From the NCBI GenBank assembly GCA_017522105.1, contig JAFXAA010000012.1, forward strand, positions 1 to 51,069: 51,069 bases of DNA, written 5' to 3'. A model generated the notes under the pieces. It searched no databases. It saw only the letters and a list, made by a program, of their open reading frames with translations, and was not told where the DNA came from. Positions 1 to 51,069 of this stretch are shown here, in pieces. Each line of letters begins with the position of its first letter. Position 1 is the stretch's first letter. This stretch comes from Bacteroidales bacterium (GTDB taxonomy: Bacteria; Bacteroidota; Bacteroidia; Bacteroidales; P3). The translations under genes were made by a program, and so were the position numbers.

Positions 1-88
1 GTATATCTAAATCATACATCAGACTAAATTCTAATCCATTATATTCAGCAGTCAGTCCCAAACCAAATTCGCCACCGATTTTATTCAA
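1..88 (-). CDS. possible partial ORF at left edge, AT-rich
   Basis: Reading leftwards from a TTG at 88 there is an open frame to the window edge. It gives a short glycine- and aromatic-rich peptide (starting around [17 protein letters not shown], then alternating hydrophobic residues) that looks like the strands of an outer membrane beta-barrel. The DNA here is much richer in A and T than the rest of the window. The frame overlaps the last three codons of rho. It could be the start of a small gene, a remnant of one, or chance. Only about 29 codons are visible, so no function can be given. Confidence 0.2.
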
Positions 89-2039
89 AGCCTAATTTGT
101 CCATGGTGTAGAGGAACTCCTCGTTGGAGCGGGTGTGCGCCATCTGCTTCTGGAGGAACTCCATGGCCTCGACGGGTGTGAGGTCGGTGAGGTGGTTGCG
201 GAGGACGACGCTGCGTGCCAGTATGTCGGGCTTGACGAGGAGGTCGTCGCGGCGTGTGCTGGAGGCCGTGAGGTCGATGGCGGGGTAGATGCGCTTGTTG
301 GCGAGCTTGCGGTCGAGTTGCAGCTCCATGTTGCCGGTGCCCTTGAACTCCTCGAAGATGACGTCGTCCATCTTGGAGCCGGTGTCGGTGAGGGCTGTGG
401 CTATGATGGTCAGGGAACCGCCGCCCTCGATGTTGCGCGCCGCGCCGAAGAAGCGCTTGGGCTTCTGCAGGGCGTTGGCCTCGACGCCGCCGCTGAGCAC
501 TTTGCCCGAGGCGGGCTGCACGGTGTTGTAGGCGCGGGCCAGGCGGGTGATGGAGTCGAGGACTATCATCACGTCGTGGCCGCACTCGGTGAGGCGTTTG
601 GCCTTCTCCAGTACGATGTTGGCTATGCGCACGTGGCGGTCGGCGGGCTCGTCGAAGGTGGAGGCTATGACCTCGGCCTTGACGGAGCGCTGCATGTCGG
701 TGACCTCCTCGGGGCGCTCGTCGATGAGGAGCACCATGAGGTAGACCTCGGGGTGGTTGTAGGCTATGGCGTTGGCGATTTCCTTGAGGAGGGTCGTCTT
801 GCCGGTCTTGGGCTGTGCCACGATGAGGCCGCGCTGGCCCTTGCCGATGGGCGTGAAGAGGTCTATGATGCGCGTGGAGAGCGTCTCCTGCGGGTGGCCC
901 GTGAGCTTGAACTTCTGGTCGGGGAAGAGGGGCGTCATGGACTCGAAGGGGATGCGGTCGCGGATCTGGTCGGGGGCGAGGCCGTTGATTTCAATGAACT
1001 TCACCATGGGGAAGAACTTGTCGCCCTCGCGCGGGGGGCGCACGGTGCCGCGGATGGTGTCGCCGCTCTTGAGGCCATAGTTGCGTATCTGCTGCGGCGA
1101 GATGTAGATGTCGTCGGGGCTGGTGAGGTAGTTGAAGTCCGACGAGCGGAGGAAGCCGTAGCCGTCGGGCACCATCTCGAGGACTCCCTCGGCCTCGATG
1201 ACGCCCTCGTACTCGAAGGCGAAGCGGCGGTGCTTGCCGTTGCCGCCGTTCTTGTCCTGCTGGTCGGCGGCCTTGACGTCAGCCTTGGGCTCCTGCACGG
1301 GTTCCGCCTTGGGCTTGGCCTCGGCTTTGGGCTGCTGCTGGGCCTTGGGGGCTTCGGCCTTGGCGTCAGGCTTGGCGGCGGGCTGCTGGGGCTGTTCTTC
1401 GGCCTGCGCTGTGGCGGGGGCTGCCGCTGCGGGCTGCTGCCCTTCCTCGGGCAGGGGGTTCTTGCGCGGACGGCCGCGCTTGCGCTTGGCGGGCTGCGCC
1501 GGTGCTTCGGCGGCGGCATCGGGGGCGGCGGCAGGCTCGGCGACGGCGGCGGCGGGTTGCGGCGCGGCCTCGGCAGCGGCGTCCGCAGGCTGGGCGGACT
1601 GCACGGCGGGGCGCAGGAAACGGCCGTCGGGGCTCAGGATGTCGGGCACCGTGGGCACCGTGGGCATCTCAAGGTCCTTGATGCTGAACGACGGCGCCTG
1701 GGGCTCGGCGGCCTCGCGCACGGGGCGCTGGGGCTGCTCCTGGGCTTGCTCGCGGGGCTGCTCCTTGGCACGGTTGCGGCGGTGCACCTCGGGGTTGTTC
1801 ATGGACGACTCGGCGAGGAGTTGCGGCTTGAGGTGCTGACGGCGGGGACGCTGCCCTTCGGCGGCGTCGGCAGCCTTGGGCTGCTGCGGCTCGGGCACAG
1901 AGGCCTGACGGTCAAGGATTCGGTAGATAAGTTCTTTCTGGTCAAGATTGACTGCTTTCATGCGTGAAAGACCGAGTTGTTCGGCTATACCGATAAGGTC
2001 AATTTGGGCTTTTGCCTCCAGTTCTGCTTTACTGTACAT
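81..2039 (-). CDS. rho: transcription termination factor Rho
   Basis: Hexameric RNA-dependent ATPase that ends transcription by translocating along nascent RNA. The 652-residue product has a Rho_N-like helical start (1-45), then a disordered Ala/Pro/Gln/Lys-rich stretch (about 46-272), an RNA-binding OB fold (about 280-365, with [10 protein letters not shown]), and a RecA-type motor with Walker [10 protein letters not shown] at about 408-416. E. coli Rho is about 420 residues; the difference is the insertion. Inside it is [11 protein letters not shown] (about 185-195), which resembles an AT-hook. Known: Bacteroidetes Rho proteins often carry such insertions, and in Bacteroides thetaiotaomicron the disordered region drives phase separation. 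Transcribed alone, divergently from gcvH; a TATCTTTG element lies about 80 bp upstream. Identity is certain; the role of the insertion here is inferred. Confidence 0.97.
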
Positions 2040-2121
2040 GGGGATAATAATAAAATTTCAGACGGATTATCAACACTGCGACAGAGCCTTACGGCGCACG
2101 GTGTCTCAACGTTTGACGGTG

Positions 2122-2129
2122 CAAAGATA
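2122..2129 (-). promoter_or_regulatory. -7 element for rho
   Basis: On the minus strand this reads TATCTTTG, a match to the Bacteroidetes -7 consensus TAnnTTTG, placed about 80 bp before the rho start. The matching -33 element is weak. Confidence 0.5.
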
Positions 2130-2192
2130 CACATTTTTTGCAAATTATCGAAAAAAAGTTGCCCGGAAGGGCTGTAATTTAAAAAAAAGGTG

Positions 2193-2200
2193 TACTTTTG
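2193..2200 (+). promoter_or_regulatory. -7 element for gcvH
   Basis: TACTTTTG matches TAnnTTTG and lies 45 bp before the gcvH ATG. I see no clear TTTG at the -33 position. Confidence 0.55.
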
Positions 2201-2244
2201 CATTTTGGAGAAATGAATAATTATTAACTTAATAACGTAAGAAC

Positions 2245-2622
2245 ATGAACATTCCTGCAAATCTGAAGTACACCCAGGACGATGAATGGGTGAGAGTAGA
2301 AGGCGAATTTGCTTTCGTTGGTATCACTGACTATGCCCAGCACGAGCTTGGCGACATCGTGTTTGTCGACGTCACCTGCGAGGGCGACACCGTCGAGGCC
2401 GGCGAGGCTTTCGGCAGCGTGGAGGCCGTGAAGACCGTGGCCGACCTGCTGATGCCCGTCAAAGGCGAGGTGGTGGAGTTCAACAGCGCCCTGGAGGATG
2501 CCAGCGCCATCAACGCCGACCCCTACGGCAACGGCTGGATCATCAAGGTGAAGCCCGAGAACATGGCCGACATCGACGCCCTGATGGACGCCGAAGCCTA
2601 CAAGGCCAAAATCGGTGCGTAA
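2245..2622 (+). CDS. gcvH: glycine cleavage system H protein
   Basis: Lipoyl carrier protein that shuttles the aminomethyl group between the P, T and L proteins of the glycine cleavage system in the cytoplasm. The 125-residue length is normal for the family. The lipoylated lysine is expected at Lys63, in [11 protein letters not shown], matching the family motif ESVKA. The DEWVRVEG start and [10 protein letters not shown] near the C-terminus are also typical. The other gcv genes are not in this window, so the gene is monocistronic here: its own TACTTTTG element lies upstream and a bidirectional terminator follows. A 9-bp tandem repeat and a 14-A run sit between the stop codon and the terminator. 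Confidence 0.96.
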
Positions 2623-2630
2623 GAAAAGAT

Positions 2631-2668
2631 AGTTAGACTAGTTAGACTAGTTTAACTAGTTGAACTAG
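2631..2668 (+). repeat. 9-bp tandem repeat, AGTTNRACT type
   Basis: Four consecutive 9-mers read AGTTAGACT, AGTTAGACT, AGTTTAACT and AGTTGAACT, followed by AG and a run of 14 A (2669-2682). Each unit is nearly self-complementary. It lies directly after the gcvH stop. A related 9-bp block is found inside nqrA at 25831-25857. Confidence 0.8.
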
Positions 2669-2683
2669 AAAAAAAAAAAAAAT

Positions 2684-2716
2684 CAAGGCCGGCGCAGATG
2701 CGTCGGCCTTGGTTTT
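2684..2716. terminator. bidirectional terminator between gcvH and ilvE
   Basis: CAAGGCCGGCG pairs with CGTCGGCCTTG (one G-T pair) around a short loop. T-rich sequence follows on the plus strand (GGTTTTTGC), and the 14-A tract on the left gives a U-run for the minus-strand transcript. It therefore serves gcvH and, from the other side, ilvE. Confidence 0.8.
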
Positions 2717-2732
2717 TGCTTTTATTGCCTGT

Positions 2733-3746
2733 TTAGTCCATGACGGTGTTCCAGCCGTGCTTGTCCTCGGCCTCGCCGAGCTGGATGGCGCGGAGGGCGT
2801 TGTAGAGCTTGGTGCTGTAGGGGCCAGGCTCCTTGCCGAAGACGTAGCTCTTGCCGGTCTCGGGGTCGTCGAGGCGCTCGATGGGGCTGATGACGGCGGC
2901 GGTACCGCAAGCACCGGCCTCCTGGAAGGTGCTGAGCTCTTCGACGTCGATGGGACGACGCTCGACTTTCATGCCCATGTCCTCGGCGAGCTGCATGAGG
3001 CTCTTGTTGGTGATGGAGGGCAGGATGGAGGTGCTCTTCGGGGTGATGTAGGCACCGTCCTTGATGCCGAAGAAGTTGGCAGCGCCGGCTTCGTCGACAT
3101 ACTTCTTCTCCTTGGCGTCGAGATAGAACTCGCAGGCGTACTGGCCACCGTGGCAAGCCTCGACGTGTGCGCGCAGCGAAGCAGCGTAGTTGCCGCCGAC
3201 CTTGTAGATGCCGGTGCCGAGAGGGGCGCTGCGGTCGTACTTGCGGGTGATGAAGTAGGGGTTGGCCTTGAAGCCGCCCTTGAAGTAGGGGCCCACGGGA
3301 GTGACGAAGATGAGGAAGAGGTACTCGTCGGCGGGCTTGACACCCACGGTGATGCCGGTGCCGATGAGCAGCGGACGGAGGTAGAGGCTGGCGCCGGTGC
3401 CATAGGGCGGGATGAAGCGCTCGTTGAGCTTGATGACGCGCTTGCACATCTCGACGAACTTCTCGGTGCTGAGCTCGGGCATCATGATGCCGCGGCAGGT
3501 GCTCTGCAGACGCTCGGCGTTGGCTTCGGGACGGAAGATGCGGATCTTGCCATCCTTGCAGCGGTAGGCTTTCAGGCCCTCAAAAGCTTCCTGGCCATAG
3601 TGCAGGCTGGAAGCAGCCATGTGCATTTCGATGTGCTCGGAGGAGGAAACCTCGATTTCGCCCCACTGGCCGTTGCGATACCAGCAGCGGACATTGTAAT
3701 CCGTTTTTACGTAACCAAACGGAAGGTTTTGCCAATCTATATTCAT
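2733..3746 (-). CDS. ilvE: branched-chain amino acid aminotransferase
   Basis: PLP enzyme that exchanges amino groups between leucine, isoleucine or valine and 2-oxoglutarate, the last step of branched-chain amino acid synthesis. The 337 residues match the larger BCAT class (about 340 residues, as in eukaryotes and many Bacteroidetes). SLHYGQEAFEGLKAYR (47-62) is the class signature. The Schiff-base lysine is Lys182 in GTGIYKVGGNYA, and Glu219 in DEAGAANFF is the conserved PLP contact. GAYITPKSTSILPSIT follows, as expected. The gene is monocistronic, converges on gcvH, and has a TATCTTTG element upstream. Confidence 0.96.
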   Translation of the reverse strand: MNIDWQNLPFGYVKTDYNVRCWYRNGQWGEIEVSSSEHIEMHMAASSLHYGQEAFEGLKAYRCKDGKIRIFRPEANAERLQSTCRGIMMPELSTEKFVEMCKRVIKLNERFIPPYGTGASLYLRPLLIGTGITVGVKPADEYLFLIFVTPVGPYFKGGFKANPYFITRKYDRSAPLGTGIYKVGGNYAASLRAHVEACHGGQYACEFYLDAKEKKYVDEAGAANFFGIKDGAYITPKSTSILPSITNKSLMQLAEDMGMKVERRPIDVEELSTFQEAGACGTAAVISPIERLDDPETGKSYVFGKEPGPYSTKLYNALRAIQLGEAEDKHGWNTVMD

Positions 3747-3792
3747 GTTTGTTAATTTATTATGTTATTAACTGATTGAATTAACGTAGAGG

Positions 3793-3800
3793 CAAAGATA
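3793..3800 (-). promoter_or_regulatory. -7 element for ilvE
   Basis: Minus-strand TATCTTTG, about 45 bp before the ilvE start. The -33 region is only a T-run ending in CG. Confidence 0.5.
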
Positions 3801-3829
3801 TAAAAAAAATGTGAAATGCGAAAAAAAAT

Positions 3830-3860
3830 TTTGCCATGTCAGAAAAAGTGTGTAATTTTG
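3830..3860 (+). promoter_or_regulatory. promoter of tRNA-Ile2 / ruvX unit
   Basis: TTTG at 3830-3833, a 19-nt spacer, then TAATTTTG at 3853-3860: both parts of the Bacteroidetes promoter at the right distance. The tRNA begins 57 nt after the -7 element. Confidence 0.75.
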
Positions 3861-3917
3861 CAGCCGATTTCAGAGAGGTATGGATGGCGTAAAAGCCTGA
3901 TAAACCAACAAGAAATC

Positions 3918-3991
3918 GGCCCCTTAGCTCAGTCGGTTAGAGCAGCTGACTCATAATCAGCGGGTCCTTGGTTCGAGCCCGAGAGGGGCCA
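3918..3991 (+). tRNA. tRNA-Ile (CAT anticodon, lysidine type)
   Basis: A full 74-nt cloverleaf: acceptor GGCCCCT/AGGGGCC, D stem GCTC/GAGC, anticodon stem GCTGA/TCAGC with loop CTCATAA, T stem CTTGG/CCGAG with loop TTCGAGC, and discriminator A at 3991. The anticodon is CAT (3952-3954). The GGCCCC acceptor and GGCCCCTTAGCTCAG start match bacterial tRNA-Ile2 (ileX type), whose C34 is changed to lysidine by TilS so that it reads AUA, rather than elongator tRNA-Met. CCA is not encoded. The 3' end is only four nucleotides from the ruvX ATG. Confidence 0.9.
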
Positions 3992-3995
3992 CAGA

Positions 3996-4409
3996 ATGGG
4001 TCGTATAATGGCCATAGACTACGGAAAAGTACGCACGGGGTTGGCGGTAACCGACCCCGTGCGTATTATTGCCACCGCCCTGACAACGGTGGAGACCCCC
4101 ACCCTGCTCCAATACCTAAAGGAGTATTGCGCGCGCGAAGAGGTGGACACCTTTGTGGTTGGTGTGGCCAAGCACATGGACGGAAGCCCGAGCGAGTCCA
4201 TGCAGCTCATAGAGCCCTTCGTGGAGAGGCTGAAAGCAGCATTTCCAGACAAGGAGGTGGCGCGCATAGACGAGCGCTTCACGTCGAAAATGGCCTTCCA
4301 GGCTATGATAGACAGCGGAATGAAGAAGAAAGACAGACGAGACAAAGGAACGATAGACAAGATTGCGGCGACCATCATGCTGCAAGACTATATGAGGATG
4401 AGCGAATAG
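3996..4409 (+). CDS. ruvX: RuvX/YqgF-type Holliday junction resolvase-like nuclease
   Basis: RNase H-fold protein of the YqgF family, linked in bacteria to pre-16S rRNA 5' maturation and to Holliday junction resolution. It has 137 residues, normal for the family. The first acidic site is in MAIDYGKVRTGLA, the middle motif in VVGVAKHMDGSPSE, and the last in RIDERFTSKMA. The first ATG (3996) lies four nucleotides after the tRNA; a second in-frame ATG at 4008 gives MAIDYG, close to the usual family start. After tRNA 3' processing the transcript would be nearly leaderless. The next gene, def, begins 41 nt downstream and probably shares the transcript. Confidence 0.93.
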   Translation: MGRIMAIDYGKVRTGLAVTDPVRIIATALTTVETPTLLQYLKEYCAREEVDTFVVGVAKHMDGSPSESMQLIEPFVERLKAAFPDKEVARIDERFTSKMAFQAMIDSGMKKKDRRDKGTIDKIAATIMLQDYMRMSE

Positions 4410-4450
4410 TGGTTGGCGAAAAATAATCAACGAAATAAAAGGACAAACAA

Positions 4451-5020
4451 ATGATACTACCTATAGTTGGCTACGGCCATCCGACACTGCGCAAAGTGGC
4501 GCAGCCCATCAACAAGGACTACCCGAACCTGAAGGAGCTGGTGGCGAACATGTACGAGACGATGTACAACGCCGACGGCGTGGGACTTGCCGCCCCTCAG
4601 GTGGACCTGTCGATCAGGGTGGTGGTGATAGGCTTCCGCCCATACGACGAAAAGACCGACACCTACGGTGAAGTAACTGAGCAACACACGCTGATAAACC
4701 CTGAGATAGTGGAATTCGGCGCGCAGAAAGACTACTTCAACGAAGGTTGCCTCTCGGTACCTGACATACACGAAGACGTGCTGAGGCCCACGACGGTGAA
4801 GGTCCACTACTGGGATGAAGACTGGCAGGAGCACACCGACGACGCCACGGGCCTTTACGCCCGCGTGGTGCAGCACGAAGTGGACCACCTGGACGGCAAA
4901 GTGTTCACCGACCGCTTGAGCAGCCTGCGCAAGACGTTGCTGAAGCGCAAACTCAACGAAATAGCGGCAGGCAAGATACGCACGCGCTACAAAATGAAAC
5001 AAACAAATAAAAAACAATAG
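4451..5020 (+). CDS. def: peptide deformylase
   Basis: Metalloenzyme that removes the N-formyl group from nascent proteins. All three family motifs are present in the 189 residues: GVGLAAPQ (43-50), EGCLSVP (98-104, metal ligand Cys100) and HEVDH (142-146, two His ligands and the catalytic Glu). A charged tail (KRKLNEIAAGKIRTRYKMK) ends the protein, as is common in Bacteroidetes. It lies in the run ruvX, def, TPR lipoprotein, PPDK-like gene, with gaps of 41 and 5 nt and then an overlap. Confidence 0.97.
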   Translation: MILPIVGYGHPTLRKVAQPINKDYPNLKELVANMYETMYNADGVGLAAPQVDLSIRVVVIGFRPYDEKTDTYGEVTEQHTLINPEIVEFGAQKDYFNEGCLSVPDIHEDVLRPTTVKVHYWDEDWQEHTDDATGLYARVVQHEVDHLDGKVFTDRLSSLRKTLLKRKLNEIAAGKIRTRYKMKQTNKKQ

Positions 5021-5025
5021 AGAAT

Positions 5026-5553
5026 ATGAAAAAAATACTCACCCTGATAGCCGGCGTTGTGCTCATGGCAGCCTGCAGCACGCCCGACCGAGAAAAGGAG
5101 ATTAAGGCCATAGCCGAACATGAGCAGATGCTCTCGGCCATTGACGTCAGCAGCGACGACAAAGCCGCCATGGACATGCTTGCCATGTACCGCCAATTTG
5201 CCGCCCACTTCCCCGAAGACAGCCTCGCGCCAGCCTACATGACACGTGCCGCCGACCTCTGCATCAACCTGGGCAAGAGCGACGATGCTGTAGAGCTGCT
5301 GGACAGCGTCATCAGCCAATATCCGGGATACGAAGACATTGCCGGATGCTACTTCCTCAAAGGCTATGCCTATGAAAGCGCAGAACAGTATGAGGAAGCC
5401 AAGGAGGCCTATACATACTTCGTGGAGAACTACCCCGACCACTACCTGGCAGCAGACACCAAGGTTATGCTCAACTATATAGGCATGAGCCCCGAGGCGA
5501 TGTTTGACGCCATCATGGCCAACGCCACAGACCAGAACCTGGCACAAGAATGA
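5026..5553 (+). CDS. TPR-containing lipoprotein
   Basis: 175 residues with a lipoprotein signal (MKKILTLIAGVVLMAACS, lipid-bearing Cys at 17). The rest is helical with TPR-like pairs: AAMDMLAMYRQFAAHFPED, SDDAVELLDSVISQYPGYED and QYEEAKEAYTYFVENYPDHY, the last two having the W/Y-A-F pattern of TPR helices. It is probably tethered to a membrane facing the periplasm and binds another protein. It starts 5 nt after def and its stop overlaps the next start (ATGA at 5550-5553), so the two are probably translationally coupled. The exact function is unknown. Confidence 0.85.
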   Translation: MKKILTLIAGVVLMAACSTPDREKEIKAIAEHEQMLSAIDVSSDDKAAMDMLAMYRQFAAHFPEDSLAPAYMTRAADLCINLGKSDDAVELLDSVISQYPGYEDIAGCYFLKGYAYESAEQYEEAKEAYTYFVENYPDHYLAADTKVMLNYIGMSPEAMFDAIMANATDQNLAQE

Positions 5554-8222
5554 AGGTAGCGTCATTCCGCATAAGGGCCAGCTACCCGAACTACTTTATG
5601 GTGAACCTCTATGCCCAAAAAGGCATAGAGGTTTTCAACCATGACAGCGAGGATCCGGAGAACACGCTGGAAGGCAACAAGCCCGGCACAGTGATGTACC
5701 GCCTTGAAGGCGACAGCACAGACACAGTGCGGGAGTTCCCCCCGAGATGGTACGACATGTACAGGCTGCTCCGCCTGTCGGGAGAGAAGAAAAAGCACTT
5801 CCTTGAGATGCTGCTCGAAGAGCGCGAAAACGGCGTGGCTCCGGCGGAACTCACGGAAAGCCGCAAAGCATTCCGCGAAGAGTGCCAGCAGTATGTCACA
5901 AACCACCCACTGGTTGACAACGACTGTCTTATAACCACCCTGACAAGCGGAGAATTCACCGACGAGGGCATCAGCTACAAAGGACGCATGCTCCTCGACC
6001 TGACACGCAACAGCTACCCCGTGCCAGACTTCTGCATCATCACCGCCAAGGCTTTCTCGCAGCCGGAACGACTGAGCCAGCTGATGGAGCTGGCCATCCA
6101 CGACCTTGAGATTATGACAAAGTGCACGCTTGGCGACAGCCACAACCCCTTGGTGTTTGCCATCCGATGCGCCATGCCACAGTACATACCAGGCCTGATG
6201 CCCACGCTGCTCAATATCGGCGTCACCAGGACGGCACACGAGGCCCTCCGCAAGATGTATGACGACACCATGGCCAACAGGGTATACCTCAGCACGCTGC
6301 ACTCCATAGCCGAAATGCTTGGCATCGAGCACAAATACCAACGCTCCGACATTAGCCTAAGTGCCCAAGCACAACAGGAACGCATCGGTGAACTGGAGAA
6401 AAGAATATGCAACGTTGACGAAAGGCTGACCTCCGACGCCCACTACCAGGCACTACGCCTCACGCAGTACGTGCGCAAGTTCTATGAGGAGAACTCCGAC
6501 CTCATACTAACCTTCATGCAGGGCAAGCAGGCTTTCCCAAGCCTAATACTGCAACGCATGGTCTGGACCATCGGCAACAACGAGAGCTACCCCGGTGTCC
6601 TGTACAGCCGCCATTCCCGCACAGGCAGCGGAAAACAGATTGAGAGCTACCGCAACATATTCGGCGAGGAAATAATGACAGGCGATGTCACTACCGACGA
6701 CCTCGCCTACCACGACCGCAACGAGATAAGGCACCAATTCCCGGCAGTATATCACTTCGACCCACTGCTCAAGAAACTCGAAGCCCGGTACAAGACCCCC
6801 GTCACCATAGAGTTCGCCGTCGAGACACGCCCGCACCAACTGAGTCTCTTCTCCGTACTCCAACTCAACGCCTCGGAGATGACCGGCAGGGCTGCGCTCG
6901 TATCGGCCATAAACCTCAGAAAAGAAGGTCATATAGACGACATCCACGTCATGGACCTTATAAAGCCATACCACCTGCGTCAGATAGTATCGGCTTCCAT
7001 TGACGACAAATCCCTGTCCAAGCTGCAATTCTTTGGCCACGGCTTAAGTGTGCTGCCCCGCACCGCCATATCGGCACGCCTCTGCTTCTCCATAGGCAAA
7101 GCCCGCGAACTGAAAGCCAAGGGCGACAACGTGTGCCTGTGTCAGGAACATTTTGTCCCAGAAGACACCATCACCCTCAACGAAGTTGACGCAATCTTGA
7201 GCATGATGCCTGCCGCAATACACGTGGTCACCGCATGTCGCGGATATGGCATCCCGGCATTCATGGACCTCCACGCATACGGCATAAGCATCAAGGGAGA
7301 CACTATCGTGAACGACAACGGCGTAAGTATAAAAGAAGGCGAGACACTGACGGTGAGCTCGCGACGGCAGCACATATACAAAGGAGCCGCAGATTACCGC
7401 CCGGCCCGATTCACCAAGTACCTACAAGGGGCCCCTGTCGAACTCTCCGTCGAAGAGAAAAGCTTCTTCGAGGAGATGAAGGTGGCTTACCTTCATTACC
7501 AGCGCATCGTAAACTCCCAGCAAGCCCTCTACATCACTGACATAAACAAGCTGGCGCGCCTCATCAGGTGCGACCTGCACGACAAACCGAAAAAGGCCGC
7601 CGACATCGTCAACAGTTGGTACGAGACACGTCCCGACGACTATGTCGACGGCGTGCTGAAGAGCCGCATGGGCGACCACAACGACCAAAGCCGCCTGTTC
7701 AACCTGCTCACCACCGAACGTAAAATAGACTTCTTCAGGCGCATATACAGGATTTGTGTATCCAAAGGCATTTCCGGACTCACCGCCGGAAGCTTCATGA
7801 TTGGCCGCTTCACAGCACGTCCGCTACCCGTGGAGATGTGGCAAGCTCTCGAAGACGAGACCATTGCTTTCCTCCTCAACGAGTACGTGCTGTATGAAAA
7901 GTACCAACAAGTGCTGCAGGAGGTGGGCGAAATCAAGCTTGCACGTGCCCACAGCCGCATTGAGACCGAAGGAATAGACAACATGGTGCTACGCAATTTC
8001 GACCTCAGCAACTTCATCCCCCTCCTCTACGCCAACCGCGATTGGGGCAAAATAGAAGACGCTCTTGAAAACTTGGATCACCAGGACAACACACACCTGC
8101 TTGTCGAAATGCTCAACAAACCCATCGAGGAAATATTCGACATGAGCACATCCTGGAAACGGGCTTTGGTTGAAGAGACGCTGAAAAGTGCCACCTACGG
8201 CTCATCCAGCAAGTTAAGTTAA
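5550..8222 (+). CDS. PPDK-like protein lacking the PEP/pyruvate barrel
   Basis: An 890-residue cytoplasmic protein resembling the ATP-grasp and phosphohistidine domains of pyruvate phosphate dikinase after an N-terminal segment of about 130 residues. Matches seen: Lys144 in YKGRMLLDLTRNSYPVPDF (like KGANLAEM..GLPVPPGF), Arg206 in VFAIRCAMPQYIPGLM (like SVRSGA..MPGMM), LYSRHSRTGSG (346-360 area), IEFAVE with Glu421, Gln438 in VLQLN, and the swivelling domain with His558 in AAIHVVTACRGYGIPAF, aligned with the catalytic His of TSHAAVVARGMG. The Asp normally two residues before Glu421 is Thr419, and the Arg after the Gln is Asn440. No C-terminal PEP/pyruvate TIM barrel follows; the last 270 residues are unlike it. 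It may phosphorylate its own His and pass the phosphate to an unknown acceptor, or be a degenerate enzyme. The start overlaps the TPR lipoprotein stop. Confidence 0.75.
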   Translation: MKVASFRIRASYPNYFMVNLYAQKGIEVFNHDSEDPENTLEGNKPGTVMYRLEGDSTDTVREFPPRWYDMYRLLRLSGEKKKHFLEMLLEERENGVAPAELTESRKAFREECQQYVTNHPLVDNDCLITTLTSGEFTDEGISYKGRMLLDLTRNSYPVPDFCIITAKAFSQPERLSQLMELAIHDLEIMTKCTLGDSHNPLVFAIRCAMPQYIPGLMPTLLNIGVTRTAHEALRKMYDDTMANRVYLSTLHSIAEMLGIEHKYQRSDISLSAQAQQERIGELEKRICNVDERLTSDAHYQALRLTQYVRKFYEENSDLILTFMQGKQAFPSLILQRMVWTIGNNESYPGVLYSRHSRTGSGKQIESYRNIFGEEIMTGDVTTDDLAYHDRNEIRHQFPAVYHFDPLLKKLEARYKTPVTIEFAVETRPHQLSLFSVLQLNASEMTGRAALVSAINLRKEGHIDDIHVMDLIKPYHLRQIVSASIDDKSLSKLQFFGHGLSVLPRTAISARLCFSIGKARELKAKGDNVCLCQEHFVPEDTITLNEVDAILSMMPAAIHVVTACRGYGIPAFMDLHAYGISIKGDTIVNDNGVSIKEGETLTVSSRRQHIYKGAADYRPARFTKYLQGAPVELSVEEKSFFEEMKVAYLHYQRIVNSQQALYITDINKLARLIRCDLHDKPKKAADIVNSWYETRPDDYVDGVLKSRMGDHNDQSRLFNLLTTERKIDFFRRIYRICVSKGISGLTAGSFMIGRFTARPLPVEMWQALEDETIAFLLNEYVLYEKYQQVLQEVGEIKLARAHSRIETEGIDNMVLRNFDLSNFIPLLYANRDWGKIEDALENLDHQDNTHLLVEMLNKPIEEIFDMSTSWKRALVEETLKSATYGSSSKLS

Positions 8223-8230
8223 GCCCGCAC

Positions 8231-9298
8231 TCAATTACCTCTCATTCTTATCCCGTAGCACAGCTCGATGAACTCTATCATCCCAGCATGTGCATTCAGG
8301 GCAACACCCACATAGTTGTTGCCGAAGTTGTAGTATACCCCTACCCTCTCGTAGAACTTTATGTTGACACATGGAGAAGCAAGCAGCACCGGGCCAATAC
8401 CACCCTTAAGACTCAGCGGCCCCCAGAAGCCTTCCAGATACACCAGCGAGCTCAGATAGCACGGCATGGGATATTCCATCTTGTAGAATTTCATCACCTC
8501 GGTATGGGCGCAGTTGTACCAGAAATCCACCGTGCCTCCTAAAGCCACCACGGGGTCAAGGTACACCTGGTAGTTGAGTGACAAGTCATAACAGGGGAAA
8601 TAGCCTTCCACATTCAGGTCTCGCGACATGGCCATACCTCCTTGAAAGGCCACATTCAACTCCGTTCTGCCGAACTCCGGCTGCGGAATTTGCTGCACCG
8701 ACAGGGTATTCGACTTCACTCCGCCTATGCTGTAGCCCAACCCCAACTGCAGATAGTTCAACCCCTTGTTCGGCCTGTTCAACAGACCGTTGCTTGAATG
8801 GAGGAGCGCAAAAGTTGCCGACAGACGGTCCGTAAACCTGTAATCCACCCCCACGTCTATCAAACAACTGACCAGCGTGGTGATGAAAATATTGTCCTCG
8901 TCATGCGTAAAATACTTGGAGCGTGTATAGGCCGACAACCCTACCCCGAAGTGGTAGTCGAGCCGTCCCTTCAACGGAGCTCTTACAATGCCCTCAATAC
9001 CTATTCGGTGGCCCGACATGCTCTGCGGTATATAGGCAAACGACGCCTTTACACCGAAGAGTGGGTTCTTCCTCCTTGCCACCCACCACTCGTCTCCCTC
9101 AAAGCGGTACCACCAGGCAACGTCGCCGCCCAGCGTCCAAGCCGAATACTCCGGCATATTGAAGTTGTTGGGAGTCATGTAGCCCCCAGTAAGCGAGGCT
9201 TCCCACAAAGTGCTTTGCGACAGGCCCGTGACAGGCAGCGCCAGAATAATGGCAACCACAGCACAGAACAAAAACCTTGCTCCCCTCTTTTTTCGCAT
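8231..9298 (-). CDS. acyloxyacyl hydrolase / PagL-like outer membrane protein
   Basis: 355 residues with a signal peptide (about 1-27, ending near LSQS) and a beta-barrel pattern throughout. The region LLHSSNGLLNRPNKGLN (166-182) matches the PagL/acyloxyacyl hydrolase motif (H-x-S, then PN-x-G), with His167 and Ser169 as the expected catalytic pair. The acidic residue of Pseudomonas PagL (after the second Gly) is Asn181 here. PagL removes the 3-O acyl chain of lipid A in the outer membrane. Whether this protein does so is not shown; Bacteroidetes relatives are only annotated by similarity. It starts 3 nt after the ligA stop and probably belongs to the dnaX-dapF-ligA transcript. Confidence 0.75.
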   Translation of the reverse strand: MRKKRGARFLFCAVVAIILALPVTGLSQSTLWEASLTGGYMTPNNFNMPEYSAWTLGGDVAWWYRFEGDEWWVARRKNPLFGVKASFAYIPQSMSGHRIGIEGIVRAPLKGRLDYHFGVGLSAYTRSKYFTHDEDNIFITTLVSCLIDVGVDYRFTDRLSATFALLHSSNGLLNRPNKGLNYLQLGLGYSIGGVKSNTLSVQQIPQPEFGRTELNVAFQGGMAMSRDLNVEGYFPCYDLSLNYQVYLDPVVALGGTVDFWYNCAHTEVMKFYKMEYPMPCYLSSLVYLEGFWGPLSLKGGIGPVLLASPCVNIKFYERVGVYYNFGNNYVGVALNAHAGMIEFIELCYGIRMRGN

Positions 9299-9301
9299 AC
9301 C

Positions 9302-12146
<2,845 letters not shown>

Positions 12147-12151
12147 ATCTC

Positions 12152-12850
12152 TCAAAAATCAATGTTGGGGAACAGTTTTCGCATGGCCAGCATTTCGGGG
12201 TTGCTCTGCAGCATGGCCTTGTACTTCTCGTCGGGCGTGTAAATCACCTCGTCCTTGCCCACAAAGAGCTGGTTCACCTTGCAGTCGAGCATCTTCATGC
12301 CGCTCCTGTTGCGCAACGCTTCGAGCACCTCAATCCTGTGGGGCTTGAACTCCTCGTGGAACCACGTGGTATGGGCGTCAATCTCTATCACGCCGTGCTG
12401 CTCGCCGAGCCTCACGGTGGCCTCCTTCATCAGGTCTTCCAGGCCCAGCTCTGCGGCGGTCTCATGCCAGTAGCGCTCCAGGTCTTCCTGCGTCAGGGGC
12501 TTCACCTCCGCCTGCAGCTTGGGCATTTCCACCTTCGCCGGTGCCACCGACGCAATGGATATCGAGCCTGCCAGCAGCGACTTGCCCGTCGGTGCGGCCT
12601 TCGGCGCCGATGGTGCGGCCTTCGGCGCTGGTGATGCGGGCTGTGGTGCTGTGGGTGCGGGCTGTGCTTCGGGGGCGGCAGGGCGCGGTGCCGGTGGGGC
12701 GACAGCGGTGGTGGCAGCAGGTGCTGCAACAACCTGCTGCGGCGCGACAGGCACCCGTGCAGCAGGCACAGTCTGCGCGACGGCAATGTTTTCCGCTTTC
12801 GGCCTTCCGTTTTCAGCCTTTCCCGTGTCCGCCTCGCGGCCCCTTGCAAT
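12152..12850 (-). CDS. dnaX: tau-specific C-terminal region of dnaX, in frame after a TAG
   Basis: The reading frame of dnaX resumes directly after TAG 12851-12853 and stays open for 232 codons to TGA at 12152-12154. It encodes a Pro/Ala-rich linker (about 28-90) and a folded C-terminal domain (LTQEDLERYWHETAAELGL ... MRKLFPNIDF) typical of the tau part of Bacteroidetes DnaX. If the TAG is read through, the whole protein is 600 residues, the usual DnaX length for the group. Without readthrough, the only plausible start is a GTG at 12769 (205 residues), which has no good ribosome site. It could be a recent nonsense mutation, a sequencing or assembly error, or a programmed way of making two products. 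Confidence 0.7.
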   Translation of the reverse strand: MARGREADTGKAENGRPKAENIAVAQTVPAARVPVAPQQVVAAPAATTAVAPPAPRPAAPEAQPAPTAPQPASPAPKAAPSAPKAAPTGKSLLAGSISIASVAPAKVEMPKLQAEVKPLTQEDLERYWHETAAELGLEDLMKEATVRLGEQHGVIEIDAHTTWFHEEFKPHRIEVLEALRNRSGMKMLDCKVNQLFVGKDEVIYTPDEKYKAMLQSNPEMLAMRKLFPNIDF

Positions 12851-13954
<1,104 letters not shown>

Positions 13955-13979
13955 TCTCTCTACCGATTGTTTGAAAGTG

Positions 13980-14012
13980 CAAAGATACGAAAATTATTAC
14001 ATTCCGAGCAAA
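13980..14012 (-). promoter_or_regulatory. promoter of dnaX
   Basis: Minus strand: TTTG (14012-14009), 21-nt spacer, TATCTTTG (13987-13980). The element ends 26 bp before the dnaX ATG. Confidence 0.7.
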
Positions 14013-14030
14013 AAACTTCACCACGGCGCC

Positions 14031-14627
14031 TCAACGGCCGCAGTAGCCGGTCACATCCACGTCGGCCATAGGCAGCCGTGCGTCAAGGCTCACTGTGGTT
14101 CCACCGACGGTCACGCCGCCGAGCGAGCACACAAGCTCTTCGCGGTCCTCGGCAACCTTCAGCGTGCCGCTGGCGAAGATGCTGATCCCGTCATACGTCT
14201 CCTGACCAAGCGAGCCGTAGAAATAGCCACCGATGTTGTTAAGACTGAAGTTGGGCACACGCTCGCCAGACAGCGAGAAGTCATACCCGTCGGAAGGCGA
14301 TGCCGCGGCGAGGTCGGACGTGCGCCCAAGGGCCGTCTCCATGATTTCGATGGAGAAGAGGTACAGCACCTCGCCCTCCGGGCAGCGCGAGCTGACGATG
14401 TATCGCCCGTTGGGGGCTTTGGTGGCCGTGGTCAGCAGCGGATACACGGTGCCGTCAAGCACCAGCTCATTGAAGCCCGCCGTCACAGTCGGCGGCGCGT
14501 CGGGCACAACGGCAGGCGCGGCGCCCTGCACAGCGGCATCGTCGGCCTTGTCGCAGGCGGCCGACAGCACAGCCACCGCAACGGCGGCACACAGCAGGCG
14601 GACAATCTTCATCGTTTTCATATACAT
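14031..14627 (-). CDS. lipoprotein of unknown function
   Basis: 198 residues from the first ATG; an ATG at 14612 gives the cleanest signal peptide, with lipobox LSAAC. After the Cys comes a short Asp/Ala/Pro-rich linker, then a globular, strand-rich domain with features such as GRYIVSSRCPEGEVLYLFSIEI and a Gly-rich end. I do not recognise a family. It is monocistronic, with a well-spaced promoter (14683-14714), and diverges from another lipoprotein gene across a perfect palindrome. Confidence 0.75.
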   Translation of the reverse strand: MYMKTMKIVRLLCAAVAVAVLSAACDKADDAAVQGAAPAVVPDAPPTVTAGFNELVLDGTVYPLLTTATKAPNGRYIVSSRCPEGEVLYLFSIEIMETALGRTSDLAAASPSDGYDFSLSGERVPNFSLNNIGGYFYGSLGQETYDGISIFASGTLKVAEDREELVCSLGGVTVGGTTVSLDARLPMADVDVTGYCGR

Positions 14628-14682
14628 GCGCTATTAATTCATTACCAATTCATTGAACACCCTCAAACATACTTTCGCGATG

Positions 14683-14714
14683 CAAAAATACAAATATTTC
14701 CACTATCGTGCAAA
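14683..14714 (-). promoter_or_regulatory. promoter of lipoprotein gene 14031-14627
   Basis: Minus strand: TTTG (14714-14711), exactly 20 nt, then TATTTTTG (14690-14683). Both elements fit the consensus. Confidence 0.75.
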
Positions 14715-14784
14715 AAAAACGACACCCCACCTCAAAAAAATCCACCACCACCATCTCCACCACCCAACCGCACCGCATCCCCTA

Positions 14785-14885
14785 CGGAGCCCCTACGGCA
14801 TTTCTTCAGTAGTTCTTCAGTAGTTCTTCAGTCAAACACTGAAGAACTACTGAAGAACTACTGAAGAAATGCCGTAGGGGCTCCG
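14785..14885. repeat. palindromic element, copy 1
   Basis: A perfect inverted repeat: 48-bp arms at 14785-14832 and 14838-14885 around the loop CAAAC. Each arm has an outer CGGAGCCCCTACGGCAT and an inner tandem of 11-bp units, TTCTTCAGTAG. The 101 nt are identical to copy 3 (50951-51051). It lies between the two divergent promoters, so it is not at a gene end; there is no U-tract. No open frame is suggested. Confidence 0.95.
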
Positions 14886-14914
14886 GTGCGGAGAGGGAGA
14901 AAAGATGAAAAAAA

Positions 14915-14946
14915 TTTGGCCATATTGCGGAAAGTATGTACTTTTG
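14915..14946 (+). promoter_or_regulatory. promoter of lipoprotein gene 15058-15792
   Basis: TTTG at 14915-14918, 20 nt, TACTTTTG at 14939-14946. It starts 30 bp right of the palindrome. Confidence 0.75.
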
Positions 14947-15057
14947 CGCCGTAAACAACACAAGCCGCAGGGCTGGCGACACGGGTTCTGCCCCAGCCAA
15001 GCGACTGACAATCAAAACACAGAACCCGAAACAAACAAATATAAACATCTTATCATT

Positions 15058-15792
15058 ATGAAGAAAATGTTCAAAGTGTTCGGCATCGCGCTGCTGGCAT
15101 GCAGCCTGCTGACCGTGGCCTGCCAGAAGGACGAGGACACCTCCAGCACCACAACCACCAACAACAGCGGCAACAATGGCGGCGGCACCAACCCCACACC
15201 AAACCCCAACCCAAATCCGAACCCCAACCCCGACCCGCAGCCGCAGCCACAGCCACAGACCGGTACCATGACCTTCTCATGGGACAATCAGGTAAAAGAG
15301 CTTCGCGCCGTGGAAATACAATACTACATCATGGGTGAAGATGCCGTACAACTGTTTATCGACGGCTCTGGCAACAAAACCAACAATGGTCAGACCGATG
15401 TGGTCGAACTGCCTTCCTACAGCATCCAGATGAAATACATCGGCGAGCAATATTCTAACGCTCAACCACTCGACATCATGACCGACAGAGTAAGAATATT
15501 CTCTGAAGAAGTGGCCGACCACATGGATATGTTCACCACACCAAGCCAAAATGGAGACGGTCTTGTGACACTGAGTACACCTGACTACAAATACGTCAGC
15601 CACACAAAGGAAAACCTCAGCTATGACATGACCAACAATACATTCAGCGGCACCTTCACCATTACGCTCTCCAGCGTGTATGACGAAGCCTCCGGCATAA
15701 GCCCTATCAGACAGAAAACGCTGACTGTCACCGCAAACCAGTACCCCGCAACGCCCTTCCAGCAGGGTAGCAAGAAAGCCATAAGAAAATAA
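15058..15792 (+). CDS. lipoprotein with Pro-Asn/Pro-Gln repeat linker
   Basis: 244 residues from the ATG at 15058. The signal peptide MKKMFKVFGIALLACSLLTV ends in AC (lipidated Cys21). A Thr/Ser/Asn/Gly stretch follows, then a (PN)n-(PQ)n spacer at about 43-67, probably an extended stalk lifting the domain off the membrane. The remaining 175 residues form a strand-rich domain beginning TMTFSWDNQVKELRAVEIQ. I do not recognise a family. It has its own promoter and ends at a bidirectional terminator. Confidence 0.8.
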   Translation: MKKMFKVFGIALLACSLLTVACQKDEDTSSTTTTNNSGNNGGGTNPTPNPNPNPNPNPDPQPQPQPQTGTMTFSWDNQVKELRAVEIQYYIMGEDAVQLFIDGSGNKTNNGQTDVVELPSYSIQMKYIGEQYSNAQPLDIMTDRVRIFSEEVADHMDMFTTPSQNGDGLVTLSTPDYKYVSHTKENLSYDMTNNTFSGTFTITLSSVYDEASGISPIRQKTLTVTANQYPATPFQQGSKKAIRK

Positions 15793-15811
15793 AAGGCACT
15801 TCTTGAGCTAC

Positions 15812-15848
15812 AAAGAAGGCCGGAAAGAGTATCCTTCCGGCCTTCTTT
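15812..15848. terminator. bidirectional terminator between lipoprotein gene and folC
   Basis: 14-bp perfect stem AAAGAAGGCCGGAA / TTCCGGCCTTCTTT around a 9-nt loop. T-rich on both strands, so it serves the plus-strand lipoprotein gene and the minus-strand folC operon. Confidence 0.85.
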
Positions 15849-15869
15849 ATGTACGCATATTCACAGCCG

Positions 15870-17198
15870 TCACGCCAGGGCGTCGGCGATGAGGAAGATG
15901 CTGCCGGTGACGAGGACAAGGTCGTCGGGGGCGGCGGCAGCGCGGGCGTCGGCGATGGCGTCCTTGACGTTGACGAAGGCCTCGCCCTGGATGCCAAGGC
16001 TGGCGGCGGCGGACTGGAGGTCGGCCACGGGCAGCCCACGGGGCACTGATGGCTGGCTGAAGCGCCAGTCGAAGGGCTTGCCGAGGCGGGCGAACTCGGC
16101 GTGCAGGTGGGTCAGTATCTTGCGGTAGTCCTTGTCGTTGACACAGCCGTAGATGACATGTAGGCGTGCGAAGTGCATGGATGCCAGCTTGCCGAGCATG
16201 GCGTCGATGCCGGGGGCGTTGTGGGCGGTCTCACAGATGGTGAGGGGACGGCTTCCAATGACCTGCCAGCGGCCATGCAGGTGAGTGTTGTCGACAACAT
16301 GGGCGATACCTTTTTCCACAATGTGGCCATCCAGCGTCAAGGGCAACTGACGGACAGCCTCGAAGACGGTGGCAAGGTTCTTTAGCTGGTAGCTGCCAGC
16401 GAGCTGCGACACAAGGCCGCAGCGCCATTCGCCGCCCTCGCGGTCACCAGCCGTAGCAAGGTTGTGGACGTCGAAGAGGAGGCGGCTTTCGTCGCGGTTG
16501 TCGGCGTTGGTGCGCACATGCCAATGCTGATCGGCGAAGGTGATGGGGGCGTTGCGCTCGGCAGCGACGCGCTCGAAGACAGGCTTTGTCTCGGCTTGGG
16601 TCTCCCCTATCACCACGGGGATGCAGGGCTTGATGATGCCGGCCTTCTCGGCGGCAATTTTCTCAAGGGTGTCGCCGAGGAACTGCGTGTGGTCGAGGCC
16701 TATGTTGGTGATGACGGAGAGCAGCGGCGTGATGACGTTGGTGCTGTCCAGGCGTCCGCCCATGCCCACCTCGACGACGGCAATGTCCACCCTCTCGCGG
16801 GCGAAGTAATCGAAAGCCAGGCCGACGGTCATCTCGAAGAAGGAGAGGTGGAGGTCGGCGAAGAGACGGCTGTTGGCCTCGACAAAGTCCACGACAGATT
16901 GCTGCGGGATCATCTCGCCGTTTATCCTGATACGCTCGCGGAAGTCCACGAGGTGGGGCGAGGTGTAGAGGCCTACCTTGTAGCCCGCCTCCTGCAGGAT
17001 GGAGGCAAGGAAATGGCTGACGGAGCCTTTGCCGTTGGTGCCGGCCACATGTATACTCTTGAACTTGCGTTCCGGGTGGCCGAGGACCTCCATCATGTCG
17101 ATGGTGGGCTGGATGTCGGCCTTATAGGCGGCAGCGCCGATGCGGTGATACATCGGCAGCTGCGCAAACATGAAGTCAAGTGTCTCCTGATAGGTCAT
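15870..17198 (-). CDS. folC: folylpolyglutamate synthase / dihydrofolate synthase
   Basis: ATP-dependent ligase of the Mur family that makes dihydrofolate from dihydropteroate and adds further glutamates. The 442 residues hold the P-loop GTNGKGS (53-59), TSPHLVDFRERIRINGE, the metal-binding segment VVEVGMGGRLDSTNV and GLDHTQFLGDTLEKIAAEKAGI, all diagnostic. The ATG overlaps the stop of the upstream barrel gene (ATGA), so it is the last gene of the TlpA-like/TPR/barrel operon. Confidence 0.96.
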   Translation of the reverse strand: MTYQETLDFMFAQLPMYHRIGAAAYKADIQPTIDMMEVLGHPERKFKSIHVAGTNGKGSVSHFLASILQEAGYKVGLYTSPHLVDFRERIRINGEMIPQQSVVDFVEANSRLFADLHLSFFEMTVGLAFDYFARERVDIAVVEVGMGGRLDSTNVITPLLSVITNIGLDHTQFLGDTLEKIAAEKAGIIKPCIPVVIGETQAETKPVFERVAAERNAPITFADQHWHVRTNADNRDESRLLFDVHNLATAGDREGGEWRCGLVSQLAGSYQLKNLATVFEAVRQLPLTLDGHIVEKGIAHVVDNTHLHGRWQVIGSRPLTICETAHNAPGIDAMLGKLASMHFARLHVIYGCVNDKDYRKILTHLHAEFARLGKPFDWRFSQPSVPRGLPVADLQSAAASLGIQGEAFVNVKDAIADARAAAAPDDLVLVTGSIFLIADALA

Positions 17199-18961
17199 TT
17201 GTGGGGTATGGTGTAGGTGAGGCCGATGATGAAGAGGGCGCTCTGCGAGGGGTAGTTGGCCCAGAGGTAGTAGCGCTGGAAGGCGAGGTTGTCCATGCGT
17301 AGGAAGAAGCTGAGGGCGCGGTTGTGGCGGTACTCAACTTCGGCGGCGACGCCGTAGCGCATGGGGAGCGTCAGCACGGCGTCGGCATGCATGCTGCCAA
17401 GGAGACGGCCTTCAAGGCTGAAGAGCCAGCGGTCGCGATAGTTGACTGTGGCAGCAACAAGGGCATCCCAGTCGGGACGATAGACAGGGGCTTTAAGGCC
17501 TCCGAGCGAGGCGTTGATGGCCTGGTCGTTGTAGTCTATGGCGCCATAGGCGTAATAGTGTCCACCGGCGCGGATGGTGAGCATCTCGTCGTTGACAAAG
17601 GCCATGCTGCCGCCGACGGTGAAGCGGTTGTTGTCCACATAGAGGGGCGTGTACACGTTGCCGAGCGCATAGAGGGGGCTGGGCATGAAGGTGAGGTCGT
17701 CGCGCAGGAGCTGGTAGCTCACTTCGGCGTCGGCCTCAAGCTTGCGGCTGATGCTCCAACGGGCACGGGCGATGAAGTCGTAGTGGCGTGTGGCGCGCAT
17801 CTCGCTGCCGGGGGCTATGTAGGGATTGACCATACGAATGGCGTTGAGGCTGTTGGCCTCCATGCCGCCGGTGGCGCCGAGGCTCAGTGCCAGACGGTCG
17901 TCAAGGAGTTTCTTGCTGACCATGACGTCGGGGAAGAAGCGGAAGGTGGTGGCAGTGTCGCTGGAGAAGGCATCCCAACCCGCCGTCACACCCACATGGA
18001 ACTGCAGGCCGTTGAAGATAAAGTCGGCGTATGGATTGGCCTTGACGATGTTGCGCCACGAGCGCATGGTGTCCTGCACAAGTGGGGGCACATAGCCGAG
18101 GGGCATTTTGTCGCCGATGCGCAGGCTGTTGGTGTAGCCGTCCCACTCCAAGTGCAGATAGACGACGCCCTTGTACTGGCGCATCATCTCGAAGCCGTAA
18201 CGCACGTCGCCGCTGAGGTTGAGGTTAAGCTCATTCTGCCCCCATGTGGCCCACAGGTCGCTCAGATGCAGGCCGGCGGAATAGCCCAGTTTGTAGGGGT
18301 CGAGCTGCATGTTCTTCACGCCGAAGTTCCACGTGGCAACGTTGTACGATGCGCGGTAGTCACGGGTCTTGATGCTGTCGCGCGTGTACGCGGGGAATAC
18401 ATTGTAGAGGGTACTGTCATGGAAACCATAGTAGAGGTTGTGGTCGTGCTCATAGTTGAGGTCTGTAGACAGCTGCAGCTTCTCGCCGACAATATACTTG
18501 CCGAAGAGCGTCACTCCTGTATTGCCAAAGTGGTTGGGGCCATAGGAAGGCAGTCGATCCCAGGATGAGATATGGTTGACCCGGACGCCGTAGGTTTTCT
18601 TCTTGTCGCGCGTGGAGCTCCAATAGAGGTCCGCCATTGGAGTCCAGTAGTTGCCAAAGCCGAGGCGCAGGTAGTTGTTGTATAGCCTGGTGGCAGGCTC
18701 GCCCACAATGCGTGCGGCCTTGATGCGCGACGGTTCGTAGAGTGCCTTGAGGCGCACCGGACTAATGCTGTAGCGGAAGTCATGCTCCATGCGTCCCAGG
18801 GTGTCCGTAATCTGTGCCGGGAAGTTGATCTTTTCGGCCTGCTCTATGGTCGGGCGATATGACCCTTTGACGACGACGCTGGCGTTGTAGGCGTCGTCGT
18901 CCTGTGCCTTCGGGCTGGCTGCCACGGCCAGCAGGGCGGCTATAATGATTGTTTTTTTCAT
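17195..18961 (-). CDS. outer membrane beta-barrel protein (TonB-receptor-like) paired with TPR protein
   Basis: 588 residues from the ATG at 18961 (MKKTIIIAALLAVAASPKAQ, a clear signal peptide). After a short N-terminal part (KGSYRPTIEQAEKINFPAQI) come many alternating-residue strands, ending in an aromatic-rich last strand. There is no obvious plug domain, although such proteins are often labelled TonB-dependent receptors. It follows the 1043-residue TPR protein by 4 nt and overlaps folC, so TPR protein and barrel are made together and may form one envelope complex. Substrate unknown. Confidence 0.8.
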   Translation of the reverse strand: MKKTIIIAALLAVAASPKAQDDDAYNASVVVKGSYRPTIEQAEKINFPAQITDTLGRMEHDFRYSISPVRLKALYEPSRIKAARIVGEPATRLYNNYLRLGFGNYWTPMADLYWSSTRDKKKTYGVRVNHISSWDRLPSYGPNHFGNTGVTLFGKYIVGEKLQLSTDLNYEHDHNLYYGFHDSTLYNVFPAYTRDSIKTRDYRASYNVATWNFGVKNMQLDPYKLGYSAGLHLSDLWATWGQNELNLNLSGDVRYGFEMMRQYKGVVYLHLEWDGYTNSLRIGDKMPLGYVPPLVQDTMRSWRNIVKANPYADFIFNGLQFHVGVTAGWDAFSSDTATTFRFFPDVMVSKKLLDDRLALSLGATGGMEANSLNAIRMVNPYIAPGSEMRATRHYDFIARARWSISRKLEADAEVSYQLLRDDLTFMPSPLYALGNVYTPLYVDNNRFTVGGSMAFVNDEMLTIRAGGHYYAYGAIDYNDQAINASLGGLKAPVYRPDWDALVAATVNYRDRWLFSLEGRLLGSMHADAVLTLPMRYGVAAEVEYRHNRALSFFLRMDNLAFQRYYLWANYPSQSALFIIGLTYTIPHK

Positions 18962-18965
18962 GTGT

Positions 18966-21900
18966 TCAATCGTTAATGTCAATTACTATCTCCTCCTCTT
19001 CGGGCTGTTGCGCCGGCTGCTCGGCAGCCACTATGGCGTCAAGCTTTTGGCGCGCCACACCAACGAGGTCTGCGCCGTCATAGTTGTCTATGATGCTCTG
19101 CAGCGTCTGTTTGGCCTGAAGGGTATTGCCGCGGGCATAGTAGATGTCGGCCCAGAGGATGAAGCTGTAGGCCAGCCAGTAGTCGCTGGATGCGTCGCTG
19201 ACGATGGCCTCTATCTGTTTCTCGGCCTGCTGCAGTTTTCCACCGAGCATCAGTATCTCTGCCTGACGGCACTGCGCCTCGCCGCTGTACTCGCCATTGG
19301 CAGAACGCACGATATGTCCGTAGAGGATGTAGGCGCTGTCGCGCTGGCCGTTGTCATAGCAACTGCGCGCCATGGCCAGCCAGGCCTCCTCCTTCAGCTC
19401 CGAGGTAGCTTTGCTCTCAGACACGAGGCGCTGACCCGCCGTCATCACGCCGGCATGCTGTTTCAGCGCCACTGCGCAGCGCAGACCTCCCACCTCGCCT
19501 TGTAGCAGACTGTTGTCGCTCTCGGCGTTGTCGGTGAGACGCTGGTAAAGGGTCGCGGCCTTGTTGTAGTCACCAAGGCTATAGGCAATGTTGGCGGCAT
19601 TGTAGAGCGAGCGCTCGCTGTACTGGTTGGTGCCCGCCGATGCCACTGCCACATAGTGCGGCAGGGCCTTGTCGTTCTGACCCTGGCGGAAGTAGCTGTC
19701 GGCAAGCAGGTAGTGAGCCTTGACGGCGAAGAGGCCGTTGGGGAACTTGCTAAGGTAGCCTTCCAGCCCTGCGGCGGCATTCTCGTAGTCGCCTTCCTGA
19801 TAGCGGCCCTCGACGGCAAGGAACGTGGTGCTGTCCTGCTCCACGGTGGAGACGGTCACCTTGGTGGTGCGCTTGACATAGCTGAAGTAGTCGTCCACGC
19901 GGTTCTGCGCTATGTATATGTTCTTCACAGTGCTCAAGGCATCGCGAGCCTCGTCGGTACCCGGATACTGCGTCAGCAGGCGGTCGAAGGTGGCCAGGGC
20001 CTGCTCCGAACGCTCCGTGTTGTAATATATCAGTCCCTGGTTGAGCAACGCGTTCTTGACGTAAACGCTCTGCGGATACTGCTTGATGAAGTTGTTGTAA
20101 TAGGTCATGGCCATCTCGTTGTTGTCGCACATCATGTAGGTGTTGGCAATCTCAAGCATGGCTTTGGACTTCAGCGGCGAGTTGTCGTACTTCTCGAAGA
20201 TATAGTTGAGGTACGTGAGTTTCTCGCTGTTCTTGCCCTGCGCGCCATAGGCCAGAGCCTTCTGGTAGGTGGCGTAGTCGGCGTCGCGGCCGTTGGCATT
20301 TATAACCCTGTCATACTGCGTGATACTCTCGTCGAAGCGACTCTGTACATACAGGCAGTCACCCATGCGGTTGTGCACGTCGGCACTCATCATACGCTCC
20401 TGCTTGTCCTTCGGCGACGCCAACCTGCCGTCAAGTTCGGCAAAGGCGTCGTAGGCTTCGTCGTAGCGTTTCTGGCGCATCAGCAGGTAGGCGTAGGTGT
20501 AGCGGGCCTGGTTGGCGTAGGGCGACGTATTGGCGTAGGAGGAGAGGAGCAGCTTGTTGACGTTCTTCTCCGCCGCCGAAGCCTGCCCGTGGCGGTACTG
20601 CCATTCGCCAAGCAGGTAGCTGGCGTCGGCTGTGATGCGTGGCACGGCGTTGATCTTGATGGCTTTCTCATAGAGCTTCACCCCCTCGTCCTCTTTGCCG
20701 CTGTTGCTGAGTTCAATGCCCCTGTTGAGCAGGGCTCGCTGGTAGGCCTGTTCGAGGGCGGCGTTGCGCTGCGGCACCTGCTCCAGCAGGCGTATGGCCT
20801 CCTTGTAGTTGTTTGTGGAGCAATAGAGTTCGGTCAGTATCTCCTCCGCCTCGGTCTTGTGGCGTCCTTTGGGGTACTTCTTCAAGTAGCTCTCGAACGA
20901 CTTGATGCTCTCGCCCATGGCGTTCTGGTTCAGCTCGCAGCTGAGCTTGGCGTAGTTGAAGAGGGCATCCTCCTTGATCTGTTTGTCGAAGTCCATCTTG
21001 CTGGCCTGGAGGAACACGCTGCGGGCGTCCATCTTGCGGCCGAGGCGCACATAGGTGTCGCCCAGCGTGTAGAGGGCGTTCTGCGCCACGCTGTCGCTGC
21101 ACTGTGTCTTGCGCCCCAGATAGGCCGCCGCCGAGTCGTAGTTGCCAAGCATGTAGTGGCTGTAGCCCACCTGGTAGTCGTTGTCCTGCGGCGTGCAGCT
21201 CGTCTGCTGCTCATGCTTCATCTCGTTGCGGGCGGCGGAGTAGTGCTGCAAGGCGTTGGCATATTCGCCCCTGTTGAAGTACACCTCACCCACCATCTGC
21301 TCTATCTCGCTGCGCTTGAAGGCATCCTTGTCCTTCAACAGCCCCGGAGCCATCTGCAGCAGCTCGTCGTCCTTGCCCAGGTAGTAGTAGATGCGGGCTA
21401 TGTAGCTCGGCGCTATCTTGGCAAACTTGCGGTCGTTCTGCAGCTCGCGGAAGTTCTTGAGGGCCAAGTCATACTGCCCGTTCATGTACTGGATGTGGGC
21501 GTAGTAGTAGAGCGACGAGTTGCGATACTTGCTCTGCCCGCCAACCTGCTGCGCGAAGAGGTCGGCGGCTTTCTTGGTGTCGCCCTTCTGGAAGAGGCAG
21601 TAGCCCTTCTTGAAGTTGTACTCGCTGCGGTGGTCGTACTCCACCTCCTTGGGGTCAACGTCCTTGTAGTAGCCCAGGGCGCGCTCGTAATCGCCGCGGG
21701 TATAGTAGAAGTTGCCCAGGTAGAAGCGGGCCATGTTCTGGCGTGCACTCTGCGGATAGAGGCGCAGGAACTCCTCCAGGCGGTAGTAGGCATCGTCGTT
21801 GTCCAGCTTCTCGGAGCACACACCGGCATAGTAGCACGCGTCGGCGCTCACCGCCGTGGGCTGCGCTGCCGGCAACCGCTGCGACGCCACCTCGTCGAAA

Positions 21901-22097
21901 ATCTGCTGCGCGGCGGCATACTTCTGTTTCTGGTACAGGTCCATGGCCTGGCGGTAGCGGTCAGCCTGCCGCTCGTCGCCGCTCACGCGCTGCCCCGTGA
22001 GGGCGGCGGGTGCCAGCAACGCGGCGGCAAAGAGCGCCGTCACCATGGCCTTCATTGTTTTGTGCTTGCTCATATTGTGCTTGTTATTCGTTTCCAT
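18966..22097 (-). CDS. large TPR-repeat periplasmic protein
   Basis: 1043 residues. Starts at METNNKHN; in-frame ATGs later (MSKHK, MKAMVTALF) would still keep the signal peptide (MKAMVTALFAAALLAPAALTG). The rest is a near-continuous solenoid of TPR-type helix pairs; clear examples are GDYERALGYYKDV, KRYDEAYDAFAEL, NNEMAMTYYNNFIKQYPQS and GDYNKAATLYQRL. The C-terminal tail EEEEIVIDIND is acidic. It is probably a periplasmic scaffold. It starts 9 nt after the TlpA-like gene and ends 4 nt before the barrel gene, an arrangement often seen in Bacteroidetes. Confidence 0.85.
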   Translation of the reverse strand: METNNKHNMSKHKTMKAMVTALFAAALLAPAALTGQRVSGDERQADRYRQAMDLYQKQKYAAAQQIFDEVASQRLPAAQPTAVSADACYYAGVCSEKLDNDDAYYRLEEFLRLYPQSARQNMARFYLGNFYYTRGDYERALGYYKDVDPKEVEYDHRSEYNFKKGYCLFQKGDTKKAADLFAQQVGGQSKYRNSSLYYYAHIQYMNGQYDLALKNFRELQNDRKFAKIAPSYIARIYYYLGKDDELLQMAPGLLKDKDAFKRSEIEQMVGEVYFNRGEYANALQHYSAARNEMKHEQQTSCTPQDNDYQVGYSHYMLGNYDSAAAYLGRKTQCSDSVAQNALYTLGDTYVRLGRKMDARSVFLQASKMDFDKQIKEDALFNYAKLSCELNQNAMGESIKSFESYLKKYPKGRHKTEAEEILTELYCSTNNYKEAIRLLEQVPQRNAALEQAYQRALLNRGIELSNSGKEDEGVKLYEKAIKINAVPRITADASYLLGEWQYRHGQASAAEKNVNKLLLSSYANTSPYANQARYTYAYLLMRQKRYDEAYDAFAELDGRLASPKDKQERMMSADVHNRMGDCLYVQSRFDESITQYDRVINANGRDADYATYQKALAYGAQGKNSEKLTYLNYIFEKYDNSPLKSKAMLEIANTYMMCDNNEMAMTYYNNFIKQYPQSVYVKNALLNQGLIYYNTERSEQALATFDRLLTQYPGTDEARDALSTVKNIYIAQNRVDDYFSYVKRTTKVTVSTVEQDSTTFLAVEGRYQEGDYENAAAGLEGYLSKFPNGLFAVKAHYLLADSYFRQGQNDKALPHYVAVASAGTNQYSERSLYNAANIAYSLGDYNKAATLYQRLTDNAESDNSLLQGEVGGLRCAVALKQHAGVMTAGQRLVSESKATSELKEEAWLAMARSCYDNGQRDSAYILYGHIVRSANGEYSGEAQCRQAEILMLGGKLQQAEKQIEAIVSDASSDYWLAYSFILWADIYYARGNTLQAKQTLQSIIDNYDGADLVGVARQKLDAIVAAEQPAQQPEEEEIVIDIND

Positions 22098-22106
22098 TCA
22101 TGTCGT

Positions 22107-23564
22107 TCAGTTGTCAATCCAATCCTGCCACTCGGCCTTCTGCTCCTCTTTAACGGTGCTCTCCCAGGGGCCGTGCAGCAGGATGCCGCTGGCCGGCGGC
22201 GGCGTGATGTCGTAGTGCGGCGTGCCGTCGGGCCGCAGCAGCACGAAGGTGGGATAGCTCACCACCCCGAAGCGTTCCAGCAGGCGGTAGTCGCCGTCGT
22301 AGTGCAGCCACGTCCAGTTGTAGCGGTGACCGCGGCGGTTGTTCTTGAGGAAGTGGTACATCTTCTGGAACTCGCGGTCGCAGCTGACGCTGACGAACAC
22401 CACGTCGGGGTGTTTCTCGTAGACGCTGTCGCGGAAATGGGCCATGGCCTCAATCTCCGCCAGCGATGCCGGCTCGCCCACGCGCACAAAGCTCAGGTAG
22501 ACCCACTTGCCCGCAAAGCTGCTCAAGGCCACGGGCCTGTGCTCCACGTCGGGCAACACAGCCTCGCGCTCCACGGGTGCCGCCGAGGCCTTCAGGTGGC
22601 GCAGCAGCGACGCCGCCAGGGCGCGGTGCTCCTCGAAGCGGCTCTCGCTCCCCACGGTCTCCACCATGCGCAGCACTGCGGCGCGGTCGTAGGCGCGGTC
22701 GTAGAAGCTCTCCTTCAGGGCTTGGAGCATGGCCAGCTCGCGCACACGCTCATTGCGTAGCAGCGGGTCGAGGCCTATGGAGTCGGCGTAGCGCGCCGTC
22801 TCGCCGCCCTCCACCCACGCCACCAGGCGGTCCTGCCCTATGCGGCGCGTGCCGTGCGACACGGTGCCCTCATACAAGGCCAGGAACAGCCTCATGTACT
22901 GCTCGTCATAGTAGCGCACCGGCTGGTCTTTCACATAGCGGTCTATCAGCTTGGCGCGGCTCGTCGAGTGCATGGCCAGGGCCATCTCGGCCAGCGTGTA
23001 CTCCACATAGCGGCCGAAGAAATCGTCCTCCAGCGGCCCCACGGCCTTCATCACCACCGCCCGCAGGGTGTCCATGCGGCGGCGGTCGGGCTTGAAGCGC
23101 GGGTCGAAGAACACACGGTTGGCCACCATAAAGCTGTCCACCAGAGCTTCGTAGCGCCCAATGCGCACGTTCAGCTCATCGTCCGGCAGGTGCATGAACT
23201 CCAAGGGCAGAGGCTCGGGGTCAAGGTACACGTTGCGGCTTTCGTCCACACTCCAGTCAAACTCCGGCAGCCACACCTCGTATGTCCTGCCGGGCTCCAC
23301 GAAGAACGACTGGCTGTAGCACTCCGCCTCCACGTAGACCAGGCGCGGATAGTTGGCATAGCAGCGCAGGGCGAAGCCCCCCGTGCTGTCGACCACGGCC
23401 TCGTCCAGCAGCACGGCGTCCATCGACAGCATGTCGCTATAGCCGTAGAGCGACAGCCGCTTGCCGGCGGCATTGGCCGACGAGCCGCTAATCAGCACAT
23501 TGGTCTGCCCCATGGCAGGTAGCCACAGCAGCAAAACGGTGATTATTAGCACTACACGTCTCAT
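22107..23564 (-). CDS. TlpA/thioredoxin-like periplasmic protein without CXXC
   Basis: 485 residues: signal peptide (MRRVVLIITVLLLWLPAMGQ), a DUF4369-like N-terminal domain (about 22-120), a helical middle and a thioredoxin fold at about 335-485. Where TlpA proteins have WCxxC, this one reads YLSFVRVGEPASLAE (about 356-370): both cysteines are missing. The cis-proline loop (VVSYPTFVLL) and strand VVFVSVSCD are kept. It is thus unlikely to exchange disulfides and may be a binding module. First gene of the operon leading to folC, downstream of palindrome copy 2. Confidence 0.8.
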   Translation of the reverse strand: MRRVVLIITVLLLWLPAMGQTNVLISGSSANAAGKRLSLYGYSDMLSMDAVLLDEAVVDSTGGFALRCYANYPRLVYVEAECYSQSFFVEPGRTYEVWLPEFDWSVDESRNVYLDPEPLPLEFMHLPDDELNVRIGRYEALVDSFMVANRVFFDPRFKPDRRRMDTLRAVVMKAVGPLEDDFFGRYVEYTLAEMALAMHSTSRAKLIDRYVKDQPVRYYDEQYMRLFLALYEGTVSHGTRRIGQDRLVAWVEGGETARYADSIGLDPLLRNERVRELAMLQALKESFYDRAYDRAAVLRMVETVGSESRFEEHRALAASLLRHLKASAAPVEREAVLPDVEHRPVALSSFAGKWVYLSFVRVGEPASLAEIEAMAHFRDSVYEKHPDVVFVSVSCDREFQKMYHFLKNNRRGHRYNWTWLHYDGDYRLLERFGVVSYPTFVLLRPDGTPHYDITPPPASGILLHGPWESTVKEEQKAEWQDWIDN

Positions 23565-23673
23565 GACAACGTAATAAACGTCGCGCGCCCGCTTTTATTG
23601 TACACAATGGAGCAAAAAGTAATCAACCACTTGTCAACACCCCGCTCCACACCCCCACGGACCAGCACCGCAC

Positions 23674-23860
23674 CGGAGTCCCTACGGCATTTCTTCAGTA
23701 GTTCTTCAGTAGTTCTTCAGTAGTTCTTCAGTGTTTGACTGAAGAACTACTGAAGAACTACTGAAGAAGTGCCGTCGCGGAGGCGACGGAACTACGCCCT
23801 TCGGTGGAAGAAGTGCCGTAGGGGCGTCGGAGGGACGACGACGCAACTACGCACCTTCTG
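23674..23860. repeat. palindromic element, copy 2 (composite)
   Basis: The left arm starts CGGAGTCCCTACGGCAT and has four TTCTTCAG-type units; the right arm has three. A 31-bp perfect stem is formed by 23702-23732 and 23738-23768. The loop is GTTTG, the reverse complement of the CAAAC loop in copies 1 and 3. Right of the hairpin are two related modules, each beginning GAAGAAGTGCCGT and including an ACTACGC word (about 23764-23804 and 23808-23860). The first contains a small stem CCGTCGC/GCGACGG. The second includes CGTCGGAGGGAC, also found right of copy 3. Confidence 0.85.
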
Positions 23861-24043
23861 CGTACCAGAGCCGGTGCGGAGTGATTGTTGAAGAATAGCC
23901 ACCGTGCGCCTCCACGACAACGCTGCATTGAAACTGGGCCCCAGCCAGGCTCCAAATGAGGCCACTACCAACTAACAACCAGGCACTTGCATGTCGTGAC
24001 ACGTATTTAAACGAACTTTTTTTACTGATAAAGTTTTTTTTTG

Positions 24044-24051
24044 TATCTTTG
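24044..24051 (+). promoter_or_regulatory. -7 element for aspA-nqr
   Basis: TATCTTTG 71 bp before the aspA ATG, with TTTA (24021-24024) 19 nt upstream as a weak -33. Confidence 0.6.
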
Positions 24052-24121
24052 TCGCCGTCTTTTGAGGACATAATATAGAATATAGGACTAAAAATCAAAC
24101 AAATAAAAAACCAATTATACT

Positions 24122-25543
24122 ATGGAGAAGAAAAAATATCGCAGCGAGAGCGACCTTCTCGGCACCCACGAGGTTCCCGAGGCTGCCTATTATGGAGTAC
24201 AGACATCACGCGCAATGGAGAACTTCCGCATCAGCGGACACCTCCTCGCAAGCTACCCCAATTTCATCCGCGGCATGGCCATCACCAAGAAGGCTGCCGC
24301 CATCGCCAACGTCGAGGTGGGAATGATCACCCCCGAGCAGGGCGAGGCCATCCAGTGGGCCTGCGACCAGCTCATCGAAGGCAAGTACCACGACCAGTTC
24401 CCGATAGACATGATACAGGGCGGCGCCGGCACGAGCACCAACATGGCCGCCAACGAGGTTATTGCCAACCTCGCCCTTGAGTGCATGGGCCACAAGAAAG
24501 GCGAGTACCAGTACTGCTCGCCCAACGACGTGGTCAACGCCAGCCAGAGCACCAACGACGCCTACCCCTGCGCCATCCACATGGCCCTGGCCCTTGAGCA
24601 CCTGGGCTTCATGCCCCACCTGGAGCAGATTATCGCCGCCCTGGACTACAAGAGCAAGGAGTTTGCCGATGTGGTCAAGATGGGCCGCACGCAGCTGCAG
24701 GACGCCGTGCCCATGACCCTGGGGCAGACCTTCGGCGCCTTCGCCGACTCGCTGCGCGGCGAGTACAAGAACCTGCGCGCCACGGCCGATGAGTTCCTCA
24801 TCGTCAACATGGGTGCCACGGCCATCGGCACCGGCATCTGCTCCAAGCCCGGCTACAGCGAGGCCTGCATCAAGGCCCTGCGCAAAATCACGGGGTGGAA
24901 TATCACCCTGGCCGACAACCTCATCGAGGCCACCAGCGCCACTACCTGCATGCTCGCCTACAGCGCCGCCATGAAACGCCTGGCCATCAAGACTAACAAA
25001 ATCTGCAACGACCTGCGCCTCCTCAGCAGCGGCCCGCGCTGCGGCCTGAACGAGATACACCTGCCCGAGCGCCAGCCCGGCAGCAGCATCATGCCCGGCA
25101 AGGTGAACCCCGTCATCCCCGAAGTGATGAACCAGGTGTGCTACCGCGTCATCGGCAACGACATGACCATCAGCCTGGCCAGCGACAACGGCCAGCTGGA
25201 GCTCAACGTCATGGAGCCCGTCATAGCCTACACCCTCTTCGAGAGCATCCACCTGCTGGAGAACGGCTACGACACCCTGCGCACCCTCTGCATCGACGGC
25301 ATCAAGGCCAATGTGGAGCGCTGCCGCCAGCTTGTGGAACACTCCATCGGCATCGTCACCATGCTCAACCCCATCATAGGCTACAAGCAGAGCACCAAGA
25401 TTGCCAAGGAAGCCTCGGAGACAGGCCGCGGCGTATACGAGCTTGTGCTTGAGCACGGTCTGCTCACCAAGGAGCAGCTCGACGAGATACTGAAGCCCGA
25501 GAACATGCTACAGCCCGTGGATTTGACTGCCAAGAAACAATAA
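24122..25543 (+). CDS. aspA: aspartate ammonia-lyase (aspartase)
   Basis: Splits L-aspartate into fumarate and ammonia. The 473 residues belong to the fumarase/aspartase superfamily, with the catalytic-loop signature GSSIMPGKVNPVIPEVMNQ (about 319-337). VIPEVMNQV and QLELNVMEPVIAYTLFESI are aspartase-like; class II fumarases have a different sequence after the NP. A fumarase role cannot be fully excluded. Its stop overlaps the nqrA start by one base (TAATG), so it leads the nqr operon. This ties fumarate production to electron input for fumarate reduction; frdCAB/sdhCAB lies 7 kb downstream. Confidence 0.93.
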   Translation: MEKKKYRSESDLLGTHEVPEAAYYGVQTSRAMENFRISGHLLASYPNFIRGMAITKKAAAIANVEVGMITPEQGEAIQWACDQLIEGKYHDQFPIDMIQGGAGTSTNMAANEVIANLALECMGHKKGEYQYCSPNDVVNASQSTNDAYPCAIHMALALEHLGFMPHLEQIIAALDYKSKEFADVVKMGRTQLQDAVPMTLGQTFGAFADSLRGEYKNLRATADEFLIVNMGATAIGTGICSKPGYSEACIKALRKITGWNITLADNLIEATSATTCMLAYSAAMKRLAIKTNKICNDLRLLSSGPRCGLNEIHLPERQPGSSIMPGKVNPVIPEVMNQVCYRVIGNDMTISLASDNGQLELNVMEPVIAYTLFESIHLLENGYDTLRTLCIDGIKANVERCRQLVEHSIGIVTMLNPIIGYKQSTKIAKEASETGRGVYELVLEHGLLTKEQLDEILKPENMLQPVDLTAKKQ

Positions 25544-26865
25544 TGGTTGAAACAATAAAAATAAAAAAAGGGCTCGACCTGCCCATAGGCGGCGAGCCCT
25601 TGAAAGAAGTCATCGATGCACGCAGCATCGAAAGATACGCGGTGAAGCCCACTGATTTCGTGGGCTTCACACCGCGTCTGTTGGTGGCCGAGGGCGACAC
25701 CGTCTGCGCCGGACAGCCCTTGGTGGAGGACAAGAACGACACGCGGCTGAGGCTGCCGTCGCCCGTCGGCGGCACAGTGACGGCCATCGTGCGCGGCGAG
25801 AAGCGCCGTCTGCTGGAGGTGGTAATAACCAGTCGGACTGGTTCAAAAAGTTCAACTAACCAACCCAACCTCACCCCCGACAGCCCCTGCTGGTGGATGA
25901 TAAAGGAGCGCCCTTTCGGCACCATCGCCAACCCCGACCACAAGCCCAAGGGCATATTCGTCAGCATGCGCGACACCAACCCCCTGGCTCCCGACCTGGA
26001 CTTTGCACTGAAAGGCCGCGAACATGAGTTCGAGGCCGGAATCAAGGCCCTTGAGGCCTACGGCACAGTGCACTGCGTCAAGGCCCAAGGCCCCCACCCC
26101 GCCGGCAACATCGGCACCATAGTGGCCGCCCTCGACCCAATCAACAAGGGCGAGTGCGTGTGGAGCGTGGGTGCACAGGATGTGGCAAACATAGGGCGCT
26201 GGTGCCTCACGGGAGAATACCGCCCGGAACGCGTTATCAGCGTCGGCGGCCCGGCGGCAAAGGCTCCCAAGCACTACCGTGTGCTCTGCGGTGCCAACGT
26301 GCAGCGCATCAGCGATGTGCAGCTGATGGACACGAGTTATCCTAATATGACGGGCTCTACTACAACCAGTTCAACGAGAATCATCTCTGGCAGCCCCCTC
26401 AGCGGCACCACCATCAAGGCCGACGGCTTCCTGGGCATGTATGACCAGCAGTTGACCTTCATCGAGGAGGGCGACCAGTACGACTTCATGGGGTGGCTGA
26501 TGCCGGGGCTCAAGAAGTTCAGCTTCAGCAAGACTTTCCTCAGCGGCTTGATGCTGCCGTTCAAGGCAATGGAGCCGTTGATGCCCGTAAAGCCGTCGTT
26601 CAGCTTCAACACCAACATGCACGGCTCGGTGCGCCCGTTCCTCTTCACGGGGCAGTTTGAGCGCGTGTTCCCCTTTGACATATACCCCCTGCAACTCATC
26701 AAGGCCTGCATTGTGGGCGACGTTGAACTGCAGGAGAAGCTCGGCATCTACGAGGTGGAGCCCGAGGACTTCGCCCTGTGCGAGTTCATAGACCCCTCGA
26801 AGACCGAAATACAGACCATCATTCGCGAGGCGCTTGAAGTCCTCAGAAAGGAGGCTATGGCATGA
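25543..26865 (+). CDS. nqrA: Na+-NQR subunit A
   Basis: Peripheral cytoplasmic subunit of the Na+-pumping NADH:quinone reductase. The 440 residues start KIKKGLDLPIGGEP and contain FVGFTPRLLVAEGDTV (lipoyl-like fold), ANPDHKPKGIFVS, GPHPAGNIGT and FSFNTNMHGSVRPFL, all typical. Two low-GC stretches interrupt the usual sequence: codons at 25831-25857 (SRTGSKSST), which are three 9-mers of the AGTTNRACT type, and about 26358-26379 (STTTSST), again with AGTTCAAC. Both lie at presumed surface loops. The frame is intact, so the protein is probably functional. It overlaps aspA by one base and nqrB by four. Confidence 0.94.
   Translation: MVETIKIKKGLDLPIGGEPLKEVIDARSIERYAVKPTDFVGFTPRLLVAEGDTVCAGQPLVEDKNDTRLRLPSPVGGTVTAIVRGEKRRLLEVVITSRTGSKSSTNQPNLTPDSPCWWMIKERPFGTIANPDHKPKGIFVSMRDTNPLAPDLDFALKGREHEFEAGIKALEAYGTVHCVKAQGPHPAGNIGTIVAALDPINKGECVWSVGAQDVANIGRWCLTGEYRPERVISVGGPAAKAPKHYRVLCGANVQRISDVQLMDTSYPNMTGSTTTSSTRIISGSPLSGTTIKADGFLGMYDQQLTFIEEGDQYDFMGWLMPGLKKFSFSKTFLSGLMLPFKAMEPLMPVKPSFSFNTNMHGSVRPFLFTGQFERVFPFDIYPLQLIKACIVGDVELQEKLGIYEVEPEDFALCEFIDPSKTEIQTIIREALEVLRKEAMA
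25831..25857 (+). repeat. 9-bp repeat block inside nqrA
   Basis: Three consecutive 9-mers, AGTCGGACT, GGTTCAAAA and AGTTCAACT, followed by AACCAACCC. The pattern and period match the intergenic repeat at 2631-2668 (AGTTTAACT, AGTTGAACT). The block is a multiple of three and keeps the nqrA frame. Confidence 0.5.
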
Positions 26866-28019
26866 ACATGAAATGGCTCGAACAATGGTTCGAGAAGATT
26901 GAGCCCAAAGGCAAGTGGGCATGGCTTGGGAGCACCTACGAGGCGTTCCATACCTTCGCCTTCACACCGAAGACGGTCACACGCAGTGGCAGCCACATAC
27001 GCGACGCCGTGGACATGAAGCGCAGCATCATCATAGTGGTCATAGCCCTGCTGCCGGCCCTGCTATTCGGCATGTGGAACATCGGCTACCAGACTAACCT
27101 GGCCGCCGGCACCGATTGGGGCTTCTGGCACTGCTTCTGGTTCGGCCTGCTGCGCATGTTGCCCATGATCGTGGTGAGCTATGTGGTGGGCCTCTCCATC
27201 GAGTTTGCCTTCGCGCAGGTGCGGCATCACGAGGTCAACGAGGGCTTCCTCGCCACCGGCCTGCTCATACCGATGATTGTGCCTGTCACCACACCGCTGT
27301 GGCAGCTGGCGCTGGCAGTGGCCTTCGCCGTCATCATCGGCAAGGAGGTCTTCGGCGGCAGCGGCATGAACTTCCTCAACCCCGCCCTCGTGGCGCGTGC
27401 TTTCCTCTTCTTCGCCTACCCGACGCACATGAGTGGCGACAAGGTGTGGATTGCCAACGACCTGTGGGGCAGCGACGCCATAGCCGGCGCCACCCCGATG
27501 GGCGAGCTGGCCGCAGGCATGCACCCCTCGGCTTCGGCCATCGACATGTTGATAGGCACCATTCTTGGCTCCACCTGCGAGACCTCCGTCATCGCCATCG
27601 CCCTGGGCGCCCTGCTGCTGCTCTTCACGGGCATCGCCAGCTGGCGCATCATGCTGAGCGTGTTCCTCGGCGGCGGCCTGATGGGTCTGCTCTTCAACGC
27701 CATAGGCTACAACGAGTACATGCAGCTGCCGTTCTACTACCACTTTCTGATGGGCGGCTTCGCCTTCGGCGCCGTCTTCATGGCCACCGACCCCGTCACC
27801 GCCGCCCAGACCAACACCGGCAAGTGGATCTACGGTCTGCTGATCGGCGCCTTCGCCGTGCTGCTGCGCGTCTGCAACCCCGCCTACCCCGAGGGCATGA
27901 TGCTCAGCATCCTCTTCATGAACTGCATGGCCCCGCTCATAGACCACTGCGTGGTGGCCCAGAACATCAAGCGCCGCGCCAAACGCGCCGCCATAGGAAA
28001 GGAGGCTCACAATGGCTAA
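26862..28019 (+). CDS. nqrB: Na+-NQR subunit B
   Basis: Membrane subunit carrying riboflavin and a covalent FMN, part of the Na+ path. 385 residues with about ten membrane segments. The FMN-bearing threonine is Thr211 in AIAGATPMGELA, matching the S/A-G-A-T motif. The N-terminal FTPKTVTRSGSHIRDAVDMKR and the GKEVFGGSGMNFLNPALVARAFLFFAYP segment are family hallmarks. Start overlaps nqrA (ATGA); its end overlaps nqrC. Confidence 0.96.
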   Translation: MNMKWLEQWFEKIEPKGKWAWLGSTYEAFHTFAFTPKTVTRSGSHIRDAVDMKRSIIIVVIALLPALLFGMWNIGYQTNLAAGTDWGFWHCFWFGLLRMLPMIVVSYVVGLSIEFAFAQVRHHEVNEGFLATGLLIPMIVPVTTPLWQLALAVAFAVIIGKEVFGGSGMNFLNPALVARAFLFFAYPTHMSGDKVWIANDLWGSDAIAGATPMGELAAGMHPSASAIDMLIGTILGSTCETSVIAIALGALLLLFTGIASWRIMLSVFLGGGLMGLLFNAIGYNEYMQLPFYYHFLMGGFAFGAVFMATDPVTAAQTNTGKWIYGLLIGAFAVLLRVCNPAYPEGMMLSILFMNCMAPLIDHCVVAQNIKRRAKRAAIGKEAHNG

Positions 28020-28638
28020 AAAGAACTTCAGCAACACCTATATCTTCATCTACTCCGCCGTCCTCGTGGTGGTGGCGGCCCTCATCCTCACCGTGGTGAG
28101 CGTCAGCCTAAAGCCTGCGCAGGAGAAGAACCAGCGCGCCGAGACCAAGCAGATGATACTCAAGACCATCGGCATCGAGGCCACGCGCGACAACGCCGAC
28201 GTGCTCTACGACAAGCACATCACCGAGGCCGACAACTATTACACCTTCTCCGGCGGCATCATCCTGCCCCTGAAAGGCACCGGCCTCTGGGGACCTATCT
28301 GGGGCTACCTGGCACTCGACAACACCGGCACCGTCGTAGGCGCCGTCTTTGACCACAAGGGCGAGACACCGGGCCTCGGCGGCGAGATTGCCACAGACAA
28401 GTTCGCCTCACGCTTCATCGGCAAGAAGATGGACACCCAGGCCATACACCTGAAGAAAAACGCTGACAAGAGCAACCCCTACGAGGTTGACGCCATCAGC
28501 GGCGGCACCATGACCAGCAACGGCGTCACCGCCATGCTGGCGAAAGCCTATGAAGATTACTGCAAATTATCTAGCAGCCCTATTATGCATAGAACTACTA
28601 TTGATACTTGCAATACCAGAGAGGAGGCTACCGAATGA
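28012..28638 (+). CDS. nqrC: Na+-NQR subunit C
   Basis: Subunit with one N-terminal membrane helix (about 9-31) and a soluble flavin domain. The covalent FMN site is Thr166 in DAISGGTMTSNGV. 208 residues. The last 25 or so (CKLSSSPIMHRTTIDTCN...) are encoded by DNA clearly poorer in G and C than the rest of the operon and look unlike the usual C-terminus; they overlap the nqrD start (ATGA at 28635-28638). Confidence 0.95.
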   Translation: MAKKNFSNTYIFIYSAVLVVVAALILTVVSVSLKPAQEKNQRAETKQMILKTIGIEATRDNADVLYDKHITEADNYYTFSGGIILPLKGTGLWGPIWGYLALDNTGTVVGAVFDHKGETPGLGGEIATDKFASRFIGKKMDTQAIHLKKNADKSNPYEVDAISGGTMTSNGVTAMLAKAYEDYCKLSSSPIMHRTTIDTCNTREEATE

Positions 28639-29252
28639 AGAACATTGACCTTATAAAACTCCCGTTCAGCAAGAACAACCCCATCCTCGTGCAGGTGCTG
28701 GGCGTGTGCTCCTGCCTAGCTGTGACGGCGCAGCTGAAGCCCGCCGTGGTGATGGCCATCTCGGTCACCGTCGTCGTGGCCCTGAGTAACCTCATCATCT
28801 CGCTCCTGCGCAACACCATCCCGCCGCGCATCCGCATCATCGTGCAGCTGGTCGTCGTCTCCACCCTCGTGGTGCTGGTGGACCAGGTGCTGAAAGCCTA
28901 CATGTACGACGTCAGCAAGCAGCTCTCCGTCTTCGTGGGCCTCATCATCACCAACTGCATCGTCATGGGTCGCCTCGAGGCCTTCGCCATGGTGCAGAAG
29001 CCGTGGCCCTCTCTCCTCGACGGCATCGGCAACGGACTCGGCTACAGCGTCATCCTCATCACGCTGGGCTTCGTGCGCGAGCTCTTCGGCAGCGGCACCC
29101 TCTGGGGCTACCCCGTGGTGGAGAAGCTGGGCCTCTACGGCATCGGCTACGAGAACAACGGCCTGATGATTATGCCGCCGATGGCCCTCATCCTCGTCGG
29201 CCTTATCATCTGGTGGCACCGCAGTAAGAACAAAGATTTAGTTGAACAATAG
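28635..29252 (+). CDS. nqrD: Na+-NQR subunit D
   Basis: 205-residue membrane subunit with six predicted helices, related to NqrE and Rnf[34 protein letters not shown] and [17 protein letters not shown] are diagnostic; the Cys in the NCIVMGR helix is a ligand of the membrane iron centre shared with NqrE. I use the ATG at 28635 ([11 protein letters not shown]), which overlaps the nqrC stop; a longer frame upstream lies entirely inside nqrC. Confidence 0.96.
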
Positions 29253-29254
29253 TC

Positions 29255-29869
29255 ATGGAATACGTAAATATCTTCATCAAGTCGATCTTTGTCGACAACA
29301 TGATCTTCGCCTTCTTCCTCGGCATGTGCTCCTACCTGGCCGTATCGAAGACGGTGAAGACCTCGGCGGGCCTCGGCATAGCAGTCACCTTTGTGCTGCT
29401 CATCACCGTGCCCATCAACTATCTGCTGAACAAGTACTTCCTGGCCCCCGGAGCACTGGCGTGGCTTTCACCCACGCTGGCCGATGTGGATCTAAGCTTC
29501 TTGAGTCTCATCATGTTCATAGCCGTCATAGCCGCCATCGTGCAGATTGTGGAGATGGTGGTGGAGAAGTTCTCTCCAGCCCTGTATAACTCGCTGGGCA
29601 TCTTCCTCCCGCTCATCGCCGTGAACTGCGCCGTCATGTCGGGCTCGCTCTTCATGCAGGAGCGCGGCTACCAGAACATCGGCGAGGCCACGGTCTTCGC
29701 CCTCGGCAGCGGCATCGGCTGGTTCCTGGCCATCGTGGCTATCGCCGCCATCCGCGAGAAGCTGCGCTATTCGGCCATCCCCCCCGCCCTGCGCGGCGTC
29801 GGCATCACCTTCATCATCACCGGCCTCATGGGCATGGCATTCATGTCGTTTATGGGGTTCAAACTTTAG
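29255..29869 (+). CDS. nqrE: Na+-NQR subunit E
   Basis: 204-residue membrane subunit, six helices, forming with NqrD an inverted pair around an intramembrane iron site. Key parts are [22 protein letters not shown] (shown here split by its Cys) and [18 protein letters not shown], with the ligand Cys in each half. It starts 2 nt after nqrD. A 42-nt spacer with 8-bp repeats separates it from nqrF. Confidence 0.96.
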
Positions 29870-29874
29870 CAGAC

Positions 29875-29898
29875 AAGTAGACAGTAGTTAAGTAGTTA
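29875..29898 (+). repeat. 8-bp repeats in nqrE-nqrF spacer
   Basis: Three 8-mers: AAGTAGAC, AGTAGTTA and AGTAGTTA. They fill most of the gap between the nqrE stop and the nqrF ATG. Confidence 0.6.
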
Positions 29899-29911
29899 AG
29901 ACAATACTGCA

Positions 29912-31216
29912 ATGACACAGACTCTCATCATCTCAATCATCCTCATCCTTGTGGTCATCCTGCTGCTTGTGGCTCTGCTCTTGGTGCTGCGCGCCAAGCT
30001 GATGCCACAGGGCAACGTGAAGATAACCATCAACGACGACAAGGAACTCACCGTCCCCACCGGCGGCACACTCATCTCCACCCTCGGCGAGCAGGGCATC
30101 CACCTGCCCTCGGCCTGCGGCGGCAAAGGCTCTTGTGGCCAGTGCAAATGCCGCGTCGTCAAAGGCGGCGGCAGCATACTCCCCACCGAGGTGCCCCACT
30201 TCAGCCGCAAGCAGGTGCAGGAAGGCTGGCGCCTGGGTTGCCAGGTGAAGGTCAAGGAAGACCTCTCGCTGAAGCTCCCGCAGAGCATCCTCAGCATCAA
30301 GGAATACGAGTGCACCGTGGTCAGCAACCGCAACGTAGCCACCTTCATCAAGGAGTTCAAGGTGCAGCTGCCCGCCGGCGAGCACATGGACTTCGTGCCC
30401 GGCAGCTACGCACAGATACGCATACCCAAGTTCGACATCAGCTACAGCGACTTCGACCGCTCCCTCATCGGCGACGAATACCTGCCCTCATGGGAGAAGA
30501 TGAAGATGTTCGACCTGCGCTGCGTCAACACCGAGCCCACTGTCCGCGCCTACTCCATGGCCAACTACCCCGCCGAGGGCGACGTCTTCATGCTCACCGT
30601 GCGCATCGCCACGCCGCCACTGACGGCCGACCGCAGCGGCTTCCAGAACGTCAACCCCGGCATAGCATCATCCTACATCTTCTCGCTCAAGCCCGGCGAC
30701 AAAGTGCTCATGAGCGGCCCCTACGGCGAATTCTGCGTGCGCGGCACCGAAAACAACACTTGGAATGATGACCCGCAGGGCAACGAGATGATATGGGTCG
30801 GCGGCGGCGCCGGCATGGCACCCCTCCGCGCCCAAATCATGCACCTCACGCGCACCCTCGACTGCCACAACCGCCCCATGCACTACTTCTACGGCGCCCG
30901 CGCCCTCAACGAGGTGTTCTACCTCAACGACTTCCTCGAACTCGAGAAGACGCACCCCAACTTCCACTTCCACCTGGCCCTCGACCGGCCCGACCCCGCC
31001 GCCGACGCCGCAGGCGTGAAGTACACCGCAGGCTTCGTCCACAACGTGATGTACGAGACCTACCTCAAGGACCACCCCGCCCCCGAGGACATCGAATACT
31101 ACATGTGCGGCCCCGGCCCCATGAGCTCGGCTGTCGTCAACATGCTCGACAACCTCGGCGTCCAGCCCGAGAACATAGCCTACGATGACTTCGGCGGCGG
31201 CGCCCCAAAGAAATAG
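29912..31216 (+). CDS. nqrF: Na+-NQR subunit F, NADH-oxidising
   Basis: Entry point for electrons from NADH. 434 residues: an N-terminal membrane helix (5-27), a [2Fe-2S] ferredoxin domain with Cys69, Cys75, Cys78 and Cys110 (CGGKGSCGQCKC), then an FAD domain (RAYSMANYPAEG) and an NADH domain (WVGGGAGMAPLRAQI, YYMCGPGPMSSAV). Last gene of aspA-nqrABCDEF, followed by a strong terminator. Confidence 0.97.
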   Translation: MTQTLIISIILILVVILLLVALLLVLRAKLMPQGNVKITINDDKELTVPTGGTLISTLGEQGIHLPSACGGKGSCGQCKCRVVKGGGSILPTEVPHFSRKQVQEGWRLGCQVKVKEDLSLKLPQSILSIKEYECTVVSNRNVATFIKEFKVQLPAGEHMDFVPGSYAQIRIPKFDISYSDFDRSLIGDEYLPSWEKMKMFDLRCVNTEPTVRAYSMANYPAEGDVFMLTVRIATPPLTADRSGFQNVNPGIASSYIFSLKPGDKVLMSGPYGEFCVRGTENNTWNDDPQGNEMIWVGGGAGMAPLRAQIMHLTRTLDCHNRPMHYFYGARALNEVFYLNDFLELEKTHPNFHFHLALDRPDPAADAAGVKYTAGFVHNVMYETYLKDHPAPEDIEYYMCGPGPMSSAVVNMLDNLGVQPENIAYDDFGGGAPKK

Positions 31217-31250
31217 CGGCGCCCGCAAAGTGCCCTCTCTGAATAGACAA

Positions 31251-31284
31251 AAGAAGCCTGCCGACCCGGCAGGCTTCTTTGTTT
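31251..31284. terminator. terminator after nqrF
   Basis: Perfect 13-bp stem AAGAAGCCTGCCG / CGGCAGGCTTCTT with loop ACC, followed by TGTTT; flanked on the left by AAA. It may act in both directions. Confidence 0.85.
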
Positions 31285-31290
31285 CAAGCA

Positions 31291-31349
31291 GTTTAATGTT
31301 TATTTAAGGAGGTTGTATAACCCTGTACTTTAAACCTTAAACATTAAAC
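31291..31349. repeat. 7-bp inverted tandem repeats
   Basis: GTTTAAT, GTTTATT on the left and TTTAAAC, CTTAAAC, ATTAAAC (31329-31349) on the right, separated by about 24 nt. Reverse complements of each other, so a weak AT-rich hairpin is possible. It lies between terminator 31251-31284 and the end of the coiled-coil gene. Confidence 0.6.
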
Positions 31350-31354
31350 CTTTA

Positions 31355-32089
31355 TTACTCGGTCATCTGGCGGTATTTCTCCACCTCGCCCTCGACGGCT
31401 TTCACGTTCTGGTTGGCTTCCTCGGCCTTCTTCTCGGCCTCCACCTTCTTGCCGCTGTTCTTCTCTATGCTCTTCTGCAGGTCGGCGATCTCCTTCTCGC
31501 AGTCGGCAATCTTCTGCTGGTACTTCTCGATGTCCTTGCGGCGGTCCTCGATCTTCTTCTGGGCCTTGGTGATGTCGTTCTCAAGGTCGGTGACGGCGGC
31601 GGCAGCCTTGCCGGCGGCCTTCTCGGCCTTCTTCAGGTTGGCCTGCTCGGCTTCCATCTGCTGGCTGGCTTCATACTTGTTGATATACTGGACGAAGTTC
31701 TGCACGAAATTGCGGACGTTGCCGTTGATGGCGCTCTGGCTGATAGTGAGGTCGTTGCTGATGGCGCAGACGGTCACCACGGTCACCTTGTCCTTGCGCT
31801 TGCCCTGCTCCTCGACCTTGGTGTAGAGGCTCAGCGAGTTCTGCGAGATGTCGGTGAAGACCTGGTCGAGAGCGGCGATGAAGCCCTCGCTCTTCTTAGT
31901 CTTCAACTTGGCGTCCTTGAGGCGCTGGTTCATAGCCTCTTGCACCATCTTGACGTCCTTCTGGAGGCTGACGGTGTAGGCGGTGACGGTCTTCTCGCCG
32001 ACCATCGTGGTGGTTTCCTGTACGGTCTGTGCCATGAGGCTCGTGCCGATGAAAGCGGCAAGGGCCAATACGATAACTTTTTTAATCAT
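31355..32089 (-). CDS. periplasmic coiled-coil protein of unknown function
   Basis: 244 residues: signal peptide (MIKKVIVLALAAFIGTSLMAQ), a globular part to about 140 (TVSLQKDVKMVQEAMNQ, FTDISQNSLSLYTKVEEQGKR), then a long coiled coil (about 145-240) rich in Glu, Lys and Ala with heptad spacing (DLENDITKAQKKIEDRR, KIADCEKEIADLQKSIEK). No catalytic motif. Similar small proteins occur in Bacteroidetes as hypotheticals. It stands alone between the nqr and sdh operons, with its own good promoter. Confidence 0.8.
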   Translation of the reverse strand: MIKKVIVLALAAFIGTSLMAQTVQETTTMVGEKTVTAYTVSLQKDVKMVQEAMNQRLKDAKLKTKKSEGFIAALDQVFTDISQNSLSLYTKVEEQGKRKDKVTVVTVCAISNDLTISQSAINGNVRNFVQNFVQYINKYEASQQMEAEQANLKKAEKAAGKAAAAVTDLENDITKAQKKIEDRRKDIEKYQQKIADCEKEIADLQKSIEKNSGKKVEAEKKAEEANQNVKAVEGEVEKYRQMTE

Positions 32090-32142
32090 AATGCAATATT
32101 TTTTAGACGTTTATACTATTTTGCAACTCTTGTTAGCTACTG

Positions 32143-32174
32143 CAAAAATACGAATATTTCCATACCGTCACAAA
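32143..32174 (-). promoter_or_regulatory. promoter of the coiled-coil gene
   Basis: Minus strand: TTTG (32174-32171), 20 nt, TATTTTTG (32150-32143). Full consensus spacing. Confidence 0.75.
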
Positions 32175-32210
32175 CTTTTTTTCACTTTGCGGTGTCGCCG
32201 GGGTCTCCGA

Positions 32211-32219
32211 GGGGGGGGG
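32211..32219. repeat. G9 homopolymer between divergent promoters
   Basis: Nine consecutive G (plus strand) in a GC-rich patch (32187-32222) inside an AT-rich promoter region, 37 bp from the coiled-coil gene's -33 box and about 28 bp upstream of the likely sdhC -33. Length variation is possible. Confidence 0.8.
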
Positions 32220-32246
32220 CGCCCTATCTTTTTTGTCCCCGATGGC

Positions 32247-32275
32247 TTGCAGTTGAGTTTTTTTTCGTATCTTTG
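32247..32275 (+). promoter_or_regulatory. promoter of sdhCAB
   Basis: TTG at 32247-32249, 18 nt, TATCTTTG at 32268-32275, 45 bp before the sdhC ATG. Confidence 0.65.
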
Positions 32276-32319
32276 CCCACTGTAACCCAATTAATATTAA
32301 TAATAACATCCTAAACAAT

Positions 32320-33279
32320 ATGAACTTACCGAAAATCCATTCCATCACGAAGAAGATTCTCGTGGCCCTGGTAGGCGGTTTCCTCTTGGTTTTCCTGCTC
32401 TTCCACATGACGGCCAACCTCTTCGTTCTTCGCCACGACGACGGTGCCTGGTACTCCGCCTTCTGCCACTTCATGGGCACCAACTGGATTGTGAAGATCT
32501 TCGAGATTATCCTGCTGGGCGTCTTCGCGCTGCACATCCTGCTGACCCTGTGGCTCCAGCTCACCAACCGCCTGGCGCGCCCCGTGCGCTACCATGAGGC
32601 CCAGAAAAGCAAGACCCACACCTCGTCGAAACTCATGATGTGGACCGGCATCCTCATCTTCGCCTTCCTGGTGATGCACTTCTGCCAGTTCTACTTCATC
32701 AAGATAGGCTGGGTGAAAGGCGAATACATGGTGGAGACCGAGAAGCTGCAGAGCGACGAGATCATGGGGCTGGTGCAGTACTCCAGCCAGATGGGCATGA
32801 CGCCCGAGGAGTTCATCGACGCCATGGAGAGCGAGTCGGCCATGTATGCCGAAGAGAACGGCGACAGCGAGGAAGTGGACGAATACCTGGCAGGCATGCG
32901 GGACAAGCTGGGAGTCATCAACATCGTGAAACGCGCCAGCGACGAAGGCAACATCAGTGCCGACGGCAAGTGGATACGCCACCTCTCGTACGACGAGCGC
33001 CAGACCCTGAAGAAGGTGTTGCCGGAGAGCAAGCCCGAGCCCGACTTCTACTTCATGGTGCGCGAGCTCTTCCACAACCCCCTGATGGTGCTGCTCTACC
33101 TCATCACCTTCGTGGTTCTCTTCCTCCACATGCGCCACGCCTTTCCCTCGGCATTCCAGACCTTGGGCCTTAACAACTACAAGTACAACAACATCATAGA
33201 GTGGTGCGGACGCATCTACGCCTGGGTCGTGTGCCTCGGCTTTGTCGTGGTGCCCATTTTGGTATACCTCGGCTTGTAA
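32320..33279 (+). CDS. sdhC: succinate dehydrogenase/fumarate reductase cytochrome b, with insertion
   Basis: Membrane anchor of the complex, binding haem and menaquinone. About five helices: 12-34, 55-80, 105-128, 255-272 and 297-316, with His residues in or near them (for example His29, His71, His120, His270) as haem-ligand candidates. The family member in Bacteroides is about 230 residues; this one has 319. The excess is a hydrophilic, acidic insert of roughly 90-100 residues (about 135-240: ETEKLQSDEIMGLVQ through VLPESKPEPD) in the loop between helices 3 and 4. No frameshift is seen. First gene of sdhCAB. Confidence 0.92.
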   Translation: MNLPKIHSITKKILVALVGGFLLVFLLFHMTANLFVLRHDDGAWYSAFCHFMGTNWIVKIFEIILLGVFALHILLTLWLQLTNRLARPVRYHEAQKSKTHTSSKLMMWTGILIFAFLVMHFCQFYFIKIGWVKGEYMVETEKLQSDEIMGLVQYSSQMGMTPEEFIDAMESESAMYAEENGDSEEVDEYLAGMRDKLGVINIVKRASDEGNISADGKWIRHLSYDERQTLKKVLPESKPEPDFYFMVRELFHNPLMVLLYLITFVVLFLHMRHAFPSAFQTLGLNNYKYNNIIEWCGRIYAWVVCLGFVVVPILVYLGL

Positions 33280-33280
33280 A

Positions 33281-33313
33281 CATTTACGCATTAACACATT
33301 AACGCATTAACGC
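33281..33313 (+). repeat. 8-bp tandem repeat before sdhA
   Basis: Units ACATTTAC-like then GCATTAAC, ACATTAAC, GCATTAAC, GCA, running straight into the sdhA ATG (33315). The same RCATTAAC word fills the hairpin at 38262-38349. Confidence 0.75.
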
Positions 33314-33314
33314 A

Positions 33315-35267
<1,953 letters not shown>

Positions 35268-35270
35268 AAA

Positions 35271-35358
35271 GTAGTAAGCTGTAAGCTTTAAGTTTTAAGT
35301 GGCTACGCGGGTCGCAGCGTTTCACTTAAAGCTCACAGCTTAAAACTCAAAACTCAAA
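35271..35358 (+). repeat. 7-bp inverted tandem repeats before sdhB
   Basis: Left half: AAGCTGT, AAGCTTT, AAGTTTT, AAGTGGC. Right half: ACTTAAA, GCTCACA, GCTTAAA, ACTCAAA, ACTCAAA. The halves are imperfect reverse complements around a GC-rich centre (about 35300-35322), so the sdhA-sdhB spacer can fold into a hairpin that ends just before the sdhB ATG. Confidence 0.75.
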
Positions 35359-35363
35359 GGACA

Positions 35364-36125
<762 letters not shown>

Positions 36126-36138
36126 TATATACCGTATC

Positions 36139-36927
36139 ATGAAGAAAGTCATCATCACCTTTGCCGCCGTGGCCATGTTCGCCACCAGTGCCACCGCCCA
36201 GGGCAATATCACGCTCAACTCGCGCGCGTGGAGCACCAACTACTGGACCACCATACTCTACAACGTAGCCCAAGGCTTCACCGTAAGCATGCTTGGCTCC
36301 CATAGCCATGCCGACTCACTGGCCATAGCCACCTTGCTCCCCGGTGCCGACCTCGTCTTCCCCGTTGGCATGGCCAAAGAGGGCTTCACGGACTACACCG
36401 ATATCTATGGCCCCTACCACCGTGCCTTCGCCACACCCTTCAAGAAGATGGGCGACTTCTGCGTAGGCATCGACGCCTCGTGGACACCCACCTTCGTGGG
36501 TCTCTACGCCGGTGTCTTCTTCAAGAGCCAAGAGCTGGTCTTCAAGACCAACGACCAGAACCTCCGCAGCTTCTACTTCCAGCCGCGTGGTGGTCTGGTC
36601 ATCACCTTCGAGGACCTGTCCATCGAGGGCGGCGTGTTCTATGACAAGGTCGTGGGCTGCAGCGGCAACCTCAACGACGAAGCCTGGGGCAACTTCATCG
36701 CCACCCCCGACAAAGGCATGCTCAGCGACGGCCTGGGTCTCGACTTCGGCGTCAGCTACAACACGTCGGCCCACAGCAAGACCGTCCTCATGTTCTCCAT
36801 GCCCCTGCACAACTTCTTCAACGAAGGCTACGAATGCCGCGACGCCCTCGGCAACCCCTTCAAGCCCTGGGAGGGCTACAATCGCCGCGTCGGCTACATT
36901 ACCCTCACCCACCGCATACGCCTATAG
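36139..36927 (+). CDS. outer membrane beta-barrel protein of unknown function
   Basis: 262 residues: signal peptide (MKKVIITFAAVAMFATSATAQ), then alternating strands (GDFCVGIDASWTPTFVGLYAG, SFYFQPRGGLVITFEDLSIEGG) with a final strand RRVGYITLTHRIRL ending in Leu. Probably a small barrel. It starts 13 nt after sdhB and probably shares its transcript, but nothing links it to fumarate metabolism beyond position. Confidence 0.7.
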   Translation: MKKVIITFAAVAMFATSATAQGNITLNSRAWSTNYWTTILYNVAQGFTVSMLGSHSHADSLAIATLLPGADLVFPVGMAKEGFTDYTDIYGPYHRAFATPFKKMGDFCVGIDASWTPTFVGLYAGVFFKSQELVFKTNDQNLRSFYFQPRGGLVITFEDLSIEGGVFYDKVVGCSGNLNDEAWGNFIATPDKGMLSDGLGLDFGVSYNTSAHSKTVLMFSMPLHNFFNEGYECRDALGNPFKPWEGYNRRVGYITLTHRIRL

Positions 36928-36972
36928 ACAGCCGCCGCTCATTACCAACCGCTCAACATGTCAATGAACACT

Positions 36973-37002
36973 TGCGCCGCCTCCCTGTCGGGAGGCGGCG
37001 CA
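36973..37002 (+). terminator. hairpin after the sdh operon
   Basis: Perfect 13-bp stem TGCGCCGCCTCCC / GGGAGGCGGCGCA with loop TGTC. No T-run follows directly (TATAATATA); a second weak stem AAGGC/GCCTT with T7 follows at about 37011-37041. Confidence 0.6.
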
Positions 37003-37116
37003 TATAATATAAGGCCTGTTTAGGGTGAAGAGCCTTTTTTTAACTAAACTTTAACACTCCGTACCAACCTACCTTATCACCAATCATGGTGAGGGCTCCA
37101 TGTCGCGGAAAGTTCG

Positions 37117-37124
37117 TAATTTTG
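37117..37124 (+). promoter_or_regulatory. -7 element of the CDF gene
   Basis: TAATTTTG, 58 bp before the ATG. No clear -33 match. Confidence 0.5.
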
Positions 37125-37181
37125 CAAACTGAAATCAGCTGCTGCTGAATAGGACGTAATAAACTAAACAACACATACAAT

Positions 37182-38249
37182 ATGGAACACGAACACAACT
37201 GCCACGAAGGCCACGAGCACGAACACAACTGTCACGAGGGCCACGAGCACGAACACAACTGCCACGAGGGCCACGAGCACGAACACTGCTGCCACGAACA
37301 CGGACACAACGGCCACGATCACCACCACGAACACGAACACCACCACGACCACCACGGGCTGCACCACCATCACCACGCGCACGCGATAGAGAAATTGTCT
37401 ACCATCTATATCGTCGCCGTGGCGCTCAACCTGCTGTTCGTCATCGTCGAGGCCGTGGCGGGCTTCGTCGGCAACTCTCTCGGCCTGCTCTCCGACGCCG
37501 GGCACAACCTGAGCGACGTCTTCTCGCTCATCCTGGCCATGATAGCGCTGAAGCTCGCCTCCAGCCACGCCACCAAGCGCTTCACCTACGGCCACCGCAA
37601 GGCCTCCGTCCTCATCTCGCTCCTCAACGCCATCATCCTGCTGGTCGCCGTGGGCGCCATCATGGTTGAGAGCGCGCAGAAGTTCTTCAACCCCAGCGAG
37701 GTGAGCGGCGACCTCATCATTTGGACTGCCGCCGTGGGCATCGTCATCAACGGCGTCACCGCCTGGGCGCTGAGCCGCCAGCAGAAGCACGACATCAACA
37801 CGCGCGGAGCTTTCCTCCACATGCTGGCCGACACGCTGGTCAGCGTCGGCGTGGTCGTCTCCGGCGTGGTCATCAAATACACCGGCTGGTGGATCATCGA
37901 CCCAATCATAGGCCTCGTCATCGCCGTGGTCATCCTCGTCAGCACGTGGGAGCTGCTGAGCGAGAGCCTGCGCATGAGCACCGATGCCGTGCCAGAGGGC
38001 TACGACGTGGACGACATCAAGCAGCAGCTTGAGAGCCAGGAGGGTGTGCTCAACGTGCACCACATCCACATCTGGCCCATCTCCACCACCGAGACAGCCC
38101 TCACGGCGCACATCGTGATACCCGAATCGTCAATGCTTGAAGAGGTGACCGACCGCCTCAAGGAGCACCTCGACGGCCTCGGCATACACCACAGCACCCT
38201 GGAGTTGGAGACTCGCAGCAGCCACTGCCACGACCACGACTGTTGCTGA
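37182..38249 (+). CDS. cation diffusion facilitator, probably zinc exporter
   Basis: 355-residue CDF transporter (metal/H+ antiporter, cytoplasmic membrane). Residues 1-68 are a His-rich cytosolic tail made of three 10-residue repeats EHEHNCHEGH and further His/Glu clusters. Six helices follow; SDAGHNLSD (TM2) and HMLADTLVS (TM5) give the H-x3-D pairs of the Zn2+ site seen in ZitB/CzcD-type proteins. The C-terminal domain ends in SSHCHDHDCC, a second metal-binding tail. Zinc is the likely substrate; cobalt or cadmium cannot be excluded. Monocistronic. Confidence 0.92.
   Translation: MEHEHNCHEGHEHEHNCHEGHEHEHNCHEGHEHEHCCHEHGHNGHDHHHEHEHHHDHHGLHHHHHAHAIEKLSTIYIVAVALNLLFVIVEAVAGFVGNSLGLLSDAGHNLSDVFSLILAMIALKLASSHATKRFTYGHRKASVLISLLNAIILLVAVGAIMVESAQKFFNPSEVSGDLIIWTAAVGIVINGVTAWALSRQQKHDINTRGAFLHMLADTLVSVGVVVSGVVIKYTGWWIIDPIIGLVIAVVILVSTWELLSESLRMSTDAVPEGYDVDDIKQQLESQEGVLNVHHIHIWPISTTETALTAHIVIPESSMLEEVTDRLKEHLDGLGIHHSTLELETRSSHCHDHDCC
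37185..37307 (+). repeat. 30-bp coding repeat in the CDF His-rich tail
   Basis: Three nearly identical 30-bp units and part of a fourth encode EHEHNCHEGH repeats. Few substitutions separate the units (GAAGGC versus GAGGGC), suggesting recent duplication or slippage. Confidence 0.85.
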
Positions 38250-38261
38250 AGGGAAATGAAG

Positions 38262-38349
38262 AATGTGTTAATGTGTTAATGCGTTAATGCGTTAGTGCCT
38301 ATACATTAACACATTAACGCATTAACACATTAACGCATTAACACATTAA
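38262..38349. repeat. 8-bp tandem inverted repeat hairpin between convergent genes
   Basis: Left: GTGTTAAT twice, GCGTTAAT, GCGTTAGT. Loop about GCCTATA. Right: six units of RCATTAAC type. The arms pair over about 30 bp. A TTCATTCTTCATTC stretch follows at 38359-38379, entering the tcdA stop region. It separates the CDF gene (+) from tcdA (-) and may act as a terminator for both. Confidence 0.8.
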
Positions 38350-38367
38350 ATCCCAATCCTTCATTCT

Positions 38368-39051
38368 TCATTCTTCATTACTTATCACCTGCGCCGCCAG
38401 CGCGAGGCCGAAGGCGGCGGTGACGGGCATCAGGGTGCCCTTGGGCAGGGCGTCGTCGCAGCGCTCGGGACTCCACACACAGCGGAACTTGCGCTCCGGG
38501 AAGGTTTGGGCTTTCCTCATGCGCTTGCGCAGTGCCGCCGCCAGCGAGCAGCCGTCCACACGCCAAAACTCGCTCACCCGCACCTGCTGCGGATCCTTCT
38601 TGCGCGCGGCACCCATGGAGCTCAGGAAGACCCCGCCCCACCCTTTCCGCGTGCAGCGCAGGATGAGGTCGAGCTTGTCGGGGATGCTGTCTATGGCGTC
38701 AATCACAAAATCGTAGTCCTGCAAGGCGAAGGCCGCAGCCGTGTAGGGCGTGTAGCGCTCCTGCCGCGCCTGTATGTCGGCCTCGGGGTTGATGTCATGC
38801 AGGCGCCTGCGCATCACCTCCACCTTGGGCAGCCCTACAGTGGAGTGCAACGCCGGCAGTTGACGGTTGATGTTGGAGGGGTCGACGCAATCGCTGTCCA
38901 CCATCGTCAAGTGACCAACGCCGCTGCGCACCAAAGCCTCGGCGCACCAGGAGCCCACACCGCCGACGCCGAAGAGGATGACCCTCGTCCGCTGCAGACG
39001 TTCCAAGCCTTCATCGCCCAGGCACAATGCCGTTCTGCTCTGCCATTCCAT
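38368..39051 (-). CDS. tcdA: tRNA threonylcarbamoyladenosine dehydratase
   Basis: E1-like (ThiF/MoeB fold) ATP enzyme that cyclises t6A37 in ANN-decoding tRNAs (E. coli TcdA/YgdL). 227 residues from the ATG at 39051. ATP-binding GVGGVGSW (28-35), DSDCVDPSNINRQ, VIDAIDSIPDK and the C-terminal MPVTAAFGLALAAQV match. The frame extends 27 codons further upstream, but those codons are repeat sequence (giving HSSLFIL), so I reject the longer start. The MoeB zinc cysteines are absent, which favours TcdA. Confidence 0.92.
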   Translation of the reverse strand: MEWQSRTALCLGDEGLERLQRTRVILFGVGGVGSWCAEALVRSGVGHLTMVDSDCVDPSNINRQLPALHSTVGLPKVEVMRRRLHDINPEADIQARQERYTPYTAAAFALQDYDFVIDAIDSIPDKLDLILRCTRKGWGGVFLSSMGAARKKDPQQVRVSEFWRVDGCSLAAALRKRMRKAQTFPERKFRCVWSPERCDDALPKGTLMPVTAAFGLALAAQVISNEE

Positions 39052-39066
39052 AGCGTTGATTAAGCG

Positions 39067-39150
39067 AAGAATGAAGAGTGAAGAATGAAGAATGGGTCGG
39101 CGCAAATATCCCGTACCCGGATAATTCTTCATTCTTCACTCTTCATTCTT
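39067..39150. repeat. 27-bp perfect inverted repeat, GAAGAAT type
   Basis: Arms 39067-39093 and 39124-39150 are exact reverse complements made of AAGAATG/AAGAGTG words; the loop is 30 nt. It fills the gap between the SUMF1-fold gene and tcdA, both on the minus strand, and touches the stop codon of the former. Probably a transcription terminator or attenuator; the origin is unexplained. Confidence 0.85.
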
Positions 39151-40039
39151 ATTTTTTATTTATCACCACCCTGAAACCGAAGTCGAACCCCTTGCTCATG
39201 GAGCTCAAGCCCTCGCGGTGCGCCACATGGCAATACTGCGCCGAGTCGTTGCAGGAACCGCCACGGAAGACGCGCCCGCGGTCGGACGACACCGGTCCCT
39301 GGGGGTCAACGACGGCTTCGGTGCCGAGGACGGAATACCAGTCTGCGCACCACTCACGAACATTGCCCGTCATGTCGCGGAGGCCCAAGGCGTTGGCCGA
39401 CTTGCCGCCGACTGCGGAGGTGTGCCGGATGACGAGCGTCGTGTCGCGCCCTGTCTGCCGACTGGTGGTGTTGACACTGCAGTGCGGCGCATTCTCCCAA
39501 TACCAGCCCACATTGCCCAGATTGTTGCCGCCCGCATAGTCGGTGCGGGTTGCAGGTGCGCGGTGCCCCCCCTGCGCGGCATACTCCCACTGCGCCTCGG
39601 TGGGCAGCGTGAAGCGGTAGCCGGTGAGCTGCGACAGCTTCTGGCAGAAATGCACTGCATCCCAATGGCTTACCTGGTCCACGGGGTAGTTGTCGCCGTA
39701 GGTGAACTCCGACGGGTTAGCCTGCATCACCGCACGGTAGAGCGCCTGCGTCACCTCCGTGCGCCCTATATAGTAGTCGTGCGACAGAGTGACCTGATGT
39801 TCAGGGCCTTCGGCATCATAACCACCCATGGTGAACGTGCCGCTGTGCACCAGCACCATGTCAAACGACACCTCGGTGCCGGGCACAGTGAACGACTCCA
39901 CTTCGCGCACCAGCGGTGCCGGTGGCTGCGACGGCGTGGTGCTCCCCTCGCCGGTGTTGACGGTATACTCCTTGTCCGAGCAGGCCGCAAAAGTCGACGC
40001 GAGCACCAGCAGGCTGAATGTCAAAATATTACGCTTCAT
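39149..40039 (-). CDS. SUMF1/formylglycine-generating-fold lipoprotein
   Basis: 296 residues from the ATG at 40039 (MKRNILTFSLLVLASTFAAC, lipobox STFAAC). The rest is an FGE-sulfatase (SUMF1) domain: TFTMGGYDAEGPEHQVTLS, YYIGRTEVTQALYRAVM, LPTEAQWEYAAQGG, DMTGNVREWCADWY and FRGGSCNDSAQYCHVAHR. The cysteine pair of true formylglycine-generating enzymes (GGSxxC...C) is not in register, so it is probably a non-catalytic binding domain as in many Bacteroidetes surface proteins. An upstream in-frame start would add eight residues. A TATATTTG element lies just upstream. Confidence 0.85.
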   Translation of the reverse strand: MKRNILTFSLLVLASTFAACSDKEYTVNTGEGSTTPSQPPAPLVREVESFTVPGTEVSFDMVLVHSGTFTMGGYDAEGPEHQVTLSHDYYIGRTEVTQALYRAVMQANPSEFTYGDNYPVDQVSHWDAVHFCQKLSQLTGYRFTLPTEAQWEYAAQGGHRAPATRTDYAGGNNLGNVGWYWENAPHCSVNTTSRQTGRDTTLVIRHTSAVGGKSANALGLRDMTGNVREWCADWYSVLGTEAVVDPQGPVSSDRGRVFRGGSCNDSAQYCHVAHREGLSSMSKGFDFGFRVVINKK

Positions 40040-40060
40040 CCTACAATTGTTTTTGTTCTG

Positions 40061-40068
40061 CAAATATA
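40061..40068 (-). promoter_or_regulatory. -7 element of the SUMF1-fold gene
   Basis: Minus-strand TATATTTG, 22 bp before the ATG. Confidence 0.5.
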
Positions 40069-40217
40069 CGAAAAAAAGCCGACAGCGGTCCCCGAAGTGT
40101 GATTATTGAACCATTCCGAGCTGACAACAAATTTTAACATATACACTAACAGCTGACTGTCAAACACATGCAGGGTATGGATTTTCGTCATCCCTTGCTG
40201 GCACTGGTTTTGTACGG

Positions 40218-40268
40218 AGTCCCTACGGAGCCCCTACGGCCCCCCTACGGCCGTTCTTCAGTGGAACG
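40218..40268. repeat. palindromic element, degenerate copy 4
   Basis: Three 11-bp units in tandem: AGTCCCTACGG, AGCCCCTACGG and CCCCCCTACGG, then a short GTTCTTCAGTGGAAC that keeps one TTCTTCAGT word. The long inverted arm is missing. Same family as copies 1-3 by the outer words. Confidence 0.7.
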
Positions 40269-40392
40269 CCGTCGAGGGTCCGGCGGGGTGGCGTGGGGGT
40301 GCCGTTGGGGAGATGCACCGGCGTCACGCCTGCAAAGCAGGTGCCCGAAATGAAAAAAAAAGCACAGGCGGCGGAATATCAAAAATATTTCG

Positions 40393-40400
40393 TATATTTG
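40393..40400 (+). promoter_or_regulatory. -7 element of the DPP IV-type gene
   Basis: TATATTTG, 36 bp before the ATG. Confidence 0.55.
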
Positions 40401-40435
40401 CAATTTATAAAAAGGCAACAAGAGAACTGCACTAT

Positions 40436-42763
40436 ATGAAGAAACTGTTTGTGTTTATGACATTTGCAACGATGCTGGCCGCTGGCGGAGCCTCGGCGCA
40501 GCGGCATAATATCACCCTTGAGGACATCTGGACCAAGCGCACCTTCAGCCCGCGCGGCATCGGGGCGCTTCGCTCCATGGCCGACGGCGAGCACTACTGC
40601 ACCATGAACGCCATCGGCATAGCCAAGTACAGCTACGCCACGGGCGAGAAGGTGGAGGACGTGTGCCTCTTTGGCGGCCCCGGCAACCGTAACGCCAAGA
40701 AAGCCAAACCCATGCCACGCATGGAGAGCTACGCCTTCAGCGCCGACGAGCAGAAGATACTCCTCAGCAGCGGCTTCGAGCCACTCTACCGCCACAGCGG
40801 CGTGAGCGACTACTACATCTACGACGTCAAGGCACAGACTTTCACCAAGATAAGCAACGAGGGCAAGCAGCGCCTGACGACGCTGAGCCCCGACGGCACG
40901 AAGGTGGCCTTCGTGCGCGACAACAACCTCTACTGGATGGACCTCAACACCTTGGAGGAGCACGCCATCACGACGGACGGCAAGGTGAACGAGGTGATCA
41001 ACGGCACCACGGACTGGGTCTACGAGGAGGAATTCGCCATCACGCAGGGCTTCCAGTGGAGCCCCGACTCGAAGAAGATAGCCTACCTGCGCTTCGACGA
41101 GAGCAAGGTGAAAGAATACAGCATGCAGATGTGGGGCAAGCTCTATCCCGAGGACTACAAGTATAAATACCCCAAGGCCGGCGAGGACAACAGCAAGGTC
41201 TCTCTGCGCATATACAAGCTTGAAAGCGGCAAGACACAGTACCCCCAATTGGGCGGGAAAGAAAATGCTGTCGGGACACCTTATAGCGAGGGCTGGGAAT
41301 ACCTTCCCCGCTTCCAGTGGGCCAATGACAACACGCTGGCCATGATGCGCATGAACCGCTTGCAGAACCACATGCAGATACTGACCATCAACACAGACAA
41401 GGACGGCTGCGAGCCCGATGCCACCATCTACGACGAGCAGTGCGACACCTATGTCGAGGTGCCTGACACGTGGCAGTTCATCACCGTGGGCAAAGGGAAG
41501 AAAGCACAGGAGATGATGCTCATCACCAGCGAGCGCGACGGCTACCGCCACATCTACCTCTACGGCATGGACGGCAAGCTGGTGCGCCAGGTGACCACCG
41601 GCGGCTATGAGGTGTGCGAGGTGGCGGGCGTCGACCCGAAGAACAGCCGCCTCTACTACACCAGCCGCGAGCACGGCGCCATCAACAAGAGCCTCTTCGT
41701 CATCGGCCTGGACGGCAAAAAGAAGAAATGCCTGAATTATAGCCAAGCGAATATAATCAGCATATACCCCAACTTCATCGGCACCGATTACTCCTTCACC
41801 AAAGACTTTAACGCCCCCACAAGCGGCGGCACCTATAACGCCACCTTCAGCGATGGCTGCAAATACTACATCTGCACCTACAGCAATGCCAACATGGCAC
41901 CGGCTTACACGCTGCATGACGCCAATGGCAAACTGATCAAGGTGCTGCAGGACAACGCTGACCTGCAAAAGAAGATGTCCGACTACGGCACCAGCCACAA
42001 GCAGTTCGGCACCTTCACCACCTCAACCGGCACCGAGCTGAACTACTACACCATCAAGCCTGCCGACTTCAACGCCAACAAGCGCTACCCCGTGCTTATC
42101 TACGTCTACGGCGGTCCCGGCAACCAGCAGGTGACCAACAGCTATGGCTACAGCGACTACTACTGGTACCACATGCTGGCCGAGAAGGGCTATGTGGTCT
42201 TCTGCTTCGACGGCCGCGGCACCGGCGGCCGCGGGTCGCAGTTCAAGAAGCAGACCTACGGCGACCTGGGCCGCATGGAATGCGAGGACGCCATTGAGGC
42301 AGCCCGCTGGCTGGGCCAGCATGGCTGGGTGGACAAGGACCGCATCGGCATCTGGGGCTGGAGTTTCGGCGGATACCTCTCTACGCTCTCGCTCCTCAAA
42401 GGCAACGACGTCTTCAAGGCCGCCATAGCCGTGGCACCGGTGATGAACTGGCGCTACTACGACAACATATACACCGAGCGCTTCCTCGCCCTGCCCAAGG
42501 ACAATGCCAAGGGCTACGACGACAACTCGCCGCTCAACTTCGCCGACCGCCTGCAGGGCAACTACCTCCTCATCCACGGCACAGGCGACGACAACGTGCA
42601 CTTCCAGAACTCGGCCGAGATGGTGGAGCGCCTGGAGAACGCCGGCAAGCAGTTCGAGTTCCGCATCTACCCCAACAAGAACCACTCCATCTACGACGCC
42701 ACGGGCAACACGCGCCTCAACCTCTACCAGCTGATGACGGACTTCATCATGAGAAAGCTGTAA
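40436..42763 (+). CDS. dipeptidyl peptidase IV family serine peptidase
   Basis: 775 residues from the ATG at 40436; the signal peptide MKKLFVFMTFATMLAAGGASAQ supports this start. An eight-bladed propeller domain (about 40-520, with DWVYEEEF, the substrate N-terminus binding Glu pair) precedes an alpha/beta hydrolase with the triad Ser643 (GWSFGG), Asp718 (GTGDDNVHF) and His750 (NKNHSIY). It removes N-terminal X-Pro or X-Ala dipeptides from peptides, in the periplasm or at the surface. Codon use matches its neighbours. The barrel gene follows after 27 nt. Confidence 0.94.
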   Translation: MKKLFVFMTFATMLAAGGASAQRHNITLEDIWTKRTFSPRGIGALRSMADGEHYCTMNAIGIAKYSYATGEKVEDVCLFGGPGNRNAKKAKPMPRMESYAFSADEQKILLSSGFEPLYRHSGVSDYYIYDVKAQTFTKISNEGKQRLTTLSPDGTKVAFVRDNNLYWMDLNTLEEHAITTDGKVNEVINGTTDWVYEEEFAITQGFQWSPDSKKIAYLRFDESKVKEYSMQMWGKLYPEDYKYKYPKAGEDNSKVSLRIYKLESGKTQYPQLGGKENAVGTPYSEGWEYLPRFQWANDNTLAMMRMNRLQNHMQILTINTDKDGCEPDATIYDEQCDTYVEVPDTWQFITVGKGKKAQEMMLITSERDGYRHIYLYGMDGKLVRQVTTGGYEVCEVAGVDPKNSRLYYTSREHGAINKSLFVIGLDGKKKKCLNYSQANIISIYPNFIGTDYSFTKDFNAPTSGGTYNATFSDGCKYYICTYSNANMAPAYTLHDANGKLIKVLQDNADLQKKMSDYGTSHKQFGTFTTSTGTELNYYTIKPADFNANKRYPVLIYVYGGPGNQQVTNSYGYSDYYWYHMLAEKGYVVFCFDGRGTGGRGSQFKKQTYGDLGRMECEDAIEAARWLGQHGWVDKDRIGIWGWSFGGYLSTLSLLKGNDVFKAAIAVAPVMNWRYYDNIYTERFLALPKDNAKGYDDNSPLNFADRLQGNYLLIHGTGDDNVHFQNSAEMVERLENAGKQFEFRIYPNKNHSIYDATGNTRLNLYQLMTDFIMRKL

Positions 42764-42790
42764 GTTTCACATAGCAAGAAACAAGTGACT

Positions 42791-43555
42791 ATGAAGAGAA
42801 TATTCATATTGGCCCTTACAGGCATCATGGGCATCATGGGCGCCCAGGCGCAGTTCGGCGACTGGGGCGTGCGCGCAGGCGCAGGCATGGCCACCATCAG
42901 CGACGACCTCTCCACCAAGTCGCCCATATTCGGCGCCAGCGTGGGCGGATACATCGACCTCACCTTCACGAAGACGCAAAGCGTGGCGGGGCAGTTCGTA
43001 TACCTGGAGAGCGGACTGAACCTCAACCGGCGCGGCAGCACCTTCCACGAGGTGCTGGAGAACGAAAGCACCATGAGCGTGCGCGACGGCTACTACCACG
43101 CCTATTACCTTCAGCTGCCCATACTGGTGGGCTTCCGTCTGGAGCTGCCTGTGCGCAGTGCCGGACACGTGGTGGGCATAGTGGCCGGGCCTGCGGTGAG
43201 CGTGGGCCTCTTCGGTCGCTGCAAGGACCGCCTCGTCACCCCCAGCAACCCGTCGCCGATGGCCAACTACGACCACGACGTCACCGGCACCAAGGCCGAC
43301 CGGCAGGTGTTCAACCACCTGAAGCGCTTCGACGTGAGCGCCATAGTGGGATTCACCTACCAGTTCGGACGGCTGAACGCCATGCTGTACCTTGACCACG
43401 GCTTCCTGGCCACCAGCACCGAGCCCGACATCCTGCGCATCATCACACAGAGCATGATGGGCGGCGACCAAGGGCTGCGGACCGACATACCCAACGGCAA
43501 CAACACAGCCATCATGCTCAGCATTGGCTATGCCTTGGGCAACTTCAACGACTAA
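42791..43555 (+). CDS. outer membrane beta-barrel protein
   Basis: 254 residues from the ATG at 42791 (a GTG six bases earlier is less likely). Signal peptide MKRIFILALTGIMGIMGAQAQ, then FGDWGVRAGAGMATISDDL and a set of amphipathic strands (YYHAYYLQLPILVGFRLELPV is split here by a turn; VVGIVAGPAVSVGLFG), ending in MLSIGYALGNFND. It resembles the PorT/OmpW-like 8-strand barrels annotated as outer membrane beta-barrel domain proteins. Function unknown. Confidence 0.8.
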   Translation: MKRIFILALTGIMGIMGAQAQFGDWGVRAGAGMATISDDLSTKSPIFGASVGGYIDLTFTKTQSVAGQFVYLESGLNLNRRGSTFHEVLENESTMSVRDGYYHAYYLQLPILVGFRLELPVRSAGHVVGIVAGPAVSVGLFGRCKDRLVTPSNPSPMANYDHDVTGTKADRQVFNHLKRFDVSAIVGFTYQFGRLNAMLYLDHGFLATSTEPDILRIITQSMMGGDQGLRTDIPNGNNTAIMLSIGYALGNFND

Positions 43556-43566
43556 ATACATAAAGA

Positions 43567-45117
43567 ATGGTAAGAGTAAGATTTGCCCCATCACCCACGG
43601 GGCCACTGCACATCGGGGGCGTGCGCACAGCCCTCTACAACTACCTCTTCGCCCGCCAGAACGGCGGCAAGATGATACTGCGCATCGAGGACACCGACCA
43701 GACACGCTTCGTGCCGGGTGCCGAACAATACATCATCGAGGCCCTCGACTGGCTGGGCATAGAGTTTGACGAAGGCGTGCATATCGGCGGCCCTTACGGC
43801 CCCTACCGCCAGAGCGACCGCAAGCCCATGTACCGCCAGTATGCCGACCAGCTGATACGCGACGGCTGGGCCTACTACGCCTTCGACAAACCCGAGGCAC
43901 TTGACGCCAAACGTAAGGAATACGAGGCACAGAAAAAGACCTTCCAGTACGACTGCACCACACGCGGCACGATGGAGAACAGCCTCAGCCTCGGCATGGA
44001 GGAAGCTCAGCGCCGCATAGACGCCGGCGAGCCCTACGTGGTGCGCTTCATGTTCCCAGACAACATCGACATCACGGTGCACGACCTTATCCGTGGCGAC
44101 GTGACGATGAACAGCCGACTGCTTGACGACAAGGTGCTCTTCAAGAGCGACGGCATGCCCACCTACCACCTGGCCAACATCGTGGACGACCACACCATGG
44201 AGATCACCCACGTCATACGTGGCGAGGAGTGGCTGCCCAGCGCCCCGCTGCACGTGATGCTATACAAAGCTTTCGGCTGGCAGGCACCGCAGTTCGCCCA
44301 CCTGCCCCTGCTCCTCAAGCCCGAGGGCAACGGCAAACTCAGCAAGCGCGACGGCGACCGCCTCGGCTTCCCCGTGTTCCCGCTGGAGTGGCACGACCCC
44401 AAGAGCGGCGAGGTCAGCAGCGGCTACCGCGAACAGGGCTACCTGCCGCAGGCGGTGGTCAACATGCTGGCACTCATGGGCTGGAACCCTGGCAAACGGG
44501 AAGGCGACAACGGAGCCAACCCCGTTTTCCAGGAAATCATGAGTATGGAGGAGCTCATCAAGCTCTTCAACATAGAGCATGTGAGCAAGAACGGCGCACG
44601 CTTCAACCTTGAGAAGGCCAAGTGGTTCAACCACGAGTACTTCCAGCAGCTCAGCGACGAGCAGGTGGCTGCATACCTTGAGAAACAGCTCGGCGAGCAC
44701 GGCGTCACCGCCGCGCACGACTATGTGGTTAAGGTGGCCGGCATGATGAAAGAGCGCATCACCTTCCCCAGTGAGCTTTGGGACACCTGCAGCTACTTCT
44801 TTGTGGCACCGACGGAGTACGACCCCGCCGCCATCAAGAAGCGCTGGAAACCGGGCATGACCACACACATGGCCAAGGTGATAGAGATACTTGACACCGT
44901 GCCATTCGAATACGACGCCCTGCACCAGGCCATCCTTGAGGACTACATCAAGGGCAACGGCCTCAACATGGGCTCGGTGATGAACTCGCTGCGCCTCGCC
45001 GTGGTGGGCAAGACCGTGGGCCCCGACATGCTGACACTCGTCATGATGCTCGGCAAAGAGGAGACCGTACGCCGCGTGCAGCGCGCCATAGCCACCATAG
45101 GAGAAGTCACAGAATAA
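43567..45117 (+). CDS. gltX: glutamyl-tRNA synthetase
   Basis: Class I synthetase charging tRNA-Glu. 516 residues. HIGG at 15-18 ([19 protein letters not shown]), the KMSKS-equivalent KLSKR at 257-261, and [16 protein letters not shown] and [17 protein letters not shown] in between. The C-terminal anticodon-binding domain is complete. It starts 11 nt after the barrel gene and precedes the OmpH-like gene by 17 nt. Confidence 0.97.
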
Positions 45118-45134
45118 CAAAAAACACTCATACG

Positions 45135-45731
45135 ATGAATACCAGAACCCTTATCTTAGCGACAGCGGCCCTGCTGACCCTCGGCATGGCCGGCTGCAAC
45201 AACAGCGACAGCAAGCAGAACCCCGAGGCCGCGGCCCCCGTCATAGCAGAAGGCGGCCTGAAGATTGCCTACGTGGACACCGACACCATCATGGCCAAGT
45301 ACCAGTACGCCATTGACCTCAACGAGGAGCTGCTCGCCTACAAAGACCAGCAGGAGAAGTACTACCAGCAGCAGGTAACCGCCTTCCAGACCGACTACAA
45401 CAACTACCTGCAGACAGGCGCCAGCCTCACCCTCACGCAGCAGCAGACCAAGGAGGCCGAGCTGAAGCAGCGCGCAGAGAAGATGAGCACCCTTGAGCAG
45501 GAGCTCATGGCCAAGGTGGCCGAGCGTCAGCTCTCGGAGAACACCAAGCTGCTCAACGCCATCTTCGCCTTCATACGCGAGTACAACGCCGCCAACCAGC
45601 AGTTCGACCTCATCCTGCGCAAAAGCTTCAACGACACTCCCGTGCTCTATGCCAACCCCGCCATGGACATCACCGAGGAGATCCTCGCCGGGCTTAACGA
45701 AGAGTACAAGCAGGTGAAGGCAAAGAAATAG
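45135..45731 (+). CDS. OmpH/Skp-like lipoprotein
   Basis: 198 residues with a lipobox (LTLGMAGC, Cys21) followed by the OmpH domain: KIAYVDTDTIMAKYQYAIDLNEE starts the small beta core and about 70-150 form two long antiparallel helices (QQQTKEAELKQRAEKMSTLEQ, ELMAKVAERQLSEN). Skp-type proteins hold unfolded outer membrane proteins in the periplasm. Most are soluble; this one is predicted to be lipid-anchored. Ends at a strong terminator. Confidence 0.88.
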   Translation: MNTRTLILATAALLTLGMAGCNNSDSKQNPEAAAPVIAEGGLKIAYVDTDTIMAKYQYAIDLNEELLAYKDQQEKYYQQQVTAFQTDYNNYLQTGASLTLTQQQTKEAELKQRAEKMSTLEQELMAKVAERQLSENTKLLNAIFAFIREYNAANQQFDLILRKSFNDTPVLYANPAMDITEEILAGLNEEYKQVKAKK

Positions 45732-45752
45732 CAACCATCAGACAGTGACAAT

Positions 45753-45782
45753 AAAGGACGGCTCGACGGCCGTCCTTTTTCT
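45753..45782. terminator. bidirectional terminator
   Basis: AAAGGACGGC / GCCGTCCTTT stem with a 6-nt loop followed by TTTTTCTTT. It separates the OmpH-like gene (+) from the glycosyltransferase (-). Confidence 0.85.
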
Positions 45783-46829
45783 TTATCGCGAGTAGCGCCC
45801 GCGCAGCTCCGTAAAAGTATGCCTCCGCAAGAGGTAATACTCAATCAGCAGAGCTCCTTGATATACTTGCGCCACCTCATGCGGCTTTATGACGGCCCGC
45901 TTGGCGTCGAGGTCGGCTCGCCACGCACGGAACTCCCTGTGGGCCTTGCGTACAGCGCGATACTCGCCCAGGTGGCCTTCCAGAAGAAACTTGACAGCCG
46001 CCACGCGGTCAAGAAGCATTCGCATGCGCAGCACCTTGTCACGGCGCCCATCGGGCAGGTTCTTGTACAGCATGGAGAGGTTGTTGCGGAAGTTCAGCTG
46101 CGTCTTGAAGGGGTTGCTCTTGGGCAGCGTGCCGCCCCCGACATGGTAGAGCGTCGACTGCGGACAGTAGGCCACACGGTAGCCCGCATTGTGCACGCGC
46201 CAGCAGAAGTCAATCTCCTCCATGTGAGCAAAGAAGTCGGCATCGAGGCCGCCAAGCTCCCTCCACACATCGGCCCTGACAAACATCGCAGCGCCGGTGG
46301 CCCAGAATATGTCGCTGTCGTCGTCGTACTGTCCGTGGTCCTTCTCCAGTGTGCTGAAGAGGCGTCCGCGACAGAAAGGATAGCCATAGCTGTCGATGAA
46401 GCCCCCTGCCCCACCGGCGTACTCGAAGGTATCCTTGCGGTCGTACATCATCAGCTTGGGCTGCATGACGGCGATGCGGGGGTTGCTGTCCATGATGCGT
46501 ATTACAGGCTCTATCCAGCGCGGAGTGCATTCCACGTCGCTGTTCAACAGCACATAGTAGTCGGCCTCCACCTGTGCCAGGGCTTTGTTGTAGCCCTCGG
46601 CGAAGCCGTAGTTGCTGTCGAAGCGCAACAGCGGCACATCGGGGTAGTTTTCCTTCAGAAATGACACCGACGTGTCGGTGGAGCCGTTGTCGGCCACCAC
46701 CACCTCGGTGGTGAACTCGTTGTCCAGCACCGAGAAACGCAGTCCGTGTGAGTATTTGACCACCGACGGCATGAAACGCTCCAGCATGCCGACGCCGTTC
46801 CAGTTGAGTATGACTATAGCTACTTTCAT
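45783..46829 (-). CDS. family 2 glycosyltransferase
   Basis: 348 residues, GT-A fold. VAIVILNWNGVGMLERFMPSV opens the domain, VVVADNGSTDTSV (44-56) binds the nucleotide, and LLNSDVE (94-100) is the DXD-like site. The middle motif EIDFCWRVHNAGYRVAYCP is typical of rhamnosyl-type GT2 enzymes (WcaA/WbbL group). Acts on the cytoplasmic face in surface-glycan synthesis; the sugar is not known. Its ATG overlaps the stop of the acyltransferase gene (ATGA). Confidence 0.92.
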   Translation of the reverse strand: MKVAIVILNWNGVGMLERFMPSVVKYSHGLRFSVLDNEFTTEVVVADNGSTDTSVSFLKENYPDVPLLRFDSNYGFAEGYNKALAQVEADYYVLLNSDVECTPRWIEPVIRIMDSNPRIAVMQPKLMMYDRKDTFEYAGGAGGFIDSYGYPFCRGRLFSTLEKDHGQYDDDSDIFWATGAAMFVRADVWRELGGLDADFFAHMEEIDFCWRVHNAGYRVAYCPQSTLYHVGGGTLPKSNPFKTQLNFRNNLSMLYKNLPDGRRDKVLRMRMLLDRVAAVKFLLEGHLGEYRAVRKAHREFRAWRADLDAKRAVIKPHEVAQVYQGALLIEYYLLRRHTFTELRGRYSR

Positions 46830-47638
46830 TGTTCAGTTCGTTTCAGTTTCCAGCGCCTATGGCTCCAGAGCCACAACTCCGGCTGCTCTCTTATCTGCTC
46901 CTCCAGGGTGCGGGCATAGCGTTCCACTATCGTATACTGCGGCACCTCCTGTGGATGCTCGCAGAAGGGACTGAATGTCACCTCGTAGTAGCCGCGGCGC
47001 ACCCGTTTCACCGTGTAGTAGACAACTGGGTAGTTGTATTTCCGTGCAAAATATTCCGCTCCGTAGAGGAATGCCGTGTCCTGGTTGAGGAAGGTCGTCC
47101 AATAGCTCTTCGCCGGATTGGAGGGCGACTGGTCGCCAAGCATCATCAGCGCGCACGGCACACGGTGGCGGTCGTAGAAGTCAACCACCTGGCGCACATC
47201 GCGCTGGTCCACCACCTCGGTGCCGTAGCGGATGCGTTTTTTTGCTATATATGCCCCGGTGAACTTGTCGTTCAGTGGTTTGCCAACGCCGATGCCGTGG
47301 TGCAGCAGCTGCATGTTGAGCGAGCTGACCATGTACTCCCAGTTGCCATAGTGGGCCGAAAGGAGCACAATGCTCTGCCCGCGCTCATAGTAGCGGTCCA
47401 CCACCTGGCGGTTGGTGAAACGGTAGCGGCGCTTGATGGCGGCAGGCGAAGCGTACAGGTTGTGCACAAACTCCACGGCAATGTCGGCCAGGTAGCGGTA
47501 GTAGCGGCGCTCAATGGCCCTGCGCTCCCCTTCGCCCTTTTCGGGAAACGAGGCCGCAAGGTTGCCCCTCACCACAGACTTGCGGTAGCCCACAAGGTAG
47601 TAGATTATCAAATATACTATGTCCGCAATTATACGCAA
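46826..47638 (-). CDS. lysophospholipid/lipid A acyltransferase family protein
   Basis: 270 residues of the LpxL/HtrB family, which adds secondary acyl chains to lipid A. The catalytic H-x4-E is His96-Glu101 in SAHYGNWEYM, and GDQSPSNPAKSYW follows. The start appears to be a TTG at 47638; a stop (TAG) lies just upstream in frame and there is no ATG nearby. Relatives usually have 20-30 more residues, including a first membrane helix, so the N-terminus is short. A GGGAG lies about 9 nt before the TTG. It follows the GWxTD gene by 32 nt. Confidence 0.85.
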   Translation of the reverse strand: MRIIADIVYLIIYYLVGYRKSVVRGNLAASFPEKGEGERRAIERRYYRYLADIAVEFVHNLYASPAAIKRRYRFTNRQVVDRYYERGQSIVLLSAHYGNWEYMVSSLNMQLLHHGIGVGKPLNDKFTGAYIAKKRIRYGTEVVDQRDVRQVVDFYDRHRVPCALMMLGDQSPSNPAKSYWTTFLNQDTAFLYGAEYFARKYNYPVVYYTVKRVRRGYYEVTFSPFCEHPQEVPQYTIVERYARTLEEQIREQPELWLWSHRRWKLKRTEQ

Positions 47639-47670
47639 AACTTCAACTCCCTACTCTTAATCCCTTACCG

Positions 47671-49209
47671 TCAATAACCGCGCATGAACTGCTCCCCCAC
47701 TTCGCCCACCACGTCCTCGGGCAGCTGCTGGCGGCAGAGGCGGCGCTCCCAGCCAATCTCCTGCACCTCGCCGCGGGCGTTGCTGTTGAGCAGCTTGTAG
47801 TAGCCCGAGCGGTGCTCGTCCCAGAAGAGGAACACCCTGTTGGGGTCGTCGGTATCGAGCTTGTTGTAGCGCCACAACTGGTAGGGCAAGTAGTAGACAT
47901 GACCCTGCGAGGTGCCTGTCAGGCCGTCGGTAGGCCGCTGGTCCACACCGATCTGCATGGTGTTGAACTCCTGTATCTGGTTACTGCCTATCTTGTTGGC
48001 ACCCACATAGTTCTTCTCGTCGCGCACAAAGTCCGGCGGGCCGTACTGGAGGTACACGCGTCCGCGGTCGGTGTGTATGCCGGGGGTGCGCGGATAGCTG
48101 AAGTGTTCCTGCACATAGTCTATGCGTTCCTTGTACTGCAGCCACGCCGCTTCAGGGGCCATGGCGTCGCGCGCTGTCCAGAAGCGGTAGAGGAAAGCCT
48201 GCTTCTCCTCAAGGCCCGGACGCTTGATGAGTTCGCGAGACACCGACTTCTCCAAGTCCGACGCTATGGGGTAAAGCCCGTCGAGGTAAGTGTCGAGTTG
48301 TTTCTCGTCGGTGTACTTGCCCGCAAAAGTCATGGCGAAGTCACTCATCTCCTTGGCCTTCACGCCGGGGTTGGAGCGGTAGAAAGGCACCTTCTTGTAC
48401 ATCATCGTCTGGTTGTCGCGGTTGCGCAGTTCTACGACGAGGTTGTAGTTGCCCGAAGGCAGCTCCTTGATGTCGAGGCTGCCGTAGACCGGCACCAGCG
48501 GAGCGCTGTTCTTGCGGCTGGCGGTCTGCATGCCGTCAATGCGGGCGCCCGTCTCGGCGCGCTCCACGTAGGCCAGAGCCAGAAAAGGCTTGCGTCCCAC
48601 CTCCTGCTCTATATTGTACACCTCGTAGTAGAAATTCAGCTGCTCCACCTGCTCGGGGTAAAAGTCACTCACATAGGGCTCCATGTCGTAGCCTCCGCGC
48701 GAGAGGATGGTGCCCTCGCCCACCGTGGGCGTAGCGTCGGCCATGGGCTGCAGGCTAGACAGCGAGGGGTGCCGGCGGTCGTAGTTCACCATAACCTTCT
48801 CCGTCACCGTCGCCGGCGAGGTCTCTTCGTCGCTCTTGTCGCGCAGGGTGAGCTCTATGTCGTACAAGCCGTTGGGCAGCGAGAAACGCTGCACGTCGAG
48901 GAAGCTGAAGTCCAGCTCGTCGAGGCTGCCCACCGTGGGGCTGCCGAGGTCGTACTTCTTGGCGAAGAACACAGAATCCTGCTGGCGCGCCACGAGGGTC
49001 ACCTCCACGGTGGCCTTGTACACGCCGGAGGGCTGCTGCACGAAGCCCACCGTCCAGGCGTCCACCTGCAGGTAGGTCTCCATGTACGGACGGTCGTCCT
49101 GCGGCAGGTAGAAGGTGCTGTAGCCAAACAGGGCCTGCATCTGCGCCGTCATCCGGGCCGGCGCGGCAAAGGCCGCCAATGCAGTCAGTATCAAGCAAAG
49201 ACGTCTCAT
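47671..49209 (-). CDS. GWxTD-domain protein
   Basis: 512 residues: signal peptide (MRRLCLILTALAAFAAPARMTAQ), two strand-rich domains (about 25-290) and a C-terminal GWxTD domain (about 315-505). Hallmarks: KQAFLYRFWTARDAMAPEA, then TPGIHTDRGRVYLQYGPPD, where the family's GWxTD reads GIHTD (Trp replaced by Ile). No enzyme activity is known for the family, which is common in Bacteroidetes. It heads the run GWxTD, acyltransferase, glycosyltransferase, which suggests an envelope role. Confidence 0.85.
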   Translation of the reverse strand: MRRLCLILTALAAFAAPARMTAQMQALFGYSTFYLPQDDRPYMETYLQVDAWTVGFVQQPSGVYKATVEVTLVARQQDSVFFAKKYDLGSPTVGSLDELDFSFLDVQRFSLPNGLYDIELTLRDKSDEETSPATVTEKVMVNYDRRHPSLSSLQPMADATPTVGEGTILSRGGYDMEPYVSDFYPEQVEQLNFYYEVYNIEQEVGRKPFLALAYVERAETGARIDGMQTASRKNSAPLVPVYGSLDIKELPSGNYNLVVELRNRDNQTMMYKKVPFYRSNPGVKAKEMSDFAMTFAGKYTDEKQLDTYLDGLYPIASDLEKSVSRELIKRPGLEEKQAFLYRFWTARDAMAPEAAWLQYKERIDYVQEHFSYPRTPGIHTDRGRVYLQYGPPDFVRDEKNYVGANKIGSNQIQEFNTMQIGVDQRPTDGLTGTSQGHVYYLPYQLWRYNKLDTDDPNRVFLFWDEHRSGYYKLLNSNARGEVQEIGWERRLCRQQLPEDVVGEVGEQFMRGY

Positions 49210-49241
49210 AATTTACATTATATTTCCCTTAATAACGCAAA

Positions 49242-49268
49242 AGTGCGCCGCTTATTGTGCGGCGCACT
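49242..49268 (-). terminator. terminator of nadE
   Basis: Stem AGTGCGCCGC / GCGGCGCACT with a 7-nt loop. Read on the minus strand it is followed by TTTTG, so it ends the nadE transcript and separates it from the GWxTD gene. Confidence 0.7.
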
Positions 49269-49295
49269 GCATTTTTTGCTGCCTCACGACGGCGG

Positions 49296-50852
49296 TCAGC
49301 TGATGGGCCAGCGGCGGTCGAGGCCGAAGCTGACGGGCGCCACCTTGAGCTGCGGGGCGAACTGGAGGCGCTTCCACTCGTTGCGCGCCACACCGCGCAG
49401 CACCCTCTGCACCACCTCGCGGTCGTAGCCCTCGTCCACGATTTCGTCCTCGCAGAGGTCTTCGTCGAGGTAGAGACCCAGCACAGCATCCAGCACAGCA
49501 TAGTCCGGCAGCGAGTCGCTGTCCTTCTGGCTGGGGCGCAACTCGGCGCTGGGAGCCTTGGTGATGCTGTTTTGCGGTATGCGGATGCCGTCGCGGTTAA
49601 TCCACTCGCTGAGCTGGTACACCTCGGTCTTGTAGAGGTCGCCAATCACCGCCAGGGCGCCGCAGGAGTCGCCGTAGAGGGTGCCGTAGCCCATGGCGGC
49701 CTCGGAGCGGTTGGTGGTGTTCAGCGCCAGGGCACCGAACTTATTGGCGTAGCTCATCACCAGGGTGCCGCGTATGCGGGCCTGCAGGTTCTCCTCGGTG
49801 ACGTCCTCGGCGCGGTCGCCGAAGACGGGCTTCAAGGCCTCGCGGAACTGGTCGAACAAAGGCCTGATGGGCACTATGTCGTAGTCCATGCCGAGGTTGT
49901 GGGCCAGGTCCTCGGCGTCCTTCACAGAATGGTCGGTGCTGTATTGGCTTGGCATCAGCAGGCCGTGCACGTTCTCCGCCCCGAGGGCGTCGACGGCCAG
50001 CGTGGCCACCAGGGCCGAGTCGATGCCGCCGCTCAAGCCCAGCACGGCGCGGCGCAGCCCGTTCTTGGCAAAATAGTCGCGCAGACCGCAAACCAAAGCC
50101 TTGTAGACCAGCTCCACAGCCTCGGGCTTCTCGTCGGGGGCGGTCTCAAGCTGCTGCATGTCGACCGTGCAGCATCCCTGCTCGAAATAAGGCATCTGGC
50201 ACAGCACGCCGCCAGCGGCGTTCATGGCCATGGAACCGCCGGCAAACAGGTAGGGCCCCTCGCCGCCAGTGCGGTTCACGTAGACCAGGCCGGCGTTGAG
50301 CGTCTCCACAATCTTGCTCATGCGGTAGCGCGTACGGTAGGGGCGCTGGTAGTCAAACACCTGGCCGCCGCAACAAATCACCACGTCAGGCTGCTCCACG
50401 TGTCCCTTGCTCAGCTCCTTGAGGTCCTCGTAGAAGCCTATGGCCATGCGCTGGTCGTGGTAGTCGATGACCTGCACCCCCTCGCCGCGCACAAAGCAGC
50501 GCTGCTCGTCGGTGGTGAGGTACTTCTTGGTCACCACGCCGCGTATGGCACAGTTCTGCACGAAGACGATGGCGTTGCAGAGCCCGCGGTCCTGCATCTG
50601 GAGCGGCATGCCGACGAGGAAGGCGCGGTGCTCGGAGAGCTCCACGAGGCGTTGCAGGGCGGCCTGGGCGCGCTTCTGCAGGTCGGTGTAGCCGGCAGCG
50701 GCGAACAGCGGCGCACCGCAGAGGGTGCAGGCCGGGAAGACGGTGAGCAGGGCCTCGCGCGAGGCCTCGGCCTCAAGCTCGGCGGCTATCCATTCAAGGT
50801 TGTCCTCAGGACGCAGCGTGAGGATGTCGTGCTGTACGATGTGTATCTTCAT
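49296..50852 (-). CDS. nadE: NAD+ synthase with degenerate glutaminase domain
   Basis: Last step of NAD+ synthesis: amidates deamido-NAD+. 518 residues: an N-terminal nitrilase-like domain (1-240) and a C-terminal synthetase domain with the ATP P-loop LGLSGGIDSALVATLAVDALG (SGGIDS 274-279). The glutaminase triad of the family is Glu-Lys-Cys. Here FPEL reads FPACTLCG (Ala41), the Lys is kept (Lys109/110 in VTKKYL), and ICEDLW reads GFYEDLKE (Tyr141). Two of three catalytic residues are gone, so the enzyme probably uses free ammonia. The synthetase half looks intact (STDHSVKDAEDLAHNLG, NRSEAAMGY, TKAPSAELRPSQKDSDSLPDY). Palindrome copy 3 lies upstream. Confidence 0.93.
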   Translation of the reverse strand: MKIHIVQHDILTLRPEDNLEWIAAELEAEASREALLTVFPACTLCGAPLFAAAGYTDLQKRAQAALQRLVELSEHRAFLVGMPLQMQDRGLCNAIVFVQNCAIRGVVTKKYLTTDEQRCFVRGEGVQVIDYHDQRMAIGFYEDLKELSKGHVEQPDVVICCGGQVFDYQRPYRTRYRMSKIVETLNAGLVYVNRTGGEGPYLFAGGSMAMNAAGGVLCQMPYFEQGCCTVDMQQLETAPDEKPEAVELVYKALVCGLRDYFAKNGLRRAVLGLSGGIDSALVATLAVDALGAENVHGLLMPSQYSTDHSVKDAEDLAHNLGMDYDIVPIRPLFDQFREALKPVFGDRAEDVTEENLQARIRGTLVMSYANKFGALALNTTNRSEAAMGYGTLYGDSCGALAVIGDLYKTEVYQLSEWINRDGIRIPQNSITKAPSAELRPSQKDSDSLPDYAVLDAVLGLYLDEDLCEDEIVDEGYDREVVQRVLRGVARNEWKRLQFAPQLKVAPVSFGLDRRWPIS

Positions 50853-50950
50853 GTTGTCAATCTTTTCTTTGTCCCATTAACGCGCGCACGCTGCAATTAT
50901 TGTGCACCCCATTCCCTATTTTTTCCACCCCCACCGAGGCGCATCCCCGC

Positions 50951-51069
50951 CGGAGCCCCTACGGCATTTCTTCAGTAGTTCTTCAGTAGTTCTTCAGTCA
51001 AACACTGAAGAACTACTGAAGAACTACTGAAGAAATGCCGTAGGGGCTCCGTAGAAGCGTCGGAGGGAC
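50951..51069. repeat. palindromic element, copy 3 (runs off the window)
   Basis: Perfect inverted repeat with 48-bp arms 50951-50998 and 51004-51051 around CAAAC, identical over 101 nt to copy 1. The right flank (51052-51069) contains CGTCGGAGGGAC, also present in the second module right of copy 2 (about 23825-23836), so the element continues past the edge. Located 99 bp upstream of the nadE start. Confidence 0.95.

What the first reader, a model, noticed from the sequence alone, without database searches (positions are those of the whole stretch)
14785..14885. A repeated, perfectly palindromic 101-nt element built from 11-bp units, sited between divergent genes
Copies at 14785-14885 and 50951-51051 are identical over 101 nt, 36 kb apart, with 48-bp perfect arms and a CAAAC loop. 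Related copies lie at 23674-23860 and 40218-40268. Three of the four sit between divergent genes, and copy 1 lies exactly between two well-formed divergent promoters. The fourth is 99 bp upstream of nadE. Transcription terminators and most REP elements lie at gene ends instead. Perfect identity argues for recent spread or active homogenisation. Inner units TTCTTCAGTAG and outer units ending CCCTACGG both have an 11-bp period, about one helical turn. It could be a non-autonomous mobile element (REP/MITE-like), a protein-binding array, or an insulator between divergent promoters. I know of no named family with this sequence.
Basis: partly seen in the sequence, partly recalled or inferred. Interest (0 to 1): 0.78.

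Follow-up and report, generated by a model that had tools for sequence, protein, structure and literature searches.

The report
Fast-changing palindromes at gene starts
Dozens of spots between genes in this gut bacterium carry a mirror-image DNA array built from 11-letter units just upstream of promoters; related species keep arrays at many of the same spots but have rewritten the letters, which points to an unknown machinery that copies and maintains them.

Summary
The own genome (2.28 Mb draft) holds at least 72 cores of this palindrome, 67 with loop CAAAC. Arms are runs of 11-bp units, the same on both sides, pointing inward. Of 57 copies with genes called on both sides, 49 lie between divergent genes, upstream of the promoters. 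Close relatives carry arrays at the same junctions, with other loops (RUG061) or wholly other units (G102, G095). Near the loop, orthologous copies are no more alike than unrelated copies; 130-230 bp out they are. So sites are inherited while centres are homogenised genome-wide. Many congeners have 11-bp arrays with other letters; samples from seven other genera of the family gave none convincing. A second family and three hybrid arrays in the own genome look like replacement in progress. REP/RAYT and intrinsic-terminator readings fail tests. I read it as a layered, concertedly evolving array at transcription-unit starts, most likely a protein-binding or torsion-absorbing insulator between promoters. 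Function, binding factor and copying mechanism are inferred, not shown.

The parts
14769..14896 (.). Array copy 1: inward-pointing 11-bp units, arms 14785-14832 and 14838-14885, loop CAAAC 14833-14837
14915..14946 (+). Bacteroidetes-type promoter of the right-hand gene (TTTG 14915-14918, TACTTTTG 14939-14946), outside the array
   Evidence: the motif TTTG-N-TAnnTTTG itself is recalled
14664..14690 (-). Promoter-like -7 motifs of the left-hand gene (TATTTTTG on the minus strand at 14683-14690; TATGTTTG at 14664-14671)
14031..14627 (-). Left flanking gene of copy 1, no Pfam match
15058..15792 (+). Right flanking gene of copy 1; only a Pfam match far below its cut-off
23668..23875 (.). Array copy 2: loop GTTTG at 23733-23737 (CAAAC on the other strand), plus the four-unit (44-bp) outer module and further 11-bp units on the right
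22107..23564 (-). Left flanking gene of copy 2, thioredoxin-like
24122..25543 (+). Right flanking gene of copy 2, fumarase/aspartase-type lyase
40216..40310 (.). Degenerate array copy 3 (best lag-11 identity 0.67), between an FGE-sulfatase-type gene (39149-40063, minus) and a DPP IV gene (to 42763, plus); an array lies upstream of the DPP IV gene in G072, G102, G095, G094 and G093 too
50940..51069 (.). Array copy 4, upstream of nadE (49296-50852, minus), at the contig end

Best explanation
These are layered palindromic arrays at the starts of transcription units. Each arm is a run of 11-bp units with the loose outward-reading motif NNNCCGTAGRR (or NNNCTGAAGAA), mirrored around a loop of usually 4-5 nt, lying just upstream of one promoter or, most often, of two divergent promoters. 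Shown: the lattice, the polarity, the position upstream of promoter motifs, inheritance of sites between close species, and homogenisation of the centres within a genome so that loop and unit letters differ between species. Inferred: new unit families enter at the centre of existing arrays and push older units outward, where they decay. Also inferred: the array acts in cis as an insulator between promoters. The likeliest way is as a platform for a DNA-binding protein contacting each 11-bp turn, or as a cruciform-forming sink for the negative supercoiling that builds up between divergent promoters; 11 bp fits the helical pitch usually ascribed to negatively supercoiled DNA.
For: 72 cores whose arms keep an 11-bp register. 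49 of 57 resolved copies divergent, 7 tandem, 1 convergent; divergent gaps are 46% of intergenic bases in the same stretches, p = 4e-10. Sense TAnnTTTG motifs: 85 between element and gene, 11 beyond it. 1 of 144 arms is followed by TTTT. Of the window's seven divergent junctions, the six that stay comparable agree with G102 and G095 in presence (3) or absence (3) of an array although the letters differ. 20 of 45 RUG061/RUG377 elements lie at a junction whose own orthologue has a core (16 own junctions), none at one without (biased, see against). Orthologue versus paralogue similarity changes with distance from the loop. 10 own copies carry the variant ACTGAAATAC on the same side of loop CAAAC. 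Hybrids between unit families at L126, L138 and L352. In 20 congeners lag 11 gives 14 junctions against at most 3 at each of six other lags. Arms of families with other letters match the own unit profile better outward than inward in 28 of 31.
Against: No protein, transcription or structure data exist. In 20 congeners arrays are less tied to divergent gaps: 6 of 29 divergent, 5 of 64 tandem, 3 of 22 convergent junctions. In the own genome the second family lies at 12 divergent and 10 tandem junctions. Many divergent junctions have no array: 3 of 6 inside the window, and 10 of the 13 without a canonical core in all own stretches of that call. At tandem junctions the element is still a palindrome, so palindromy is not simply two promoters back to back. 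Rapid letter turnover is awkward for a fixed binding protein. The haplotype link is not strict: one copy with loop GCGGC also carries ACTGAAATAC, and one of the ten has it on both sides. The own stretches were picked for holding elements, which hides empty sites; 7 of 45 relatives' elements found no own counterpart and 2 of 17 one-gene matches had no own core. G072, G102 and G095 have an array at a convergent gap that has none in the own genome; the nadE array is missing in G076, G094, G093 and G040, and the 23.7-kb one in G093.
Confidence: 0.45

Rival explanations
1. A selfish, function-free palindrome that copies itself, by gene conversion or hairpin template switching, into the centre of existing arrays. 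Its positions reflect only where such arrays are tolerated, away from coding sequence and transcripts.
For: Loop and variant copying between unlinked sites; two families and hybrids; the same inner letters in distant congeners over different outer layers, G039 and G036 against G000.
Against: Presence and absence by junction is kept between close species while letters change; outward polarity and the 11-bp lattice are kept in families with other letters; convergent gaps are nearly unused in the own genome, 1 of 57 and 0 of 22.
Confidence: 0.27
2. A pure DNA-structure element: the long palindrome extrudes a cruciform between divergent promoters and absorbs negative supercoils; no dedicated protein.
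For: Perfect stems up to 60 bp with 5-nt loops and very stable folds; location where negative supercoiling should collect.
Against: Perfect stem of only 6-20 bp in 22 of 72 cores, one of these cut by a contig end; a cruciform needs no fixed 11-bp unit period and no outward motif.
Confidence: 0.15
3. A REP/BIME-like or MITE-like non-autonomous mobile element spread by a RAYT or other transposase.
For: High copy number, palindromy, intergenic location, one Y1 transposase in the genome.
Against: That transposase is flanked by another repeat; three array-bearing congeners have no Y1 match; no sharp end, conservation fades with distance; positions are shared with close relatives; location is opposite to that reported for REPs. 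Target duplications were not searched for systematically and other transposases were not searched.
Confidence: 0.08
4. Bidirectional transcription terminators, intrinsic or Rho-dependent, that stop spurious transcription between divergent promoters.
For: Strong hairpin; by eye C-rich, G-poor flanks when read from each promoter towards the centre.
Against: No T-run: 1 of 144 arms; a terminator needs no 11-bp unit lattice.
Confidence: 0.05

Closest known systems
REP / BIME elements with RAYT (TnpA-REP) transposases
   Same: Many-copy intergenic palindromes, species-specific families, several families per genome
   Different: REPs are reported as 20-40 bp, tagged GTAG or CGTC at one end, mostly between unidirectional or convergent genes (PMC3733652, abstract and passages); here roughly 100-200 bp, 11-bp lattice, upstream of promoters, no linked RAYT
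MITEs (definition recalled)
   Same: Short, non-coding, repeated, inverted symmetry
   Different: No defined ends; sites shared between close species and letters replaced in place; target duplications not tested
Topological insulators (E. coli BIME-2 with gyrase; title seen in the reference list of PMC3733652, otherwise recalled)
   Same: Proposed role in confining transcription-driven supercoils
   Different: BIMEs sit at gene ends (recalled); gyrase binding not tested here
Satellite / centromere layered expansion and PRDM9-type turnover (recalled)
   Same: Newest units at the centre, older decayed units outside; letters turn over while location persists
   Different: Eukaryotic; I recall no bacterial counterpart
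Genome-wide 11-bp A/T periodicity of bacteria (PMC4132750, PMC1242344; start of abstract in a search listing only)
   Same: Same period, commonly read as the pitch of negatively supercoiled DNA
   Different: A statistical bias spread through genomes, not discrete tandem units in palindromes

Membership tests
REP element | Tagged at one end by GTAG or CGTC next to a short stem-loop | tested here: not met
   No single tag or boundary; units repeat and conservation fades over about 88 bp. GTAG does occur inside outer units (CCGTAGGG). Definition
REP element | Mostly between unidirectional or convergent genes, downstream of coding regions | tested here: not met
   49 of 57 divergent, 1 convergent; definition
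REP element | Linked RAYT gene flanked by the same repeat | tested here: not met
   Own Y1 gene flanked by a different repeat on both sides; a degenerate 11-bp array of the present kind lies at the next divergent gap of that locus, about 1 kb away (L185 2980-3090); no Y1 match in G039, G036, G040
MITE | Terminal inverted repeats with target-site duplication and empty sites in relatives | tested here: inconclusive
   No sharp termini; no empty site among 20 fully matched elements, but own stretches were chosen for holding elements; target duplications not tested
Intrinsic terminator | Hairpin followed by a T-run | tested here: not met
   1 of 144 arms with TTTT within 15 nt of the perfect stem
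Intrinsic terminator | Lies downstream of genes | tested here: not met
Invertible promoter (inverton) | Inverted repeats enclosing a promoter-sized invertible segment | tested here: not met
   Arms enclose about 5 nt; promoter motifs lie outside
Topological insulator | Blocks diffusion of supercoils, gyrase binding | not testable with these tools
   needs in vivo assay
Known RNA family | Rfam model match | tested here: not met
   No match at the elements at gathering score in the window or in 12 own stretches

The most novel reading that the evidence does not exclude
A genus-wide, fast-evolving promoter-boundary system: arrays at inherited sites are rewritten in concert by successive unit families that enter at the palindrome centre. 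A trans-acting factor with changing specificity, a bacterial parallel of PRDM9 or centromere drive, would read an 11-bp lattice that is in helical phase only on underwound DNA, so the array would sense or absorb torsion between divergent promoters.
Probability: 0.2. Interest if true: 0.95.

Novelty: categorically new. Interest (0 to 1): 0.82.

Why it matters
Bacterial interspersed palindromes are usually read as mobile debris or RNA elements at gene ends. Here is a class that sits upstream of promoters of genes that include housekeeping ones (dnaB, tpiA, serC, aspS, yidC, phosphofructokinase and nadE among those named), keeps many of its sites between species and yet changes its sequence in concert across the genome. 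It offers a natural system for concerted evolution in bacteria and a direct test of whether bacteria use dedicated insulators between promoters. If a protein reads the 11-bp lattice, it would be a new kind of promoter-boundary factor.

Tried and rejected
RAYT mobilisation, intrinsic terminators, Rfam RNAs and a phage origin (no exact match of the core pattern in viral contigs) were tested and dropped. An assembly artefact was dropped because separate assemblies agree. I looked for cargo or a linked enzyme among 20 proteins flanking elements: 7 pass an NCBIfam cut-off, 8 match below it, 5 have no match at 1e-10; no candidate trans-acting gene was found. In one search no stem of 7 bp or more was found for 16 of 42 arrays; these were left out of the arm count, as were arms with lag-11 identity under 0.5, leaving 31 arms. 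In one search (upstream of nadE in 30 rows) I read a fixed window, so rows cut by a contig end (own, probably G055) were misread, and G021 is filled with N; these three are not counted. My gene caller is a codon-usage script without ribosome-site or homology input. It seems to have missed genes in L138 and labelled one junction tandem that has a tRNA making it divergent (L142); counts are given as called. 15 of 72 own cores lay at the edge of the held sequence and were not counted for orientation (12 beside a gene start, 3 beside a gene end). Literature searches whose listings showed no description of this element; the library holds open-licence papers only. The genus name Candidatus Cryptobacteroides is my recollection and was not tested.

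Full report
What is there. The four window features are real. The window is contig C9 of a 38-contig, 2.28-Mb draft genome. Searching that genome found 299 copies of the unit AGTTCTTCAGT against 3 for the reversed control and 67 exact copies of the core TTCAGTCAAACACTGAA. In the 65 stretches I fetched around the hits plus the window there are 72 cores TTCAGT-N5-ACTGAA: 67 with loop CAAAC in either orientation (36 and 31) and five with other loops. The pattern, scanned in named genomes, gave 48 stretches, all from three Bacteroidales assemblies: RUG061, RUG377 and RGIG5009, the last titled roe deer rumen.

Anatomy. Reading outward from the loop, each arm is ACTGAAGAA followed by 11-bp units. 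Unit 0 is CTACTGAAGAA in 141 of 142 arms and unit 1 in 130 of 141. Further out come units such as ATGCCGTAGGG and GCTCCGTAGGG, with information falling until little is left about 88 bp out; C5, G6 and G9 of the unit last longest. A four-unit module of 44 bp recurs on one side of many copies. The triplet joining inner and outer layers (ATG, CGG or GTG) often differs between the two arms of one copy. Some copies depart from the pattern: L126 has a 15-nt centre.

Position. With my own gene calls, 57 of 72 cores have genes on both sides: 49 divergent, 7 tandem, 1 convergent. Divergent gaps make up 46% of intergenic bases in the same stretches (p = 4e-10). That background is itself raised, because the stretches were chosen around elements. 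One of the seven tandem cases has a tRNA gene that makes it divergent. In RUG061 26 of 30 resolved copies (35 seen) are divergent and in RUG377 6 of 7 (10 seen). Of 112 gene-side flanks, 75 have a sense TAnnTTTG between element and gene; 85 such motifs lie there against 11 beyond the element. The element is therefore upstream of promoter motifs and probably not in the mRNA. Of 20 flanking proteins scanned, 7 pass a curated cut-off: DnaB, SerC, triose-phosphate isomerase, AspS, YidC, phosphofructokinase and an RND adaptor.

Same sites, different letters. Window genes were matched to stretches of relatives. The junctions at 23.7 kb, 40.2 kb and upstream of nadE carry arrays in G102 and G095 made of quite different units (GTTCTACGGTT family), while the junctions at 2.1, 3.8 and 32.2 kb have none in either species, as in the window (the 2.1-kb gap of G102 comes near my threshold, 0.57 against 0.60). 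At the seventh, 14.8 kb, the left gene is missing there and no array is present. More distant relatives keep an array upstream of the DPP IV gene (40.2 kb; G094, G093) and lack others (nadE in G076, G094, G093, G040; 23.7 kb in G093). G072, G102 and G095 have an array at a convergent gap where the own genome has none. Of 45 elements in RUG061 and RUG377 stretches, 20 lie at a junction whose own orthologue was held (16 own junctions), and all of these have a core; 17 match by one gene (15 with an own core upstream of it), one matches two genes that are not adjacent, and 7 found no counterpart. Because own stretches were chosen for their elements, that comparison cannot show empty sites; the window comparison can.

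Concerted evolution. RUG061 loops are mostly GCNGC (30 of 35) where own loops are mostly CAAAC (67 of 72). Comparing 15 orthologous pairs by distance from the loop, similarity within 31 bp is 0.85 for orthologues, 0.87 for non-orthologous pairs and 0.90 for own paralogues; at 130-180 bp it is 0.43, 0.15 and 0.15. Ten own copies carry ACTGAAATAC on the same side of loop CAAAC, one of them on both sides; one copy with loop GCGGC carries it too. This points to copying of stretches between sites. Two own copies have the RUG061 type of loop (L132, L136).

Families and hybrids. TTCTTCAGT-N5-ACTGAAGAA occurs in 8 of 190 family genomes, all of this genus: G000 60, G039 81, G072 39, G082 16, G076 10, G048 5, G036 4, G029 2. 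GTTCTACGGTTGTT occurs 81 times in the own genome, 98 in G086, 100 in G095, 95 in G102, and 1-3 times in three of the other 116 congeners. GAACAATCGAAGAACAATCG occurs 254 times in G040 and 2-35 times in four others of 120. The own genome thus holds two families; the second lies at 12 divergent and 10 tandem junctions in 22 of its 23 clusters (hybrid L138 left out), less tied to divergent gaps than the first (Fisher p = 0.006). Hybrids with one family's arm or centre inside the other are at L138, L126 and L352 (this one is among the 22). G039 and G036 have inner ACTGAAGAA units over outer units (CTACTTGATAC-like) unlike those of the own genome in the two loci of each that I read, as if the same layer had entered different older arrays.

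Range. Four congeners sampled at 100 kb each all carry 11-bp arrays with their own letters. Twenty congeners sampled at 13-20 kb each gave 14 lag-11 junctions of 115, in 10 species, against at most 3 for each of lags 8, 9, 10, 12, 13 and 14. Upstream of nadE, 8 of 27 usable rows passed 0.6 at lag 11 and above the other lags. In 466 kb from seven other genera of the family, 4 of 129 junctions passed at lag 11, A/T-rich in the excerpts printed, with 3 at lag 8; the four genomes whose GC was printed are A/T-richer than the congeners, and the sample is small. Families with other letters share a loose outward unit: 28 of 31 arms score higher outward than inward against the own profile.

What it is not. 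The single Y1 transposase of the own genome lies among another repeat; a degenerate array of the present kind lies at the next divergent gap, about 1 kb away. Y1 matches are found in 73 of 120 genomes of the genus but not in G039, G036 or G040, which are 97-100% complete and carry arrays. Only 1 of 144 arms is followed by a T-run. REPs are reported mostly between unidirectional and convergent genes (PMC3733652, abstract and passages seen).

How it may work. Shown: lattice, polarity, position, site sharing with close relatives, centre homogenisation, hybrids. Inferred: centre-first replacement, insulation, a binding factor. An 11-bp period is commonly interpreted as the pitch of negatively supercoiled DNA (PMC4132750, start of abstract; another paper in the same listing, PMC7537859, start of abstract only, disputes part of that view), and divergent promoters can be coupled through torsion (PMC4154641, passages). 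An 11-bp lattice in that position could be in helical phase only when the DNA is underwound. I give the insulator or binding-array reading 0.45, function-free selfish copying 0.27, cruciform alone 0.15.

Noticed in passing
window 38262-38361 and 33264-33330: Another periodic array: 8-bp units (ATTAACGC/ATTAACAC). At 38.26-38.35 kb it forms a 92% palindrome in a gap between convergent genes; a shorter run spans the 35-bp gap between tandem genes at 33.3 kb.
   Followed up: no
L185 about 900-1345 and 1866-1960: The single Y1 (RAYT-type) transposase gene found in the genome is surrounded by a distinct repeat, CAGCCGTTGAAACGGCTGGCTACCGTTGTCTGGCGCCTACGGCGCC, probably its own REP family.
   Followed up: partly
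window 23769-23812 and many own copies: A 44-bp (4 x 11) module with its own small hairpin recurs on one side of many copies, and is followed by a diverged second module in copy 2.
   Followed up: partly
window 37185-37375: Start of the gene at 37182-38249 encodes a His-rich repeat (HEHNCHEG-like), 30-bp DNA period.
   Followed up: no
L165 2704-2894: Cobalamin riboswitch next to one tandem-sited element.
   Followed up: no
L220, L222, L224 (G040): G040 has a second array family (GTTGAGTAGGA) with one well-kept arm ending GAGTAGGAGTTGGTCT, of different architecture from its palindromic family.
   Followed up: no
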